Assembly (NCBI RefSeq): GCF_008923205.2
Contig: NZ_WBMS02000026.1
Span: 1 to 64,000 of the forward strand
Source: Actinomadura physcomitrii
GTDB taxonomy: Bacteria > Actinomycetota > Actinomycetes > Streptosporangiales > Streptosporangiaceae
DNA: 64,000 nt
Direction: 5' to 3'
The notes under the pieces are model-generated. The model had not been told where the DNA came from, searched no databases, and saw nothing but the letters and a program-made list of their open reading frames with translations. Positions 1 to 64,000 of the stretch are shown piece by piece (positions within the stretch are counted from its first letter, which is position 1; each line of letters begins with the position of its first letter). The position numbers and the translations under genes are program-made.

Positions 1-82
1 GCGCGCGCCGCGGACGGCCGCCGCCGCGGCCGCGGTCATCGGGTTCCACGGCGGGGCGGGCTACCGGCGTCCGGGGCGCACG
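1..82. other. Left window edge, no assignable gene
   Basis: This short edge precedes the stop of the first clear gene. A minus-strand ATG at 39-37 could begin a gene running off the left end, because its first codons are alanine-rich, but there is too little sequence to judge. Nothing else is visible. Confidence 0.3.
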
Positions 83-880
83 TTACGACGCCCCGTTCCC
101 GGCCAGGTCGAGCCGCTGGTAGAGGAAGTCGCCGGCGTTCTCGACGACCAGGCTGACGTCGATCATCTCGTTCAGCGAGTCGGGCCGCGCCCCGCCCGCG
201 CGCTCCACCCACGTCACCACGGCGTAGTGCCCGTAGACGCTGGCGTAGGCGGCGGTGAACCCGGGCCCGAACGACGCCACGCCCTTCGGCTGCAGCGGCG
301 TCAGCCACCCGGCGCCGGTCGCCCGGTCGAGGTCGCGCAGCACCTGCGCGGAGCCGTCCTGGCTCGCCAGGTTCACGACCATGAACTGGCCGACGTACTT
401 CTTGTCCGGGCTCACGTAGGCGCCGCGGACCACCTGCGTGCAGCCGTACTTGGCGAGATCGCCCTGCAGCCGCGCGCCCCAGGTCGCGCTCTTGCAGTCG
501 GACGTGAGGTCCGAGGCGGCGAGCGTCATCGTGTACTTGCCCTGCTTGAGGGTCTTGGCGTCCGCCGAGAACGCCTCGCCCTCGGTGATCGCCCGGCTGT
601 CGGCGGTGCGCTGGGCGATCTTGCTGAACCCGTCGCCGCTGAAGTCGGGCGTGTAGGCGGTCGGCAGCGCCTTCGCCGCAGGCTTGTCGCCGCCGCCTCC
701 GCCGCCGAGCACGACCACGGCGACGACCGCGATCACGACCACGGCGACCAGGGCGGCCGCTCCTCCGTACAGCAGCTTGGGGTTCGGAAGGTTCCGGCGG
801 GGCTTGTCCTCCGGCCAGAAGTCCTTCCCTGCGCCGTCGCGTCCGGCCGCGGGGGAACCAGTGTCACGGGCCTCGATCAC
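83..880 (-). CDS. Membrane-anchored protein of unknown function
   Basis: I do not recognise this family. From the GTG at 880 the product is about 265 residues. It has a short charged cytoplasmic N-terminus, one strongly hydrophobic Ala/Val segment at roughly residues 35-55, a glycine run, and then an extracytoplasmic domain of about 200 residues containing two cysteines about 17 residues apart that could form a disulfide. An in-frame ATG at 934 is an alternative start, but the residues it adds are Gly/Arg-rich and it has no Shine-Dalgarno sequence. The organisation (single anchor plus exported domain) resembles many actinobacterial secreted hypotheticals. The gene lies downstream of the VIT transporter gene and reads in the same direction, so co-transcription is possible. 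Confidence 0.7.
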   Translation of the reverse strand: MIEARDTGSPAAGRDGAGKDFWPEDKPRRNLPNPKLLYGGAAALVAVVVIAVVAVVVLGGGGGGDKPAAKALPTAYTPDFSGDGFSKIAQRTADSRAITEGEAFSADAKTLKQGKYTMTLAASDLTSDCKSATWGARLQGDLAKYGCTQVVRGAYVSPDKKYVGQFMVVNLASQDGSAQVLRDLDRATGAGWLTPLQPKGVASFGPGFTAAYASVYGHYAVVTWVERAGGARPDSLNEMIDVSLVVENAGDFLYQRLDLAGNGAS

Positions 881-984
881 GCCCCGGAGCTTAGCGGTCC
901 CGCCGCCCCCGCCGCGCCCAAAAGGGCGATTCATCCGTATTTGTTGCACCGTCGGCCGGCCGCCCGCGCGCCGCCTGCGCGCGC

Positions 985-1722
985 CTACAGCCCGTTGGTG
1001 CCGATCACCGCGCCGACGCCGTAGGTGATCGCGGCGGCCGCCGCGCCGAACAGCAGCTGGCGCGCCCCGCCGAACCACCACGCCCGCGTCGTCACCCGCG
1101 ACACCAGCGCCCCGGCGAAGAACAGCCCCAGCGCCGCCACCGCGGCCGCCGGCCACAGCGAGGACGCGCCCAGCAGGTACGGCAGCACCGGCAGCAGCGC
1201 CCCCACCGCGAACGACAGGAACGACGAGCCCGCCGCCAGCAGCGGCGACGGCAGGTCCCCCGGGGACACCCCGAGCTCCTCCTTGGAGTGCATCTCCAGC
1301 GCCCCCTCGGGGTTGCGCGACAGCTGCCGCGCCACCTCCGCCGCGGTCTCGCGGTCGACGCCGCGCGCCTCGAACACCTCGGCCAGCTCGTGCTGCTCGG
1401 CCACCGGGTTGCGGGCCAGCTCCAGCCGCTCGATCTCGATCTCCGCCAGCGCCAACTCCGACTGGGACGCGACGGAGATGTACTCCCCCGCCGCCATCGA
1501 GAACGCGCCCGCCGCCAGCCCGGCCAGGCCCGCCAGCAGCACGACCTTCGGGTCCTGCTTCCCGCCCGCGATCCCCGCGATGAGCGCGAAGTTGGAGACC
1601 AGGCCGTCCATCGCGCCGAAGACCGCGGGCCGCAGCCAGCCCCCGCTGACGTCGCGGTGCTGGTGGTGCAGCTCCGGCGGCCTGCCGGCCTTCTCTCCGG
1701 TCATCTCCCCCGTACCGGGCAT
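985..1722 (-). CDS. VIT1/CCC1 family transporter
   Basis: The 245-residue product belongs to the VIT1/CCC1 family of iron and manganese transporters, which export or sequester the metals across the membrane. Visible support is the N-terminal stretch HRDVSGGWLRPAVFGAMDG followed by a VSNFALIAGIAGG helix and a GEYISVASQSE segment, all typical of the family, then a Glu-rich cytoplasmic loop (about residues 90-140) that in relatives binds metal, and three C-terminal hydrophobic helices. The ATG at 1722 lies 9 bases after the lgt stop, so the gene is probably translated from the lgt transcript. An in-frame ATG at 1704 is an alternative start. Substrate is inferred from family only. Confidence 0.9.
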   Translation of the reverse strand: MPGTGEMTGEKAGRPPELHHQHRDVSGGWLRPAVFGAMDGLVSNFALIAGIAGGKQDPKVVLLAGLAGLAAGAFSMAAGEYISVASQSELALAEIEIERLELARNPVAEQHELAEVFEARGVDRETAAEVARQLSRNPEGALEMHSKEELGVSPGDLPSPLLAAGSSFLSFAVGALLPVLPYLLGASSLWPAAAVAALGLFFAGALVSRVTTRAWWFGGARQLLFGAAAAAITYGVGAVIGTNGL

Positions 1723-1731
1723 CCCGTCCGC

Positions 1732-3159
1732 CTACTTCCCGTCCTTGACGGGCTCTCCCTTCCCTACCCGCTCGGGAGCGTCGGCGGCACCGTCCGCACC
1801 ATTCTCGCTGCTCACGGCCGCGGCCGGCGCGCCGGGGCCCGTTTCGGACTCCGGCTCGGGCGCGGGCTCCTCCGCCGTCTCCTCCGGATGCTCAGCGGGC
1901 TCCTCGGCCGCCTCGGGGGCCGCTTCCGGTTCGGACGTCCCGTCGGGCTCCGCGGGGGCGTCCTCGGCGGGCTGCGCGTCCTCCGCGGCCTCCGCGGGCT
2001 CGTCCGCGTCCGGGACCTCCGGCTCCTCGGTCCCGGCCGCGGTCTTCGCGTCCTTCTCGGACGGGGCCGCCTCCGGCGCCGGCTCCTCGGCCTGCTCCGG
2101 CGCGGGCTCATCGGCCGTTTCCGGCGCCTCGGCCTCGTCCGCCGCCTCGCCGGGTTCCTCGGCCTCGGGGTCGGCGTCCTTCGCGGTGTCCTTCGCAGGC
2201 TCGTCGTCCGCGGGCTCGTCGTCCGCGGGTGCGTCCTTCGCCGGCACGTCGTCGGCGGGTGCGTCCGACGCGGTGGCCGCGGTGCCGCCGGACGGGGCGG
2301 CGGCACCCGGCGCGTGCCCGACGATCGCCTCGGGGCCGGTCTTGGTGCGCGCGAAGTACAGGTACGCGACGGCGCAGAGGAAGACCACGATCGAGGTGTA
2401 GTCGTTCAGCCGCAGGCCGAGGAAGTGGTGCGCGTCGTCGATGCGCAGCGCCTCGATCCAGCCGCGTCCCACCGTGTAGGCGGCGACGTACAGCGCGAAC
2501 GCGCGGCCGTGGGTGAGCCTGTAGCGGCGGTCGGCCCAGACGATCAGGATCGCGACGCCGATGCACCACAGCGACTCGTACAGGAACGTCGGATGGTAGG
2601 TGCCGATGTTCTCGTACTTCGGGTCCAGGGCCGGGCCGTCGCCGAGCGTCGGGCGGTGGCTCGGGTCGATCTTCAGCGCCCAGAAGGTGTGCAGCGGCCT
2701 GCCGTACAGCTCCTGGTTCCAGTAGTTGCCCCAGCGGCCGACGGCCTGGGCCAGGACGACCCCGGGCGCGCACGCGTCGGCGAGCGCGAGGATCGAGATG
2801 CCGCGCCGCCGGCAGCCGATGTACGCGCCGACCGCGCCGAGCGCGATGGCGCCCCAGATGCCGAGGCCGCCCTTCCAGATCTCCAGCGCCCGCACCGGGT
2901 CGCCGTCGCTGCCGAAGTACCGCTGCGCGTCGGTGATCACGTGGTACAGGCGCCCGCCGACCAGGCCGAAGGGCACCGCCCACACGGCCACGTCGATGAT
3001 CGTGCCGGGGGCGCCGCCCTTGGCCGCCCAGCGTCGCTCGCCGACCCAGACCGCGACGACGATGCCGAGAATGATCATGATCGCGTAGGCGCGCAGCGGG
3101 ACGGGTCCGAGGTGCCAGACGCCCTGGGACGGGCTCGGGATGAAGGCGACCGGGTGCAT
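1732..3159 (-). CDS. lgt: Prolipoprotein diacylglyceryl transferase
   Basis: Lgt transfers diacylglycerol from phosphatidylglycerol to the lipobox cysteine of prolipoproteins in the cytoplasmic membrane, the first step of lipoprotein maturation. The protein has the N-terminal helix region, the GGRLYHV motif (about residues 68-74) and the Lgt signature GRWGNYWNQELYG (141-153), with at least seven hydrophobic segments up to about residue 275. After that comes a roughly 190-residue Ala/Glu/Pro/Asp-rich tail, a common actinobacterial extension of unknown role. I chose the ATG at 3159 because the product then starts close to where homologues start. An in-frame start at 3189 adds ten residues. lspA, the next enzyme of the pathway, lies near 45 kb. 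Confidence 0.95.
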   Translation of the reverse strand: MHPVAFIPSPSQGVWHLGPVPLRAYAIMIILGIVVAVWVGERRWAAKGGAPGTIIDVAVWAVPFGLVGGRLYHVITDAQRYFGSDGDPVRALEIWKGGLGIWGAIALGAVGAYIGCRRRGISILALADACAPGVVLAQAVGRWGNYWNQELYGRPLHTFWALKIDPSHRPTLGDGPALDPKYENIGTYHPTFLYESLWCIGVAILIVWADRRYRLTHGRAFALYVAAYTVGRGWIEALRIDDAHHFLGLRLNDYTSIVVFLCAVAYLYFARTKTGPEAIVGHAPGAAAPSGGTAATASDAPADDVPAKDAPADDEPADDEPAKDTAKDADPEAEEPGEAADEAEAPETADEPAPEQAEEPAPEAAPSEKDAKTAAGTEEPEVPDADEPAEAAEDAQPAEDAPAEPDGTSEPEAAPEAAEEPAEHPEETAEEPAPEPESETGPGAPAAAVSSENGADGAADAPERVGKGEPVKDGK

Positions 3160-3264
3160 GACCGTTGACGTTACCGCCTCCGGCGGCATGGGACGGAAAC
3201 GTCGGCGGCACCGACGGCCGATCGCCGCGCTACGGACACCGGTTCGAGACCGTGCGGACGCCGC

Positions 3265-4065
3265 TCAGCCCCGCTCGGGGGCACGCCCCGCGGACCGCGG
3301 GACGGCGGACCCCGCCTTGGCGACCGCCTTCTGCAGGGCGCTCGGGGAGCCGAGGGCGTCGTTGCCGAGCTGCCGTCCGTTCAGCGCGAGGAACGGGGTC
3401 GCGGTGACGCCCGCCTTGCCGGCGTAGGCGGTGGCCTGGTCGACCTGGCGCATCTGCTGCGCGCCGTTCACGCACGCCGCGAAGGTGGGGGCGGAGACAC
3501 CGAGCTGCCCGGCCCACTTGACCAGGTCGGCGTTGGCGAAGCCCTCGTCTCCTTCGGGCGGCTGCTCGGCGTACAGCTTGTCGTGGTACTTCACCCAGTG
3601 GTCGGCGGGCATGCAGGCGGCGGCGTTGGCGGCGCGCCGCGAGTTCGACATCAGCGGGTCCTGCTGGAACAGCTGGAACGGCCGGTAGACGACCTTCACC
3701 CGGCCTTCGGCGGCGAGTTTCTTGATCGTGCCGCCGACGCGGGCCTCCATCGCCTTGCACGCCGGGCACTGGAAGTCCTCGAAGACGTCCAGGACGGGCG
3801 CGGTGACGCCGGAGTTCGCCATGGCGACCGAGCCGTCCCGCTGGCGGGCGGCCGGCGCGATCGGGCCGGTGTACTTCTCGGCGGACGGCCCGCCGCCGCC
3901 GTTGTTCCCGACCGCGACGACGACGATGACGACCACGACGGCCGCGGCGGCCACCGCGCCGAGGACGACGACGAGCAGCCGCCTGCGCCGCTGCGCCGCC
4001 GCCGCCCGCCGCCGGTCCTCCGCGAGCCGGTCCCGCGCGGAACGCTCCCTGTCGGCCTTGCTCAT
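3265..4065 (-). CDS. Membrane-anchored DsbA-like thiol oxidoreductase (copy 1)
   Basis: This is a thioredoxin-fold protein of the DsbA/Thioredoxin_4 group, expected to form or shuffle disulfides in exported proteins. It has a basic N-terminal tail (residues 1-29), one transmembrane helix (about 30-53), and an extracytoplasmic thioredoxin domain with the redox motif C100-P-A-C103 and a cis-proline loop (TATPF) near the C-terminus. The ATG at 4065 is preceded by a G-rich Shine-Dalgarno sequence and aligns with the start of the neighbouring paralogue (both begin MSKA). The two proteins share layout and many residues, which points to tandem duplication. VKOR upstream is the likely electron acceptor. 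Confidence 0.9.
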   Translation of the reverse strand: MSKADRERSARDRLAEDRRRAAAAQRRRRLLVVVLGAVAAAAVVVVIVVVAVGNNGGGGPSAEKYTGPIAPAARQRDGSVAMANSGVTAPVLDVFEDFQCPACKAMEARVGGTIKKLAAEGRVKVVYRPFQLFQQDPLMSNSRRAANAAACMPADHWVKYHDKLYAEQPPEGDEGFANADLVKWAGQLGVSAPTFAACVNGAQQMRQVDQATAYAGKAGVTATPFLALNGRQLGNDALGSPSALQKAVAKAGSAVPRSAGRAPERG

Positions 4066-4191
4066 CGGTCCCCCCACGGACGTGACGATGTGTTACCGAG
4101 CACATCTGCAGCGTAGTGGGCGGGGGCGTCCCGCGCGGTGAGGCCGCACGGAGGGTTCAGCGGTTCGGGCGGGCGGGGCTCGCTTCCGGGC

Positions 4192-4971
4192 TCACTTCTG
4201 GGCCGCGCCGGCGGCCGCGTCGACCGCGGCCTTCAGGCCGTCGGGGGTGAAGACCATGCTGCTGTCGAGCTTGCGCCCGTCGAGGAAGACCGTCGGCGTG
4301 CTGTCGACCCCGCGGGTCTGCAGCGCGTAGTTGGTCATCGCGTCGACCTGGGACTTCTTCTGCTCGTCCGTGACGCACTTGTCGAAGTTCGGGTCGGAGA
4401 TCCCGATGTCCTTGCCCCACTTGACGAGGTCCTTCGGGGAGAAGCCCTTCTCGCCCTCGGCCGGCTGGAAGCGGAACAGCGCGTCGTGGTAGGAGATCCA
4501 CTTGTCGGCGGGCACGCACAGCGCGGCCTCGGCGGAGCGCAGCGAGTTCGTCTTGACCGGGTCGGGGCTGTTGCCGAACAGGTGGAACGGCCGGTAGACG
4601 ACCTTCACCTTGCCCTGCGCGGCGAGCTGCTCGACGGTCGAGCCGGTGTTCTTCTCGAACTGCTTGCAGTTCGGGCACTGGAAGTCCTCGAAGAGCTCCA
4701 GTTCCGGCTTGGTGACGCCGGCCTTGGCCATCACGATCGAGCCGTCGGCCTGGCGGCTGAGGGGGGCCAGCGCGCCCTGGTGGACCTCGGCGCGGCCGCT
4801 CTTGTTCTTGTGGTCGATGACGAGGACGGTCGCCACCACGATCACCGCTACCGCGACCACCGACCCGAGGACGATGGACAGCAGCCGCCGCTGCTTGGCC
4901 CGCGCCGCCTGCCGCCGCCGTTCGGCGGCGAGGCGCTCTCTCGCGGACCGCTCCCGTGCGGCCTTGCTCAT
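4192..4971 (-). CDS. Membrane-anchored DsbA-like thiol oxidoreductase (copy 2)
   Basis: This paralogue of the adjacent gene has 259 residues. It has a basic tail, a transmembrane helix at about 29-53, and a thioredoxin-fold domain with the motif C99-P-N-C102 and a cis-Pro (DSTPT) loop. The ATG at 4971 has a good Shine-Dalgarno sequence (GGAGTT). It lies 56 bases after the VKOR stop, consistent with one operon. The dipeptide between the active-site cysteines differs from copy 1 (PN versus PA), which in this fold tunes redox potential, so the copies may differ in substrate or in oxidising versus isomerising role. That last point is inference. Confidence 0.9.
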   Translation of the reverse strand: MSKAARERSARERLAAERRRQAARAKQRRLLSIVLGSVVAVAVIVVATVLVIDHKNKSGRAEVHQGALAPLSRQADGSIVMAKAGVTKPELELFEDFQCPNCKQFEKNTGSTVEQLAAQGKVKVVYRPFHLFGNSPDPVKTNSLRSAEAALCVPADKWISYHDALFRFQPAEGEKGFSPKDLVKWGKDIGISDPNFDKCVTDEQKKSQVDAMTNYALQTRGVDSTPTVFLDGRKLDSSMVFTPDGLKAAVDAAAGAAQK

Positions 4972-5027
4972 TGGAACTCCTATGGATGGGGGCCGCGCGT
5001 GCTGGGTGCGGCGCGGGTCCGGCGGGA

Positions 5028-5516
5028 CTAGTCGGCCTGACCGATCCGCCGGAACTCGTCGAACAGAACGAGGATGAAAAGCAGGATAGTGATGGCGTGG
5101 ACCCCGCTGCACCACAGGCAGATCTTGTGCAGCACCGCCAGTTCGACCGTCACCAGGTAGACGACGAACAGGACCCCGACCGACACCGCCGCGAGCCGCG
5201 CCCAGCGCAGCGGCGGCCATGGCGAGCGCTGCGCCCACGGGGTGAGGAGGGCGCCGAACCCGGCGAAGAACGCGAGCCCGAACAGCGGCATGGGGATGCC
5301 GAGGAGCTCGGAGTACTCGCTGGTGGTGACCGCGTGGCAGTCCACCGTGGCGGTGGCCGAGCACACCAGGGCGCCCTGGTCGTAGTGCGTGATCGTCAGG
5401 TAGACGGAGATGCCGAGCCCGGCCAGGACGAGCAGCCAGGCGACGGCCTGGTACCACACGGGCGGGCCGGGCGCCGCCGCCGTCGCGCGTTCCCGCGCCG
5501 TCATCTCTTGCGTCAT
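5028..5516 (-). CDS. Vitamin K epoxide reductase family protein (DsbB-like)
   Basis: Bacterial VKOR homologues re-oxidise DsbA-like proteins and pass electrons to menaquinone in the membrane. The 162-residue product has four to five hydrophobic helices, the paired loop cysteines C52 and C60, and the membrane-embedded redox motif C133-L-W-C136. These are the four cysteines expected of the family. The start at 5516 has the Shine-Dalgarno sequence AAGGA at good spacing, while upstream in-frame starts do not. It is the first gene of a VKOR-DsbA-DsbA run, the standard actinobacterial disulfide-forming pair with a duplicated DsbA partner. Confidence 0.93.
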   Translation of the reverse strand: MTQEMTARERATAAAPGPPVWYQAVAWLLVLAGLGISVYLTITHYDQGALVCSATATVDCHAVTTSEYSELLGIPMPLFGLAFFAGFGALLTPWAQRSPWPPLRWARLAAVSVGVLFVVYLVTVELAVLHKICLWCSGVHAITILLFILVLFDEFRRIGQAD

Positions 5517-5623
5517 CGTGGATCCTTCCGGGACGGCCTCCGCCGGCGAAAACACCTTACGGGAGCGTGAGGCCGTCTCAAGCATGAACCGGACGGGGGC
5601 GACGGCGAGTTCCCGGAACGCGG

Positions 5624-5669
5624 AAAAACGTCCGCGGAGGACGGGACGGCCCCGTTCTCCGCGGACGTT
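5624..5669 (-). terminator. Rho-independent terminator after trpA
   Basis: A perfect 13-bp inverted repeat (AACGTCCGCGGAG, arms 5627-5639 and 5657-5669) encloses a second 5-bp stem. On the minus strand it is followed by a run of five T. It separates the trp genes from the VKOR operon. Confidence 0.9.
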
Positions 5670-5724
5670 CCACTGATCGTTCGGGGTCGGACCGGTGCGG
5701 GCGCCGGCCCCGGGAGCGCCGGGG

Positions 5725-6537
5725 TCAGCGGCCCTTGCGGACGCCCTCGGCCAGTTCCGCGGTGAGGGCGCGGACGCCGGCGAGGCCGGCGGCGAGGTCC
5801 CGGGCGTCCAGCAGCCGCCGGACGAACGCCGACCCGACGATCACCCCGTCGGCGAAGCCGGCGACCTCGGCGGCCTGGGCGCCGTTGCTCACCCCGAGGC
5901 CGAGCCCGATCGGCAGGTCCCGGCCGGACCGTCCGATGATCTCGCGGGTGCGCTCGACGAGCCGGGGCGCGCCGGTGTCGACGGCGGTGCGGGCGCCGGT
6001 GACGCCCATCAGCGACGCCGCGTAGACGAAGCCGCGGGACGCTCCGGTGACGGTCGCGACGCGCTCGTCGGTGGAGCTGAGCGCGACGAGGAACACCCGG
6101 TCGAGGCCGTGCTCGTCGGCGGCCTCGAGCCACTCGCCGCCCTCCTCGGGGGTGAGGTCGGGGGTGATCAGCCCGGCGCCGCCGGCGCCCGCGAGGTCGC
6201 GGGCGAACGCGCGGACGCCGTGCCGGTCGACGGGGTTCCAGTACGTCATCACCAGCGTCGGGACGCCGGTGGCGGCGACGGCCTCGACGGTGCGGAACAC
6301 GTCGGCGACGCGGACGCCGCCGACGAGGGCCCGGTGCACGGCGTCCTGGATGACGGGGCCGTCCATCATCGGGTCGGTGTAGGGCAGGCCGATCTCGATG
6401 ACGTCGCAGCCGGCGTCGACCATGGTCTTCGCGGCCTCGACGGCGCCGTCGACGGTCGGGAACCCGGCGGGCAGGTAGCCGACGAGCGCGGCGCGGTTCT
6501 CGGCCCTGGCCTTGTCGTAGGCGTCCTTGGCGGTCAC
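5725..6537 (-). CDS. trpA: Tryptophan synthase alpha subunit
   Basis: TrpA cleaves indole-3-glycerol phosphate to indole and glyceraldehyde 3-phosphate inside the alpha2-beta2 complex and channels indole to TrpB. The TIM-barrel residues are present: E48 in the [16 protein letters not shown] segment and D59, matching catalytic Glu49 and Asp60 of the E. coli enzyme, and a phosphate-binding [10 protein letters not shown] motif follows. The GTG start overlaps the trpB stop (GTGA), so translation is coupled, as expected for a 1:1 complex. The length (270 residues) is normal. It is the last gene before the terminator. Confidence 0.97.
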
Positions 6538-7766
6538 TGCGGGTCCCCCTCGGGCATCAGGCCGAAGAAGGACGCGGCCGTGTGCATGTCCTTGTCGCCG
6601 CGGCCGGACAGGCACACCGCGATCGTGGCGTCCGGGCCGAGTTCCCGGCCGACCTTGAGCGCGCCGGCCAGGGCGTGCGCGGACTCGATCGCCGGGATGA
6701 TCCCCTCGGTGCGGCACAGCAGCGAGAACGCCTCCATCGCCTCGGCGTCGGTGATCTCGCGGTACTCGGCGCGGCCGGAGTCGCGCAGCCAGGAGTGCTC
6801 GGGGCCGACGCCGGGGTAGTCCAGGCCCGCGGAGATCGAGTGGGTCTCCAGGGTCTGGCCGTCGTCGTCCTGCAGCAGGTAGGTGCGCATGCCGTGGATG
6901 ACGCCGAGGGAGCCGCCGACGAGGGTCGCGGCGTGCCTGCCGGACGTGACGCCGTCACCGCCCGCCTCGAACCCGTACAGCCGGACGGACTCGTCGGGGA
7001 CGAAGGCGTGGAACATGCCGATGGCGTTGGAGCCGCCGCCGACGCAGGCGACGACCGCGTCCGGCAGGGCGCCGGTGAGCTCGAGGCACTGCCGCCGCGC
7101 CTCCACGCCGATGATCCGCTGGAAGTCGCGGACCATCATCGGGAACGGGTGCGGGCCCATCACCGAGCCGATGCAGTAGTGGGTGCTCCCGACGCTGGCG
7201 ACCCAGTCGCGGAAAGCCTCGTTGCAGGCGTCCTTGAGGGTGCGGCTGCCGGTCCGCACCGGGACGACCTCGGCGCCGAGCATCCGCATCCGGGCGACGT
7301 TGAGGGCCTGCCGCTCGGTGTCGACCTCGCCCATGTAGACGGTGCAGTCGAGGCCGAGCAGCGCCGCGGCGGTGGCGGTGGCGACGCCGTGCTGCCCGGC
7401 GCCGGTCTCGGCGATCACCCGGGTCTTGCCCATCCGGCGGGTGAGCAGCGCCTGCCCGAGCACGTTGTTGATCTTGTGGGAGCCGGTGTGGTTGAGGTCC
7501 TCGCGCTTCAGCAGCACCCGGGCGCCGCCCGCGTGCGCGGCGAACCGCTTCGCCTCGGTCAGCAGGCTCGGCCGGCCCGCGTAGTTGGCGAGCAGGTCGC
7601 CGAGCTCTTCGGTGAAGGCGGGGTCGCTCTTGGCGGTCTCGAACTCGCGGGTGAGCTCGTCCAGCGCCGCCATCAGCGCCTCGGGGGCGAACCGGCCGCC
7701 GAAGCGGCCGAAGTGGCCGGTGGCGTCGGGGACGGCGGCAGCGCGCGCCGCACTGTCGATGGTCAT
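6534..7766 (-). CDS. trpB: Tryptophan synthase beta subunit
   Basis: TrpB is the PLP enzyme that condenses indole with serine to give tryptophan. The 410-residue product is full length. K98 in HTGSHKIN is the PLP lysine, GGGSNA is the phosphate-binding loop, and the E-T-G-A-G-Q-H segment carries the catalytic glutamate. It starts with ATG at 7766 and overlaps trpA at its end. The 138 bases between it and trpC contain a possible 17-codon reading frame, described separately. Confidence 0.97.
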
Positions 7767-7809
7767 GGGAAAACGCGTCCTGTCATGCGTAAGGGGCCTG
7801 CGTCGGACA

Positions 7810-7863
7810 TCAGTCGGATGCGCTGAGGCCCCGCCATCGCTCGTGGAGCGGCTCTGCGGGCAT
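7810..7863 (-). CDS. Possible 17-residue ORF between trpC and trpB
   Basis: An ATG at 7863 opens a 17-codon frame ending in TGA at 7810-7812, with one Trp codon and two Ser codons at its end. A GGTAGG stretch upstream could serve as a weak ribosome binding site. Small reading frames between trpC and trpB have been described in Streptomyces (trpX/trpM), but this one is shorter than I recall and I cannot claim homology. It could be a translated leader for trpBA or chance. Confidence 0.3.
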
Positions 7864-7904
7864 GACCGTAGCCTACCGAGTCCCGGCCGGCGCCGGTCGG
7901 CCGG

Positions 7905-8711
7905 TCAGCCGCTCTGCCGCAGCGCCGGGTGCGCGCCGGCGGCGACGAGGTCGGCGACGGCGGTCCGCGGGTCGCGGCCGATCACCAGGCTCTCCCCCAC
8001 CAGCACCGCGTCCGCGCCGCTGGAGGCGTAGGCGAGCAGGTCGTGCGGGCCCCGCACGCCGGACTCGGCGATCCGCACGACGTGCTTGGGGATCGCGGGC
8101 GCGACGCGGGCGAAGACGTCCCGGTCGACCCGCAGGGTGCGCAGGTCGCGCGCGTTCACCCCGATGACCTTGGCGCCCGCGTCCACCGCGCGGGCGGCCT
8201 CCTCCTCGGTGTGCACCTCGACGAGCGGGAGCAGGCCGATCGACTCGGCCCGCTCGACCAGGGACACCAGCGCGTCCTGCTCCAGCGCGGCGACGATCAG
8301 CAGCGCCATGTCGGCGCCGTGCGCGCGCGCCTCCCACAGCTGGTAGGAGGTGACGATGAAGTCCTTGCGCAGGACGGAGACGTCGACGTTGGCGCGGACG
8401 TCCGCGAGGTCCTGCAGGCTGCCGCCGAAGCGGCGCCGCTCGGTCAGCACGCTGATCACCTTGGCGCCGCCGGACTCGTAGTCGCGGGCGAGGGCGGCGG
8501 GGTCGGCGATCGCGGCGAGCGCGCCCTTGGACGGGCTGCTGCGCTTGACCTCGGCGATGACCGAGACGCCGGGCCCGCGCAGCGCGGCGAGCGCGTCGCG
8601 GGGGGCCGGGGCGGCGGCGGCCTGGTCCTTCAGCGCGCCGAGCGGCACCTCCCGCTGCCGTTCGGCGAGATCGGCGCGGACGCCGTCGATGATCTCGTCC
8701 AAGACGCTCAA
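7905..8711 (-). CDS. trpC: Indole-3-glycerol phosphate synthase
   Basis: TrpC closes the ring of carboxyphenylamino-deoxyribulose phosphate to give indole-3-glycerol phosphate, the substrate of TrpA. The barrel motifs [12 protein letters not shown] (residues 52-63, with E54 and K56), VLRKDF, VNARDL and IAESGV are all present. The start is TTG at 8711, supported by an AGGGGG Shine-Dalgarno sequence about nine bases upstream and by the typical N-terminus MSVLDEII. The length of 268 is normal. It is a stand-alone enzyme, not fused to TrpF. The TrpF step is probably done by PriA at 27.4-28.2 kb. Confidence 0.97.
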
Positions 8712-8844
8712 GTGGTAGGCCCCCTATTTCAGGTCGATCCGTGCACCGATCGTAGCCGCCCCCGCCGACGGTCCTCGCACCCGGGAGGGGTCCGGGACGT
8801 CCGCGGGACGCGGCGGTCCGGCGGCCGGCGGCACCGTCCGCGGG

Positions 8845-9300
8845 TCAGGGCGCCAGGGCGTGCGCGAACGGCAGGTTCCGCACGACCCAGTAGACGGCGA
8901 CGACGCCGACGAAGACGTACACCGCGGCGGGCCGCAGCAGCGCCGACCACATCGGCCGCCCCTGGAGGCTCAGCACCGTCCAGCGGACGTACAGGTAGCC
9001 GAAGACGGGCAGCAGCAGGAACAGCAGCGGGTTGAACCCGAACGCGCCGCCGACGTGCCCGTGCGCGAGCGCGTTGACCAGCCGCATCGCGCCGCAGCCG
9101 GGGCAGTAGTAGCCGGTCATGGCGAGGAAGGGGCAGGTCGGGTAGTGGCCGGGCTGGTTCGGGTCGACGACCGCGACCAGGCCCGTCGCCGCGGCGGCCG
9201 CGGCCAGGACGATCCCGTGCGGCAGCAGCGCCCGCACCGGGCTCTTGCGCTCGCCCCCACCCGCCGGATGGGGATGCGCGTGGACGGCGGGACGGCTCAC
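8845..9300 (-). CDS. DUF2752 family small membrane protein
   Basis: The 151-residue protein has the DUF2752 hallmark, a CPFLAMTGYYCPGCGAMR segment with Cys spaced as C-x10-C-x2-C, flanked by about three hydrophobic helices. Function is unknown in this family. It starts with GTG at 9300 after a GGTGGGGG ribosome binding site and sits between the response regulator and trpC, all reading the same way. Confidence 0.85.
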   Translation of the reverse strand: MSRPAVHAHPHPAGGGERKSPVRALLPHGIVLAAAAAATGLVAVVDPNQPGHYPTCPFLAMTGYYCPGCGAMRLVNALAHGHVGGAFGFNPLLFLLLPVFGYLYVRWTVLSLQGRPMWSALLRPAAVYVFVGVVAVYWVVRNLPFAHALAP

Positions 9301-9349
9301 GCCCCCACCATAAGGCGGCCCCGCCGCAAGTCCGCCACCCGCGAGTCCG

Positions 9350-10012
9350 CTACTGGGCGTCGAGGACGTATCCGACGCCGCGGACGGTGCGGATGGGGTT
9401 GTCGTGGCCGAGCTTGGCGCGCAGCTGGGCGACGTGGACGTCGACGGTGCGGCTGCCCGCGCCGGCGCCGGGGCCCCAGGCGGCGTCGAGGAGCTGCTCG
9501 CGGGTGAAGACGCGGCCGGGGTTGGCCATGAGGAACGCGAGGAGGTCGAACTCGGTGACGGTGAGCGCGACGCGGTGGCCGCCGACGGCGGCGGTGCGCA
9601 GGTCCGGGTCGAGGGCGACGGGTCCGGCGCGCAGCGGGCCGGGGTCGGGCAGCGGGCCGCGGCGGCGCAGGGCGTCGGCGACGGCGGCGACGAGCACGCG
9701 GGGCCCGAAGGGGCGGTCCACGCGGTGCTCGCCGAGGTGCCGGGCGATCGCCGGGTCGAGGGGGCCGGTGACGGCGACGACGGGCGCGGGGCGGGCCGCC
9801 TCGGCGACGCGGCGGTACAGGTCGGCGGGCAGCGCGCTGGTGGACACGTCGAGGACGACGACGTCGGGGCGGGCGCGTTCGGCGGCGGCGGGCGCGCGGC
9901 CGGGGTCGGCCTCGATCCGCACGTCGTAGCCCTCGCGGGCCAGGTAGCGGCGCTGGAGTTCGGCGACGGCGGGATCGTGCTCGGCGACCAGGACGAGGCC
10001 GTCGGCGGTCAC
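9350..10012 (-). CDS. OmpR/PhoB-type orphan response regulator
   Basis: The product (220 residues) has an N-terminal receiver domain (about 1-115) and a C-terminal winged helix of the PhoB type (about 125-220, with FTREQLLDAAWG and a recognition helix region RTVDVHVAQLRAKLG). The phosphoacceptor is probably D55 with acidic partners E11 and D13. The invariant receiver lysine, normally K-P-F, is replaced by R100-P-F, and the receiver loop is short, so phosphorylation may be weak or dispensable. The GTG start overlaps the stop of the preceding Trp-associated membrane gene (GTGA). No histidine kinase gene is next to it. Confidence 0.85.
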   Translation of the reverse strand: MTADGLVLVAEHDPAVAELQRRYLAREGYDVRIEADPGRAPAAAERARPDVVVLDVSTSALPADLYRRVAEAARPAPVVAVTGPLDPAIARHLGEHRVDRPFGPRVLVAAVADALRRRGPLPDPGPLRAGPVALDPDLRTAAVGGHRVALTVTEFDLLAFLMANPGRVFTREQLLDAAWGPGAGAGSRTVDVHVAQLRAKLGHDNPIRTVRGVGYVLDAQ

Positions 10013-10716
10013 GGCCGGCCGTTCCGGGGGGCGGCGCGCTCGCCGGCCCTCGGGCCGTCCGGCTCCCCGGCCGGGTCGACGGGCTCGTCTTCGGCCGGCG
10101 CGCGCGCCGCGTCCTGCGCCGCGTCCTTGGCGGTCGGGTCCTCACCTCGGTCGAGGGACTTCCACAGGGCGGAGGGGTCGTCGGCGGGGGCGGCGGTCTT
10201 GGGGGCGGCGGGACGGGACGCGGGGGCGCCGGCCCGTTCGTAGCGGGCGGACATGCCGGGCCAGCGGCCGCCGCGTGCCGCGGCGACCAGGCCGCCCGCG
10301 ACGAGCAGGACGCCGCCGGTCACCGACGCCATCCACCACAGGTTCACCGCGAGCGAGGGATGCGCGCCGATCTTCAGCAGGGCGCTCTTCTCCCCGGCGG
10401 CCGACAGCACGTGGGCGCGCTGGACGGCGGCGGCGGAGGCGTAGACGACGCCGGCGCCGAACAGGGCGATCAGCACGCCGACGGCTGACCGGACGCGGCC
10501 GCGGGTGGCGAACAGCGCGGCGAGCCCGGCGAGGCCGGCCCAGGCGAGCGCGGTCGCGGTGCCGCCGAGGTCGTGGCCGCTCAGGTGCGCGGAGAACGGC
10601 GTGATCGCATCCTCGGCCTTGACGGTGGCCCAGGTGCGGCCGCCGGCGAGCAGGGCCAGGCCCGCGCCGGCGGCGCACAGCAGCGCGGTGAGGCCGCGCT
10701 CACGCCCGGGGGTCAT
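10009..10716 (-). CDS. Trp-operon-associated membrane protein (TIGR02234-like)
   Basis: The product has four hydrophobic segments in residues 10-150, followed by an Ala/Pro/Asp-rich cytoplasmic tail with the recurrent [17 protein letters not shown] motif that marks this actinobacterial family, found in tryptophan operons. The biochemical role is unknown; the conserved location suggests membrane transport or regulation linked to tryptophan. Its ATG overlaps the hisI stop (ATGA) and its stop overlaps the response-regulator start, so the three genes form one translationally coupled unit. Confidence 0.85.
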
Positions 10717-11096
10717 GACCGGGCGTCAGGGCGTTCCCCGACCACGGCGTCGAGCACGTCGGCGTCCCAGCAGGTGCGGTCGCCGGTGTGGCAGGCCGCG
10801 CCGACCTGGTCCACCTTGACCAGGATCGCGTCGGCGTCGCAGTCGAGCGCGACGGACTTGACCCACTGCTGGTGGCCGGAGGTCTCGCCCTTCACCCAGT
10901 ACTCCCGCCGGCTGCGCGACCAGTAGGTGCAGCGGCCGGTGGTGAGGGTGCGGTGCAGGGCCTCGTCGTCCATCCAGCCGAGCATGAGCACCTCGCCGGT
11001 GTCGTACTGCTGGGCGATCGCGGGCACCAGGCCGCTGGCGTCGCGCTTCAGCCGCTCGGCGATCTTGGGGTCCAGGTTGGACGAGGGAACGGACAT
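10713..11096 (-). CDS. hisI: Phosphoribosyl-AMP cyclohydrolase
   Basis: HisI opens the adenine ring of phosphoribosyl-AMP in histidine synthesis. The 127-residue product is a stand-alone cyclohydrolase (no HisE domain) with the family segments [28 protein letters not shown] and a metal-binding D-C-D-A-D followed by [10 protein letters not shown] chose the ATG at 11096; another in-frame ATG lies three codons upstream, and neither has a clear Shine-Dalgarno sequence. It is the first gene of the hisI-trp unit and is separated from the main his operon by about 15 kb. Confidence 0.95.
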
Positions 11097-11197
11097 GACG
11101 TCCATTGTGCCGGGTGGTGCCCGGTACCCGCGACGGACCCCGCGCGGGGCGACCCGCCGGGGCGGCCCGCCCGGCGGCCGCCCGGCCGCCGGACACG

Positions 11198-11236
11198 AAA
11201 GGGCCCGCCCTCCCCCGCCGGGGGGAGACCGGGCCC
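11198..11236 (-). terminator. Terminator after the cold-shock gene
   Basis: Nested inverted repeats GGGCCCG/CGGGCCC (11201-11207 and 11230-11236) and CTCCCCC/GGGGGAG (11210-11216 and 11221-11227) form a GC-rich hairpin followed on the minus strand by TTT. It lies 20 bases past the csp stop. Confidence 0.8.
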
Positions 11237-11255
11237 AGACGTACGACTGCGGGTC

Positions 11256-11462
11256 TTACAGGGGGACGACCTGGTCGGCCTGCGGACCCCGGTTACCCTG
11301 CGTCACCTCGAACTGGACGCGCTGGTTCTCGTCCAGCGTGCGGTACCCGGAGGTCTGGATCGCCGAGTAGTGCACGAAGACGTCCGGCCCGCCGCCGTCC
11401 ACGGCGATGAAGCCGAAGCCCTTCTCGGCGTTGAACCACTTCACGGTGCCCTGCTGGGGCAT
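11256..11462 (-). CDS. Cold-shock protein, CspA family
   Basis: This is a 68-residue single OB-fold protein that binds single-stranded nucleic acid and acts as an RNA chaperone. RNP1 (KGFGFIAV, residues 14-21) and RNP2 (VFVHYSAI, about 28-35) are intact. The ATG at 11462 has an AAGGAG ribosome binding site. About 250 bases separate it from the next gene upstream, leaving room for the long 5' leader usual for csp genes, with less GC-biased patches. A hairpin terminator follows, so it is probably monocistronic. Confidence 0.95.
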
Positions 11463-11714
11463 GTCTTTCTCCTTGCGGCAAAACACGGGCCCACACCTCG
11501 CGGGCCCGGCGCGGTCGCTGCGGAACGCTCTCGCCCCCGGTACGGTCCCGGAAAAGCCAAAACGCCCGCTGCCATCAGTCCGCGGGCGTCTGGACAAACG
11601 ATCGAGAACCACGACTGCAACCGACCGCCCCACCGTATCACCGGTTCCGCGTAAAACGCAGGAGCGGGAAGGCCTGCGTTTCTCCTCTCGGCGAACCCTG
11701 CCGTTACCTGCCCG

Positions 11715-12395
11715 TTAAAGACTCCAACCGGTCTCGGTCAGGGTCTTGACAGAGTCCGTGGGCCCGGTGAGGCGGACCTTCGCGACGTCCGTACGGCCGA
11801 GCGTCCACAGGACCAGTTCCCCGACGGGCCCGTGCACCCGCACGGGTCCGGAGCCGCCGCCGGGCCCGCTCCGGCCCCGCGCGCGGCCCGCTCCGGACAC
11901 CCGGACGCTGCGCCCGTCGGGCCGGACCAGCGTTACCTCGACGTGAACTTTTCTTAGTACAAACCGGGCAATTTTTATCCGTCTCCAGAGTAGTTCCTCG
12001 AGTTCACCGGACAGGTCCCTGGGCTCCCAGTCGGGCCCGGCCCGGCGGACGTCCTCATGGTGAACAAAGAACTCGACACCGTTGGCGATTTTGTCCATGC
12101 CCGGAACCGCGAACGGCGAGAACTTGGGCGGACCCTGCCGAAACCGTTCCACCAGGCGCTCGAACGGGACGGCCCGCGCGGTGCGGCGCCGGACGCGCTC
12201 GGTGTAGAAGGCCAGCGGGGGCAGCAGTATTCCGGGTCCGGTGTCCGGGCGCCCCTCCCGGACGACCAGGTGCGCGGCCAGGTCGCGGGCGTTCCAGCCG
12301 CCGCACCGGGTGGGCGCGTCGGGTCCCGCCTCGGCCAGGGCGCCGGCCAGCAGGCCGCGCTCGCGCCGGACGGGGTCGTCCTCGGGCGTGCTCAT
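11715..12395 (-). CDS. TIGR03085-type (maleylpyruvate isomerase/DinB-like) protein
   Basis: The 226-residue product begins with the RRERGLLAGAL helix and a CGGWNARDLAAHL segment typical of the DinB/mycothiol-dependent maleylpyruvate isomerase fold, with the histidine expected to bind metal. The segment NGVEFFVHHEDVRRAGPDWEPR is typical of the TIGR03085 subgroup. The C-terminal 80 residues form a beta-rich domain with a basic, Gly-rich linker. Family members are predicted metal- and thiol-dependent enzymes, but no specific reaction can be assigned. It starts with ATG at 12395 with a weak ribosome binding site and is divergent from the ABC exporter genes. Confidence 0.8.
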   Translation of the reverse strand: MSTPEDDPVRRERGLLAGALAEAGPDAPTRCGGWNARDLAAHLVVREGRPDTGPGILLPPLAFYTERVRRRTARAVPFERLVERFRQGPPKFSPFAVPGMDKIANGVEFFVHHEDVRRAGPDWEPRDLSGELEELLWRRIKIARFVLRKVHVEVTLVRPDGRSVRVSGAGRARGRSGPGGGSGPVRVHGPVGELVLWTLGRTDVAKVRLTGPTDSVKTLTETGWSL

Positions 12396-12539
12396 TGGAT
12401 GATCGTAGGCCGCCCGGGCCCGCTCGGGAATAAGCGTCAGGGCCGCATGGTAGGGACTAATCAGGCCCGCGAATCCCCCACAACCCCGTACGCAGGGGGC
12501 ATCACCCCGGGTCGCCGTGCCGTGATCGAGGAGTGAACC

Positions 12540-14378
12540 GTGCCGCCTGCGTCCAGACGCGTGTCCCCCCATGTCCTCCGCGAGGGACTGCGAGTGCTCT
12601 GGGTCGCCGTCCGCGCCGAGCCCCGGGTGTTCAGCGTCTCGGTGGTCGCCAGCGCCGTGTACGCGGCGATGACCGTGGCGACCGCCCAGGTGCTCGGCTG
12701 GGCGACCCAGACCGTCGTGCTGCCCGCGTTCCGGGAGGGCCGCACCACCGCCGGGGCGCTGTCCGGCGCCGCGGCGGCGATCGTCGGCGTCGCGCTGCTG
12801 AAGGCGCTCGGCGTCGCGGGCCGCCGCTTCTACGCGGGCCTCATGCAGTACCGGATGCAGGCCGCCTACCGCCGGTCGGTGACCCGGCAGTACCTGCGGC
12901 TGCCGCTCGCCTGGCACCACCGGCACCCGACCGGGCAGCTGCTGTCCAACGCCAACGCCGACGTGGAGGCGGTGTGGGCGCCGATCGCGCCGCTGCCGAT
13001 GGCCGTCGGGGTCGTGTTGATGCTGCTGATCGCGGCCGTGTCGATCCTGGTCACCGATGTCGCGGTCGCCGCCGTCGGGTTCCTGATCTTCCCGGCGATC
13101 GCGCTGATCAACGTGGTGTACCAGCGCCGGCTCGCGCCGGTCGCGACCCGCGCGCAGCAGCTGCGCGCCGAGGTCAGCGAGGTCGCGCACGAGAGCTTCG
13201 AGGGCGGCCTGGTCGTCAAGACCCTCGGCCGCGAGGAGTCCGAGACCGCCCGGTTCCGGGAGCGGGCGCACGAGCTGCGCGACGCCAACATCGCGGTCGG
13301 CCGGATCCGCGGCCTGTTCGACCCGGTGCTGGAGGCGCTGCCGAACCTCGGCGTGCTCGCCGTCCTGCTGATCGGGTCCGTGCGCCTGGAGTCCGGCGCG
13401 ATGACCGCCGGCGACCTCGTGCACGTCGCCTACCTGTTCACGCTGCTGTCGTGGCCGATCCGCGCGCTCGGCTGGGTGCTGGCGGAGGTGCCGCGCAGCG
13501 TCGTCGGCTGGAAGCGGGTCCGCGGCGTCCTCGACGCGACGGGGTCGCTGCCGTTCGGCGACGCGGCGCTCGGCGAGGACAAGGCGGCGGCGCTGGAGGT
13601 CCGCGACGTCCGGTTCGCCTACAAGGGCGCCGACGGCGACCGCGAGGTCCTGCACGACGTGTCGTTCGCCGTCTCCCCCGGCCGGACCGTCGCCCTGGTC
13701 GGGCCGACCGGGTCCGGCAAGTCCACGCTCACCTCGCTGCTGGTGCGGCTGGTCGACCCCGCCGACGGGTCCGTCCTGCTGGACGGCGTGGACCTGCGGG
13801 ACGTCCGCCGCGGCGGCGTCGCGGAGACCGCCGCGCTCGTCCCGCAGCAGACGTTCCTGTTCGACGACACCGTCCGCGGGAACGTGACGCTCGGCCTGGA
13901 CGTCCCCGACGAGCGCGTCTGGGAGGCGCTGCGGCTCGCGCAGGCCGACGGGTTCGTCGCCGCCCTCGCCGACGGGCTCGACACCCGCGTCGGCGAGCGC
14001 GGCGCGTCGCTGTCCGGCGGGCAGCGGCAGCGGCTCGCGCTGGCCCGCGCCCTGGTGCGGCGGCCCCGGCTGCTCGTCCTGGACGACGCGACGTCCAGCG
14101 TCGACCCGCAGGTCGAGGCGCGGATCCTGCAGAGCCTGCGGGAGGCCCGGTCGCTGCCCGACGACGACGGCGCGACCGTCGTGGTCGTCGCCTACCGCAA
14201 GGCCACGATCGCGCTCGCCGACGAGGTCGTCTACCTCGACCACGGCCGCGTCACCGGGCGTGGCACCCACGCCGAGCTGCTGGAGACGTCCGAGGGGTAC
14301 CGCGACCTCGTCAACGCCTACGAGCGGGCGGAAGCGGAGCAGGAAGCGCTCGACGGCGGCGAGGAGGCCCTGGCATGA
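12540..14378 (+). CDS. ABC exporter half-transporter, degenerate ATP-site subunit
   Basis: This is a 612-residue half-transporter with a six-helix transmembrane domain (about 25-320) followed by a nucleotide-binding domain. Walker A is GPTGSGKS (388-395) and the signature LSGGQ (491-495) is consensus. Walker B ends D515-D516, where position 516 is normally the catalytic Glu, and the switch histidine is Tyr552. It therefore contributes a degenerate ATP site but a good signature motif. The GTG at 12540 has a GAGGAG ribosome binding site, and its stop overlaps the partner's start (ATGA). The pair is expected to form a heterodimeric exporter; the substrate is unknown. Confidence 0.93.
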   Translation: MPPASRRVSPHVLREGLRVLWVAVRAEPRVFSVSVVASAVYAAMTVATAQVLGWATQTVVLPAFREGRTTAGALSGAAAAIVGVALLKALGVAGRRFYAGLMQYRMQAAYRRSVTRQYLRLPLAWHHRHPTGQLLSNANADVEAVWAPIAPLPMAVGVVLMLLIAAVSILVTDVAVAAVGFLIFPAIALINVVYQRRLAPVATRAQQLRAEVSEVAHESFEGGLVVKTLGREESETARFRERAHELRDANIAVGRIRGLFDPVLEALPNLGVLAVLLIGSVRLESGAMTAGDLVHVAYLFTLLSWPIRALGWVLAEVPRSVVGWKRVRGVLDATGSLPFGDAALGEDKAAALEVRDVRFAYKGADGDREVLHDVSFAVSPGRTVALVGPTGSGKSTLTSLLVRLVDPADGSVLLDGVDLRDVRRGGVAETAALVPQQTFLFDDTVRGNVTLGLDVPDERVWEALRLAQADGFVAALADGLDTRVGERGASLSGGQRQRLALARALVRRPRLLVLDDATSSVDPQVEARILQSLREARSLPDDDGATVVVVAYRKATIALADEVVYLDHGRVTGRGTHAELLETSEGYRDLVNAYERAEAEQEALDGGEEALA

Positions 14379-16156
14379 CGGTCATCGACGAGGCGGCGGC
14401 CACCGAGGGCGGCCTCCGCACCCTGCGGCGGGGCCTGCGGCTCAGCCCCGAGTTCCGGGCCGGGCTGGCGGGCACGCTGGTGCTGGCGCTGCTGTCCACG
14501 GCGGGGCGGGTGGTGGTGCCGATCGCCGTCCAGCAGACCATGGACAAGGGCCTGGACCGCGCCGGCGGCCCCGACATCGGCTTCATCCGCTCGGCGGTGC
14601 TGCTGTGCGCGGTCGCGGTGCTGCTGACGGCGCTGTGCGCGTACGCGATGAACGTCCGGCTGTACAAGACGTCCGAGGGCGGTCTCGCGGGGCTGCGCGT
14701 CAAGGCGTTCCGGCACGTCCACGACCTGTCGATGCTGACGCAGAGCGGCGAGCGGCGCGGCTCGCTGGTGTCGCGGGTGACGACGGACGTCGACCAGATC
14801 AGCAACTTCATGCAGTCCGGCGGCCTGATGTTCATCGTGTCGATCGGGCAGCTGCTCGTCGCGAGCGTGCTGATGCTCGTCTACTCGTGGCAGCTCGCGC
14901 TGCTGGTGTGGGCGGCGTTCCTGCCGCTGGCGTTCGCGCTGCGCCGCTTCCAGCGGATCGTGTCCGCCCGGTACATGCGGGTCCGCGAGCGCATGGGCGA
15001 CCTGCTCGCCGCGGTGAGCGAGTCGGTGGTGGGCGCCGCGGTCATCCGCGCGCACGCCGCCGAGGAGCGCACCGGCCGCCGCGTCGACGAGACCGTCGAC
15101 GCGTTCCGCTCCACCCAGACCCGCGCGCAGGCGATGGTCGCGCTGACGTTCCCGGTCAGCGAGCTGGTCGCGGCCGTCGCGACCGCCGGCGTCGTCGTCG
15201 CGGGGACGCTGCTCGGCATCGGCGGCCACCTGACCGCCGGCGAGCTGGTGGCGTTCCTGTTCCTGGTCACCCTGTTCGTCAGCCCGATGCAGACGGCGAC
15301 GGAGGTCCTCAACGACGCGCAGAACGCCATCGCCGGCTGGCGGCGCGTCCTCGGCGTCCTCGACACCGTCCCGGACGTCGCCGACCCCGGCGACGCCGGC
15401 GAGACGCTGCCGCGCGGCCCGATCGAGGTGCGGTTCGAGTCCGTCGGGTTCGCCTACCCCGGCGGCCCGCCCGTCCTGCACGACGTGAACGCCGAGATCG
15501 CGCCCCGCAGCCGCGTCGCGATCGTCGGGCAGACCGGGTCGGGCAAGACGACGTTCGCCAAGCTCCTCACCCGCCTCATGGACCCGGTGTCCGGACGCGT
15601 CCTCATCGACGGCGTGCCGCTGGACCGCGTCCGGTTCTCCTCGCTGCGCGAGCGGATCGTCATGGTGCCGCAGGACGGCTTCCTGTTCGACGCGTCCCTC
15701 GCCGACAACATCCGCTACGGCCGCCCCGACGCCACCGACGAGGACCTCGTCCTCGCCATGACGGAGCTCGGCCTCGCCGACTGGCTGGACGGCCTCCCCC
15801 AGGGCCTCGCCACCCCGGTCGGTCAGCGCGGCGAGTCCCTCTCGGCGGGCGAGCGGCAGCTCGTCGCGCTGGCCCGCGCCTACATCGCCGACCCGGACCT
15901 GCTCGTCCTGGACGAGGCGACGTCCGCGGTCGACCCGGCCACCGAGGTCCGCATCCAGCGCGCCCTGGACGGGGTGACCCGCGGCCGCACCGCGATCTCC
16001 ATCGCGCACCGCCTGTCCACCGCCGAGGCCGCCGACGAGGTGATCGTCTTCGACGCGGGCCGCATCGTCCAGCGCGGCCCCCACGCCGACCTGGCCGCCC
16101 GCCCCGGCGTCTACGCCGACCTCCACGCCTCCTGGACCGCCCAGCGCGACATGTAA
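14375..16156 (+). CDS. ABC exporter half-transporter, catalytic-site subunit
   Basis: This is the partner of the upstream gene, 593 residues with a transmembrane domain (about 30-310) and a nucleotide-binding domain. Walker A is GQTGSGKT (385-392), Walker B is VLDE with catalytic E514, and the switch histidine is H545. Its signature motif is the variant LSAGE (489-493). Pairing its good Walker B and His with the partner's LSGGQ gives one hydrolytic site, while its LSAGE pairs with the partner's degenerate site. This is the arrangement known for heterodimeric exporters such as TM287/288. It begins inside the stop of the first gene. Confidence 0.95.
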   Translation: MTVIDEAAATEGGLRTLRRGLRLSPEFRAGLAGTLVLALLSTAGRVVVPIAVQQTMDKGLDRAGGPDIGFIRSAVLLCAVAVLLTALCAYAMNVRLYKTSEGGLAGLRVKAFRHVHDLSMLTQSGERRGSLVSRVTTDVDQISNFMQSGGLMFIVSIGQLLVASVLMLVYSWQLALLVWAAFLPLAFALRRFQRIVSARYMRVRERMGDLLAAVSESVVGAAVIRAHAAEERTGRRVDETVDAFRSTQTRAQAMVALTFPVSELVAAVATAGVVVAGTLLGIGGHLTAGELVAFLFLVTLFVSPMQTATEVLNDAQNAIAGWRRVLGVLDTVPDVADPGDAGETLPRGPIEVRFESVGFAYPGGPPVLHDVNAEIAPRSRVAIVGQTGSGKTTFAKLLTRLMDPVSGRVLIDGVPLDRVRFSSLRERIVMVPQDGFLFDASLADNIRYGRPDATDEDLVLAMTELGLADWLDGLPQGLATPVGQRGESLSAGERQLVALARAYIADPDLLVLDEATSAVDPATEVRIQRALDGVTRGRTAISIAHRLSTAEAADEVIVFDAGRIVQRGPHADLAARPGVYADLHASWTAQRDM

Positions 16157-16221
16157 CCCCGGCTGGGAAAACACCTCTAAAGCACTTGCCCGTTATCTGG
16201 TCTGGTGCGCATTCTGCTTGG

Positions 16222-17475
16222 GTGAGCAACGAGGTCGTGTTGGAATCGGCGGGCACGCTGCGGGGTCAGCTGCAGCGGGGGCTCGGGAGGGCCGCGCGGC
16301 GCGCGGCGGACAGGCCCGGCGCGGGCGAGTACGTCTATGACTGCATTCGCCGGGATCCGCGGTGGGATCGGCAATGCGAGGCGAGAGGCCTGTACTACGC
16401 CCGGTTGATGGTGGATCTGGAGTTGCCGGTGTGGCCGGTCGCGGAGCATCTCGCGGACCCGTCCGACCATGCGGACGGCGACGAGTGGCGGGTGCGGCTG
16501 GCGCTGGAGGTGCTGGGGCATCTGGTGCGGTTGAGCCGGCGGGAGGCGGCGGTGCCGCTGCGCCGGTACGCCGAGGAGGGCGCGCACTGGTTCGACGCGC
16601 TGGACGAGCTGGTGGAGCTGGGCGACCCGCGGTTGGCGGAGGGGCTGGACGGGCTTGTGGCGGCGCGGTGCGATGACGGTGACATCGGGTTGCTGGTGGC
16701 GGGCGGTGCGAATCCGGTGCTGGAGAGCTGGGCGGTGCGGCAGCCTCGGATAGCGGAGGCGCTGGCGCGGCGGCGGGAGGCGGGGCGGCCGCGGCGGCCG
16801 GTCGGTGCGGCGCCGGGCGGGCCGGAGCGGACGGACGCGGAGTTGGTGGAGCTGGCGCGGCGCCGGGACGACGGCGCCATCGCGGCGATCTTCGAGCTGG
16901 GGCGGCGGCGGACGCCGGCGCTGCTGGATCTGGCGGAGGAGCTGCTGCCGCAGCGGCCGAGCCGGTTCGGCGGGGCGGTGTGCCGGGCGTTGCGGGAGTA
17001 CGGGCCGGAGGCGCTGCCGTGGGCGCGGGCGTGGGCGGCCGAGCGGGGCGGGTGCGCGTTCATGGGGATCAGCATGCTGGCGCGATATGGGACCCGGCAG
17101 GACGTCCCGCTGCTGATGGAGGAGTTGCGGGAGGCGCTGGAGAAGCGGGAGTGGCAGGGCGCGGCGGGCCCGATCGAGGGGCTCGGGAGGCTGCGCGCCG
17201 GTGAGGCCGTCCCGCTGCTGAAGACCGCTTGGACCGAATCACCCTACGCTTTCCTGAGACCTCGTATTGTGACCGCTTTGACTCGTACGGCGCCGCACAC
17301 CGCGGAGGCGTACACGATCGAGGGCCTCTGGGACTGCCAGGAGGGCGTCCGGACGGAGGCCGCCCGGTTCGCGCCGCTGACCCGGGAGACCCGCATCCGG
17401 CTGCAGCGGCTGCACAACGACGACGCGGAGGATCCCGGCGTGCGGGCGGCGGCCGGCGGCCGCCTGGCCGCCTGA
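16222..17475 (+). CDS. HEAT-like repeat protein of unknown function
   Basis: The 417-residue product has no motif I can assign to an enzyme. It is almost wholly helical by composition, with repeating 30-40 residue helical pairs (for example ALDELVELGDPRLAEGL, EAVPLLKTAW, DVPLLMEELREAL), which suggests HEAT/ARM-type repeats used as a protein-binding scaffold. It starts with GTG at 16222 (weak ribosome binding site), 65 bases after the ABC exporter. Codon use is like that of its neighbours. A link with the transporter is possible from position only. Confidence 0.7.
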   Translation: MSNEVVLESAGTLRGQLQRGLGRAARRAADRPGAGEYVYDCIRRDPRWDRQCEARGLYYARLMVDLELPVWPVAEHLADPSDHADGDEWRVRLALEVLGHLVRLSRREAAVPLRRYAEEGAHWFDALDELVELGDPRLAEGLDGLVAARCDDGDIGLLVAGGANPVLESWAVRQPRIAEALARRREAGRPRRPVGAAPGGPERTDAELVELARRRDDGAIAAIFELGRRRTPALLDLAEELLPQRPSRFGGAVCRALREYGPEALPWARAWAAERGGCAFMGISMLARYGTRQDVPLLMEELREALEKREWQGAAGPIEGLGRLRAGEAVPLLKTAWTESPYAFLRPRIVTALTRTAPHTAEAYTIEGLWDCQEGVRTEAARFAPLTRETRIRLQRLHNDDAEDPGVRAAAGGRLAA

Positions 17476-17550
17476 GCACCGGCTGAACCTTTCCGGGCCC
17501 GCGCGCGTACCGCCCGTCGTATCGCGCATCTCACCCCGGGAGGACGTGCC

Positions 17551-18000
17551 ATGGGCTCCACGCATCACCTCGGACGTGCGGCGGGGGTCCCCCGCGCCGC
17601 GCTGGCGCTGGCGGTCGCCGCCGTGCTGGCGCTGCCGCTGGCGGCGGGCTGCAGCGCCGCCGGGAAGTCCGGCAAGTCCGGCGACGCCGACCGGGCCGCG
17701 GCGCCGGCGAACCTCGACGAGCTGGCCTCGCGGACGGGCTGCACCCTCGCCGGCCGCCGCAAGTCGCAGCAGCTGCAGCAGGGCAACTGCCGCAACTCGC
17801 GCGGCCAGTACGTGCTGCTCAGCTTCGACAGCGACCGGGACATGTCGTCGTGGCTGAACGAGGCGAAGCCGTGGGGCGGGACGTACCTGGTGGGGACGCG
17901 CTGGGTGGCGGTGAGCACCCCGGCGACGCTGCAGTCGCTCCGCAAGGACCTGGGCGGGCACATCCTGTCCGGCGAGATGCACGGGATGAGCCACTCCTAA
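17551..18000 (+). CDS. Small lipoprotein of unknown function
   Basis: The 149-residue product has a type II signal peptide: a basic N-region, a hydrophobic core at about residues 15-32 and a lipobox LAAGC ending in Cys34. The mature part of about 115 residues has two further cysteines that could form a disulfide. The ATG at 17551 follows a GGGAGGA ribosome binding site. Lgt and LspA encoded in this window would process it. Its role is unknown. Confidence 0.85.
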   Translation: MGSTHHLGRAAGVPRAALALAVAAVLALPLAAGCSAAGKSGKSGDADRAAAPANLDELASRTGCTLAGRRKSQQLQQGNCRNSRGQYVLLSFDSDRDMSSWLNEAKPWGGTYLVGTRWVAVSTPATLQSLRKDLGGHILSGEMHGMSHS

Positions 18001-18012
18001 GCCGGGGGCCGC

Positions 18013-18585
18013 TCAGGCGAGCGCGGCGGCCCAGCGTTCCAGCGCGGGGCCGGTGCGGGCGAGGACGCGCCGGGCGGCGAGGCCGCGGGTGACGGTGCCG
18101 GGCCGCAGCAGCGGGTGCCCGGGGCCGTCCACGACGACGCGGAGCGCGGCGACGGGGACGCCGGCCGGGAGCGCGGCGGCGACGTGCGCCGACTCCATGT
18201 CGACGACGCGGGAGCCGTCCGCCGCCCATGCGCGCCGCTCCGGCTCGCGGACGACCCGGTCCGCGGTGACGAGCGGCCCGGCGTGGGCGCGCAGGCCGTC
18301 GGCGGCGAGGGCGGCGGCGAGCGTCCGCGCGGCGGGGCAGGGCACGGGCTGGCCGCCGCCGCGGATCTCCTCGGCCACCACGACGTCGCCGGCGGCGAGC
18401 CGGTCGTCGAGCGCGCCGCCGAACCCGACGACGGCGACGGCGGCGCAGCCGGGCAGCCGGGCGGCGTGCCGGGCGCGGTAGCCGACGACCACGGCGGGCG
18501 CGCGGGTGAGCCCGCGCGCGACCGCGCGGGCCTCCAGCCGCAGCGCGGCGCACACGACCAGGCCGGGCGCTTCGTCACCGGTCAT
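18013..18585 (-). CDS. Nucleosidase/phosphorylase superfamily protein
   Basis: The 190-residue protein resembles the purine nucleoside phosphorylase/MTA-SAH nucleosidase fold. It has an N-terminal LVVCAALRLEARAV strand-loop with an acidic residue, a GFGGALDDRL glycine-rich loop and the segment VVDMESAHVAAA, where Asp-Met-Glu-Ser matches the purine/ribose-binding DMESxA motif of the family. At 190 residues it is shorter than typical MTA/SAH nucleosidases (about 230), so the exact reaction is uncertain. Similar proteins occur in hopanoid clusters, but no hopanoid gene is present here. It converges on the lipoprotein gene. Confidence 0.75.
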   Translation of the reverse strand: MTGDEAPGLVVCAALRLEARAVARGLTRAPAVVVGYRARHAARLPGCAAVAVVGFGGALDDRLAAGDVVVAEEIRGGGQPVPCPAARTLAAALAADGLRAHAGPLVTADRVVREPERRAWAADGSRVVDMESAHVAAALPAGVPVAALRVVVDGPGHPLLRPGTVTRGLAARRVLARTGPALERWAAALA

Positions 18586-18663
18586 CCGTCCAGTGCAGCA
18601 CGGGCCGGGCCGCGGATCCAGCTCCCTGGTGCGGCGGGCGCCGCGCGCCCCTATGATTCGTTC

Positions 18664-19839
18664 ATGCGTTCGATCAGCACGGCGGAGCGGCGGGCGCGGC
18701 TCGTCCGGCGGCACCGGCTGGCGTCGGCGGCCCGCACCGACGACGTCCTGGAGATCGTCCGGTCGCTGGTCGTGCTGCACGCGACCGATCCGGCCACGGT
18801 GTTCCTGTCCGTCGCGGCCCGCAGCGGCGCGGCCGGGCCGTCCGACGTGGAGCGCGCCCTCTACGAGGACCGGACGCTGCTGCGGATGCTGGCGATGCGC
18901 CGGACGATGTTCGTCGCGCCGGTGGAGCTCGTCCCGGCGCTGCAGGCGTCCACCGCGTCCGCGCTCGCCGCCAAGCAGCGCCGCCGGTACGGGACGCTGA
19001 TCGAGCGCGGCAGCGACATCGCGGACGTCCCGGCGTGGTTCCGCCGGGTGGAGGACGCGGCGCACCGGGCGCTGCTGGAGCGCGGCGAGGCGACCGGCGC
19101 GCAGCTGAGCGCGGCCGTGCCGGAGCTGCGCACCCAGGTCGACCCCGCGCCCGGCAAGCCGTACTCGCGGCCGACGGGCGTGACGACCTGGGTGCTGGTG
19201 ACGCTCGGCTGCGAGGGGCTGATCGTGCGGGGCCGTCCGAACGGCGGGTGGACCAGCAGCCAGTACCGGTGGGCGCCGGTCGAGACGTGGCTGCCCGGCG
19301 GCGTCCCGGCCGTCCCGGCGGACGAGGCGCGCGCCGAGGTCGCGCGGCGGTGGCTGCGCGCGTTCGGCCCGGCGCCCGCCGCCGACCTGAAGTGGTGGAC
19401 GGGCTGGACGGCCGGGGAGGTCGGCAAGGCCCTCGCCCCGCTCGGCACCGCGGAGGTCGACCTCGGCGGCGCGACCGGGCTCGTCCTCGCCGACGACCTG
19501 GAGCCCGTTCCCCCGGCCGAGCCGTCGGCGGCGCTGCTGCCCGCGCTCGACGCCACCCCGATGGGCTGGCAGGAGCGGAGCTGGTTCCTCGGCGGCCACG
19601 GGCCGCTGCTGTTCGACCGCAACGGCAACATCGGCCCGTCCGTCTGGTGGGACGGGCGGATCATCGGCGGCTGGGCGCAGCGCGGGGACGGCGAGATCGC
19701 GGTGCGGCTGCTGGAGGACGCGGGCGCGGACGCTGAGGCGGCCGTCGAGCGGGAGGCCGAGCGGATCGGCGCCTGGTACGGCGGCGTCCGCGCGACCCCC
19801 CGGTTCCGCACCCCGCTGGAGAAGGAGCTCACCGCCTGA
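18664..19839 (+). CDS. HTH_42 (AlkZ-like winged-helix) protein
   Basis: The 391-residue protein fits the HTH_42/DUF1006 family, made of three tandem winged helices, which includes the DNA glycosylases AlkZ and YcaQ. Supporting segments are the N-terminal R-R-A-R-L-V-R-R-H helix, the RRTMFVAPVELVPAL region and the SRPTGVTTWVLVTLGCEGLIVRG winged-helix region in the middle. In AlkZ two glutamines near residues 37-39 (Q-x-Q) are catalytic. Here the aligned positions read H39-A40-T41, so glycosylase activity may be lost or altered. It starts with ATG at 18664. Confidence 0.8.
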   Translation: MRSISTAERRARLVRRHRLASAARTDDVLEIVRSLVVLHATDPATVFLSVAARSGAAGPSDVERALYEDRTLLRMLAMRRTMFVAPVELVPALQASTASALAAKQRRRYGTLIERGSDIADVPAWFRRVEDAAHRALLERGEATGAQLSAAVPELRTQVDPAPGKPYSRPTGVTTWVLVTLGCEGLIVRGRPNGGWTSSQYRWAPVETWLPGGVPAVPADEARAEVARRWLRAFGPAPAADLKWWTGWTAGEVGKALAPLGTAEVDLGGATGLVLADDLEPVPPAEPSAALLPALDATPMGWQERSWFLGGHGPLLFDRNGNIGPSVWWDGRIIGGWAQRGDGEIAVRLLEDAGADAEAAVEREAERIGAWYGGVRATPRFRTPLEKELTA

Positions 19840-19851
19840 GCGGGCGGCGGG

Positions 19852-20148
19852 TCAGGCCCGCTCCGGGCGGGGGACGCCGCCCGGCGGGAGGGCGGCGCGG
19901 GCGATGAGGCTCGCGAGGACCTGCGCCGTCTCGGGCGGGCCCGCGGCGAGCCGGCGCAGCACCGCGCGGTCGTAGTCGCCGAGCTCGACCCCGTGGTCGG
20001 CGCAGGCGCGCAGGAGCAGGTCGAGGTTGCGGGCCCGCATGACCCCGTGCTTGGCGTGGCCGGTGTAGATGTCGCGGACCTCGGCGAACGCGTCGGCCTC
20101 GGTGTCGTAGGGGCCGCTGGCGGCGCCCGCCGTCGAGGAGGCGGTCAC
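19852..20148 (-). CDS. 98-residue protein, last gene of sigma-factor cassette
   Basis: I do not recognise this family. The protein is soluble and helical, with a DTEADAFAEVRDIYTGHAK segment followed by two predicted helices. Its GTG at 20148 overlaps the stop of the preceding gene (GTGA), so it is translationally coupled to the putative sigma-regulatory protein. A longer in-frame start upstream would lie wholly inside the preceding gene and is less likely. Confidence 0.65.
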   Translation of the reverse strand: MTASSTAGAASGPYDTEADAFAEVRDIYTGHAKHGVMRARNLDLLLRACADHGVELGDYDRAVLRRLAAGPPETAQVLASLIARAALPPGGVPRPERA

Positions 20149-21371
20149 CGGACGCGTCCCAGCCGGTAGGCGGAGCCGTCGCGCCACAGCAGCCAATCGC
20201 CCGCCGCGAGCACCGGGCCCTTCGTGATCGCCGTCCTGACGGCGGTCGGGTGCGTGCGCCCGGTCCCCAGTGTCCTGGTGTCGATCAGACCCGAGATCCC
20301 CCCGCTCGTGTAGGCGACCACGTGGTCGCCGGCGGTGATCCGCGCGCCGTCAGCCGCCTTCGCGTCCCGCGGTCTCGCGACGTCGAGCGTGGTGACGGTC
20401 CTCCAGCCATCCCGGGCGACGATCCGCAGCTTCCCGTCCGCGAGGGAGGCGAAGTACTCCTGGTTGGCCGCCGCCCGCCATTTCTGGTCGGGCCCGGTGC
20501 CGGGGACGGTCCGGTACACGGCCCCCGGGCCGGATTTTCCAGACTTCTCGGGCTGTTCGGTCTCGCCGGTGAGCTTCAGCGGCCGGACTCCGGGCGGCAG
20601 CGGATGCTGCGCGGTGATCGCCTGGGTCCGCAGGTCGATCTCGCGGACGACGTCGTCGTTGGAGGTGTCCGCGACGAACAGCGTCGGGTACGCGAGCGCG
20701 AGGGCCTGCCCGAGCACGCCCTTGCCGTGGTTGTCGAGGGTACGGCCGGTGTCGCCGCAGCCGGTGGCGGCGAACGGCTGCGCCATCGGGTCGTCGCCGA
20801 CGACCGCGCCGCCGCCGGCGAGGACGGGGTCGGCGGGCGTGGCCCCCTGGGGGCCGATGGTGCCGGTGCGTCCGCCGGACGTGCGGCAGCTGAGCTTCCA
20901 CGAGCCCGGCGCGATCCAGGTGACGAAGCCCTTCCCGGCCGCGAGACCGCCCTCGGCGCGGACGCCGAGCGGCCGGGGACGGCCGCCCTTCGGTCCGGCG
21001 GTGTAGACGCGGCCGTCGGCGGTGCGGCCGGCGACGGAGCCGTCGGCGCCGAGCGCTTCCGGAGTGAACGTCCCGCCGCCGGGCACGGCCGCCGGGATCG
21101 CAACGATAGTCGCGGGGTCGACCAGATTCCCCGGGGAACGGCCGCCCGCCACGGTGTTCGGGTCCGCCCGGTGCGGCCCGTCCCGCAGGCCCGCCGGGAC
21201 GGCCGCCGCCGTGGCGACCGCGGCCAGCGCGAGCGCCGGCGCGGCGACCCGGCGCCGGGTCCGCGACCGGCGGATCCGGCGGTCGTTCTCCGCGCGCACG
21301 CCGGGGTGCGGGCGGACGGCGTCCGCGCGCGCGCCGAACGCGTCCTTCAGGCGCTCCTCGATGCCGTTCAT
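20145..21371 (-). CDS. Membrane-anchored protein co-encoded with ECF sigma factor
   Basis: The 408-residue protein has a charged cytoplasmic N-terminus (residues 1-42, RRIRRSRTRRR), one transmembrane helix (about 44-62) and a large beta-rich exported domain with repeated short Gly/Asp turns, suggestive of a beta-propeller-like sensor. Its ATG overlaps the sigma-factor stop (ATGA). Position and topology suggest it controls the sigma factor, but the N-terminus is only about 40 residues and lacks the zinc anti-sigma HxxxCxxC motif, so it is not a classical ZAS anti-sigma factor. The function is inferred from context only. Confidence 0.7.
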   Translation of the reverse strand: MNGIEERLKDAFGARADAVRPHPGVRAENDRRIRRSRTRRRVAAPALALAAVATAAAVPAGLRDGPHRADPNTVAGGRSPGNLVDPATIVAIPAAVPGGGTFTPEALGADGSVAGRTADGRVYTAGPKGGRPRPLGVRAEGGLAAGKGFVTWIAPGSWKLSCRTSGGRTGTIGPQGATPADPVLAGGGAVVGDDPMAQPFAATGCGDTGRTLDNHGKGVLGQALALAYPTLFVADTSNDDVVREIDLRTQAITAQHPLPPGVRPLKLTGETEQPEKSGKSGPGAVYRTVPGTGPDQKWRAAANQEYFASLADGKLRIVARDGWRTVTTLDVARPRDAKAADGARITAGDHVVAYTSGGISGLIDTRTLGTGRTHPTAVRTAITKGPVLAAGDWLLWRDGSAYRLGRVR

Positions 21372-21907
21372 GTCGCCTCCTCGTCCTTCAGCCGCCGGCC
21401 GAGCGCCGCGATGGCGCGGGCGGTGTGGGCCTTCACCGTGCCGGCGGCGATGCCGAGCGTCGCGGCGGTCTCGCGCTCGCTCAGGTCGAGCCAGTAGCGC
21501 AGCACCAGCACCTCGCGCTGCCGGCCGGGCAGGTCCGCGACCGCGGCGAGCAGCGCGCGGACCTCCTCGTCCCGGACGACCTCGTGCTCGGCGGACCCGG
21601 CGTCCGGCGGCGGCGCGAGCTGGGCGTGCCGGCGCCGCGCCATCCGCAGGTGCCGCAGCCGGCTGCGGCACGCGTTGCACACGCTCGACCGCAGGTAGGC
21701 GAGCGAGGCGTTCTGGTCGCGCAGGGTCCGGCGCCTGCGGTGCAGCCGGACGAACGCGTCCTGCACCACGTCCTCGGCGTCGTCGGCGCCGAGGAGGGTC
21801 GCAAGCCTGACCAGTCCCCAGAAGTGGGCGGTGAACAGTTCCTCGTACCCGTCGCCGGGACGCGCGAGCGGCACCGCTAAGGCCCCTGTCGTCTGCTGGT
21901 GGGTCAC
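21368..21907 (-). CDS. ECF sigma factor (SigE/SigM-like SigA70 family)
   Basis: The 179-residue product has sigma region 2 at about 20-90 (ELFTAHFWGLVRLATLLG then DAEDVVQDAFVRL, the core-binding and -10-recognition segment) and region 4 at about 118-172 (LPGRQREVLVLRYWLDLSERETAATLGIAAGTVKAHTARAI in pieces, a typical helix-turn-helix). There is no region 3, as in ECF sigma factors. It begins with GTG at 21907 and is translationally coupled to the membrane protein gene. It is divergent from the acyl-CoA dehydrogenase across 132 bases, where its own promoter may lie. Confidence 0.9.
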   Translation of the reverse strand: MTHQQTTGALAVPLARPGDGYEELFTAHFWGLVRLATLLGADDAEDVVQDAFVRLHRRRRTLRDQNASLAYLRSSVCNACRSRLRHLRMARRRHAQLAPPPDAGSAEHEVVRDEEVRALLAAVADLPGRQREVLVLRYWLDLSERETAATLGIAAGTVKAHTARAIAALGRRLKDEEAT

Positions 21908-22039
21908 GAGGCAGAGACGAACGTGCGGGCGGAAGGTTTACCGCACTCGGGCGCTTTTGTTCCCGGAACCAAACCGAACAAAGCGGAGACCTCTTCCGCT
22001 CCGCCCTCGACCAGGGCTCTGATCAGCCATGATGTGGGC

Positions 22040-23194
22040 ATGCCCGCAGATCGCATGCTCCCCTCGCCCGAGGCGGCGGACGTGGTCGCGCTCGCCCGCG
22101 ACATCGCCCGCCGCGAGCTGGCTCCGCGCGCCGCGCCCGCCGAGGAGGCCGGCGCGTTCCCGCGCGAGGTCTTCCGGATGCTGGGCCGCGCCGGGCTGCT
22201 CGGCCTCCCCTACCCGCCCGACCTCGGCGGCGGCGGACATCCGTACGAGGTCTACCTGCAGGTGCTGGAGGAGATCGCGGCGGTGTGGGCGTCGGTCGCG
22301 GTCGGCGTCAGCGTGCACACGCTGTCGTGCTTCCCGCTGTACGCCTGCGGCACCGACGTGCAGCGCAAGCAGCTGCCCGAACTGCTGGAGGGCGACCTGC
22401 TCGGCGGGTACGCGCTCGCCGAGGAGCACGCCGGGCCGGACGCCGCGGGCCTCAGCACGCTCGCGGTCCCGGACGGCGACGGCTACCGGATCACCGGCAC
22501 CAAGACGTGGATCACGCACGGCGGCGAGGCGGACTTCTACGTGCTGTTCGCCCGCGCGACCGGCGAGCCGGGCGGCCTGACCTGCTTCCTCGTGGAGGGC
22601 CGCATGGACGGCCTGGAGTTCGGGCCGCCGGAGCGCAAGATGGCGCTCACCGCGTCCACGACGGCGCGGCTGCACTTCGACGGCGCATGGGTGCCCGCGG
22701 ACTGGCGGATCGCCGACGAGGGCTGCGGCTACCCGATCGCGGCGGCGGCGCTGGACGCCGGGCGGCTCGGCATCGCCGCGTGCGCCGTCGGCCTCGCGCA
22801 GGGCGCGCTGGACCACGCCGTCCGGTACGCGGCGGGGCGCGGCCAGTTCGGCCGCCCGGTCATCGCCAACCAGGGCATCGCGTTCCTGCTCGCCGACATG
22901 GCCGCCGCCGTGGAGACGGCGCGCGCCGGGTACCTGGAGGCCGCCCGGCGCAAGGACCGCGGGCTGCCGTACGCGCGGCAGGCGTCGATCGCCAAGCTCG
23001 CCGCGACCGACGCGGCGATGCGGGTGACGGCGGACGCGGTGCAGGTGCTCGGCGGCGACGGCTACACCCGCGACCATCCGGTGGAACGGTACATGCGGGA
23101 GGCGAAGGTGATGCAGATCTTCGAGGGCGCCAACCAGGTCCAGCGGATGGTGATCGGCCGCCACCTCGCCCGCGAGGCCGGCTACGCCTGCTGA
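22040..23194 (+). CDS. Acyl-CoA dehydrogenase
   Basis: This is a 384-residue FAD flavoprotein that oxidises acyl-CoA to 2-enoyl-CoA and passes electrons to ETF. The N-terminal helical domain, the FAD-binding segment ITGTKTWITHGGEADFYV, the RGQFGRPVIANQGIAFLLADM helix and the C-terminal QVLGGDGYTRDHPVERYMREAK motif are all present. E362 in MQIFEGANQVQ is at the usual catalytic base position. The ATG at 22040 gives a standard length. The final 13 bases overlap the convergent gene downstream. Substrate chain length cannot be read from sequence. Confidence 0.93.
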   Translation: MPADRMLPSPEAADVVALARDIARRELAPRAAPAEEAGAFPREVFRMLGRAGLLGLPYPPDLGGGGHPYEVYLQVLEEIAAVWASVAVGVSVHTLSCFPLYACGTDVQRKQLPELLEGDLLGGYALAEEHAGPDAAGLSTLAVPDGDGYRITGTKTWITHGGEADFYVLFARATGEPGGLTCFLVEGRMDGLEFGPPERKMALTASTTARLHFDGAWVPADWRIADEGCGYPIAAAALDAGRLGIAACAVGLAQGALDHAVRYAAGRGQFGRPVIANQGIAFLLADMAAAVETARAGYLEAARRKDRGLPYARQASIAKLAATDAAMRVTADAVQVLGGDGYTRDHPVERYMREAKVMQIFEGANQVQRMVIGRHLAREAGYAC

Positions 23195-23853
23195 CCCGCC
23201 CGCCCGGCGGCGCCGGGTCCGCGCGCCCGGCCGACGGAGCCGGCGCCGGGTCCGCTGGCGGCGGCGCCGAGCCGCGCCCGCTGGTCGGCGCGGCTGCGGC
23301 GGATCAGCGCGACGGCGAACCCGGCCGCGGCGGCGACGCAGGCGGCGAGCACCGCGAGGAGCGCCAGGCCGAGGTAGAGGCCGGCGGTACCGTCCGGCGC
23401 CACCAGCAGCGGCCCGTCGGTGCCGCGGCAGGTCAGCACGGCCGTCCCGGTGAGCGGCGCGGTCATCGAGGCGGTGTAGCGGTAGCCGGGGCGGTCGGCG
23501 GCGCTCCAGGAGTTCTTGCGGGTCAACCGGACGCGGCCGCCGGCGCCGCCGTCCTCGACGGCGCACCCGAACGGCGCGGAACCGTCCCGCCGCACGTAGA
23601 GGAAGTAGGTGCGGCCCTCCGCCAGCCGCACCGCGATCCCGGCCGCCGCGTCGCCGGTGACGGCGGTCCCGGCGGCGGTGCCGGCGTCCCGCGCCGGCGC
23701 GGTGAGCAGGCCCGCGGCCGCCGGCACCAGCAGCGCCAGCACCGCCAGCGCGACCGGCACCGCGTACCGGCCGGCGGCGGGACGCGCGGGCGGCGGGCTC
23801 CAGGCCGGGACGGACTGCGCCGGCGCCTCCGCGGCGTTGACTCGCGGCCACAT
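23182..23853 (-). CDS. Two-TM membrane protein of unknown function
   Basis: The 223-residue product has a Pro/Ala-rich N-terminus, a transmembrane helix at about 33-53, an exported domain of about 90 residues with two cysteines, a second helix at about 158-185 and an Arg/Gly-rich cytoplasmic tail. I do not recognise the family. The ATG at 23853 is preceded by a GGGGGGA ribosome binding site. Its 3' end overlaps the acyl-CoA dehydrogenase gene by 13 bases on the opposite strand. Confidence 0.65.
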   Translation of the reverse strand: MWPRVNAAEAPAQSVPAWSPPPARPAAGRYAVPVALAVLALLVPAAAGLLTAPARDAGTAAGTAVTGDAAAGIAVRLAEGRTYFLYVRRDGSAPFGCAVEDGGAGGRVRLTRKNSWSAADRPGYRYTASMTAPLTGTAVLTCRGTDGPLLVAPDGTAGLYLGLALLAVLAACVAAAAGFAVALIRRSRADQRARLGAAASGPGAGSVGRARGPGAAGRAGQQA

Positions 23854-23963
23854 CCCGGTCCCCCCGATCCGAACGTCACCGTGCCGTGCCGCCACCATCC
23901 CAGACCATGGACCCGCACGTCAGGGACTTGGCGAGGGCGCGGAGGTGTCGTCCGGGCGCGAGC

Positions 23964-23988
23964 GGTTACTTACCAGGTAGTAGCAACC
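23964..23988. promoter_or_regulatory. Imperfect dyad upstream of CocE-type hydrolase
   Basis: An imperfect dyad with outer arms GGTT/AACC and an inner TACCAGGTA palindrome lies 13-37 bases before the hydrolase start, a place where a repressor could block transcription. Its AT content stands out from the flanks. It is only a candidate operator, since no regulator gene is adjacent. Confidence 0.35.
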
Positions 23989-24000
23989 GTGGGAGGTCGC

Positions 24001-25671
24001 ATGGCCCTCAGGGACCGCCTGCCCGCCCCGCCGATCCGGGTGCGCCGCCCGCGCGGGCTGCCCCGCTCGCCGCTGCCGCGCTACCGGGTCGAGCGGGACC
24101 TGCCGGTGACGATGCCGGACGGCGTGACGCTGCTCGCCGACCGCTACGTCCCGATAGGGGCGCGCAGGCCGCCGCCCACCATCCTCGTGCGCACCCCCTA
24201 CGGCAGGCGCGGGCCCGCCGCGCTGGCGAACGGCCTGCTGTTCGTCCCGTTCGGGTTCCAGCTGGTCGTGCAGAGCGCGCGCGGGACGTTCGGGTCGGGC
24301 GGCGAGTTCGACCCGCTCGGCAGCGAGCGCGACGACGGCCTCGCCACCGTCGCGTGGCTGAAGGAGCAGCCGTGGTTCGGCGGGACGTTCGCGACCTACG
24401 GCGCCAGCTACCTCGGCTACTCCGCCTGGGCGATCGCCGCCGAGGCCGGACCGGAGCTGAAGGCGATGTCGCTGCAGATCACCGCGTCGTCGTTCCGGGA
24501 CGCCGCCTACGTCGGCGGGTCGTTCGCGCTGGAGTCCACGCTCACCTGGACCGACCTCACCCACCGGCAGCAGCAGCCGCTCGGGCTGCTGACCGCGTCG
24601 CTGCTGTCGCGCCGGCGCGCCGTCCGCGCCGCCCGGTCCGGCCGCCCGCTCGCCGAGCTGGACGTCGCGACCGGCGGCGCGCAGATGCGGTTCTACCAGG
24701 ACCTGCTCACCAACCACGGCACGGACGCGGGCTACTGGGACGGGCGCGACTTCAGCGGCACCGTCGGCGACGTCGCGGCGCCCGTCACCCTGCTCGGCGG
24801 CTGGTACGACGTGTTCCTGCCCTGGGAGATCAGGGACTACCTCGCGCTGCGCGCCGCCGGGCACCGCCCGTACCTCACCATCGGGCCCTGGTGGCACACC
24901 GACGCCCGGCACGGGCTCGTGTCGTTCCGCGAGACGCTCGCCTGGTTCCGCGCGCACCTGCGCGGCGACCCGTCCGGGCTGCGCGCCGACCCCGTCCGGC
25001 TGTACGTCACCGGCGCCCGCGAATGGCGGCACTACCGGGACTGGCCGCCGCCCGGCACCCGGCAGGAGCGCTGGCACCTGCACCCCGGCGGCGGCCTCGG
25101 CGGGGACGGCCCGCTCCCGTCCAAGCCGAGCGGCTACCGGTTCGACCCGGCCCGGCCGACGCCCGCGCTCGGCGGCCCGACGCTGCTCGGCAGCTCCCGC
25201 CCCGTCGACAACCGGCCGCTGGAGCGCCGCCCGGACGTGCTGGTGTTCACCTCGCCGCCGCTCGGCGAGCCGCTCGACGTGATCGGCCCGGTGGGCGCCG
25301 ACCTGTTCGTCCGGTCCGACCGCGAGCACACCGACTTCGTCGTCCGGCTCTGCGACGTCGCCCCGGACGGGACGTCCCGCAACGTCTGCGAGGGCGGGCT
25401 GCGGCTCCCGGCGTTCGCCGAGAAGCCGGTCGGCACGGCGGGCGTCCGCCGCATCGCGGTCGACCTGTGGCCGACGGGGCACCGCTTCGCGCGCGGCCAC
25501 CGCGTCCGCGTGCACGTGACCAGCGGCGCCCACCCGAAGGTCGCGGCGAACCCCGGCACCGGCGAGCCGCTCGCCACCGCCCGCCGGATGGTCACGGCCG
25601 ACCAGGAGGTGTTCCACGACCCCGACCACCCGTCCGCGCTCATCCTCCCGATCACCCCGCCTCCCCGTTGA
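24001..25671 (+). CDS. CocE/NonD family X-Pro dipeptidyl-peptidase-like hydrolase
   Basis: This is a 556-residue serine hydrolase of the CocE/NonD family (cocaine esterase and cephalosporin acylase relatives). The nucleophile is S136 in GASYLGY, the Asp is probably in GGWYDVF and the His in GPWWHTD, in the order Ser-Asp-His expected for the alpha/beta-hydrolase fold. The C-terminal third forms the jelly-roll domain (PXPC_C). No signal peptide is visible, so it is probably cytoplasmic. The ATG at 24001 has a GGGAGG ribosome binding site. The TGA stop lies inside the inverted repeat that follows. The natural substrate is unknown. Confidence 0.9.
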   Translation: MALRDRLPAPPIRVRRPRGLPRSPLPRYRVERDLPVTMPDGVTLLADRYVPIGARRPPPTILVRTPYGRRGPAALANGLLFVPFGFQLVVQSARGTFGSGGEFDPLGSERDDGLATVAWLKEQPWFGGTFATYGASYLGYSAWAIAAEAGPELKAMSLQITASSFRDAAYVGGSFALESTLTWTDLTHRQQQPLGLLTASLLSRRRAVRAARSGRPLAELDVATGGAQMRFYQDLLTNHGTDAGYWDGRDFSGTVGDVAAPVTLLGGWYDVFLPWEIRDYLALRAAGHRPYLTIGPWWHTDARHGLVSFRETLAWFRAHLRGDPSGLRADPVRLYVTGAREWRHYRDWPPPGTRQERWHLHPGGGLGGDGPLPSKPSGYRFDPARPTPALGGPTLLGSSRPVDNRPLERRPDVLVFTSPPLGEPLDVIGPVGADLFVRSDREHTDFVVRLCDVAPDGTSRNVCEGGLRLPAFAEKPVGTAGVRRIAVDLWPTGHRFARGHRVRVHVTSGAHPKVAANPGTGEPLATARRMVTADQEVFHDPDHPSALILPITPPPR

Positions 25672-25788
25672 CTTGTGGCGGGGGGGGGGGGGTGGGGGGG
25701 GGCGGCACCCCCCCCCCCCCCCCCGTTTTCTTGGGGGGGGGGGGGGTTTGGGCGGCGCCCAACCCCCCCCACACGCCACAAGTCAACG
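25666..25788. repeat. Inverted repeat filled with G and C homopolymers between convergent genes
   Basis: A perfect 15-base inverted repeat (CGTTGACTTGTGGCG at 25666-25680, complement at 25774-25788) bounds a tract made almost only of long G and C runs, with a second small dyad (GGGCGGCGCCC) near 25751. Both convergent genes have their TGA stop inside an arm. It probably acts as a bidirectional terminator, and the homopolymers may be partly a sequencing or assembly artefact. Confidence 0.75.
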
Positions 25789-26652
25789 TCGGGGGAGGCG
25801 GGCGGTGACGGTTGTGGCGAGGCGGGTGGCGGCGTCCGCGGCGTGCTCGAGGTAGAGGGCCGGTTCGGTGAGCTCCAGCTCGATCAGCAGCGGGTCGCCG
25901 CCGGGGCCGGGGACCAGGTCGACGCGGGCGTAGAGCAGGTCGCGGCCGCCCGGGACGGCCGCGAGGACGCGGTGCGCGAGGTCCAGCTCGGCGGCGGTCG
26001 CGGTGGTCGCGGTGACCTTGCCGCGGGTCTCGCCGAGGCCGGCGAGGCCCTCGATGCCGGCGCCGGGGTTGAGGACCCGCGCCTTGCGGCCCGCGTGGCT
26101 GTACTCGCCGCCGATGAAGACCAGCGCGGTCTCGCCCGCGGTGTCGACGGCCTCCAGGTACGGCTGCAGCATCACCGTGCGGCCGGCGTCGCGCAGGGCG
26201 CGCAGGTGGGCGCGGGCGGCGTCCTCCTCGCCGGCGCCCCAGCGGGCGGTGTCGCGGGAACCGGACGACACCGACGGCTTCAGCACGAACTCCGGCCAGT
26301 CGGCGGGGATGTCGTCGGGGTCCCACCGGGTCGGGACGACCGGGACGCCCGCGGCCTCCAGGTCGCGCAGGTAGCGCTTGTCGGTGTTCCAGCGCAGCAC
26401 GTCCGCCGGGTTGAGGACGCGCGGCAGGCTCTCCGCCCAGGCGAGGAACGCGTCCCGCCGGTCGGTGTAGTCCCAGGTGGAGCGGATGACGACGAGGTCG
26501 TAGCGGGACCAGTCGACGGCCGGGTCGTCCCAGACGGCGATGTCGGCGGCGACGCCGAGGCCGGTGAGGGCCGCGGCCAGCATCCGCGCGTCGCCGCTGC
26601 CCTCGGGCAGCCGGTCGCAGGTGGCGAGGGCGCACCGGGGTGAAGCGGTCAC
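25783..26652 (-). CDS. ATP-grasp domain protein
   Basis: This 289-residue protein has an ATP-grasp fold. Visible landmarks are the N-terminal strand-turn with D-x-x-W-S-x-Y-D-L-V-V-I-R-S-T-W-D, the lysines FVLKPSVSSGSRDT (ATP-binding loop) and the C-terminal metal-binding region with YARVDLVP and LLIELELTEPALYL. Such proteins ligate a carboxylate to an amine or thiol, and related enzymes include DcsG-like and RimK-like ligases. The substrate here is unknown. It starts with GTG at 26652 after a GAAGGAA ribosome binding site, 37 bases after hisF, so it is probably the last gene of the his operon. Confidence 0.85.
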   Translation of the reverse strand: MTASPRCALATCDRLPEGSGDARMLAAALTGLGVAADIAVWDDPAVDWSRYDLVVIRSTWDYTDRRDAFLAWAESLPRVLNPADVLRWNTDKRYLRDLEAAGVPVVPTRWDPDDIPADWPEFVLKPSVSSGSRDTARWGAGEEDAARAHLRALRDAGRTVMLQPYLEAVDTAGETALVFIGGEYSHAGRKARVLNPGAGIEGLAGLGETRGKVTATTATAAELDLAHRVLAAVPGGRDLLYARVDLVPGPGGDPLLIELELTEPALYLEHAADAATRLATTVTARLPRR

Positions 26653-26689
26653 GAAGATTCCTTCTCGCGGGGGGCGTGAGGCAGGGGGG

Positions 26690-27451
26690 TCAGCGGACGG
26701 GGTTGCCCGCGGCGCGCAGCGCGTCCTTCACCTCGGAGATCTTCATCTCGCCGAAGTGGAAGACGCTCGCGGCGAGCACCGCGTCGGCGCCGGCGGCGAC
26801 GGCCGGGGCGAAGTGCTCCACGGCGCCCGCGCCGCCGCTGGCGATGACGGGCACGGTGACGGTCTCCCGGACGCGGCGCAGCATCTCCAGGTCGAAGCCG
26901 GCCTTGGTGCCGTCGGCGTCCATCGAGTTCAGCAGGATCTCGCCGACGCCGAGCTCCTGGCCGCGCCGCGCCCACTCGACCGCGTCGATGCCGGTGCCCT
27001 TGCGGCCGCCGTGCGTCGTCACCTCGAACCCGGACTCGGTGTCGCCGGCACGGCGCGCGTCCACCGACAGCACGACGCACTGCGAGCCGAACCGGTGCGC
27101 GGCCTCCCGCAGGAACTCCGGCCGGGCGATCGCCGCGGTGTTGATCGACACCTTGTCGGCGCCCGCGCGCAGCAGCCGGTCGACGTCCTCGACGGTGCGG
27201 ACGCCGCCGCCGACCGTCAGCGGGATGAACACCTGCTCGGCGGTGCGGCGCACCACGTCGTAGGTGGTGGAGCGGTCGCCGCTGGACGCGGTGATGTCCA
27301 GGAACGTCAGCTCGTCGGCGCCCTCGGCGTCGTAGCGGCGGGCCAGCTCGACGGGGTCGCCGGCGTCCCGCAGGTTCTGGAAGTTGACGCCCTTGACGAC
27401 GCGCCCGGCGTCCACGTCCAGGCACGGGATGACCCGTACGGCGACGGTCAT
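26690..27451 (-). CDS. hisF: Imidazole glycerol phosphate synthase, cyclase subunit
   Basis: HisF uses ammonia from HisH to turn PRFAR into imidazole glycerol phosphate and AICAR. The 253-residue barrel has both catalytic aspartates, D12 ([10 protein letters not shown]) and D131 (VLSVDARR), and the phosphate-binding [10 protein letters not shown] and [10 protein letters not shown] segments. The ATG overlaps the stop of priA (ATGA). Confidence 0.97.
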
Positions 27452-28167
27452 TTCACGGCCTCTAGGGCCTCTTCGAGCGTGAACGCTTGCGCGTACAGCG
27501 CCTTCCCTACGATCGCGCCCTCGACGCCGGTCTCCACCAGCTTCGCGAGTTCGCGCAGGTCGTCCAGGGACGAGACGCCGCCGGACGCCACGACCGGCTT
27601 GTCGGTGCGGGAGCAGACCTCGCGCAGCAGCTCGGTGTTGGGGCCGCGGAGCGTGCCGTCCTTGGTGACGTCGGTGACGACGTAGCGGGGGCAGCCGTCG
27701 GCCTCCAGCCGGGCGAGGACCTCCCACAGGTCGCCGCCCTCGCGCGTCCAGCCGCGGGCGGCGAGGGTCGTGCCGCGCACGTCCAGCCCGACCGCGATCT
27801 TGTCGCCGTGCGAGGCGATGATCTTGCGGCACCAGTCCGGGTTCTCCAGCGCCGCGGTGCCGATGTTCACCCGCGCGCAGCCGGTCGACAGCGCCGCCTC
27901 CAGCGACGCGTCGTCGCGGATGCCGCCCGACAGCTCCACCTTCACGTCCAGCCGGCCGGTCACCTCGGCGAGCAGCTCCCGGTTGGAGCCGCGACCGAAC
28001 GCCGCGTCCAGGTCGACGAGATGGATCCACTCCGCGCCCGCGTCCTGCCAGGCCAGCGCGGCGTCGAGCGGCGCGCCGTAGGAGGTCTCGGTGCCGGCCT
28101 CGCCCTGCACCAGGCGGACCGCCCGGCCGTCGGCGACGTCAACCGCGGGAAGGAGCGTCAAAGTCAT
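27448..28167 (-). CDS. priA: Bifunctional ProFAR/PRA isomerase (HisA/TrpF type)
   Basis: The 239-residue barrel catalyses the Amadori rearrangement of ProFAR in histidine synthesis, and in actinobacteria the same enzyme also isomerises phosphoribosyl anthranilate for tryptophan. The acid/base pair is D10 and D129, and the loop [11 protein letters not shown] (about residues 138-148) contains the Arg and Trp that PriA uses to switch between substrates. The trp cluster in this window has no trpF, in line with dual function. The start at 28167 is 39 bases after the hisH stop. Confidence 0.95.
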
Positions 28168-28206
28168 GCGGAAACCCTATCGATACAGGTGGACGGGCAG
28201 ACGCGG

Positions 28207-28851
28207 TCAGGAGAGGGTGGACAGCCAGTTGCGCAGGAGCCGCGCTCCCGCGTCGCCGGACTTCTCCGGGTGGAACTGGGTCGCGCACAGCGGGCCGTTC
28301 TCGACCGCCGCGACGAACCGGTCGCCGTGCTCGGCCCAGGTGACCAGCGGCGGCTCGATCGTGCCGGTCGGGTCGGGCGCCAGCTCCCAGCGGCGCGCCG
28401 CGTAGGAGTGCACGAAGTAGAACCGGGCGTCCGCCAGCCCCTCGAACAGGACGGAGCCGTCCGGGACGTCCACGGTGTTCCAGCCCATGTGCGGCACGAC
28501 CGGCGCCTCGAGGCCGTCGACCGTGCCGGGCCACTCGTCGCAGCCCTCGGTGGTGACGCCGTGCTCGATGCCCTTGGAGAACAGGATCTGCATGCCGACG
28601 CAGATACCGAGGACCGGCCGGCCGCCGGCGAGGCGGCGGCCGATGATCTGCTCGCCGCGCACCTCCCGCAGCCCCTTCATGCAGGCGGCGAACGCGCCGA
28701 CGCCCGGGACGACCAGGCCGTCGGCGGCGAGCGCCGCGTCCCAGTCGGCGGTGACGGTGACGTCCGCGCCCGCGCGGGCCACGGCGCGCTCGGCCGAGCG
28801 CAGGTTGCCCGACCCGTAGTCGAGCACGACGACGGTCGGGCTCACAGCCAC
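28207..28851 (-). CDS. hisH: Imidazole glycerol phosphate synthase, glutaminase subunit
   Basis: This class I glutamine amidotransferase supplies ammonia to HisF. The triad is complete: C84 in LGICVGMQ, H194 and E196 in QFHPEKS. It has 214 residues. It starts with GTG at 28851, inside the end of the small upstream membrane gene (10 bases overlap) and behind a GGGGGAG ribosome binding site. Another GTG two codons further in is possible. Confidence 0.97.
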
Positions 28852-29012
28852 ATCACTCCCCCGGCGAACGCGAGCCCCGCAAGGAACAGCACGATCAGCG
28901 CGGCGGCCTTCAGGCCCTGCTTGACGAAGCTGTAGACGCCGGCGAGCAGGAACAGCGCGACGGCGAAGACCGCGATGTTGAAGAAGGTGAAGTGCAGTCC
29001 GCCGATATTCAC
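28842..29012 (-). CDS. 56-residue membrane protein within his operon
   Basis: A 56-codon frame from GTG at 29012 to TGA at 28842-28844 fills the gap between hisB and hisH. Its ribosome binding site (AAGGGAG) lies in the 3' end of hisB at suitable spacing. The product has two hydrophobic helices (about residues 10-26 and 33-54) joined by a short S-F-V-K-Q-G-L-K loop. It has no motif and its function is unknown. Tight packing and coupling to hisH support its being a real gene. Confidence 0.75.
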
Positions 29013-29014
29013 GG

Positions 29015-29608
29015 CTACAGCGCTCCCTTGGTGGACGGGATGCCGTGCACCTTCGGGTCGAACGCCACCGCGTCGCGCAGCGCGCGCGCCAGCGCCTTGA
29101 ACTGCGCCTCGACGATGTGGTGCGCGTTGCGCCCGTACGGGACGTGGACGTGCAGCGCGATCTGCGCGTTCGACACGAACGACTCGAAGACGTGCCGGGT
29201 CATCGTGGTGTCGTACTCGGGGCCGATCATCGGGGCCATGCCGTCCGGCTCCACGTGCACCAGGTACGGGCGGCCCGACACGTCCACGGTGACCTGCGCG
29301 AGCGCCTCGTCCAGCGGGATGGACGCGTCGGCGAAGCGGCGGATGCCGGCCTTGTCGCCGAGCGCCTCGCGGAACGCCTGGCCGAGCGCGATCGCGGTGT
29401 CCTCGATCGTGTGGTGGCTGTCGATGTGCAGGTCACCGGCCGTCTTGACGGTCAGGTCGAACGACCCGTGCTTGCCGAGCTGCGCCAGCATGTGGTCGAA
29501 GAACCCGACGCCGGTCGCGACGTCGACCTGGCCGGTCCCGTCCAGGTCGATCTCGACGAGGACCCGCGTCTCCTTGGTCCCGCGCTCGACTCGTCCCTTG
29601 CGCGTCAC
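29015..29608 (-). CDS. hisB: Imidazoleglycerol-phosphate dehydratase
   Basis: HisB dehydrates imidazole glycerol phosphate to imidazole acetol phosphate in histidine synthesis. The 197-residue protein is the stand-alone dehydratase without a phosphatase domain. It has the manganese-binding histidine motifs [14 protein letters not shown] and [13 protein letters not shown] and the FFDHM segment. The GTG overlaps the hisC stop (GTGA). Confidence 0.97.
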
Positions 29609-30693
29609 ACGCTCTCCTTAAGTGCAGTGCGGAAGGCGGCCATCTCCTCGGGGGTGCCGACGCTCACCCGCAGCCACTCGGGGGGCCCAACCTCGCGGAT
29701 GAGGACACCGCGCTCCAGCAGCGCCTCCCAGATCCTCCGGCGGTCCGGGAACGTCCCGAACAGCACGAAGTTGGCGTCGGAGTCGGCCACCCGGAACCCC
29801 TCGGCGCGCAGCCACGCGACCAGGCCGTCGCGCTCGCGGCGCAGCGCCTCGACGCCGCCGAGCAGCTCCTCGCCGTGCGCGAGGGCGGTGCGCGCCACCG
29901 CCTGGGTGACGGCCGACAGGTGGTACGGCAGCCGGACCAGCAGCAGCGCCTCGATCACGGCGGGGTCGGCGGCGAGGTAGCCGAGCCGGGTGCCGGCCAT
30001 CGCGAACGCCTTCGACATCGTCCGGGTGACGATCAGCCGGGGACGGCCGTCCAGCAGCGTCAGCGCCGACGGGGCGCCCTCCCGGCGGAACTCGCCGTAG
30101 GCCTCGTCGACGACGACCATGCCGGGCGCGGCGTCCACGACGGCCTCGATGGCCGCCAGCGGCAGCGCCGTGCCCGTCGGGTTGTTCGGCGAGGTCAGGA
30201 ACACGATGTCGGGCCGGTGCTCCTGCACGGCCGCGATCGCGCGGGCCGGCTCCAGGCCGAAGTCCTCGTCGCGGAACGCGTCGATCCAGCGGGTCCCCGA
30301 CACCCCGGTGATGATCGGGTGCATCGAGTAGGACGGCTCGAAACCGAGCGCGGTGCGGCCCGCCCCGCCGAACGCCTGCAGGATCTGCTGGATGATCTCG
30401 TTGGAGCCGTTCGCCGCCCACACCCGCCCGGCGGTGAGGCCGATGCCGGGCGTGTCGGTGTTCAGGAAGGCCGCGAGGTCCTCGCGGAGCGCGACGGCGT
30501 CGCGGTCGGGGTAGCGGTTCAGAGACCCGGCGACGTCCATGACGGCCTCGCCGAGCGCCTTCACGAGCCGCTCGGACGGCGGGTAGGGGTTCTCGTTGGT
30601 GTTCAGCGCGTACGGCACGTCCAGCTGCGGGGCGCCATAGGGCTCCCGGCCGCGCAGGTCGTCCCGCAGCGGCAGGTCGTTGAGCGAGGTCAC
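29605..30693 (-). CDS. hisC: Histidinol-phosphate aminotransferase
   Basis: HisC is a PLP-dependent aminotransferase converting imidazole acetol phosphate to histidinol phosphate. In the 362-residue product K228 in [11 protein letters not shown] is the PLP lysine, SPNNPTG binds substrate and cofactor, and NENPYPPS begins the fold. The start is GTG at 30693, overlapping the hisD stop (GTGA). A longer frame upstream lies inside hisD and is rejected. Confidence 0.96.
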
Positions 30694-31997
30694 GAAGGGA
30701 TCTCCCAGTCGAAGCGGGCCTTGAGCGCCGCGCCGTGCGCGGGCAGGTCCTCGGCCTCGGCGAGCGCGACGACGCGCCCGGTGGCCGCGGCGAGGGCGTC
30801 GCGGTCGTACTCCACGACATGGACGCCGCGCAGGAACGACTGCACCGACAGCCCGGACGAGTGGCACGCGCACCCGCCGGTCGGCAGCACGTGGTTGGAC
30901 CCGGCGAGGTAGTCGCCGAGCGACACCGGCGCGTACCGGCCCACGAAGACCGCGCCGGCGTTGCGGACGCGGGCGGCGACGGCGGGCGCGTCGGCGGTGT
31001 GGATCTCCAGGTGCTCGGCGGCGTAGGCGTCGACGACCTTCAGCGCGTCGCCGATCCCGTCCACCAGCACGATCCCGGACTGCCGGCCGGCCAGCGCCGC
31101 GGTGATCCGCTCGGTGTGCTTGGTGCGCGCGACCTGCGCCTTCAGCTCCCGCTCGACCTCGTCGGCGAGCCGCACCGAGTCGGTGACCAGGACCGCGGCG
31201 GCGAGCACGTCGTGCTCGGCCTGGCTGATCAGGTCGGCGGCGACGTCCACCGCGTCCGCGGTGTCGTCGGCGAGGATCGCGATCTCGGTCGGGCCGGCCT
31301 CGGCGTCGATGCCGATCACGCCCTTGAGCAGCCGCTTCGCGGCGGCGACGTACACGTTGCCGGGCCCGGTGACCAGGTCGGCGCGGGGGCACTCGTCGGT
31401 GCCGTAGGCGAACATGGCGATCGCCTGGGCGCCGCCGACCGCGTACACCTCCTCGACGCCGAGCAGCGCGCACGCCGCCAGGATCGTCGGGTGCGGCAGG
31501 CCGCCGAACTCCTTCTGCGCGGGCGAGGTGACCGCGAGGGACTCGACGCCCGCCTCCTGCGCCGGGACGACGTTCATCACCACGCTGGACGGGTACACGG
31601 CACGCCCGCCCGGCACGTACAGGCCGACGCGGCCCACCGGGATCCACCGCTCGGTGACGGTCCCGCCGGGCACCACCCGCGTGGTCGTGTCGGTGCGGCG
31701 CTGGTCGCGGTGCACGGCGCGGGCGCGGCGGATGCTCTCCTCCAGCGCCTCGCGGACGGCGGCGTCGAGCCCCGCGAGGGCCTGGTGGACCGCCCTGACC
31801 GGGACCCGGGAGCTCTCCAGCTCGATCCCGTCGAACGCCTTGGTGTACTCCCGCACCGCCTGCGAGCCCCTATGGCGCACGTCCTCGCAGATCGGCCGCA
31901 CCTTGTCCAGGGCGGCCTCGACGTCGAGCTCGGCGCGGGGCAGCACGGAGCGCGGGTCGCCGGGCAGCGAGCCGCGCAGGTCGATACGGGAAATCAC
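30690..31997 (-). CDS. hisD: Histidinol dehydrogenase
   Basis: HisD oxidises histidinol to histidine with two NAD per turn and uses zinc. The 435-residue product is full length, with the signature [20 protein letters not shown] in pieces, the DEAGPTEI-like segment (here [11 protein letters not shown]), and the catalytic Glu-His pair in AAEHLEIH. It is the first gene of the run hisD-hisC-hisB-small ORF-hisH-priA-hisF-ATP-grasp, so the operon promoter should lie at 31998-32088. Confidence 0.97.
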
Positions 31998-32036
31998 GCG
32001 CCCAGTCTACGGAGTGCCCCCGGTCCCCCGCGCACC

Positions 32037-32053
32037 GTCTCACGTGCCGAGAC
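32037..32053. promoter_or_regulatory. Palindrome GTCTCACG..CGAGAC upstream of hisD
   Basis: An interrupted palindrome GTCTC/GAGAC with inner ACG..CG lies 40-56 bases upstream of hisD. A near-identical element occurs at 42994-43010 between dnaE and the chorismate mutase gene. It could be an operator or part of a hairpin terminator for the PhzF gene, whose stop is 36 bases away. Confidence 0.35.
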
Positions 32054-32088
32054 GCCCGTGTCGCCGGGGTCCGGGGACGTGCCGGAGG

Positions 32089-32916
32089 TCACACCCGCAG
32101 CGTCCCGTCCAGCACCGTGACCGCCGTGCCGGAGATGACCACGCGGTCGCCGCGCAGCGCCGCCCGGACCCGGCCGCCGCGCTCGGACGCCTGGTAACCG
32201 GTCAGCGCGTCGCGGCCGAGCCGCTCCGCCCAGAACGGGGCGAGCGCGCAGTGCGCCGACCCGGTCACCGGGTCCTCGCCGTCGCCGAGCAGGATCCGGG
32301 CGGCGAAGAACCGGGACACGAAGTCGTACCCTCCGGGCCCGCCGGTCCCGCCGTCAGCGGCGCGGGCGGTGACGATCACCCCGCGCCCGTCGATCCGCGC
32401 GAGCGCCGCCAGGTCGGGCGCCAGCGCGCGCACCGCCTTCTCGTCCGCGAGCTCGACGAGCAGGTCGTTCTGGACGTTGCGGCCCGTCCAGCCGATCTCG
32501 GCGCCGAGCGCCCCGGCCAGCTCCGCGGGCGGCGCGACGGGCTCGGGCGGGCAGGACGGGAAGTCCATCGCCAGCCCGCCGTCGCGGTCCGGGGTGACGG
32601 TGAGGACGCCGCTTTCCAGCGTCCGGAAGCGGATGGGGCGGTCCGCGGGCGCCGTCCCGGTGTCGTAGAGGGCGTGCGCGGCGCCCATGGTGGCGTGCCC
32701 GCACAGGGCCACCTCGACCATCGGGGTGAACCAGCGCAGCTCGAAGTCCGCGCCGGGCTCGTCGACGGGGCGGACGAACGCGGTCTCGGAGTGCTTCATC
32801 TCGGCCGCGACCCGCCGCATCCACGCCGCGTCGGCGGGGGCGTCCAGCAGGCAGACGCCGGCGGGGTTGCCGGCGAACGGGCGGTCGGCGAAGGCGTCCA
32901 CGACGAGGATCCTCAT
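32089..32916 (-). CDS. PhzF family isomerase/epimerase-like protein
   Basis: The 275-residue product is a PhzF/diaminopimelate-epimerase-fold protein. The N-terminus MRILVVDAFADRPFAGNPAG, the SETAF motif with catalytic E44, and PMVEVALCGHATMGAAH (substrate loop) are clear. PhzF itself isomerises a shikimate-derived intermediate in phenazine synthesis, but most chromosomal homologues have unknown substrates and no phenazine genes are present. The ATG is at 32916. Divergent transcription of the LON-domain gene starts 190 bases away. Confidence 0.9.
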   Translation of the reverse strand: MRILVVDAFADRPFAGNPAGVCLLDAPADAAWMRRVAAEMKHSETAFVRPVDEPGADFELRWFTPMVEVALCGHATMGAAHALYDTGTAPADRPIRFRTLESGVLTVTPDRDGGLAMDFPSCPPEPVAPPAELAGALGAEIGWTGRNVQNDLLVELADEKAVRALAPDLAALARIDGRGVIVTARAADGGTGGPGGYDFVSRFFAARILLGDGEDPVTGSAHCALAPFWAERLGRDALTGYQASERGGRVRAALRGDRVVISGTAVTVLDGTLRV

Positions 32917-33106
32917 GCCCGCGACGCTACCCGCGGCGGCCCCGGCGGCGGCACGGCCAATCGGACGCCGGTGGCCTGGCGCGCCCGGACTGGACGTCGG
33001 CGTGACACACGCTTCACACTGTGAAAAATCACCCCTTACCAAGATCATTGGCCGGGGCGTACGCTGGCGCGCAGGGCGTCCCCGGCCGGTGCGGGAAAGA
33101 GGCGAC

Positions 33107-33769
33107 ATGACGGAGCGGCTCCCCCTGTTCCCGCTGGGCACCGTGCTGTTCCCCGGCCTGGTGCTCCCGCTACACCTGTTCGAGGAGCGGTACCGGCTGC
33201 TGGTCGGCGACCTGCTCGAGCGGCCCGAGCCGCGCGGCTTCGGCGTGGTCGGCATCGAGCTCGGCCACGAGGTCGGCGAGGACGCGGCGCGCCGCCTGGC
33301 CGGCGTCGGCTGCCTGGCCGAGCTGCGCGAGGCGCGCCGCCACCCGGACGGCCGCTACGACATCGTCACCACCGGGACGCGCCGGTTCCGCGTCAAGCAG
33401 CTGGACCGGTCCCGCCCCTACCTGCAGGGCGAGGTCGAGTTCCTCCCGGAGGAGCCCGGCGCCGAGCCCGCGCCCGCCGCCCGGCGCGTGCGGCGGCTGT
33501 TCCGGCTCTACCGGGAGCGGCTGTCGGCCGCCGGCGCCGGCCGGGTCGACGACCCGGACCTGCCGGACGACCCGGTCGCGCTGTCCTACCTGATCGCGGC
33601 GTCGGTGGTGCTGGACGGGCACGAGAAGCAGCGGCTGCTGGAGTGCGAGGACGCGGCGCTGCGGCTGGCGGCCGAGCGCGAGCTGCTGGTCCGGGAGAAC
33701 CGGATCCTGGACGCGCTGCCCATGATCCCCGCCGGCCAGTTCCTCGACGGCTCGTTCACGCTCAACTAG
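33107..33769 (+). CDS. LON peptidase substrate-binding domain protein
   Basis: The 220-residue protein is a stand-alone Lon N-terminal (PUA-like) domain without ATPase or protease. The typical opening LPLFPLGTVLFPGLVLPLHLFEERYR and the YDIVTTGTRRFRV segment are present, each seen in shorter pieces of the frame. Such proteins are common in actinobacteria and their role is unknown; they may be protein- or substrate-recognition modules. The ATG at 33107 follows a purine-rich GAAAGAGG site. Confidence 0.9.
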   Translation: MTERLPLFPLGTVLFPGLVLPLHLFEERYRLLVGDLLERPEPRGFGVVGIELGHEVGEDAARRLAGVGCLAELREARRHPDGRYDIVTTGTRRFRVKQLDRSRPYLQGEVEFLPEEPGAEPAPAARRVRRLFRLYRERLSAAGAGRVDDPDLPDDPVALSYLIAASVVLDGHEKQRLLECEDAALRLAAERELLVRENRILDALPMIPAGQFLDGSFTLN

Positions 33770-33814
33770 CCGCGGAGGGCCGGCGGAGCACCGCGGGCAC
33801 GGCAGACTGTCCCC

Positions 33815-34321
33815 ATGAGCAAGCGGGCAGGGAACGGGAAGCCGGGCGGCCGGGGGACGCCGGCCACGGTCGCCGCGGCCGACGCCGGGATCGAGTTCAC
33901 CGTGCACGCCTACGAGCCGGACCCGGACGCCGAGTCCTACGGCGAGGCGGCGGCGGACGCCCTCGGCGTCCCCTACGACCGGATCTTCAAGACGCTGCTG
34001 GCGGAGGTGGACGGGCGGCTGACCGTCGGGATCGTCCCGGTGTCGGGGTCGCTGGACCTGAAGGCGCTGGCCGCGGCGGCGGGCGGGAAGAAGGCGGCGA
34101 TGGCGCACCCGCGCGACGCCGAGCGCGCCACCGGCTACGTCGTCGGCGGGATCAGCCCGCTCGGCCAGCGGCGCCGGCTGCCGACGGTGATCGACGCGTC
34201 GGTGTCAGCCCTCGCGACCGTCTACGTCTCGGCCGGTCGGCGCGGACTGCAGATCGAGCTCGTCCCCGCCGACCTCGTCGCCCTCACCGGCGCCACCGTC
34301 GCCGCGATCGCCCGGGGGTAG
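33815..34321 (+). CDS. YbaK/EbsC-type aminoacyl-tRNA deacylase
   Basis: The 168-residue product matches YbaK, which hydrolyses mischarged Cys-tRNA(Pro) and so guards translation accuracy. The conserved lysine K59 in RIFKTL, the segment GGKKAAMAHP, and the YVVGGISPLG substrate loop are present. The ATG at 33815 gives a normal length. The 3' part overlaps the opposite-strand membrane gene by 117 bases. Confidence 0.92.
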   Translation: MSKRAGNGKPGGRGTPATVAAADAGIEFTVHAYEPDPDAESYGEAAADALGVPYDRIFKTLLAEVDGRLTVGIVPVSGSLDLKALAAAAGGKKAAMAHPRDAERATGYVVGGISPLGQRRRLPTVIDASVSALATVYVSAGRRGLQIELVPADLVALTGATVAAIARG

Positions 34322-34807
34322 CCGGCGGACCAGGACCTCCAGCAGCCCGTACGCGGCGACCGAGACCACCGGCCAGAACACCAGCACGCCCTTGGCGCGC
34401 AGGTCGGCGACGCCGGTGACGGTGGCGCCGTCGCGGCCGTGCCGGACGACGTCCTGGTAGTGGCCGAGCCCGATCAGGTGGCCGGTCTTCCAGGCGAGCA
34501 GGGACGCGGCGGCGCCGCCCGCGGCGAGCCCGAGGATCAGCGCGATGTCGTTGCGGCGGCCCCGCGCGGCGTAGCCGGCGATGCCGCACAGCAGGCCCGC
34601 CGCCAGGGCGATCAGCGCGAACCGGCCGTCGATCCCGACCGGGCCCTCGCCTTCCGGATCGGCGATCAGCGCCTCACCCTGGATGATCACATATGTGACC
34701 TTGGGGATGGTGTTTCGCCACAGCAGCCCCGCGAGCGGCCCGAGCAGCGTCACGATGGCGGTGGTGACCAGCCAGGTCGTCAACTGCCTGCCGGTCGGTC
34801 GCCGCAC
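34205..34807 (-). CDS. DUF2567-like membrane protein
   Basis: This 200-residue protein has four hydrophobic segments (about residues 10-30, 62-82, 90-107, 140-160) and an extracytoplasmic loop after the first helix, a pattern of the actinobacterial DUF2567 family; function is unknown. It starts with GTG at 34807 with a GAGGAG ribosome binding site. The last 39 codons overlap ybaK antisense and encode a hydrophilic Gly/Asp tail, so the tail may simply be read-through of the antisense codon bias. Confidence 0.75.
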   Translation of the reverse strand: MRRPTGRQLTTWLVTTAIVTLLGPLAGLLWRNTIPKVTYVIIQGEALIADPEGEGPVGIDGRFALIALAAGLLCGIAGYAARGRRNDIALILGLAAGGAAASLLAWKTGHLIGLGHYQDVVRHGRDGATVTGVADLRAKGVLVFWPVVSVAAYGLLEVLVRRLPPGDRGDGGAGEGDEVGGDELDLQSAPTGRDVDGREG

Positions 34808-34949
34808 TGCGTACGCTCCTCGGTGGAAGTGTCCTCTGACAGCGAAAGCCTAGCCTGCCCAGGTCAGCTGATCGACAATCGAATGGTGTCCGATTACCGC
34901 CGTGATTCCCGCCCGCGACCGCCTCGGTTACTGGGATAATGTGCCCGAC

Positions 34950-35663
34950 ATGTCCGGATTCAGTCCCGCGTTCGAACGCCTCGGCGCCGCCCTGGCGGCC
35001 GTCGTCCTGCAGCGGCAGGAGACGCTCGCCGAGTTCCTCCCGCGCGAGGACTGGAGCGCCGACCTCACCGCCCGCACCTACACCAGCGGCGGCGTGACCG
35101 TCCGCGTCTCGCTGCTCGGCTCCTACGCCGCGCGCGAGCGCACCTGGCTGTGGGGGTGGGCGAACCCGCAGTTCGGCGACGCCCATCCCGCGGTCGTCCC
35201 GACGCTGGTGATCCGCGCCCTCGGCGAGCGGCTCGGCATCACCGAGTTCACCACCCCCGAGGTCGACCTGTCCTGGTACGACGGGCCCGCCGGGCACGGC
35301 GGCGAGCTGATCGCGATGGCGGCGGGCGGGGTGCTGCAGGGCGCCGGCTACATCGGCGCCGGCTACGACGGCGGCTCGGCCTACCTGCACGTCGACGACC
35401 CGCAGGTGCCGGCGGCCGGCTGGGACCCGATCCCGGTCCCGCGGCTGCTGACCGGGGCGGCGAGCCTGTTCCCGCACGAGCCGCGGCTCACCCTCGCGGG
35501 ACTGCTGTCGCACCACCGCGTCGCCTACAGGCAGACCGACGAGGTGACGGAGATGCGGCTGCCCGGCGGCGGGACCGCCCGCGCGCTGTTCGACGGCCTC
35601 GGCCGGTTCGTCGACTGGCAGGCCGAACTGGTGCCCCCGGCGCCCGCCGCGCTCCGCGGCTGA
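34950..35663 (+). CDS. DUF6882-like protein
   Basis: The 237-residue soluble protein shares the pattern of DUF6882, with a repeated WxWGWANPxF-type segment (LWGWANPQFGDAHPAV), and no known function. I chose the ATG at 34950 because the upstream GTG adds 16 residues before a normal-looking start. It contains no catalytic motif I recognise. Codon bias matches the neighbours. Confidence 0.7.
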   Translation: MSGFSPAFERLGAALAAVVLQRQETLAEFLPREDWSADLTARTYTSGGVTVRVSLLGSYAARERTWLWGWANPQFGDAHPAVVPTLVIRALGERLGITEFTTPEVDLSWYDGPAGHGGELIAMAAGGVLQGAGYIGAGYDGGSAYLHVDDPQVPAAGWDPIPVPRLLTGAASLFPHEPRLTLAGLLSHHRVAYRQTDEVTEMRLPGGGTARALFDGLGRFVDWQAELVPPAPAALRG

Positions 35664-35768
35664 CCGCGCGGCGGGCCGGTACCGGACACCCGCTCGACGC
35701 CCCCTCTCACGGTGAGCCGCCACGCGGGGCAGGCCGGTGGGGAAGACGACGCCGTGGCCCTAGGGCGA

Positions 35769-37382
35769 TCAGGCACCGATCATCGACCGCAACGAGGTCT
35801 CCAGCATCAGCGGCCGAGACAACTGCTCTACGGGGCCGCCGGCGCGGGCGTCCTCGCACACGTCCAGCACGGCGTCGGGATCAATGAGCCCGGCATCGGC
35901 GAGGATGGACCCGGACCGGATGACCTCTGCCAGCAGCGGAACACCCCACCGCCGCATCGCCGTCTCCATCACGGGCGCGAAGTTCTCGCGCAGCACCGGC
36001 CACACGACCGCCTCGGACATGCCACGCCGTCCCAAGAACCGGCGGAACAGCACCTTGCGGCGCCGCCACTGCACCGGAAGTTGCTCGGCGAAGCGCAACA
36101 GCTCCGGAGTGGCCAGCGGAGAGACCGGCCACAGCCCCTGCCGCATCGTCTGCGGCCACCGTGGCTCCAATCCGGTCAACGTCGTGTACTTCAGAACCGG
36201 CGCCGGTGCCGGGCCCTCTTCCAACCATGCCAGCGCGTCACGGCCGCTAGGACCGAGCCAGTCCGGGATCGACCGCAGCGTGCGCGGCCGGTTGAGCCGG
36301 CGGCGTTCCTCCGGGCGAAGATCCAGAAGGTCGTCGCCGGCGGCGCCGGTGAACACCGTGGTGACACCGGCGGCTACAAGTCGCTGTTGGAGCACGGTGG
36401 TGGCCTCGGCGGTGTTCCCGTCGCTGGGAGCGAACGGGACCCCCGCCCGGCGAACACCACCGGGCTTGAACGGCGCGTGCTCGGCGACCGGAACGACATG
36501 ATCGGGTCCGAGCCCGAGCCGCTCGATCAACTCGTCCCGGCGGCTCATCTGCTGGACGCCGGCCTCGCCCGGCAGGTTGAGCACCGCCGTGTGGACACTG
36601 TGCGGAGAAGCTCGGTGCAGGTCGGAAAGCGCGACCGCGACGACCGCCGAGTCCATCCCGCCCGACAGCTCGATCGCGGTGCGGCCAGGCGCGGCACGCC
36701 ACTGCCCGGTCACCTCGGTAAGCAGACCCTCCAGCACTGCGACCGGGTCGGCGCCGGACCTCAATTCGCGGGGCAGCGCGTGTCTGGCCGCCGACGGATA
36801 GACGATGTCCAGGCCCTTCCCGTCGAAGCAGGCGGTCGCGCGTTCGGTGAGCGTGTACACCTCCCGAAAGATGGTCTGAGTGCTATAGAGCACTCGCATC
36901 GACAAGAACCGGGTGGCCTCATCGAGGTTGATCCGGTCAGTCGACCAGAACGCCGACAGGTCCAGCAGGTCCCACGACCCGTGCAGCGTGCCGGCGTGGA
37001 CGGTGAGTTGGAGCGGTGCGGCGCTGATCGATCCGCAACTGATCCGCGCCTGGCTGAGACCGGCCGCAGTGCCCGCGTCCAGGTCGATGACGACGAATCC
37101 CAGCGGCCAGGCGCCGGCAGCGCGACGTAGATCCTCGAACAGTTCGGCGTCCACCTGGACGGGACGCGCGCCGGGCTGCGGCGCGGGCAGGACGTCAGGG
37201 CCTGCGGCGCGCTCGCGCACCACCAGGAACGCTGCGGAGCCATCGGTCCTGGCGACCATCTGGTGCTCCAGCGCCTCGTGCGCGAACGGCTCGAACGACC
37301 CGCACGCGGACGACCAGCTTTTACCGTTGAACTCCCATCCAGCGATCGGGTCGGGGCCACCGGTGATCTGCAACTTCAGCAT
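35769..37382 (-). CDS. Lasso-cyclase-like asparagine synthetase homologue
   Basis: The 537-residue protein has an N-terminal domain (1-215) like the glutaminase half of AsnB but without the catalytic Cys2 (it starts Met-Leu-Lys), and a C-terminal AsnB-type adenylating domain with the PP-loop SGGMDS at 240-245 and TGAAGDDLL at about 345-353. A missing glutaminase cysteine with an intact PP-loop is the pattern of lasso-peptide macrolactam synthetases (protein C), which adenylate a side chain carboxyl and close it on the N-terminus of the core. The ATG at 37382 has a GAGGGA ribosome binding site. It follows a 43-residue peptide gene and a stem-loop. It resembles what is called the albusnodin-type cyclase group; no B protease or RRE is nearby. 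An ordinary amide synthetase cannot be excluded. Confidence 0.8.
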   Translation of the reverse strand: MLKLQITGGPDPIAGWEFNGKSWSSACGSFEPFAHEALEHQMVARTDGSAAFLVVRERAAGPDVLPAPQPGARPVQVDAELFEDLRRAAGAWPLGFVVIDLDAGTAAGLSQARISCGSISAAPLQLTVHAGTLHGSWDLLDLSAFWSTDRINLDEATRFLSMRVLYSTQTIFREVYTLTERATACFDGKGLDIVYPSAARHALPRELRSGADPVAVLEGLLTEVTGQWRAAPGRTAIELSGGMDSAVVAVALSDLHRASPHSVHTAVLNLPGEAGVQQMSRRDELIERLGLGPDHVVPVAEHAPFKPGGVRRAGVPFAPSDGNTAEATTVLQQRLVAAGVTTVFTGAAGDDLLDLRPEERRRLNRPRTLRSIPDWLGPSGRDALAWLEEGPAPAPVLKYTTLTGLEPRWPQTMRQGLWPVSPLATPELLRFAEQLPVQWRRRKVLFRRFLGRRGMSEAVVWPVLRENFAPVMETAMRRWGVPLLAEVIRSGSILADAGLIDPDAVLDVCEDARAGGPVEQLSRPLMLETSLRSMIGA

Positions 37383-37421
37383 CGTTCCCTCGGTTTTCCT
37401 ACGCAGGGGGAGCAAAGGGAG

Positions 37422-37475
37422 AGCGGCCCCGGAACCGGACGTGAGGGCGGAGCCATCCGAACTCCGGGGGCCGCT
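37422..37475 (-). terminator. Stem-loop between peptide gene and cyclase gene
   Basis: Arms at 37422-37433 and 37463-37475 pair as AGCGGCCCCGGA with one bulged base, about 12 bp. It lies between the small peptide gene and the cyclase gene on the same transcript. Such partial terminators or RNA-stabilising hairpins are common in RiPP operons and give more precursor than enzyme; here that is inference. No long T run follows. Confidence 0.6.
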
Positions 37476-37487
37476 GGGGAGAAGAGG

Positions 37488-37619
37488 TCAGTCCTCCTCG
37501 GTGTAGGTGTCGCTGTCACCCGGGGTCTTGCTGTTGAGCGCCTCGGCCGCCGGGATCTCCAGCACCTGCGGACCCGCGAACAGGTCCTCCACCGCGCGTT
37601 GGGTCGTCTCGGTCATCAT
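37488..37619 (-). CDS. Putative lasso-type precursor peptide (43 residues)
   Basis: A short frame from ATG at 37619 (an adjacent second ATG follows) to TGA-type stop at 37488 has an excellent AAAGGAG ribosome binding site. The leader is residues 1-33, with the hydrophobic segment GPQVLEIPAAEAL, and it ends KTP. The C-terminal GDSDTYTEED (34-43) has Gly first, Thr at position -2 and Glu at positions 8 and 9, as in lasso cores that close an 8- or 9-residue ring. The tail after the ring would be only one or two residues, so either the lasso is minimal or the product differs. It overlaps no other gene and precedes the cyclase homologue. It is too short for family detection from memory. Confidence 0.65.
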   Translation of the reverse strand: MMTETTQRAVEDLFAGPQVLEIPAAEALNSKTPGDSDTYTEED

Positions 37620-37813
37620 CTCGATCTCTCCTTTCCCCGGGCCGCCTGCCGGCCCGGCGGTCAGCGTGTCCCGCCTGTCATATACACAACTCCATTGGAA
37701 CGGCGGCGACCATAGCGGCGTGTTTTTCTCGATTTTTCTTACCAGCCGGATAGGCGAGTGCCCTAGATTCCTGATGGCGAAGGGAAGATAGTGGCCCCCG
37801 GGAGGTGGCAACA
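37620..37813. promoter_or_regulatory. Divergent promoter region of the peptide cassette
   Basis: This 194-base gap separates the peptide gene (minus) from the regulator (plus) and is clearly less GC-rich than its surroundings, with T- and A-rich stretches around 37680-37770. A GC-rich hairpin (arms CCGGGCCG at 37637-37644 and its complement at 37650-37657) lies just upstream of the peptide's ribosome binding site. No -10/-35 pair is clear enough to name. Confidence 0.5.
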
Positions 37814-39202
37814 ATGCCGAGACCTCGCATGATCGAGATCCGCAACACCGCACTGGACACCGAACTGGCCCGGATCGGAATACCGCTCACAGCAGTCGCC
37901 GATCAGATCAACCAAGTAGCAGAGGAGAACAACTGCCACTTTCGCTACAACGCCAGTTCGCTGTCGCACTGGCTCACCGGACGTACACCCCAGCCAGAGC
38001 GGATCCCCGTGATCGTTGAAGCTTTCCGGAGGCTGCTCGTCGCGCCCGGCCTGCGTGCGGCCGACTTAGGCTGGGAAGAGGCTGATCAGGACGGGGAGGA
38101 TCCGGAAGGTGCGGATCCGTGGCGAGCAGACCCGATGACCTGGTTGGACCACCTCGGGAGGCTCGATATGTACCCCGATGACCGCGTACCGGATCATCGT
38201 CCCGGCCGTCGAACCCTGCTGTTCTCGCTGGCGGCCGCCGCCGTTCCCGCCGCCTCCGGCGCTCCGCCCCGGCCATCACCCAGCCCGGGCAGGACGGCAG
38301 GCTCCGCCGAGGCCGCTCGTATCCGAGAAGTGAGCACGGTCTTCAGCGATCTGGACGACCGATTCGGCGGCGCCCATGTCCGCGCCTCGATCGCGGCCTA
38401 CCTCACCAACCACGTCGTCCCCGTGCTCCGGCACGCGTCCCCTCGAAGTCGACCGGCACTCTTCGCCGCAGCGGCGGAAATGTCGTACCTAGCCGGATGG
38501 ATGGCCAGCGACGCCGGAAAAGCCGGAATTGCTCAGGGATATTACATTCAATCGGTTCGGATGGCCGTTCAGGCGGACGACTACCGGTTGAAGGCCACCA
38601 CCCTACGCGCCATGGCGCTACAGGCCGTGGAACTTGGCCACACCAGACACGGACGCGACCTTGCCGACGCCGCGGAACGGACTCTTCCGGCATCGGCGCC
38701 CCCTCGGCTCCGTAGCTGGATCACCGCCATGCGCGCGGAAGCCCACGCAGCCGACGGCGAATCTCAGGCCGCCCGTATTCTCCTGAAAGCTGCCGAGCGA
38801 GACCTTGAACGTGCCTCATCGTCCCAGGCCCCGGACTGGACGGGCTCCTCCTACTCCCACGCTGCCCTTCGCCACCAGACCGGAACAACTCTGGCCAGCG
38901 CCGGGGACCTGGCTCCAGCCGAGGAATACCTTTCGGCCTCCTTGATCGGCCGCCCCGGCACTCAACGCCGCTCCCGGTCGCTCATCGGAACTCGACTCGC
39001 CGCCTTGCAGCTTCGCCGCAACCAGCCGGACGCCGCCGCGCTGACCGTCGAATCCATCAGCAGCGACCTGACGATGGTGGTATCCGCCCGTGTCGACCGT
39101 GAGCTGGGCCGCCTACGCGCGAACTGGAGCAAGGCACGGTCCGATCCCACAGTCAGCGAGATCGATCATTTCGTCGCCGGGCTCATTCGGCAACGCGCGT
39201 AG
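37814..39202 (+). CDS. HTH regulator with helical C-terminal domain
   Basis: The 462-residue protein has an N-terminal DNA-binding region (about 8-75) with a helix-turn-helix-like segment around SSLSHWLTGRTPQPERIPVIVEAF, an acidic linker, a short hydrophobic stretch (RRTLLFSLAAAAVPAA, about 132-147), and a C-terminal all-helical region of about 300 residues that looks like TPR-type repeats. This plan is frequent in actinomycete XRE-like regulators. The ATG at 37814 has a GGGAGG site nine bases upstream, better placed than the GTG three codons earlier. It diverges from the peptide gene and is the natural candidate for its control. Confidence 0.75.
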   Translation: MPRPRMIEIRNTALDTELARIGIPLTAVADQINQVAEENNCHFRYNASSLSHWLTGRTPQPERIPVIVEAFRRLLVAPGLRAADLGWEEADQDGEDPEGADPWRADPMTWLDHLGRLDMYPDDRVPDHRPGRRTLLFSLAAAAVPAASGAPPRPSPSPGRTAGSAEAARIREVSTVFSDLDDRFGGAHVRASIAAYLTNHVVPVLRHASPRSRPALFAAAAEMSYLAGWMASDAGKAGIAQGYYIQSVRMAVQADDYRLKATTLRAMALQAVELGHTRHGRDLADAAERTLPASAPPRLRSWITAMRAEAHAADGESQAARILLKAAERDLERASSSQAPDWTGSSYSHAALRHQTGTTLASAGDLAPAEEYLSASLIGRPGTQRRSRSLIGTRLAALQLRRNQPDAAALTVESISSDLTMVVSARVDRELGRLRANWSKARSDPTVSEIDHFVAGLIRQRA

Positions 39203-39222
39203 CGAGCGCCCGGCCCAGACGG

Positions 39223-42200
39223 TCATTGGCGGACAGCGCGCGGGCCGAAGAGGCTTTTGACGTCTCCGAAGAACGCCGAGTCCGCGCGGACCTGGAAGTA
39301 CTCCAGGTTGTAGAGGGTGCCACGGCCGCCGGGGAGCAAGCATTCCAGATGGACGGGGGCTTCTCCTGGATGGGCGGTGAGAACGCGCTTGAGTTCGAGG
39401 ACGGTCTTGTTGTTGATCTTGTCGTTGGGGACGCTGATGACGACGGGCGGCTCTTTGCCCGTGGCGGCGGACACGTCCAGCACTTGCATCTCCTGGGCAT
39501 TGATGGAGACGCTGCCGTCACGTTCGTTGATCTTGCCCAGGACGCTGATGACCACGTCGGACGCGAGCGCCGCGCTGTAGAGCTGGTAGGAGGAGGGGAA
39601 GAACAGGACCTCGATGGTGCCGTCGAGGTCTTCGAGCTTGACGATCGCCCAGGTGTTGCCCTGCTTGGTGACCTTGCGGTCCAGCCCGGAGATCAGCCCG
39701 GCCAGCCGCACCATGCCCTGCCGGCCGCCGGCGCTGGCCTCGGCGGTGGTGACGTCCCGGTTCTTCTCCAGGATCCGTTCGGCCCCGTCCAGCGGATGGG
39801 ACGACACGTACAGGCCGAGCATCTCCCGCTCGAAGGTCAGCAGCGTCGACTTGTCCCACTCGTCGCCATCGGGGATGGTCACGGCGAGCGATGAACCGCC
39901 GGCGTCGTCGGTGTCCAGGCCGCCGAACAGCGAGTCCTGTCCGATCGCGGCGTTCTTCTTCTCGCTGATCACCGACTCGACGGCCGCTTCATGGACCATC
40001 ATCAGCGCCCGGCGCTGGTGCCCGAGGTCGTCGAACGCGCCCGCCTTGATCAGCGATTCGATGGCGCGCTTGTTGCACACCGGCATCGGCACCTTGTCGA
40101 GGAAGTCGCCGAAGTCGGTGTAGGCGCCCTTCTCCTTGCGGGCGGTGATGATGCCGTCCACGACGTTGTCGCCGACGTTGCGGATCGCGCCGAGCCCGAA
40201 CCGGACGTCGTCGCCGACCGCGGCGAACACCCCGATGGACTCGTTGACGCTCGGCGGCAGCACCTTGACCTTCATGCGGCGGCATTCGCCGAGGTAGACC
40301 GCCATCTTGTCCTTGTTGTCGCCGACGGAGGTCAGCAGCGCGGCCATGTACTCGGCGGGGTAGTTCGCCTTCATGTACGCGGTCCAGTACGACACCATCC
40401 CGTACCCGGCGGTGTGGGACTTGTTGAACCCGTACTGGGAGAACGGCACCAGGACGTCCCAGACCGCCTGCGCGGCTTCGGCGGAGTAGCCCTTGTCCGC
40501 CATGCCCTTGGAGAAGATGGACCACTGCTTGTCCATCTCCTCCTTCTTCTTCTTGCCCATCGCGCGGCGCAGCAGGTCCGCGCCGCCGAGGGTGTACCCG
40601 GCGAGCTGCTGCGCGATCGCCATGACCTGCTCCTGGTACACCACCAAGTGGTAAGTGGTACCGAGGATCGGCTCCAGCGCGTCCTTCAGCTCGGGGTGGA
40701 TCGGGGCGATCTCCTGCTGCCCGGCCTTGCGGAGGGCGTAGTTGACGTGGGCGTTGGCGCCCATCGGGCCCGGCCGCCCGAGCGCGAGGACGGCGGAGAC
40801 GTCCTCGAACCGGGTCGGCGCCATCAGCTTGGTGAGGTCCCGCATCATCGACGAGTCGAGCTGGAACACACCGAGTGTCCACCCGGCGCGCAGCAGCGCG
40901 TAGGTCTTCTCGTCGTCCATCGGGATGTCGGTCAGCTTGACCTCGATCCCGCGGTTGGCCTTCACGTTGTGGATCGCGTCACCGAGGATCGTCAGGTTCC
41001 GCAGCCCCAGGAAGTCCATCTTGAGCGCGCCCAGCTCCTCGCAGGAGGGGCCGTCGTAGCCGGTGATGCGGGCGCCGTCGTCGGGGCGCTGGTGGATCGG
41101 CATCACGTTGATCAGCGGCTCGGAGGACAGGATCACCCCGGCGGCGTGCACGCCGGTGCCGCGGGTCAATCCCTCGATGCCGACGGCGGTGTCCATCACG
41201 CGTTTGACGTCGACGTCGTCGGAGTACAGCTGGCGCAGCTCGGTCGCTTCGCTGTAGCGGGGGTGGGACTCGTCGAACACCGCCGACAGCGGGATCTCCT
41301 TGCCGGCGGCGGCCGGCGGGAACGCCTTGGTGATGCGGTCGCCGAGCGCGAACGGCAGTCCGTGGATGCGGCAGGAGTCCTTCACCGCCGCCTTGGACTT
41401 GATGGACATGTAGGTGATGATCAGTGAGACGTTGTCCCGGCCGTACTTCTCGGTGACGTAGTCGATCATCTGCTCGCGCTGGCGGTCGTCGAAGTCGAGG
41501 TCGACATCGGGCATCGACACGCGCTCGGGGTTGAGGAACCGCTCGAAGATCAAACCGTGCTCGATCGGGTCCAGGTCGGTGATGTCGGTGACGTAGGCGA
41601 CCATCGACCCGGTCGCCGACCCGCGACCCGGACCCAGCCAGATGCCGTTGTTCTTGGCGTACCGGCAGATGTCGGAGACGACGAGGAAGTAACCGGGGAA
41701 CCCCATGTCGTCGATGACCTTGAGTTCGTACTCGATGCGCTCGAGCACCTCGGCGGGGACGGGGTCACCGAACCGGTTCACCGCGCCGGCCATCGCCTCC
41801 TTGCGCAGCCAGCTGCTCTCAGTCTCGCCTTCGGGAATGGGGAACTTCGCGGCAAGGTCGCGGCGCTCGTACACCTCGTCGTAGGGCTCGACCATCTCGG
41901 CGACGAGCAGGGTGTTACGGCACCCCTCCAGCCAGGCGTCGGAGGAGTCCACGGCCCGCATCTCATCAGCGGTCTTGAGGTAGTAGCCCGACCCGCCGAA
42001 CCGGAACCGGTCAGGGTCGGTGATCAGCGCCTGCGTTCCGACGCACAGCAGCGCGTCGTGCGCGGTCGCCTGGTCCTCGGTGACGTAATGGGAGTCGTTG
42101 GTGACCAGCGGCGGGATCCCGAGCGTCTGCGCGATCTTCAGCAGATCCTCGCGGACCCGCCGCTCCAGCGGCAGCCCATGGTCCATCAACTCCAGGAAGT

Positions 42201-42780
42201 AGTGGTCCTTGCCGAAGATCTCCTGGTACTTCGCCGCCGCCTTCAACGCCTCGTCGTACTGGCCGAGCCGAAGACGCGTCTGCACCGCCCCCGACGGGCA
42301 TCCGGTCGTGGCGATGAGGCCCTTGGAGTGCTCGGCGAGCAGCTCATCGTCCATCCGGGGCCACTTGCGGTAGTGCCCCTCCAACGAAGCGCGCGAAGAG
42401 AGTCGCATCAGGTTCCGCAGGCCCTCGGCGTCACGCGCCCAGATCGTCTTGTGCAGGTACGACCCGGACGCGGAGACGTCACCGCCCTCACCGGTCTGCT
42501 CGTTGGTCTTCTTCTGGTGCGGCTCGCCCCACAGGATCGGCTTCTTGACGAACCGCGACTCGGGCGCCACGTATCCCTCAATCCCGATCACGGGCTTGAT
42601 GTCGGCCTTCTTGGCCGCCTTCCAGAACTCATACGAGCCGAACAGGTTGCCGTGGTCGGACATGGCCACCGCCGGCATGCCCAGTTCGGCGGCCCTGGCC
42701 ACCAGCGGACTGATCTTCGCAGCGCCGTCCAACATGCTGTACTCGGTGTGAACATGCAGGTGAACGTAAGAGTCGGCCAT
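39223..42780 (-). CDS. dnaE: DNA polymerase III alpha subunit (DnaE1 type)
   Basis: This is the replicative polymerase catalytic subunit, 1185 residues, full length. It has the N-terminal PHP domain (HLHVHTEYSMLDG, residues 7-19, and SDHGN), the catalytic aspartates in PDVDLDF (D424, D426), the FNKSHTAGYG segment, and the C-terminal OB-fold and beta-clamp-binding region near QDSLFGG. The ATG at 42780 has a GGAGG ribosome binding site; two upstream in-frame ATG codons lack one. It sits in the standard actinobacterial neighbourhood of rluD-like, lspA and ileS. The convergent gene ends 20 bases away. Confidence 0.97.
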   Translation of the reverse strand: MADSYVHLHVHTEYSMLDGAAKISPLVARAAELGMPAVAMSDHGNLFGSYEFWKAAKKADIKPVIGIEGYVAPESRFVKKPILWGEPHQKKTNEQTGEGGDVSASGSYLHKTIWARDAEGLRNLMRLSSRASLEGHYRKWPRMDDELLAEHSKGLIATTGCPSGAVQTRLRLGQYDEALKAAAKYQEIFGKDHYFLELMDHGLPLERRVREDLLKIAQTLGIPPLVTNDSHYVTEDQATAHDALLCVGTQALITDPDRFRFGGSGYYLKTADEMRAVDSSDAWLEGCRNTLLVAEMVEPYDEVYERRDLAAKFPIPEGETESSWLRKEAMAGAVNRFGDPVPAEVLERIEYELKVIDDMGFPGYFLVVSDICRYAKNNGIWLGPGRGSATGSMVAYVTDITDLDPIEHGLIFERFLNPERVSMPDVDLDFDDRQREQMIDYVTEKYGRDNVSLIITYMSIKSKAAVKDSCRIHGLPFALGDRITKAFPPAAAGKEIPLSAVFDESHPRYSEATELRQLYSDDVDVKRVMDTAVGIEGLTRGTGVHAAGVILSSEPLINVMPIHQRPDDGARITGYDGPSCEELGALKMDFLGLRNLTILGDAIHNVKANRGIEVKLTDIPMDDEKTYALLRAGWTLGVFQLDSSMMRDLTKLMAPTRFEDVSAVLALGRPGPMGANAHVNYALRKAGQQEIAPIHPELKDALEPILGTTYHLVVYQEQVMAIAQQLAGYTLGGADLLRRAMGKKKKEEMDKQWSIFSKGMADKGYSAEAAQAVWDVLVPFSQYGFNKSHTAGYGMVSYWTAYMKANYPAEYMAALLTSVGDNKDKMAVYLGECRRMKVKVLPPSVNESIGVFAAVGDDVRFGLGAIRNVGDNVVDGIITARKEKGAYTDFGDFLDKVPMPVCNKRAIESLIKAGAFDDLGHQRRALMMVHEAAVESVISEKKNAAIGQDSLFGGLDTDDAGGSSLAVTIPDGDEWDKSTLLTFEREMLGLYVSSHPLDGAERILEKNRDVTTAEASAGGRQGMVRLAGLISGLDRKVTKQGNTWAIVKLEDLDGTIEVLFFPSSYQLYSAALASDVVISVLGKINERDGSVSINAQEMQVLDVSAATGKEPPVVISVPNDKINNKTVLELKRVLTAHPGEAPVHLECLLPGGRGTLYNLEYFQVRADSAFFGDVKSLFGPRAVRQ

Positions 42781-43163
42781 GCCCGATGCGCCTCCTGATG
42801 CTCGCATGCGACCGCCCACGTGCGTGGCCCGCACGTGGTCGCGTTATCGGTCCCGGGGGAAGATCGCCGTCCCGGCCGGGTCGCCGGGATGGCGCGGTCC
42901 TGAGAGCCTAACCCCGTCCGGGGGGCGTCCGCTCCCCGACGCGCCCACCGTCTCGCGCGTCACATCCGGCACTCGCCGCGCCCTCTCCGGGATGTCTCAC
43001 GGAGCGAGACGGGCGTCCGGGATTTGACCGGCACGGGGCCTCCCGCCCTACCATTCACCGACCGACTTCCGACCGACCTCCCGGCCTGGGGCAGGCCTTC
43101 CGAACGCGGCCCCGGGCACGGATCCCCCGCGCGGTCCGGTCGCCGCGAGAGAGGGAGACCGCC
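42781..43163. other. Intergenic region between dnaE and chorismate mutase
   Basis: This 383-base divergent gap contains no gene. It holds the palindrome GTCTCACG..CGAGAC at 42994-43010, a possible promoter TTGACC (43024-43029) with TACCAT (43049-43054) and an unusually long 19-base spacer facing the chorismate mutase gene, and a CCGACCGAC-type repeat near 43059-43080. A dnaE promoter should also lie here but I cannot place it. Confidence 0.5.
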
Positions 43164-43517
43164 ATGCACGACCAGGTCATCGACGCCGCCGGGACGTCCT
43201 GCCCCGCCTGCGAGCCCGCCGACCCGCTGCTGCGCGTGCCGCTGCCGTCCGTCGCGGACCTGGGCACCGTTGCGGAGGCGCGCGCGGCCATCGACGGGCT
43301 GGACGCGGCGCTGGCCGTGCTGCTGGAGCGCCGCGCCGAGGTCGCCGCGCTCGTCCAGCGGCTCAAGCCCGTCGGCGGGTTCGCGGGCCGCAACCCCGAC
43401 CGGGAGCGGGCGATCGTCGACGCGATGGCCGAGCGCGCGCCCTCCCTCGGCCGCGACCGGCTCGCGCGGATCATGAACGCGGTGATCGAGGCCGGCCTGG
43501 ACGCCGCCGAGCGCTGA
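43164..43517 (+). CDS. Chorismate mutase, AroQ type
   Basis: The 117-residue product is a short helical AroQ-fold protein, with the first-helix pattern A-R-A-A-I-D-G-L-D-A-A-L-A-V-L-L-E-R-R followed by AALVQRLKP and a final helix with DRLARIMNAVIEAG. Chorismate mutase converts chorismate to prephenate for phenylalanine and tyrosine. The catalytic Arg/Lys/Glu set could not be checked residue by residue. A 30-residue N-terminal extension with two cysteines (SCPACEP) precedes the domain. The ATG at 43164 follows a GAGGGAGA ribosome binding site. Confidence 0.8.
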   Translation: MHDQVIDAAGTSCPACEPADPLLRVPLPSVADLGTVAEARAAIDGLDAALAVLLERRAEVAALVQRLKPVGGFAGRNPDRERAIVDAMAERAPSLGRDRLARIMNAVIEAGLDAAER

Positions 43518-43524
43518 CCGGCGG

Positions 43525-44460
43525 TCAGGACTCCGCGGAGACGATCTCCAGGGCGTGCGCCAGGTCGTCGGGGTAGGGGCTCTCGAACTGCACCCAGTCG
43601 CCCCGCGTCGGGTGCTCGAAGCCCAGCCGGACGGCGTGCAGCCACTGCCGCCGCAGGCCGAGCCGCTCCGCGAGCGTCGGGTCGGCGCCGTAGGCCATGT
43701 CGCCGGCGCACGGGTGCCGGATCGCGGACATGTGCACGCGGATCTGGTGCGTGCGGCCCGTCTCCAGGTCGATGTCCAGCAGCGTGGCGGCCCGGAACGC
43801 CTCGACGGTGTCGTAGTGCGTGACCGACGGCTTGCCGCCCGCCACGACCGCGAACCGGCCGTCGCCCGACGGGTGCCGGTCGATCGGCGCGTCCACCGTC
43901 CCGCGGAACGGGTCCGGGTGGCCCTGCACGAGCGCCTGGTAGCGCTTGTCGATGCGGCGCTCCTTGAACGCCCGCTTGAGCCGCGAGTAGGCGACCTCGC
44001 TCTTGGCCACCACCATCGCGCCGGTCGTGTTGGCGTCCAGTCGGTGGACGATCCCCTGCCGCTCGGACGCGCCGCTGGTCGCGATCGTGTGCCCGGCGCC
44101 GAGCAGCCCGCCGAGGACGGTCGGGCCCGTCCACCCGGTCGTCGGGTGGGCGGCGACGCCGGTCGGCTTGTTCACCACGACGATGTCGTCGTCCTCGTAC
44201 AGGATCCCCATCCCGGGGACGGGCTCGGCGACCGGCGCGGGCGCCGCCGGCGGGGGCGGGAGCGTCACCTCCAGCCACGCGCCCGCCTGCAGCCGCTCGG
44301 ACTTGGTCGCCACCTCCCGGCCGTCCAGCAGGACGTCGCCGGCGGCGATGATGTCGGCGGCCCCGCCCCGCGACAGGCCGAACAGCCGGGCCAGCGCGGC
44401 GTCGACCCGCTCGCCCTCCAGGCCGTCCGGCACGTGCAGGCTGCGCACCTCACCGCCCAT
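43525..44460 (-). CDS. RluA-family pseudouridine synthase (RluD-like)
   Basis: The 311-residue protein has an N-terminal S4 RNA-binding domain (about 15-75) and a RluA-type catalytic domain. D142 in HRLDANTTG is the catalytic aspartate. RluD makes pseudouridines in helix 69 of 23S rRNA, though the exact sites are not readable here. The ATG overlaps the lspA stop by one base (TGATG), indicating coupling. The order lspA-rluD-like is typical of actinobacteria. Confidence 0.92.
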
Positions 44461-45212
44461 CAGGGCTTCTCCTCGCGCGCCGGGACGTCCTCGTCCCCGG
44501 CCGCCGGGGAACCGGTGCCGTCCGGGCCGGGCGGCCCGTCCTCGGCATGTGGCGCCGCCGGTCCGGGCTCGTTCGCGGTGCCGGGCCTGTCGGCGGCGGG
44601 CGGGGGCGGGTCGGCGGAGGCGCCGTCCGGATCCTTGTCGGCGTCCTTGCCTTCCGCTACGCGCGTCCCGTCGATCTGGAGGCCGCGCGCGGCCAGCACC
44701 ACGGCCAGCACGCCGCCGCAGACGATCGCCGAGTCCGCCAGGTTGAACACCGGGTAGTGGGGGAACTCGATCCAGTCGACGACATGGCCCTTCAGCGGCG
44801 CGGGGGCCCGGAACAGCCGGTCGAGCAGGTTTCCGACCGCCCCGCCGAGCAGCAGCCCGAGGCAGACCGCCCAGGGCAGGCTGCGCAGGTTGCGGGCGGT
44901 GCGCAGGATCGCCACCACCACGCCGCAGGCGATCACGGTGAAGACGATCGTGTAGCCGGTGCCGATCGAGAACGCGGCCCCGCTGTTGCGGGTCTCGCGC
45001 AGTTTCAGCAGCCCGCCGAGCAGCCGGACCGGCGCCCGGTCCTGCAGCGTGGCCACCACGATGGTCTTGGACACGATGTCGGCGGCGAGCGCGGCCAGGG
45101 CCACGGCGATCAGCACGCCGACGCGGCGCGGCCGGGGAGATCCCGTGGATTCCCCGGCCCCTCCGTCAGGGTTCGTTTGGTCGCTCAGCGACGTTCCTCG
45201 CGTTGTTTGCAT
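44460..45212 (-). CDS. lspA: Lipoprotein signal peptidase
   Basis: LspA cleaves the signal peptide of diacylated prolipoproteins after Lgt has acted. It has four transmembrane helices, the NSGAAF segment, [11 protein letters not shown], and the catalytic aspartates D146 (VVDWIEF) and D160 (FNLADS). A Pro/Asp/Gly-rich tail of about 80 residues follows the last helix. The ATG at 45212 has no good ribosome binding site, while a CTG at about 45188 sits six bases after GAGGAA, so the true start may be 24 bases further in. It overlaps the 3' end of the DksA-type gene. Confidence 0.9.
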
Positions 45213-45832
45213 GTCACACACAGGGTCGCACGCGGGAAGACCTGGAGGCGCGCCTTGCCGATCGGCTCGACGCACGACTCGCAGATCCCGTACGTGCCGG
45301 CTTCCATTCGCTGGACGGCCCGCTCGATCTGGGCCAGCAGGTCCCGTGAATTGTATGCGAGGGCCAGCTCGTGCTCGCGCTCGTAGGTCTTGGCGCCCGC
45401 GTCGGCCTGGTCGTCGCCGGCGCCCTCGTTGATGTCGCCCTCGGCGATCTGCACCGCGGACGCCGCGATCTCCTCGCGCAGCGCGACGATCTGCTCCTCC
45501 AGCCCGGCCCGCACCTCGGCCAGCTCCGTGGCCGTCCAGTGCCCCTCGCCCTCGCGGACCGGCAGGTCCGCCGCCTTCGCCGCGCCGCCCTTGCCGGCGC
45601 GGCCCGGCTTGGCCGCGGCCTTCCCGGCGGCGGGCTCGGCCGTCCTGGAGCCGCCGGCGGACCTGGTCGCGGGGGCCGTGCCCGCCGAGCCCTTGGCCGC
45701 GGGCGCCTTCGCCGGGGCCTGGCGCGCGCTCCGGCCCTTCTTCCCGGCGGCCGGAGTCCTGGCGGACGGGCCCGCCTCTCCGGACGGCGCCGCCTTTCCA
45801 GAGGGCACCGTGCCCTTCGCCGCGCCGGCCAT
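45185..45832 (-). CDS. DksA/TraR-type zinc-finger protein with long N-terminal tail
   Basis: The C-terminal 110 residues are a DksA/TraR zinc-finger module with the four-cysteine motif CESCVEPI..CVTCK, preceded by a coiled coil containing the acidic DINEGAGDDQADAGA loop at the tip. DksA relatives bind the RNA polymerase secondary channel. The N-terminal 100 residues are a low-complexity Ala/Lys/Gly/Pro tail reminiscent of histone tails. The ATG at 45832 has a strong GAGGAGG site. In actinobacteria this gene usually sits between lspA and ileS, as here. Confidence 0.88.
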   Translation of the reverse strand: MAGAAKGTVPSGKAAPSGEAGPSARTPAAGKKGRSARQAPAKAPAAKGSAGTAPATRSAGGSRTAEPAAGKAAAKPGRAGKGGAAKAADLPVREGEGHWTATELAEVRAGLEEQIVALREEIAASAVQIAEGDINEGAGDDQADAGAKTYEREHELALAYNSRDLLAQIERAVQRMEAGTYGICESCVEPIGKARLQVFPRATLCVTCKQREERR

Positions 45833-46129
45833 GGTGGCCTCCTCAGCGCTGATCGCCTCGACAGGCAGTGCGGGCAGCATAAGTCCCCTTTCGCGGGCCG
45901 GGTAAACACCTCGGGTCGGTTACCGACCGCTTATGCCCGGCGCTCGCTCACAAGGAAACTCCAGCGAATAGCAGGAGATCGCAAAGGAACCCCGCGGCCG
46001 CGGACGGCCGCCGGCGGGGCCCCGGCGGGCCGGTAATCGGGAAGAGAGCGGGCGCCGGGTGCGTTAGAGTCGGGGCAGCAGTCTTTTTGGCAGGCCGTGA
46101 TGGGGACACCTGCCGCCGTACGCAGCGAT

Positions 46130-46404
46130 GAGCGACCCGGGGACGGTGCGAGCCCGGGGGCGAGCCCGGCGGCCTGATCACCCCGGAGCCGCCGGAAGAA
46201 CCGTCCCGGACGCGCCGCCGCGCCCGCGGGCCCAGTAGACCCGGCAGCCGAGACTCGAACGAAGCGGGCCGCGCATGTCCGGGCGACCGGGCCGGCGCGG
46301 TCAAGGAGGGTGGTACCGCGGGTCCCCGCTCGGCCGGTCCGGGCAGGCGTCTCGTCCCTCCGGTCCACGTGCAGGCCCACGCGTCGATCCGGAGGTCCCT
46401 CGAA
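46130..46404 (+). promoter_or_regulatory. Translational T-box leader of ileS
   Basis: Stem I pairs 46140-46147 with 46200-46207, and an inner 8-bp stem (46166-46173 with 46188-46195) shows a 14-base loop with the Ile codon ATC at 46177-46179. The T-box element TGGTACCGCG is at 46311-46320. CCTCCGG at 46357-46363 is the exact complement of the ribosome binding site CCGGAGG at 46389-46395, so uncharged tRNA-Ile would free the site. There is no terminator helix, so control is translational. A TAGAGT-like -10 lies at 46065-46070. Confidence 0.9.
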
Positions 46405-49400
46405 GTGAGCCGTAGTTTCCGGCCGCTGCCCGCGCAGGTCGATCTGCCCGCCATGGAGCGGGACATGCTGCGCCGCTGGCGGGAGAGCAAGGTCTTCGAG
46501 CGGTCCCTGGAGCGCACCGCGTCCGGGACCCCTTGGGTCTTCTATGAGGGCCCGCCCACCGCGAACGGCATGCCCGGCGTCCACCACGTCGAGGCGCGCG
46601 TGTTCAAGGACATCTTCCCGCGCTTCAAGACGATGAAGGGCTACCACGTCCCCCGCAAGGCGGGCTGGGACTGCCACGGCCTGCCCGTCGAGGTCGCCGT
46701 GGAGAAGGAGCTCGGCCTCACCGGCAAGAAGGACATCGAGGAGTACGGCGTCGCGGAGTTCAACGACCGCTGCCGCGAGTCGGTCCTGCGCCACGTGGAC
46801 GCGTTCGAAGAGATGACCGAGCGCATGGGCTACTGGGTCAACACCGACCAGGCGTACCGGACGATGGACCCCGAGTACGTCGAGGCCGTGTGGTGGTCGC
46901 TGAAGCAGGTCTTCGACAAGGGGCTGCTGTTCCGCGACTTCCGCATCACCCCGTACTGCCCGCGCTGCGGCACCGGCCTGTCCGACCACGAGCTGGGGCA
47001 GCCCGGCGGGTACGAGACGGTGTCGAGCCCGTCGGTGTACGTGCGGATGCCGGTCACGTCGGGCCCGCCGGCCGAGCTGGGCGCCGCGCTGCTGATCTGG
47101 ACGACGACGCCGTGGACGCTGGTGTCCAACACCGCGGTGGCCGTCCACCCGGACGTCACCTACGTCGCCGCGCGCCCCGCCGGGTCCGACGAGGTCCTCG
47201 TGGTCGCCGAGCCGCTGGTCGACCAGGTCCTCGGTGACGGCGCCGAGCGCCTTGCGACCTACCAGGGCCGCGAGCTGGAGCGCACCACGTACAAGCGGCC
47301 GTTCGAGCTGGTCGACATCCCCGACGCGCACTACGTCGTCCTGGGCGACTACGTCACCGTCGAGGACGGCACCGGGCTCGTCCACCAGGCGCCCGCGTTC
47401 GGCGGCGACGACATGACCGTCTGCAAGAACTACGGGATGCCGATCGTCAACCCGATCGGGCCGGACGGGCGGTTCCTGCGCGAGGTGCCCCTGGTCGGCA
47501 ACAAGTTCTTCAAGGACGCCGACGAGCCGCTCACCGACGACCTGCGCGCGCGCGGGCTGCTGTACCGGGGCGGCCACTTCGAGCACAGCTACCCGCACTG
47601 CTGGCGCTGCCACACGCCGCTGCTGTACTACGCGCTGCCCGCCTGGTACATCCGCACCACGCAGATCAAGGACCGGCTCCTCGAGGAGAACGAGAAGACC
47701 AACTGGTTTCCCGAGACCGTCAAGACCGGCCGGTACGGCGAGTGGCTGCGCAACAACGTGGACTGGTCGCTGTCCCGCAGCCGCTACTGGGGCACGCCCC
47801 TGCCGCTGTGGGTGTGCGGTGACGACGAGGACCACATCACCTGCGTCGGCTCCCTGAAGGAGCTGGGCGAGCTGGCCGGCGGCGACATGTCCTCGCTCGA
47901 CCCGCACCGCCCCTACGTGGACGACGTCACGATCCCGTGCCCGCAGTGCGGCACCGAGGCGCGCCGCGTCCCCGACGTCATCGACGCCTGGTACGACTCG
48001 GGCTCCATGCCGTTCGCGCAGTGGGGCGCCCCGCACCGCAACAACGACGTCTTCGAGAACACCTACCCCGCCCAGTACATCTGCGAGGCGCAGGACCAGA
48101 CCCGCGGCTGGTTCTACTCCCTCATGGCGATCGGGACGCTGGTGTTCGACCGGTCGTCCTACGAGAACGTCCTGTGCCTCGGCCTCATCCTCGCCGAGGA
48201 CGGCCGCAAGATGAGCAAGCACCTCGGCAACGTGCTGCAGCCCATCCCGCTGATGGATCGGCACGGCGCCGACGCGCTGCGCTGGTTCATGCTCGCCAGC
48301 GGCCTGCCGTGGGCGTCCCGCCGGGTCGGCGACGCCGCCCTGGAGGAGATCGTCCGGAAGGTCCTGCTGACCTACTGGAACACCGCGTCCTTCTTCGTCC
48401 TGTACGCCAACGCGGCGCAGGCGCAGGGCAGGGCGTGGACGCCGGACCGGCTCGGCGAGGCGCCCGCGCCCGCCGACCGGCCGCTCCTGGACCGCTGGGC
48501 CCTCGCCGAGCTGCACCGCACCGTCCGCGAGGTCGACACCTCGCTCGAGCAGTTCGACACGGCGCGCGCCGGGCGGCGCCTCGCCGAGTTCGTCGACGAC
48601 CTGTCCAACTGGTACGTCCGGCGGTCCCGCCGCCGCTTCTGGGAGGGCCCCGGGACGCCCGAGGGCGCCGCCGCGTTCGCGACGCTCTACGAGTGCCTGG
48701 AGACCCTCACCCGGCTGATGGCGCCGATGGTGCCGTTCATCACCGACCACGTGTGGGACGTCATCCGGCCCGAGGACGGCCCCGAGTCGGTGCACCTCGC
48801 CGACTGGCCCACCGTGGACGAGGACCTGCTCGACGCCGGCCTCACCGCCCAGATGGCCCTCGTCCGCCGGCTGGTGGAGCTCGGCCGGTCCGCGCGCGCC
48901 GCCAGCGGCGTGCGGACCCGGCAGCCGCTCGGCCGCGCCCTCGTCGGGGCCCCCGGCTGGACGGCGCTGCCCGAGCAGCTGCGCGCGCAGATCGCCGACG
49001 AGCTGAACGTCCAGGCGTTCGAGGAGCTGTCGTCCATCGGCGGCGACCTCGTCGAGTACGAGGTCAAGCCGAACTTCCGGGAGCTCGGCAAGCGGTACGC
49101 CAAGGACACCCCGAAGGTCGCCAAGGCCGTCACCTCGGCCGACCCGGCGGCGCTCGTGCACGCGCTGCGCGACACCGGCACGGCCGAGGTCGACGCCGCG
49201 GGCGTCGGCGCGGTGAGCCTGTCCCCCGGCGACGTCATCGTCACCGAGCGGCCGCGCAGCGGCTGGGCGGTGGAGAGCGCCGCGGGCGAGACCGTCGCCC
49301 TCGACCTCACCGTCACCGCCGAGCTGCGCCGCGCCGGGCTCGTCCGGGAGGCCGTCCGGCTCGTCCAGGAGGCCCGCAAGGCCGCCGGGCTGGAGGTCAC

Positions 49401-49581
49401 CGACCGGATCGAGCTGTGGTGGCAGGCCGCCGGCGACGACCTCGCCGAGGCGCTGCGCGCCCACGGCGACGAGGTCGGCGCCGAGGTCCTCGCCACGTCC
49501 GTCACCGAGGGCCGCCCGGAGGGCCTCACCGCCGGCCGCGATGACGAGCTCGGCCTGACGTACTGGCTCCGCAAGTCCTAG
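46405..49581 (+). CDS. ileS: Isoleucyl-tRNA synthetase
   Basis: This is a class I synthetase charging tRNA-Ile. The product is 1058 residues, with the HIGH-type motif PGVHHVEAR (about residues 57-65), the editing CP1 insertion, the KMSK motif at 602-605 and an anticodon-binding domain. The residue pattern GMPGVHHVEA matches the actinobacterial/eukaryote-like IleS2 form rather than that of E. coli, and such forms are known for low mupirocin sensitivity, which I have not tested. The start is GTG at 46405 behind the T-box-controlled CCGGAGG ribosome binding site. Confidence 0.97.
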   Translation: MSRSFRPLPAQVDLPAMERDMLRRWRESKVFERSLERTASGTPWVFYEGPPTANGMPGVHHVEARVFKDIFPRFKTMKGYHVPRKAGWDCHGLPVEVAVEKELGLTGKKDIEEYGVAEFNDRCRESVLRHVDAFEEMTERMGYWVNTDQAYRTMDPEYVEAVWWSLKQVFDKGLLFRDFRITPYCPRCGTGLSDHELGQPGGYETVSSPSVYVRMPVTSGPPAELGAALLIWTTTPWTLVSNTAVAVHPDVTYVAARPAGSDEVLVVAEPLVDQVLGDGAERLATYQGRELERTTYKRPFELVDIPDAHYVVLGDYVTVEDGTGLVHQAPAFGGDDMTVCKNYGMPIVNPIGPDGRFLREVPLVGNKFFKDADEPLTDDLRARGLLYRGGHFEHSYPHCWRCHTPLLYYALPAWYIRTTQIKDRLLEENEKTNWFPETVKTGRYGEWLRNNVDWSLSRSRYWGTPLPLWVCGDDEDHITCVGSLKELGELAGGDMSSLDPHRPYVDDVTIPCPQCGTEARRVPDVIDAWYDSGSMPFAQWGAPHRNNDVFENTYPAQYICEAQDQTRGWFYSLMAIGTLVFDRSSYENVLCLGLILAEDGRKMSKHLGNVLQPIPLMDRHGADALRWFMLASGLPWASRRVGDAALEEIVRKVLLTYWNTASFFVLYANAAQAQGRAWTPDRLGEAPAPADRPLLDRWALAELHRTVREVDTSLEQFDTARAGRRLAEFVDDLSNWYVRRSRRRFWEGPGTPEGAAAFATLYECLETLTRLMAPMVPFITDHVWDVIRPEDGPESVHLADWPTVDEDLLDAGLTAQMALVRRLVELGRSARAASGVRTRQPLGRALVGAPGWTALPEQLRAQIADELNVQAFEELSSIGGDLVEYEVKPNFRELGKRYAKDTPKVAKAVTSADPAALVHALRDTGTAEVDAAGVGAVSLSPGDVIVTERPRSGWAVESAAGETVALDLTVTAELRRAGLVREAVRLVQEARKAAGLEVTDRIELWWQAAGDDLAEALRAHGDEVGAEVLATSVTEGRPEGLTAGRDDELGLTYWLRKS

Positions 49582-49590
49582 CCCGGCGTT

Positions 49591-49640
49591 CCGGCCGGCG
49601 GGCCGTCCCTGCGCACAGCGGCGGGCGGCCCGCCGGCCGG
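49591..49640 (+). terminator. Hairpin after ileS
   Basis: A perfect 15-base inverted repeat (CCGGCCGGCGGGCCG, arms 49591-49605 and 49626-49640) starts nine bases after the ileS stop. It has no T tract, as is usual for very GC-rich actinobacterial terminators. Confidence 0.7.
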
Positions 49641-49736
49641 CGCCCGCCCGAGCGGTGGCCGGCGATCCGGCCGGACCGGCCGCCGCTTTTTCGCGACACA
49701 TCGCGTTTGCCGCGCCGGGTTTGCGATGATGGTTCC

Positions 49737-50516
49737 GTGAACCTTCCCGAGCAGCCCTCCGAGCCCGACTCACCGGCCCCCATGCGCGCCTCGGACGCCG
49801 ACCGCGACCAGGTCGCCGACCGTCTCCGCGAGGCCCTCGCGGAGGGCCGCATCACCGCGGAGGAGCACGCCGAGCGCATCGACGCCGTCTACCGGGCCAA
49901 GACCTACGCCGACCTCGACCCGCTCCTCGCCGACCTCCCGTCCGAGCAGGCGCCGCGGCCCAGGGTGCGGCTGCACAAGGACGAGGCGCCGCTCGGGCCG
50001 CCCGCCCCGCAGTCGCCCAACCTCGTGGCGATCTTCAGCGGGGTGACCCGCAGGGGACGCTGGCTCGTCGAGCCGACCACCAACGTCTCCTGCGTGTTCG
50101 GCGGCGTCGACCTGGACTTCCGCCAGGCCGTCCTCAGCCAGGGCGAGGTCACCGTCAACGTCAGCTGCCTTTTCGGCGGGATCGAGATCACGGTGCCGCC
50201 CGGCGTGCGGGTGACCAGCTCCGCCGCGATGGTGTTCGGCGGCGCCGACCTGCCCGACGACGTCATCGACCCGGACGCGCCGCTGATCAGGCTGACCGGC
50301 ATGGTGATCTTCGGCGGGTTGAGCGTGCACCGCCGCGAGATCGGCGAGAAGCGCTCCCGGCACGACCGGCATCTGGAACGGCACCGGCGGCATCTGGAGC
50401 GGATGGAGGAGCACCACGAGCGGATGCTGGAGCGGCACACGGACATGCACCGACGCCGCGACGAGCGCCGCGAACGGCTCCGCGAGCTGCGCGCCGAACG
50501 CCGCCGCCACCGCTGA
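49737..50516 (+). CDS. DUF1707 / LiaF-like protein
   Basis: The 259-residue product has an N-terminal DUF1707 module (about residues 16-68: MRASDADRDQVADRLREAL...AEEHAERIDAVYRAKTYADLDPLLADLP in pieces) and a beta-rich region at about 95-205 with repeated VFGGVDL, LFGGIEI and IFGGLSV motifs like the cell-wall-active antibiotic response (LiaF) fold. The last 55 residues are a His/Arg/Glu-rich helix. No transmembrane helix is visible. DUF1707 proteins are regulators or membrane-associated factors in actinobacteria. It starts with GTG at 49737. Confidence 0.85.
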   Translation: MNLPEQPSEPDSPAPMRASDADRDQVADRLREALAEGRITAEEHAERIDAVYRAKTYADLDPLLADLPSEQAPRPRVRLHKDEAPLGPPAPQSPNLVAIFSGVTRRGRWLVEPTTNVSCVFGGVDLDFRQAVLSQGEVTVNVSCLFGGIEITVPPGVRVTSSAAMVFGGADLPDDVIDPDAPLIRLTGMVIFGGLSVHRREIGEKRSRHDRHLERHRRHLERMEEHHERMLERHTDMHRRRDERRERLRELRAERRRHR

Positions 50517-50577
50517 CGTCCCACCCTCCGCGGCGGGGTGTGCACCCTGAACCGCTCGGAGGGAGCAGGACCCGGCG

Positions 50578-52113
50578 TCAGTCCCGGGCGTGCTCGCGGT
50601 CGGGCTGGCAGACGAGGCAGGGCGTGCAGCCGCGGGCCTTGGCCTCGGCGCGGGACAGCGCCTCCAGGTCGTCCGCCTCGTCGCCGATGTCCTCGATGAG
50701 CGCGCAGTCGGTGCGGTGGTAGCGCTTCGTGCCGCTGAGGATCCGGACCTGCGGGCCGTCGTCGGCGTCCTCGGGCTCGGCGGGCTCATCGTAGCCGTCG
50801 CCGGCGGGCTCGTCGTAGCCGTCGCCGGCGGGCTCGTCGTAGCCGTCGCCGGCGGGCTCGTCGTAGCCGTCGCTCGCGGGCTGCTCGTCCGCGGCGGGCG
50901 CGGCGTGCTCGGACACGGCCGCGTCGTCGGCGTCGCGGGGACGCGGCGCGGCCGCGGCACCGAGGTTCAGCGGGTCGTCACCGAAGTCGGCGGTGACGTC
51001 GGTCGGCGCGGATCCGGCCGCAGCGGGCCTCTCCGGCGCGGGCGCGGCCTCGGGCTCGGGTTCGGGCTCCCCGGCCGCCTGCGGCTCGACGGCGGGCTCT
51101 TCGGCCCGCTCGGGCTCCCGGCGCGACGGGCCGGTGACGGGGATGTCCGTCAGCGTCGGCCCGGCCGGGCTGCGGAAGGGCGCGGGGGCCTCGGGCTCCG
51201 GGTCTGGGTCGGCGGGCGAGGACGACCAGGCGGACGGCACGCGGCCGGCCGGCGGCTCCTCGCGGCGCTCGGCCGCCGGGCGGTCGTGCTCCGGCTCGCC
51301 CGGCTCCGGGACGCGGGGGATCTCCGCCGTCGGGCCGAACGGCGCGGGCGCCGGATGCGGCGCGGCGTGCGGCGAGGCGGGCGAGGTCTTCGCCAGCCCG
51401 GCCAGGCCGCCCTCCGGGCCGGGCGCGGAGCGGTCCACGCGGGGCCCGCCGAGGCCGGGCTTGGTGAGGCCGGGCTTGGTGAGGCCGGGCTTGCTGAAAT
51501 CGGGCTTGGTGAGGTCGGATCCGTCCGCGACCGTCCTGCCCGGGTCCGGTGATCCGGGTCCCGACGCCGCGGCGCGCGCCGCCAGTGCGGTGTCGGGCAT
51601 GCAGGCGGTGCAGGGGCTGAACCCCTCCTCCTTGGCCTCGGCGTAGGTGAGCTCCTCGGTGTCGCGCCCGGCGAGCTGCCGGCACGTGTCGAGGTGGTAG
51701 CGCTTGCGTCCGCGCACGACGAACACCAGGGCGCCGTCGGGCACGTCGACGGGCTGGACGGGGATCTCGACCTCGTCATCGGGCTCGGCCGGGGCGTCCA
51801 GGGACGGCCGCGACGCCGCGGGGGCGCCGGCCGCGCTCTTGGCCGCGGGCACCGGCGGAGCCGGCCGCGGGCGCTTGGCCTTGCCCTTCCTGGCCGGCGC
51901 GGCGGGGGTGCCGGTGCCGAAGAGCTCCTTGCGGCGCAGGAACACCCCGATGGCCAGGCACAGCGCGGAGACGATGCTGACGGCGATCGAGATGTAGATC
52001 ACCACCAGCGCGTCCAGGCCGAAGACCTGGGCGCTGTCTCCGTTGCCGGCGACGATTCCCGCGACCAGCAGGGCGATCGCCGCCACCACGAGAACGCCAC
52101 TCAGGATGATCAC
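50578..52113 (-). CDS. Membrane protein with two cysteine-motif modules and Asp-Tyr-Glu-Pro repeats
   Basis: The 511-residue protein has two N-terminal transmembrane helices (about residues 2-22 and 34-58), a basic linker, a first module with YHLDTCRQL and FSPCTACMP, a long Pro/Glu-rich disordered region with a Lys-Pro-Gly-Leu-Thr repeat, four copies of the octapeptide DGYDEPAG, and a second module YHRTDCALI..GCTPCLVCQP. The paired C-x(n)-CxxC motifs suggest zinc or disulfide mini-domains similar to those in bacterial DNA-repair methyltransferase zinc modules. I do not recognise a function. It is a single gene next to divIVA and reads the same way. Confidence 0.75.
   Translation of the reverse strand: MIILSGVLVVAAIALLVAGIVAGNGDSAQVFGLDALVVIYISIAVSIVSALCLAIGVFLRRKELFGTGTPAAPARKGKAKRPRPAPPVPAAKSAAGAPAASRPSLDAPAEPDDEVEIPVQPVDVPDGALVFVVRGRKRYHLDTCRQLAGRDTEELTYAEAKEEGFSPCTACMPDTALAARAAASGPGSPDPGRTVADGSDLTKPDFSKPGLTKPGLTKPGLGGPRVDRSAPGPEGGLAGLAKTSPASPHAAPHPAPAPFGPTAEIPRVPEPGEPEHDRPAAERREEPPAGRVPSAWSSSPADPDPEPEAPAPFRSPAGPTLTDIPVTGPSRREPERAEEPAVEPQAAGEPEPEPEAAPAPERPAAAGSAPTDVTADFGDDPLNLGAAAAPRPRDADDAAVSEHAAPAADEQPASDGYDEPAGDGYDEPAGDGYDEPAGDGYDEPAEPEDADDGPQVRILSGTKRYHRTDCALIEDIGDEADDLEALSRAEAKARGCTPCLVCQPDREHARD
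50781..50876 (+). repeat. Four in-frame 24-base tandem repeats
   Basis: Four contiguous 24-base units (50781-50804, 50805-50828, 50829-50852, 50853-50876), nearly identical, encode four copies of DGYDEPAG on the minus strand. They are part of the coding region and the unit is a multiple of three, so copy number can vary without a frameshift. Confidence 0.9.
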
Positions 52114-52252
52114 AGCGTCTCTCCCCCTCGTTCGGACCGCTCGGCTCCGGGCCGCCCTTCAGGCCCAGGTGTCACGCCGACATCGCCGGGACGGCGACGG
52201 TGCCCTCCTCGGCGCGGCGATCGTGACGACACTATCGCCTGCGGTGCCCGCG

Positions 52253-53194
52253 TCAGCGCCTCTCGTGCGGCGGGTTGTCACCGCCGCCGGAGTGGAACGC
52301 GCCGGTCGCCGAGTGCTGCACCTGCTGGGTGTGCTCGGCGGGCGACGGGAACGTCGGCCCGGCGGGGTTGGAGCCGCCGGCTCCGCCGTTGCGGTTCTCG
52401 CTGTGCGGCAGCGAGTTCTGCGGGCCCGCCTGCGGCGCGGGGGGCTGCGGGGCGGGCGGCTGCGCCACCGAGGGCGCCGCGCCCGGGACGGCGGCGAACG
52501 CGCCGGTCTCGGTGCTGCCCGCCTCCAGGTCGCGCAGCTGGCCCTCCAGGTAGACCTTCAGGCGGCTGCGGTACTCGCGCTCGAAGGCGCGCAGGTTGTC
52601 GACCTCGCGCTCGAGCTCCTCGCGCTGCTGCACGAGCGAGCCCATGACCTGGCGGTGCCGCTCCTGGGCGTCGCGGTCGAGGGCCTCGGCGCGGGACCGG
52701 GCCTCGCTGACGATCTGGTCGGCCTGCCGGCGGGCCTTGCCGAGGATCTCCTCGGCCTCGCGGCGGGCGCGGCCGAGCGTCTCGTCGGCCTCCCGGCGGG
52801 CGTCGGCGATCGCCTGGTCGGCGGTCTGCTGCGCCAGCGCCAGCACGCGCGCGGCGGTGTCCATGTTGTCCTCGCCGGTGGGCGCGGGCGCCATGCCGAG
52901 GCCGCCGAGGGGGACGGGCTCCGGCTCGGGCTGCGGCTGCGGCTCCGGGCGGGGGGGCTCGGGGATCTTCTGGACGTCCGGCTTGGGCTCCACGATGGGG
53001 GCGGCCATGGCGGGAACCTTGCCACGGAGGCACTCGGCGAGCTTGGCCCGCAGCTCCTCGTTCTCCTGGATGAGGCGGTCGAGCTCGGCCTCGACCTCGT
53101 CGAGGAAGGCGTCCACCTCCTCCTCGTCGTACCCCGGCCTCAGCCTGGTGGTACTGAACTGCTTGTTCCGCACATCGGCGGGTGTCAGCGGCAT
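52253..53194 (-). CDS. divIVA: DivIVA/Wag31 polar growth protein
   Basis: The 313-residue protein begins with the DivIVA lipid-binding domain (MPLTPADVRNKQFSTTRLRPGYDEEEVDAFLD in pieces, residues 1-40), followed by a Pro-rich spacer (about 65-95) and a long coiled coil with repeated ARREADE/ARRQAD heptads (about 110-220). It marks poles and hyphal tips and recruits cell-wall synthesis. The ATG at 53194 has an AAGGAGA ribosome binding site. The C-terminal 85 residues are Pro/Gly/Gln-rich, typical for mycelial actinobacteria. Confidence 0.95.
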   Translation of the reverse strand: MPLTPADVRNKQFSTTRLRPGYDEEEVDAFLDEVEAELDRLIQENEELRAKLAECLRGKVPAMAAPIVEPKPDVQKIPEPPRPEPQPQPEPEPVPLGGLGMAPAPTGEDNMDTAARVLALAQQTADQAIADARREADETLGRARREAEEILGKARRQADQIVSEARSRAEALDRDAQERHRQVMGSLVQQREELEREVDNLRAFEREYRSRLKVYLEGQLRDLEAGSTETGAFAAVPGAAPSVAQPPAPQPPAPQAGPQNSLPHSENRNGGAGGSNPAGPTFPSPAEHTQQVQHSATGAFHSGGGDNPPHERR

Positions 53195-53243
53195 GTTCGT
53201 CTCCTTGGCGCGCTTGGAGTCTGTCCCGAAGGACGGTATCCGA

Positions 53244-53534
53244 TCAGAGCCTCTGCACGAAGATGATCAAGACCCACACCACAAAGATGAGGAAGGTGAA
53301 ACTGAGGTCCAGCGCCACGTTACCCAGCCGTATGGGAGGGATGAAACGCCTCAGCAGCTTCAGCGGCGGATCGGTGATGGTGTAGGTCGCCTCGGCGATC
53401 ACGAGCACCACCCCTCTGGGACGCCACTGCCTGGCGAACGACTGCAGCACCTCCAGGACCAGCCTGCCGATCAGGAACAGCAGGAAGATGTACAGGAGGT
53501 ACGTCAGCACCTGTCCAACGATGTTCACGGACAC
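53244..53534 (-). CDS. YggT family membrane protein
   Basis: The 96-residue protein has two hydrophobic helices (about 8-28 and 68-92) and the family segment AEATYTITDPPLKLLRRFIPP; YggT proteins are conserved next to sepF in division clusters and their role is unknown. It starts at GTG 53534 or 53528. It is not overlapped by sepF (15 bases apart). Confidence 0.9.
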   Translation of the reverse strand: MSVNIVGQVLTYLLYIFLLFLIGRLVLEVLQSFARQWRPRGVVLVIAEATYTITDPPLKLLRRFIPPIRLGNVALDLSFTFLIFVVWVLIIFVQRL

Positions 53535-53549
53535 TCTCGCATGTGGCTG

Positions 53550-54086
53550 TCAGCTTTGGTTGAAGAACCCTCGTTCTGCCATCCGGGCCTTGTCCTCCGC
53601 GGTCACCTCCACGTTGGCCGGTGAGAGGAGGAACACCTTGTTGGTAACACGCTCGATGCTCCCGTGCAGGCCGAACACGAGACCCGCCGCGAAGTCGACG
53701 AGCCGTTTGGCGTCGCTGTCGACCATCTCGGTCAGATTCATGATCACCGGTGTGCCCTCACGGAAGTGCTCCCCGATGGTCCTCGCCTCGTTGTAGGTCC
53801 TAGGGTGCAGCGTAGTGATGCGCGCAAGGTCGGTGGTACCGGACTCGTAGAGCGCCACGGAGCGTCGCTCGGGCGGTGACACCGCGTGATGATCGCGTTC
53901 CCGGTCCGCGCCCTCTTCGGCTCGGGTAAGCTGACCGCCGGATTCGTCCTCGCGACGGCGCCCCTGGCCGGGGTCGGTCTCGTCGTCGTAGGGCTCGTAG
54001 TCGTACTCGTCGCCGTACTTGTCGTCGTAGCGGTCGTCCTCCACCAGGCCGAGGTAGACCGCCATCTTGCGCATCGCGCTGGCCAT
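53550..54086 (-). CDS. sepF: Cell division protein SepF
   Basis: SepF links FtsZ to the membrane and is essential for Z-ring bundling in actinobacteria, which lack FtsA. The 178-residue product has an N-terminal amphipathic membrane-binding helix ([14 protein letters not shown]), an acidic linker with many Asp/Tyr, and the C-terminal SepF domain ([29 protein letters not shown] in pieces, then [18 protein letters not shown]). The ATG at 54086 has a GGAGGGG ribosome binding site; a frame start ten codons upstream lacks the typical N-terminus. Confidence 0.95.
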
Positions 54087-54188
54087 ACGCCCCTCCGTGT
54101 CCTGTGGTCGCGGCACCCGGCGCCTCCGGCGCCGCTGGACCGATCCGTCTACGTGGCCCGCGTTCCGGCAGGTACCACTCCCGGGACA

Positions 54189-54920
54189 TTACCTGACGAT
54201 TGCCCGTCGGCCGCCGAGCAACGCCGTACCGATCCGCACGTGTGTCGCGCCGCACGCGATCGCCTGTTCCAGATCACCGCTCATGCCCGCAGAGACGCTC
54301 CGCGCGTCCGGATGGTTCCGGCGCAGGTCCGCCGACACCGCGGCGAGCCGCTCGAACGCGGGCGCCGGGTCGGCGCCGAGCGGCGCGACGGCCATCAGCC
54401 CGCCGAGCTCCAGGCCCGCGGCGGCGGCGACCGCGTCGGCGAGCGCGGGGACCTCCGCCGGGGACGCGCCGCCGCGGTGCTCCGCCTCGTCCAGCGAAAC
54501 CTGCACGAGGCAGCGCAGCGTGCGGCCGGCTCGGGACGCGGCGTCCGACAGCGCGGCGACCAGCCGGGACCGGTCGACCGAGTGCACGACATCGGCGTAG
54601 GACGCGACCGCGCGGGCCTTGTTGGTCTGGAGCCGGCCGACGAAGTGCCAGGTGAGCGGGAGGTCGGCGCATTCGGCCGCCTTCGGGCGCGCCTCCTGGT
54701 CGCGGTTCTCGCCGACGTCGGTGAGGCCGAGTCCGGCCAGCAGCCGCACGTCGGAGGCCGGGAAGGTCTTCGTCACCGCGATGAGGGAGACCTCGGCCGG
54801 GTCGCGTCCGGCGGCGGCGCAGGCGGCGGCGATACGGTCGCGGACCTCGGCGAGGTTCGCGGCGAGTTCGGCGCGCCGCTCGCCCTGCCCCGCGGGGCGT
54901 CCGGGCTCGCCGGGGGTCAC
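54189..54920 (-). CDS. PLP homeostasis protein YggS/PROSC
   Basis: The 243-residue TIM-barrel protein binds pyridoxal phosphate and helps regulate its pool. K51 in AVTKTFP is the PLP lysine; LTWHFVGRLQTNK and SAGMSGDLEQAI are family motifs. The GTG start overlaps the pgeF stop (GTGA), so translation is coupled. It has no catalytic partner residues typical of racemases. Confidence 0.94.
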   Translation of the reverse strand: MTPGEPGRPAGQGERRAELAANLAEVRDRIAAACAAAGRDPAEVSLIAVTKTFPASDVRLLAGLGLTDVGENRDQEARPKAAECADLPLTWHFVGRLQTNKARAVASYADVVHSVDRSRLVAALSDAASRAGRTLRCLVQVSLDEAEHRGGASPAEVPALADAVAAAAGLELGGLMAVAPLGADPAPAFERLAAVSADLRRNHPDARSVSAGMSGDLEQAIACGATHVRIGTALLGGRRAIVR

Positions 54921-55657
54921 GCGCCGCCGTCCTGGAGCCAGACGAATCCGGCGAACCGGCCGGTGCGGCCGTCGCGGCGGTAGGAGAAGAGGCCGGGGGT
55001 CTCGATGGTGCAGCGCGGGTCGACGCGGACGTCGTCCACCCCGCTCGAGGCGAGCTGCGCGGCGATGCCGGCGCGGATGTCGAGGCCCGGGGTGCCCTTG
55101 GACGTCGTCGCGTACGCGGCGGGGACCACGGCGGCGACCTCGTCGCGCATCTCCGCGGGCACCTCGTAGCAGCCGCCGCACGCGGCGGGGCCGATGGCGG
55201 CGCGGATGCGGGCGGGGTCGGCTCCGCGCTCGCACATCGCCTTCACCAGGGCGGGGACGACGCCGGCGGCGGTGCCGGGCCGGCCGGAGTGGGCGGCGCC
55301 CGCCACGCCGGCGGCGGGGTCGGCCAGCAGGACGGGGGCGCAGTCGGCGACGACGACGGCGAGGACCAGGCCGGGGACGGTGGTGACGATCGCGTCGACC
55401 GGGCCGTGGCCGGCGGGGCCGGCGGGCTCGGTGACGAACGCAACGTCGGCGCCGTGCACCTGGCGCATCCAGACGGTGCGCGCGGGGTCGACGCCGAGGG
55501 CGGCGGCGGCGCGCCGCCGGTTGGCGGTGACGGCGGCCGGGTCGTCGCCGACCGCGCCGCCGAGGTTGAGGGAGTCGTAGGGGGCCGTGCTCACGCCGCC
55601 GGACCGTCCGGTGAAGGCGGCGCCGACGCCGTCGCCCAGGGCGACGGTGGTGATCAC
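54917..55657 (-). CDS. pgeF: Peptidoglycan editing factor (PgeF/YfiH, multicopper-like)
   Basis: PgeF hydrolyses a non-canonical L-Ser-containing UDP-MurNAc product in E. coli, and the family was formerly annotated as laccase-domain protein. The metal site H68 (QVHG), C106 (ADC) and H123 (AHSG) is present. The usual GWRG loop reads SGRPG here, as in several actinobacteria. The 246-residue product starts at GTG 55657, overlapping the ftsZ stop (GTGA). Confidence 0.93.
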
Positions 55658-57141
55658 TTCAGGAAGTCGGGCACGTCGAGGTCGTCGTCCTCGTCGAAGA
55701 CGACCGGGCGGCGGCGCCCTCCGGCGGGGGCGGGGCCGCCGTCGTTCTCGCCGGCGTGCACCCGGGAGGGGGTCGACTCGGCGGACGGGCGCGGCGCGGG
55801 GGCGCGCGAGCCGGTGTCGGAACCCTGGTCGCGGTCGGCGGGCTGCGCCGCCGGCTGCTGCTCGGCGCGGCCTGACTCGGCACGGGCCGGGTCGCCGGGT
55901 GGCGACCCGCCGCGGCCCCCGGCGCGGTCGTCGCCGGCCGGTCCCGGGGAGCGCTCGGCCTCCGGCCGCGGCGCGGGCGCGGGGACCGGCGCCGACAGCG
56001 GCGCGGACGGCTGCGGCGCGGCGGCGGCCTGCGCGACCGACTGCTGCGGCGCGGCCGGCTGCGGGCCGGTGTCGGAGCGGCCGACCCGGCTCGGGATGGG
56101 GTTGTGCGGCGCCGGCGGCGCGGCGGGCGGCGGCACCGGGCGGGGCGGCGGGGCGGCGCGCTTGGTCTCCGGCTCGGGGGCCGGCTTGGCGGGACGCCCC
56201 TCGTCGAAGCCCGCGGCGATCACGGTGACCCGCACCTCGTCGCCGAGCGCGTCGTCGATGACCGCGCCGAAGATGATGTTGGCGTCCGGGGCGGCCGCGT
56301 TCGAGACGAGCTGCGCCGCCTCGTTGATCTCGAACAGGCCGAGGTCGGAGCCGCCGGAGATGGACAGCAGCACGCCGTGCGCGCCGTCGATGCTGGCCTC
56401 CAGCAGCGGGCTGGAGATCGCCATCTCGGCGGCGGCGACGCTGCGGTCGTCGCCGCGGGCCGAGCCGATGCCCATCAGCGCCGAGCCGGCGCCGGACATC
56501 ACGGACTTGACGTCGGCGAAGTCCAGGTTGATCAGGCCCGGCGTGGTGATCAGGTCGGTGATGCCCTGGACACCGGACAGCAGCACCTGGTCGGCGGCCT
56601 TGAACGCGTCCAGCACGCTGACCTGCCGGTCGGAGATCGACAGCAGCCGGTCGTTCGGGATCACGATGAGGGTGTCGACCTCGTCGCGCAGCGTCTCGAT
56701 GCCGGCCTCGGCCTGCATCGCGCGGCGCTTGCCCTCGAAGCTGAACGGGCGGGTGACCACGCCGATCGTCAGGGCGCCGAGGGAGCGGGCGATGTTGGCG
56801 ACCACGGGCGCGCCGCCGGTGCCGGTGCCGCCGCCCTCTCCGGCGGTGACGAACACCATGTCGGCGCCCTTGAGGACCTCCTCGATCTCCTCCCGGTGGT
56901 CCTCGGCGGCCTTGCGGCCGACGTCGGGGTTCGCGCCGGCGCCGAGGCCCCGGGTGAGCTCGCGGCCCACGTCCAGCTTCACGTCGGCGTCACTCATCAG
57001 CAGCGCCTGGGCGTCCGTGTTGATAGCGATGAACTCGACGCCCTTGAGTCCCTCCTCGATCATCCGGTTGACGGCGTTGACGCCGCCGCCGCCGATACCG
57101 ACGACCTTGATGACCGCGAGGTAGTTCTGCGGTGCTGCCAC
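55654..57141 (-). CDS. ftsZ: Cell division protein FtsZ
   Basis: FtsZ is a tubulin-like GTPase that forms the division ring. The 495-residue product has the GTP signature GGGTGTGG (103-110), the T7-loop NLDFAD (205-210), and the C-terminal conserved peptide DLDVPDFLK (487-495) for SepF/FtsW contact. Between about residues 320 and 485 is a Pro/Ala/Gly-rich linker longer than in most Gram-negatives. GTG at 57141 is the start, with AAAGG about ten bases upstream. It is coupled to pgeF downstream. Confidence 0.97.
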
Positions 57142-57593
57142 GACGAGGGGCCTTTCCGCTCGCTCTATCCGACCCGCCGGTCCGGTCTGCCGACCGTCCG
57201 CCGCGGAGTTTCCTGACCTGTGCGCTTTTCCGGCGCGGGCCGCGGGCGGAACCGACCGTCGATCCGCTCCACCTTCAACCCTCACCCTCAACTTGAGGCT
57301 TACACTTATGTCAACCTGAGGACTGATACGGACAGTAGGGCGGCCTTACCGCCAGGGTCAACTAACCTCCCCCGAACTCCACCGGCGTGTCGCACTGGGC
57401 ACGGGTTTGCCCTGGTTGGCGACGGACGTGTCCGCCGCCTGCCGCTCAGTGCACCGCCGCCCGCCCTCCGGTCCGTCCCAGGCCGGCCGAACTCCGGCCG
57501 ACCGTTCCAGCGTGCCCCATCGGACGCCCGGAATCGCCCCGACACACGCACCGGACCCGAACGGCTTGACATTCGGCCCCACCGCCCGGCCGG
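57142..57593. promoter_or_regulatory. Upstream region of ftsZ with palindrome and promoter-like TTGACA
   Basis: This 452-base stretch between ftsQ and ftsZ contains no convincing gene (short frames have poor codon bias). On the minus strand it has a TTGACA at 57314-57309 followed by TAAGTGTAAG, then a perfect dyad CCTCAA-N-TTGAGG (57286-57298). The AT-rich patch 57281-57345 stands out. It is likely the ftsZ promoter/operator region; ftsZ in sporulating actinomycetes is known to have several promoters. Confidence 0.55.
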
Positions 57594-58352
57594 TCACCGC
57601 GTGATCAGGACCTCCGGCGAGCTGACGTCGATGCTGTGCAGGGACCGTCCGGACGCCGTGCGCGCCACCGAGTCCAGCAGCCGGATCTTCTCCGCCGCGC
57701 GCTCCGGCGGCCCCCACGTCACCGTCAGGCCGCCCTTCATGTGCAGCACCACCGACCCGGGATCGGCCGCCTCCACCTCCACGACCCGGCCGCGCAGCCG
57801 GTCCGGCAGGCCGGTCAGCACCGTGAGGGCCGCGAGCGTCGCCGGGTCGGACGGCCCGGGCGAGGAGACCGTCAGCGCCGGCAGCCCCGCCGGGCGCGAC
57901 GCCCCCTCCGCCACGGTCACTCCGTGCCGGTCGAGCCGCTCGTAGCGGCCGCCGCGCTCCAGCACCGCCACCGGGACCCGCTCGTGCACGACGATCCGGA
58001 CCGTCGCCGGCCAGTCCCGTCTGACCTCGGCGGACTCGACCTCGCGGAGCCGCTCCACCCGCGCCCTGACCGCGCCGGCGTCCAGCCGCGCCATCGGGAC
58101 GCCGAGCCGGATCCCGGCGGCGGCGACGATCCGGTCGCGCGGCGCGAGCGCGGTGCCGCTCACCTCCACGTGCCGCACCACCAGCAGCTTCGAGCCGAGC
58201 AGCACCCAGCCGACCGCGCCCAGCGCGGCGGCGACGAGCAGCGCGACGAAGATCACTTTCCAGCGGCCCCGGCGGGCCCGCTCGGCGCCGCGCGGCCCGG
58301 CCGCCGGCTCCCCGGCCTCGCTCTCCGGTTGGTCCGTCCGCGCCTCGGTCAT
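57594..58352 (-). CDS. ftsQ: Cell division protein FtsQ
   Basis: FtsQ is a bitopic divisome protein. The 252-residue product has a basic cytoplasmic N-terminus (residues 1-32), a single transmembrane helix (about 33-52), then the POTRA domain (VRHVEVSGTALAPRDRIVAAAG in pieces, about 58-125) and the FtsQ beta domain. The ATG at 58352 gives a standard length. It is 80 bases from murC. Confidence 0.93.
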   Translation of the reverse strand: MTEARTDQPESEAGEPAAGPRGAERARRGRWKVIFVALLVAAALGAVGWVLLGSKLLVVRHVEVSGTALAPRDRIVAAAGIRLGVPMARLDAGAVRARVERLREVESAEVRRDWPATVRIVVHERVPVAVLERGGRYERLDRHGVTVAEGASRPAGLPALTVSSPGPSDPATLAALTVLTGLPDRLRGRVVEVEAADPGSVVLHMKGGLTVTWGPPERAAEKIRLLDSVARTASGRSLHSIDVSSPEVLITR

Positions 58353-58432
58353 GACCCCAGCTTGGCAGTGATCGCCCCGCGCGCCGCCGAACGCGCGCGC
58401 GGCGGCGTGTCCCCCCGATCCCCTCGGGACGC

Positions 58433-59842
58433 TCAGCGGGACGCGAGCCGCTCCAGGATCAGCGGGCCGAGCGCGGTCACGTCGCCGGCGCCCAGCGTGA
58501 TCACCACGTCGCCGGGACGGGCGAGCGAGGCGGCCAGGCCGGGGACCTCGGCGCGGACGGGCGCGTAGGCGGTCTCGGTCCCGGCGGGGACGGCGTCGGC
58601 GACGAGCGCGCCGGTCACGCCGGGTTCCGGGTCCTCGCGGGCGCCGTAGACGTCCAGCACGACCGCGACGTCGGCGAGGCCGAGCGCGGCGCCGAACTCG
58701 GCGGCGAAGAACCGGGTGCGGCTGTACAGGTGCGGCTGGAACACCGCGACGATCCGGCCCGGCTCCCGCTTCTCCCCCAGGTAGCCGCGGGTGGCCTCCA
58801 GGTCGGCGGTCAGCTCGGTCGGGTGGTGGGCGTAGCTGTCGAACACCTCGACGCCGCCCGCCTCGCCCTTGCGCTCCAGCCGCCGCATCGCGCCGCCGAA
58901 CGCGGCGAGCCCCTCGCGCACCTGCGCGCCGCCGACGCCGAGCGCCTGCGCGACCGCGACGACCGCGGCGGCGTTGAGCGCGTTGTGCCGGCCCGGGACG
59001 GCGAGCGCCACCTCGCCGGCGCCCTCGATCGTGAACCGGGAGCCGAGGCCGCGCGGGGTGAACCCGGTGACCCGCAGGTCGGCGCCCTCCGCCTCGCCGT
59101 ACGTCCGGACGGTCAGCCCCCGCGCCCGCGCGCGCTCGGCCAGCTCCATCGCGACGGGGTCGTCGGCGCCGGCGACGAGCGTCCCGCCCGGCTCGATCCG
59201 GTCGACGAACCGGGCGAAGTTCTCCTTCACCATCTCGAAGCCGCCGTAGTTGTCGAGGTGGTCGGCCTCGACGTTGGTGACGACCGCGATGTGCGGGGCG
59301 TACATGAGGAACGAGCCGTCGCTCTCGTCGGCCTCCGCGACGAACACGTCCCCGGTGCCCTCGTCGGCGCCGAGCCCCGTGGTGACCAGCTGCCCGCCGA
59401 TGCAGTACGACGGGTCGGCGCCCGCGTGCTGCAGCGCGACCGTCAGCATCGACGTCGTGGTGGTCTTGCCGTGCGTGCCGGCGACGGCGACGGCGCGCCG
59501 GCCCGCCATCAGCGAGGCGAGCGCCGCCGAGCGGTGCAGTACCCGCAGCCCGCGCTCGCGGGCGGCGACCAGCTCGGGGTTGGACTCGCGGATCGCGGTG
59601 GACACCACGACGGTGTCGGCGTCGCCGAGGTGCGCGGCGTCGTGCCCGACGAACACCTTCGCGCCGAGGTCGCCGAGCTGGCCGAGCAGCTCGGAGTCGC
59701 GCGCGTCGCTGCCGGACACGGCGATCCCGCGGCGCAGCATGATCCGGGCGATGCCGGACATGCCGGCGCCGCCGATGGCGATGAAGTGGACCCGGCCGAG
59801 CTCCCCGGCCGGGACCACCTCGCTCGGATCGATCAGGCTCAT
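58433..59842 (-). CDS. murC: UDP-N-acetylmuramate-L-alanine ligase
   Basis: MurC adds L-Ala to UDP-MurNAc. The 469-residue product has the N-terminal Rossmann loop ([11 protein letters not shown]), the ATP-binding motif GTHGKTTT (122-129) and the C-terminal [14 protein letters not shown] segment typical of MurC. The ATG overlaps the murG stop (ATGA). A longer upstream frame lies inside murG and is rejected. Confidence 0.97.
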
Positions 59843-60933
59843 CGGGCGGCGCCCGCCGCGCGGACGACGTCGTACACCATCCGGGCCAGCGCGACGTCGG
59901 CGTCCCGGCGGCCCATCCGCCCGGCCGCCTCGGACATGTGCGCGACGCGGCCCGGGTCGGCCAGCACCGGCAGCAGGTTGCGGGCGATCCAGTCGGGCGA
60001 CAGCTCGGCGTTGTCGACCAGCATGCCGCCGCCCGCCGCGACGATCGGCTCGGCGTTCAGCCGCTGCTCGCCGTTGCCGATCGGGAGCGGCACGTACACC
60101 GCCGGCAGCGCGACCGCGGCGAGCTCCGCGCAGGTCATCGCGCCGGCGCGGCACATCGCCATGTCGGCGGCGGCGTAGGCGAGGTCCATCCGGTCGCAGT
60201 ACGGGATGGTGACGTACTGCGGGCCGCCCTGCGCCGGCTCGGGCTCCTCGGTGTTCTTCGGCCCGACGATGTGCAGCACCTGGATGCCGGCCTGCCGGAA
60301 GTACGGCGCGGCGGCCACCGCGGCCTGGTTGAGGGAGCGGGCGCCCTGCGACCCGCCGAAGATCAGCAGCGTGGGCAGGTCGGGCAGCAGGCCGAAGTAG
60401 GAGCGGGCCTTGTCGCCCATCGCCAGCCGGTCCAGCGCGGCGATCTCGCGGCGCAGCGGGATGCCGACGAAGGTGGCGTTCGGGAGCGGCGAGTCCTGGT
60501 GGGACACCGCGACGTGGTCGGTGAAGCGGGCGCCGAGCTTGTTGGCCAGGCCCGGCTTCGGGTTGGCCTCGTGCACGATGATCGGCACCTTGCGCTTGCG
60601 CGCGGCGAGGTAGCCGGGGGTCGCGACGTAGCCGCCGAACCCGACCAGGATGTCGGCCTGCGCCTGGTCCAGCACGTTCGCCGCCGCGTTGATCGCGCCG
60701 CGCAGCCGTCCCGGGACCGACAGCAGCTGCGGGGTCAGCGTGCGCGGCAGCGGGACCGGCGGGATCAGCGCGAGCTCGTAGCCGCGCTGCGGGACCAGCC
60801 GGGTCTCCAGGCCGCGTTCGGTGCCGAGGCAGACGATCCCCGTGTTGGGGTCGTTGCGGCGCAGCGCGTCGGCGAGAGCCAGGGCGGGCTCGATGTGTCC
60901 GGCGGTGCCGCCGCCGGCCAGGACAACCCTCAT
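59839..60933 (-). CDS. murG: Lipid II synthase, UDP-GlcNAc transferase
   Basis: MurG transfers GlcNAc to lipid I to form lipid II on the inner face of the membrane. The 364-residue GT-B protein has the G-loop GGGTAGH (7-13), the [13 protein letters not shown] segment and the second G-loop GGSQGA. I chose the ATG at 60933 with GAGGAG upstream; a frame start 36 codons earlier reads a Pro/Arg-rich N-terminus without homology. The murC start overlaps its end. Confidence 0.97.
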
Positions 60934-61056
60934 GCTCGTTGACAACTCCTCAGCGTGTTCGACGTGTCGGGTGCCGTCCGCTCGCGTGCCGTCCGCCCCG
61001 CACTCGGCGCGTGCGGGCGGCGGACGCCGGGTCGCCGGCACCCCGGCGGGGGGATT

Positions 61057-62316
61057 TCAGCGCCGTGCCAGTCCCAGCCAGCTTAGAGCCCTCACGACCG
61101 GTCCGGGGCCGCGTGCGGACAGTGCCTGCCGCGCGCCGGGCTCGCGTTTGGCGAACGCCATCAGCATCCCGAGCGCGATCAGCGTCGGGATGAGCGCGGA
61201 GCCGCCGTAGGACACCAGCGGCAGCGGGATGCCGGTGATCGGCAGCACCCCGATCACCGCGCCGATGTTGACGATGGCCTGGACGACCAGCCAGGCGGTC
61301 GCGCCGGCGGCGGCCAGCCGGGTGAACGGGTCCTTCACCCGGCGGGCGATGCGCAGCCCCGCGTAGGCCAGCAGCCCGAACAGTCCGAGCACGACGAGGG
61401 TGCCGACCAGCCCGAACTCCTCGCCGACGATCGCGAAGATGAAGTCGGTCTCGGCGTGCGGCAGGTAGTCCCACTTGGCGCGCCCCTCCCCGAGGCCGGT
61501 GCCGAACAGCCCTCCGGAGGCGACCGCGAACAGTCCCTGGATGCCCTGGTAGTTGCTGGTCAACCGGTTCCCGGCGGGGTCGAGGAAGCCGGTGAGCCGC
61601 TGCATCCGGTACGGCTCGACGATGATCAGGATCGACACCAGCAGGCAGACGAGGCCGGCGATGCCGACGAACAGCCGGCCCGGCGCGCCGACCACCCACA
61701 GCAGCGCGAGGAAGATCGTCAGCAGCACGAGGGTGGTGCCGAGGTCGTTGCCGAGCATGACGAGCAGCACCAGCACGCCGGCGCCGGGCAGCAGCGGCAC
61801 CAGCAGCGGCCGCCACTCGGTGAGCCGGCCGAGCCGCTCCTTGCGGGCGAGCAGGTCGGCGCCCCACAGCACCAGCGCGAGCTTGGCGGGCTCGGACGGC
61901 TGGATCTGGACGGGCCCGAGGTCGATCCAGCGGGTGGCGCCGCCCGCGCTGCGGCCGAGGCCGGGGACCAGCACCATCGCCAGCGCGACGATCGACAGCA
62001 GCAGCAGCGGGTAGGCCAGCGCGCGGAACGTCCGCACCGGCAGCCGGGACGCCAGCCACATCAGCGGCAGGCCGATCACCATCCACACGGCCTGCTTCTG
62101 GAACAGCGTGTAGGCGGACCCGGTCTCCTGGAGCTGCTTGACCGACGACGCCGACAGCACCATGGTCAGGCCGAGCGCCAGCAGCATCACCGAGCAGCTC
62201 AGCACCATGTAGTAAGAGGTGAGGGGGCGGTCGAGCAGCCCGACCGCGGCGACCACCTGCTCGCGCGGCCCCGCCCGGCGCCTGCGCTCCTCTTCGGCCG
62301 GTACGGCGGTGGTCAT
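61057..62316 (-). CDS. ftsW: Lipid II polymerase FtsW (SEDS family)
   Basis: FtsW is a SEDS glycosyltransferase that polymerises lipid II for septal peptidoglycan. The 419-residue protein has about ten transmembrane helices and the SEDS features QPSEPAKLAL, GGLFGTGLGEGRAKWDYLPHAETDFIFA and GIPLPLVSYGGS in pieces. The ATG overlaps the murD stop (ATGA). The 123 bases before murG contain short GGACGGCAC repeats. No adjacent ftsI is visible. Confidence 0.95.
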   Translation of the reverse strand: MTTAVPAEEERRRRAGPREQVVAAVGLLDRPLTSYYMVLSCSVMLLALGLTMVLSASSVKQLQETGSAYTLFQKQAVWMVIGLPLMWLASRLPVRTFRALAYPLLLLSIVALAMVLVPGLGRSAGGATRWIDLGPVQIQPSEPAKLALVLWGADLLARKERLGRLTEWRPLLVPLLPGAGVLVLLVMLGNDLGTTLVLLTIFLALLWVVGAPGRLFVGIAGLVCLLVSILIIVEPYRMQRLTGFLDPAGNRLTSNYQGIQGLFAVASGGLFGTGLGEGRAKWDYLPHAETDFIFAIVGEEFGLVGTLVVLGLFGLLAYAGLRIARRVKDPFTRLAAAGATAWLVVQAIVNIGAVIGVLPITGIPLPLVSYGGSALIPTLIALGMLMAFAKREPGARQALSARGPGPVVRALSWLGLARR

Positions 62317-63725
62317 GACGCCCGCGGGTCTCCGGCGGCGAGGCGGCCGACCGCGGCGATGAAGGCGTCGCCGCGGGCCGGGTAGTTGGCGAACATGTCG
62401 AAGGAGGCCCCGACGGGGGCGAGCAGCACGGTGTCGCCGGGACGGGCGAGCCCGGCTGCTGCGGTGACGACGCGGTCCATGGCCCCAGTGTCGGTGTCGG
62501 CGACGTCGACGACCGGGACATCGGCGGCGTGTCGCGCGAGTGCCTCGGCGATCCGGTGCCGGTCGCGGCCCATGAGCACGGCGCCGCGCAGCCGCCCGGC
62601 GCAGGAGCGCACCAGGTCGTCGACGTCCAGGCCCTTGAGCAGCCCGCCGGCGATCCACACGATGGACTCGTAGGCGGCCAGGGACGCCGCTGCGGCGTGC
62701 GGCTGGGTCGCCTTGGAGTCGTTGACGTAGGCGACGCCGGCGACGTCGGCGACGTGCTGGATGCGATGCGGGTCGGGCACGAACGAGCGCAGCCCCTCCC
62801 GGACGGCCTCGGGCGGCACGCCGAAGGCCCGCGCCAGGCCCGCCGCCGCGAGCGCGTTGGCGACATTGTGCGGGGCGAACGGGCGGACGTCCGCCAGCGC
62901 GGCGAGTTCGGCGGCCTCGCTCGCCGGGTCGGCGGTGAAGGCCCGGTCGACCAGCAGCTCCTCGACGACGCCGAGCTCGCCGGGGCGCGGGACGCGCAGC
63001 GTGAACCCGGCCCGCCGCCGGGCGCCCCCGGCGCGTTCGGCCAGGGCCGTCGAGGTGTCGTCGTCGGCGTTGTAGACCGCGACGGTGCCCGGCGCGAAGA
63101 TCTTCGCCTTGGCGGCGACGTAGGCGTCCATGGAGCCGTGCCAGTCGAGGTGGTCGGGCGCGATGTTCAGCACGGCCGCCGCCAGCGGGGCGAGCGAGCT
63201 CGACCAGTGCAGCTGGTAGCTCGAAAGCTCCACCGCCAGCACGTCGTACTCCTCGGCGACGGCTTCCACGATGGGCGTGCCGACGTTGCCGACGGCGAGC
63301 GCCTTGTGCCCGGCGGCCGTGAGCATGCACGCCAGCATCCGGACGACGGTCGTCTTGCCGTCGGTGCCGGTGACGGCCAGCCACGGTGCGGCGTCCTCCG
63401 GACGCAGCCGCCAGGCCAGCTCCACCTCGCCGATGATCTCGACCCCGGCCGCCGCGGCGGCGGCGAGCAGCGGCGCGTCCGGCCGCCAGCCCGGCGAGGT
63501 GACGACGAGGCCGGTGCCCTCCGGGAGGGTCTCGCCGTCGCCGAGCCGGACCGCGACGCCGCGCTCCTCCAGCTCGGCGGCCCGCGCGCGCTGCTCGTCG
63601 CCGTCGCGGGCGTCGACGGCCGTGACGCGGGCGCCGCGCGCGGCGAGCACGCGCGCGGCGGCCCGGCCGGACACGCCGAGCCCGGCGACGCAGACCGGCA
63701 GGCCGTCCCAGGGACTCGTCGTCAC
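62313..63725 (-). CDS. murD: UDP-N-acetylmuramoyl-L-alanine-D-glutamate ligase
   Basis: MurD adds D-Glu to UDP-MurNAc-L-Ala. The 470-residue product has the Rossmann region [11 protein letters not shown], the ATP loop VTGTDGKTT (118-126), the substrate-binding LSSYQL and [12 protein letters not shown] segments and the C-terminal [18 protein letters not shown] used the GTG at 63725 that overlaps the mraY stop (GTGA); an ATG at 63740 is an alternative. Confidence 0.96.
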
Positions 63726-64000
63726 TTCTTCGGCATCCATTCCAGGTAGAAGATCCCGATCCCGATCCCGACGAACAGCGCCGACATCAGCCAGAACCGC
63801 ACGACGATGGTGGTCTCCGCCCAGCCGGACAGCTCGAAGTGGTGCTGCAGCGGCGCCATCTTGAACACCCGTTTCTTGGTCATCTTGAACCCGCCGACCT
63901 GGATGATCACCGACAGGGTGATCATCACGATCAGGCCGCACAGGATGGCCAGCAGGAACTGGGTGCGGGTGAGGATCGCGAGGCCGACCAGCACACCGCC
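63722..64000 (-). CDS. mraY: Phospho-MurNAc-pentapeptide transferase, C-terminal part
   Basis: Only the last 92 residues are in the window; the gene runs off the right end. MraY attaches phospho-MurNAc-pentapeptide to undecaprenyl phosphate to make lipid I. The C-terminal features [21 protein letters not shown] (including the HHFE motif, in pieces) and the last two helices are clear. It ends YLEWMPKK. Its stop overlaps the murD start. Confidence 0.95.

Follow-up and report, generated by a model that had tools for sequence, protein, structure and literature searches.

A candidate two-gene RiPP cassette in Actinomadura physcomitrii with a conserved Lys-Asp precursor motif and no leader peptidase or RRE gene found beside it

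Can an enzyme of the AsnB type close a macrolactam on a ribosomal peptide when neither a leader peptidase nor an RRE is encoded beside it? The question is raised by a peptide-ligase gene pair in a 64,000-nucleotide stretch of Actinomadura physcomitrii DNA (the window), which a sequence-only reading had taken for a minimal lasso-type pair. We consider it probable, on balance, that the pair is a two-gene RiPP cassette forming a macrolactam through Asp37 of its precursor and an amine at or next to Lys31, in which neither a dedicated leader peptidase nor an RRE takes part. The pair and its surroundings comprise the following features.

35707..43103: foreign low-GC block, 7.4 kb, between native flanks (right edge between 43054 and 43104)
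35769..37382 (-): AsnB/beta-lactam-synthetase-like ligase, proposed macrolactam synthetase; 537 aa, no Cys2, PP-loop SGGMDS
37383..37487 (-): stretch separating the peptide gene from the ligase gene; predicted, with weak statistical support, to form a hairpin that may act as an attenuator
37488..37619 (-): precursor peptide gene, 43 aa, MMTETTQRAVEDLFAGPQVLEIPAAEALNSKTPGDSDTYTEED; the leader covers roughly residues 1-29, and the conserved C-terminal part is SKTPGDSDTYTEED; a similar small ORF has the same place at 81 other actinobacterial loci
37491..37493 (-): Asp43, the C-terminal residue, at position Lys+12; invariant in 62 distinct actinobacterial precursors, absent from two Streptomyces plasmid precursors
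37509..37532 (-): putative ring segment Ser30-Lys31-Thr32-Pro33-Gly34-Asp35-Ser36-Asp37; Lys31, Gly34 and Asp37 at positions invariant in the 62 and in both Streptomyces plasmid precursors
37805..39202 (+): divergent NsdA-family regulator (NF053720, 308.7 bits against a cut-off of 75)
39223..42834 (-): foreign DNA polymerase III alpha subunit gene (dnaE), possible self-resistance gene, in the same block and sitting where the genus has its native dnaE

The elements named by the sequence-only reading are there. AAAGGAG precedes the first of two ATGs in the peptide CDS (37619..37488), and the ligase CDS (37382..35769) starts at ATG, has Leu as residue 2 and so no glutaminase Cys, and carries SGGMDS at residues 240-245. 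The divergent regulator it had noted is the NsdA-family gene; NsdA-like or XRE regulators also lie near some relatives of the pair. Folding of 37383-37490 gave a hairpin of -44.5 kcal/mol (z = -1.86; 8 of 200 shuffles equally good), and no Rfam elements were found in 35600-43300.

The peptide frame, whose conservation the same reading had proposed to check, has counterparts at another 81 actinobacterial loci, with 61 further distinct sequences, which were selected by similarity and position and not via the motif, and the window peptide has their four invariant residues. These residues, K-x2-G-x2-D-x5-D, are invariant in 62/62 distinct actinobacterial precursors, the window's included, which are related by descent, so that the invariance does not amount to 62 independent events. 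Given the conserved counterparts, sequence comparison indicates that the window's frame is more than a chance one. Both Streptomyces plasmid precursors retain the Lys, the Gly and the first Asp and lack the fourth residue (Asp+12). Xanthomonadales precursors have K-x5-D in 10 of 12 distinct sequences and K-x6-D in the remaining 2; in three rhizobial precursors, too, the Lys-Asp distance is six or seven. K-x5-D is present in all six plasmid precursors read (Rhizobium, two; Mesorhizobium; Xanthomonas; Streptomyces, two). Among 27 hand-picked representatives (11 of the 62, 10 of the 12 Xanthomonadales and all 6 plasmid precursors), K and D at distance 6 form the commonest residue pair of the last 30 residues (24/27; mean 4.8 and maximum 12 over 2000 shuffles), and Lys is the sole nucleophile common to every precursor compared.

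Distinct sequences, not loci, served as the measure because the two genome sets overlap. One genome scan (73 loci) used a single peptide pattern, [VL][VF]TG[LI]GGDE, so that the TG[LI]GGDE motif in its loci is present by selection, and its GNAT count may share this bias; the pattern could not reach members with other motifs, such as those of the window, Rhizobium and the Streptomyces plasmids. Left out of the counts were an ordinary AsnB locus (L041) and the loci with no recognisable precursor, nine actinobacterial (L038, L039, L040, L077, L118, L126, L134, L135 and L136) and one from Flavobacteriaceae (L110). Two further actinobacterial loci, L160 and L161, stand outside the 62; at L161 an unannotated ORF nearer the ligase was taken as the precursor, and an annotated small ORF without the motif was passed over. 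Bradyrhizobium plasmids gave matches in 12 records, over about half of the query at 29% identity, and one rhizobial plasmid member lies directly before nifH, near an AHL synthase gene.

The window's pair is part of a large family. Family enzymes form one 37-row clade (support 100/100) that sits outside the 16 B-linked lasso cyclases tested (95/84), apart from triculamin-type cyclases and AsnB, and is placed sister to the triculamin type only weakly (82/66, long branches). A grouping with lasso cyclases, as the sequence-only reading implied, was not upheld for the B-linked ones tested; the tree agrees with that reading in keeping the enzyme out of the true asparagine synthetases tested. An ordinary asparagine synthetase was rejected on the missing Cys2, which AsnB carries at its N-terminus, and on the separate clade. 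Albusnodin clusters share an AsnB-type cyclase and have an acetyltransferase, as do many relatives of the pair. The suggested albusnodin likeness is weak: NF033561 (albusnodin/ikarugamycin macrolactam cyclase) matches 19 of 25 aligned family members at E 0.01 or better (best 2.4e-8) but not the window enzyme at E 1 or better, and the sole score seen is far below the cut-off (L066, 19.8 bits against 300).

The AF2 model of the ligase (pLDDT 90.9) found beta-lactam synthetase (2.9e-14) and its kin as the best PDB folds by E-value, and the family profile matched a single PDB sequence at E 0.01, again beta-lactam synthetase. The predicted fold aligns to the AsnB/beta-lactam-synthetase fold over its whole length with TM 0.55-0.60 and rmsd 10, which means that domain placing differs. 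Beta-lactam and carbapenam synthetases likewise form intramolecular amides, and act on small-molecule substrates. Counting against the macrolactam reading, the family has Leu, Ile or other residues and the window Ala at the place that we take to be Glu348 in AsnB and Tyr348 in beta-lactam synthetase, and the window's TGAAGDD departs from TG[LI]GGDE.

Searches for the missing partners were negative within their reach. In the window, the B-protein HMM gave no match over all ORFs of at least 30 aa (best E-value 0.23) and the RRE HMM found nothing in 34272-38882. A Pfam scan of five neighbouring proteins returned the regulator (no family above cut-off), DUF6882, DnaE, one family-less protein and one LON substrate-binding domain protein without a protease domain; it found no leader peptidase, RRE or exporter, as the earlier reading had stated. 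Over the limited flanks searched at family loci, several on short contigs, neither HMM gave a match, and both matched at canonical lasso loci only; of the 16 canonical lasso loci in the comparison set, the RRE HMM detected an RRE in 11, so some divergent RREs could be missed. PF13471 matched 27 times in 21 of 29 relatives' genomes and not at all in the other 8; on the cassette's own contig, no match lay closer to it than 500 kb. The idea of a canonical lasso cluster whose B had been overlooked was rejected: no B was found at the loci, and the one that the genome-wide check found in the organism's own genome belongs to a separate cluster on contig C48, where a cyclase, PqqD and ABC genes accompany it. 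That B could nevertheless act in trans on the pair.

Beyond the view of the earlier reading lay a GNAT gene beside most actinobacterial relatives and the foreign dnaE in the window's block. A GNAT gene adjoins the pair in 30/30 and 60/60 actinobacterial loci of the two main sets; the window has none (family-GNAT HMM over all ORFs of at least 30 aa, best E-value 0.34), and the one family-type match elsewhere in its genome (35% identity, E = 7.6e-7) has unrelated surroundings. Against three same-genus genomes, the flanking DNA is 92.7-96.1% identical up to 35.7 kb and 87-91% from 43104, and G+C is 0.655-0.70 inside the block versus 0.73-0.77 outside. A phage origin was discarded, no phage matches being found. 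The foreign dnaE is ~62% identical to the native replicative polymerase gene that it replaced. Self-resistance is a possible role; the fuller proposal, rather doubtful, is that the cassette arrived with a foreign DnaE that would have displaced the native subunit because the product targets the polymerase, the foreign copy conferring immunity.

From these observations we infer adenylation, lactam formation, release and function. The ligase would activate Asp37 of the 43-residue precursor by ATP-dependent adenylation of its side-chain carboxylate, and the macrolactam would close by joining Asp37 to an amine at or next to Lys31, six residues earlier, with no dedicated leader peptidase or RRE taking part. 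The invariant residues and the separate enzyme clade argue for this closure and against the ring proposed earlier, in which the leader is cut before Gly34 (Gly1 in that numbering) and the Gly34 amine is joined to Glu41 or Glu42 (Glu8 or Glu9). That ring is highly improbable: Gly34 does occupy an invariant position, but Thr(-2), Glu8 and Glu9, though present in the window sequence, are not conserved, the invariant residues being Lys(-3), Gly1, Asp4 and Asp10, and no leader peptidase was found. The one- or two-residue tail deduced from it does not follow. Canonical lasso clusters resemble the window in pairing an AsnB-type enzyme lacking Cys2 with a small leader-bearing precursor; they differ in their linked B and RRE and in Thr(-2), a column that varies in the family when read from the Gly start. 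As to the attacking amine, we tentatively and slightly favour the Lys31 epsilon-amine over a proteolytically freed Ser30 N-terminus, because no gene found at the loci would free an N-terminus and Lys is the one nucleophile shared by every precursor compared.

The Ser30 route, possible though somewhat doubtful, would give a triculamin-like macrolactam or lasso: an unlinked protease would cut before Ser30, whose amine would be joined to Asp37 in an eight-residue ring, SKTPGDSD, with a tail, TYTEED, and Lys31 would be kept for recognition or activity and be the GNAT's target in relatives. Triculamin, cyc(SKKSKPGD)GIRGKGVRG in the available portion of its source, has the same Ser1-Lys2...Asp8 spacing (PMC13192320), its Lys-Asp distance of six matching that in the window, and the Rhizobium segment IKGGKPGD resembles it. 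At the Streptomyces triculaminicus locus GNAT and HTH genes stand beside an Asn_synthase protein, as in many relatives, whereas the window has no GNAT; no B gene lies directly beside the cyclase there either, and a canonical cyclase-plus-B pair ~4-7 kb off could serve it. The lariocidin cluster contains B1B2C, according to the accessible part of its source (PMC11451635), and partial text that also mentions an albusnodin acetyltransferase presents acetylation of Lys as a form of self-resistance for both triculamin and lariocidin (PMC13352647). A length of 14-18 residues would be a suitable product size for a lasso, and at one locus with a GNAT (L043) the C-terminal part contains no Lys besides that of the motif. 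However, the triculamin precursor is leaderless and has a C-terminal extension, whereas the motif here follows a leader and no linked protease was found; the position preceding the Lys is variable (among the 62, K in 51, T in 10 and S in 1; elsewhere P, I, M, F, L or D); and the 424-aa triculamin cyclase falls in a separate clade, to which the sister placement is weak.

Two further readings are less probable. The window copy is unlikely to be a decaying or silent remnant: its missing GNAT and TGAAGDD in place of the family's TG[LI]GGDE would suit decay, but the two Streptomyces plasmid loci likewise show no GNAT in the stretch examined, neither frame is broken, the precursor retains all four positions, and the ribosome site and regulator are present. 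With the closest homologue only 43% identical, an unselected frame would probably have broken. That the enzyme is no cyclase and attaches a small molecule or amino acid to the peptide Asp is still less credible; the hydroxyamidotransferase TsnB9 ranks with the best fold matches, and its TM-score exceeds those of the others listed (0.66 against 0.55 for beta-lactam synthetase), but the enzyme lacks Cys2 for a glutaminase, the best E-values go to intramolecular lactam formers, and a conserved Lys stands at near-fixed spacing from the Asp.

Returning to Lys31, joining it to Asp37 would create the bond type of graspetides, whose side-chain to side-chain lactams are made on leader-bearing precursors by ATP-grasp enzymes, here with an AsnB-type ligase. 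Such a pair might represent a RiPP class not named in the literature searched, a suggestion we offer tentatively, in which the ligase, acting on the intact precursor, joins an invariant Lys side chain to that of an Asp six (or seven) residues further on, which would make a leader peptidase or RRE unnecessary; as part of that suggestion, the class may range over Actinobacteria, Xanthomonadales and rhizobial plasmids. Lasso genome mining commonly anchors on the leader peptidase and RRE, and could therefore miss the pair's family, whose protease-less members in distant bacteria point, from their sequences, to an unrecognised route to cyclic peptides. If this is true, AsnB-type enzymes make ribosomal macrolactams without a leader peptidase or RRE. 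An enzyme closing lactams on a leader-bearing peptide would help peptide stapling, and the swapped dnaE in the window allows a direct test of replication as the target. The family yields a rule open to testing, a Lys-Asp distance of six, and the key question is which amine attacks.

The window carries the precursor and ligase genes on the minus strand, beside a divergent regulator and a foreign dnaE:

37619..37488, minus strand, precursor peptide gene (43 aa), with two ATGs and AAAGGAG upstream
37382..35769, minus strand, ligase gene (537 aa from ATG), with SGGMDS and Leu as residue 2
37805-39202, divergent from the pair, NsdA-family regulator (NCBIfam-type profile match)
39223-42834, foreign dnaE, within the low-GC block 35707-43103 shared with the RiPP pair, replacing the genus's native dnaE in place

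These genes bear out the sequence-only reading of a 43-residue peptide with AAAGGAG preceding a 537-residue AsnB homologue that has lost the glutaminase Cys and kept the PP-loop SGGMDS, next to a divergent regulator. The pair is single-copy in its genome, and the ligase matched only PF00733 in Pfam (33.6 bits) and, far below the cut-off, TIGR01536 in NCBIfam (16.4 bits).

Precursors at related loci were picked from small ORFs upstream of the ligase by similarity to small ORFs of other loci, not by motif. This yielded precursors at 82 actinobacterial loci (62 distinct sequences) and 12 gammaproteobacterial ones, and none recognisable at nine actinobacterial loci and locus L110. Lys, Gly (+3 from the Lys), Asp (+6) and Asp (+12) were invariant in the alignment of all 62 actinobacterial sequences, corresponding to K31-TP-G34-DS-D37-TYTEE-D43 in the window. 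In two Streptomyces plasmid precursors outside the 62 (L160, L161), Lys, Gly+3 and Asp+6 are retained whereas Glu or Cys takes the place of the +12 Asp, a difference that speaks for Asp+6 as the residue forming the bond; at L161 we took the unannotated ORF closer to the ligase, the annotated small ORF there lacking K-x5-D. K-x5-D was present in all six plasmid precursors read (Rhizobium example, MIKGGKPGDMDKLDV) and in 10 of 12 gammaproteobacterial precursors, the other two having K-x6-D. No residue pair was more common in 27 hand-picked representatives than K..D at distance 6 (24/27 within the last 30 residues; 2000 shuffles averaged 4.8 and never exceeded 12), though shared ancestry means that these occurrences are not independent events; the misses were both K-x6-D peptides and one with the motif farther from the C-terminus. 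One locus (L035, ~8302-8750 as oriented) encodes a tandem precursor pair ending in KKFAGTSDTAHTKDE and KKKAGSSDTAHTQDEIIT. Twelve Xanthomonadales-type loci (L114-L117, L120, L121, L125, L127-L129, L131 and L137) hold a related pair with NPFGIQ..EGPLQ..APK-x5-D precursors, and neither an acetyltransferase (GNAT) nor a B protein was found in them.

An AlphaFold2 model of the ligase from 25 aligned members (pLDDT 90.9, pTM 0.91) was compared with solved structures using Foldseek, where beta-lactam synthetase ranked best by E-value (2.9e-14), followed by carbapenam synthetase, TsnB9 and AsnB, while TsnB9 led beta-lactam synthetase by TM-score (0.66 versus 0.55). Beta-lactam synthetase was also the single match of the family profile to PDB sequences at E <= 0.01. 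The site aligned with what we take to be Glu348 of AsnB and Tyr348 of beta-lactam synthetase varies among members (Leu, Ile, Val, Thr, Ser or Phe) and is occupied by Ala in the window. In a tree of 59 rows selected from fetched sequences, the 37 family rows formed a single long-stemmed clade (100/100), separate from two AsnB, 16 B-linked lasso cyclases (95/84) and three triculamin-type cyclases (100/100). The window ligase groups neither with the asparagine synthetases tested nor with the B-linked lasso cyclases tested, to which kind it was initially likened. Long branches meet where the family may, weakly, be sister to the triculamin-type cyclases (82/66), and the genome's third PF00733 protein, on a very long branch, had no sure place.

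HMMs for B (the lasso leader peptidase, PF13471; built from 15 true B proteins) and for the PqqD-type RRE matched solely at canonical lasso loci among those fetched, in agreement with the predicted lack of either beside the pair; the RRE silence is weaker evidence, as that HMM recovered only 11 of 16 canonical loci. The flanks searched extended ~9 kb at most of the larger loci, 5-6 kb on plasmids and 4 kb around loci from named genomes, and were shorter at contig ends. Across 29 relatives' genomes, PF13471 had 27 matches spread over 21 genomes and zero in eight, none of them sharing a contig with the cassette at a distance of 500 kb or less, though some cassettes are on short contigs. The suggested search for an unlinked B did find one in the window's own genome, on contig C48, inside a separate canonical lasso cluster (L063 5485-8290; cyclase, PqqD, B and ABC genes), from where it could conceivably act in trans on the window precursor.

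The family had 31 matches among 298 genomes of the same taxonomic family, own genome counted, one of which (G101) was rejected as an ordinary AsnB. A scan of named genomes returned 73 loci (60 actinobacterial, 12 Xanthomonadales-type, 1 Flavobacteriaceae) and, resting on one single peptide pattern, is not a full census. Order- and class-level samples also held members, many weak matches there resembling ordinary AsnB fragments. Plasmid matches came from 43 records, including 24 Rhizobium and 12 Bradyrhizobium (the latter search matches only); a phage search gave zero. On two Rhizobium plasmids (L159 4632-8848, L157 2367-7530) an AHL synthase gene is found close to a small peptide gene and an AsnB-like one, with nifH directly after the pair in one. 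Titles and abstract openings among the matches listed, largely outside subscription journals, contained no description of this family, which is no proof of novelty.

Of 31 large loci, 30 had GNAT next to the ligase, the lone exception being the AsnB locus, as did 60 of the 73 named loci (those without were 12 gammaproteobacterial and the Flavobacteriaceae locus). It lies directly upstream of the peptide in L066, the window's closest relative (43% identical), and was absent from the 25-kb window segment. Nor is it a general rule, as the GNAT model was silent at two Streptomyces plasmid loci, one beginning just 0.8 kb upstream of the match; in Mesorhizobium (L158) it gave no match to a gene annotated GNAT, second downstream. 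Other neighbour clusters recurring in at least four loci were NsdA, XRE and Sco1979 regulators, DUF397 proteins, a PIMT-like methyltransferase, a response regulator, a short-chain dehydrogenase and ~80-aa proteins without Pfam match; no protease was among the named ones. An ABC ATPase cluster occurred at four loci, four to nine genes from the ligase, and at L160 such a gene lies ~0.9 kb past it. Methyltransferase genes near the ligase (L051 7063-8187, L161 6281-7027), one PIMT-like (L051; TIGR04188, 359.5 bits, below the cut-off of 380), could possibly methylate Asp.

Up to 35.7 kb, window DNA shared 92.7-96.1% identity with the closest three of the six genomes compared; from 43,104 onward the figure was 87-91%, and G+C dropped inside the block between these native flanks. 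The window dnaE was 61-63% identical to that of eight relatives, themselves 90-98% identical mutually; other DnaE-like matches in its genome (assembly ~98% complete) reached 29% and 33-35%, apart from a short piece at 40%. The nearest among those compared was one Nonomuraea gerenzanensis copy (65%), a second copy in the same record being 77% identical to native Actinomadura DnaE. The DUF6882 gene was found in 60/60 same-genus genomes searched; among 14 stretches fetched around it, dnaE lay 0.2-2.3 kb away in 13 (to the ends of matched parts) and was missing from the 14th, and none matched the ligase or regulator. At 110 other fetched loci the ligase had no dnaE nearby. Self-resistance can be marked by the replacement of an essential gene together with the arrival of biosynthetic genes, as for nargenicin and DnaE. 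Because it came with the pair, and GNAT is also absent, the foreign DnaE might be the pair's self-resistance gene, which we consider unlikely; passenger recombination would also account for the replacement.

Streptomyces triculaminicus holds a family member (L083) and, elsewhere, a leaderless triculamin gene (MSKKSKPGDGIRGKGVRG, then a C-terminal extension) adjoined by genes for an ABC transporter and a 424-aa Asn_synthase protein; HTH and GNAT genes stand on the opposite side, and a canonical cyclase/B pair lies ~4-7 kb away. Another leaderless triculamin-like peptide (MSKKSHPGDGSHGLGAKG...; L163, ~1268) lies near a triculamin-type cyclase. The triculamin ring is tabulated as cyc(SKKSKPGD) (PMC13192320), acetylation is given as self-resistance for triculamin/lariocidin (PMC13352647), and the lariocidin gene cluster, which has B1, B2 and C genes, is treated in PMC11451635. 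The Ser1-Lys2...Asp8 spacing of triculamin matches Ser30-Lys31...Asp37 in the window, which agrees with Ser30 as nucleophile and would leave the Lys free for GNAT, but Ser30 would require cleavage by an unlinked protease, and its position is variable, even Pro; we rate it slightly below Lys31. Most likely, the ligase would activate Asp37 and then close a lactam on it. Lys31 is, by a narrow margin, our tentative choice of attacking amine, since Lys is in every precursor compared, persists where GNAT was not found (the window, gammaproteobacteria and two Streptomyces plasmids), and would make leader cleavage unnecessary.
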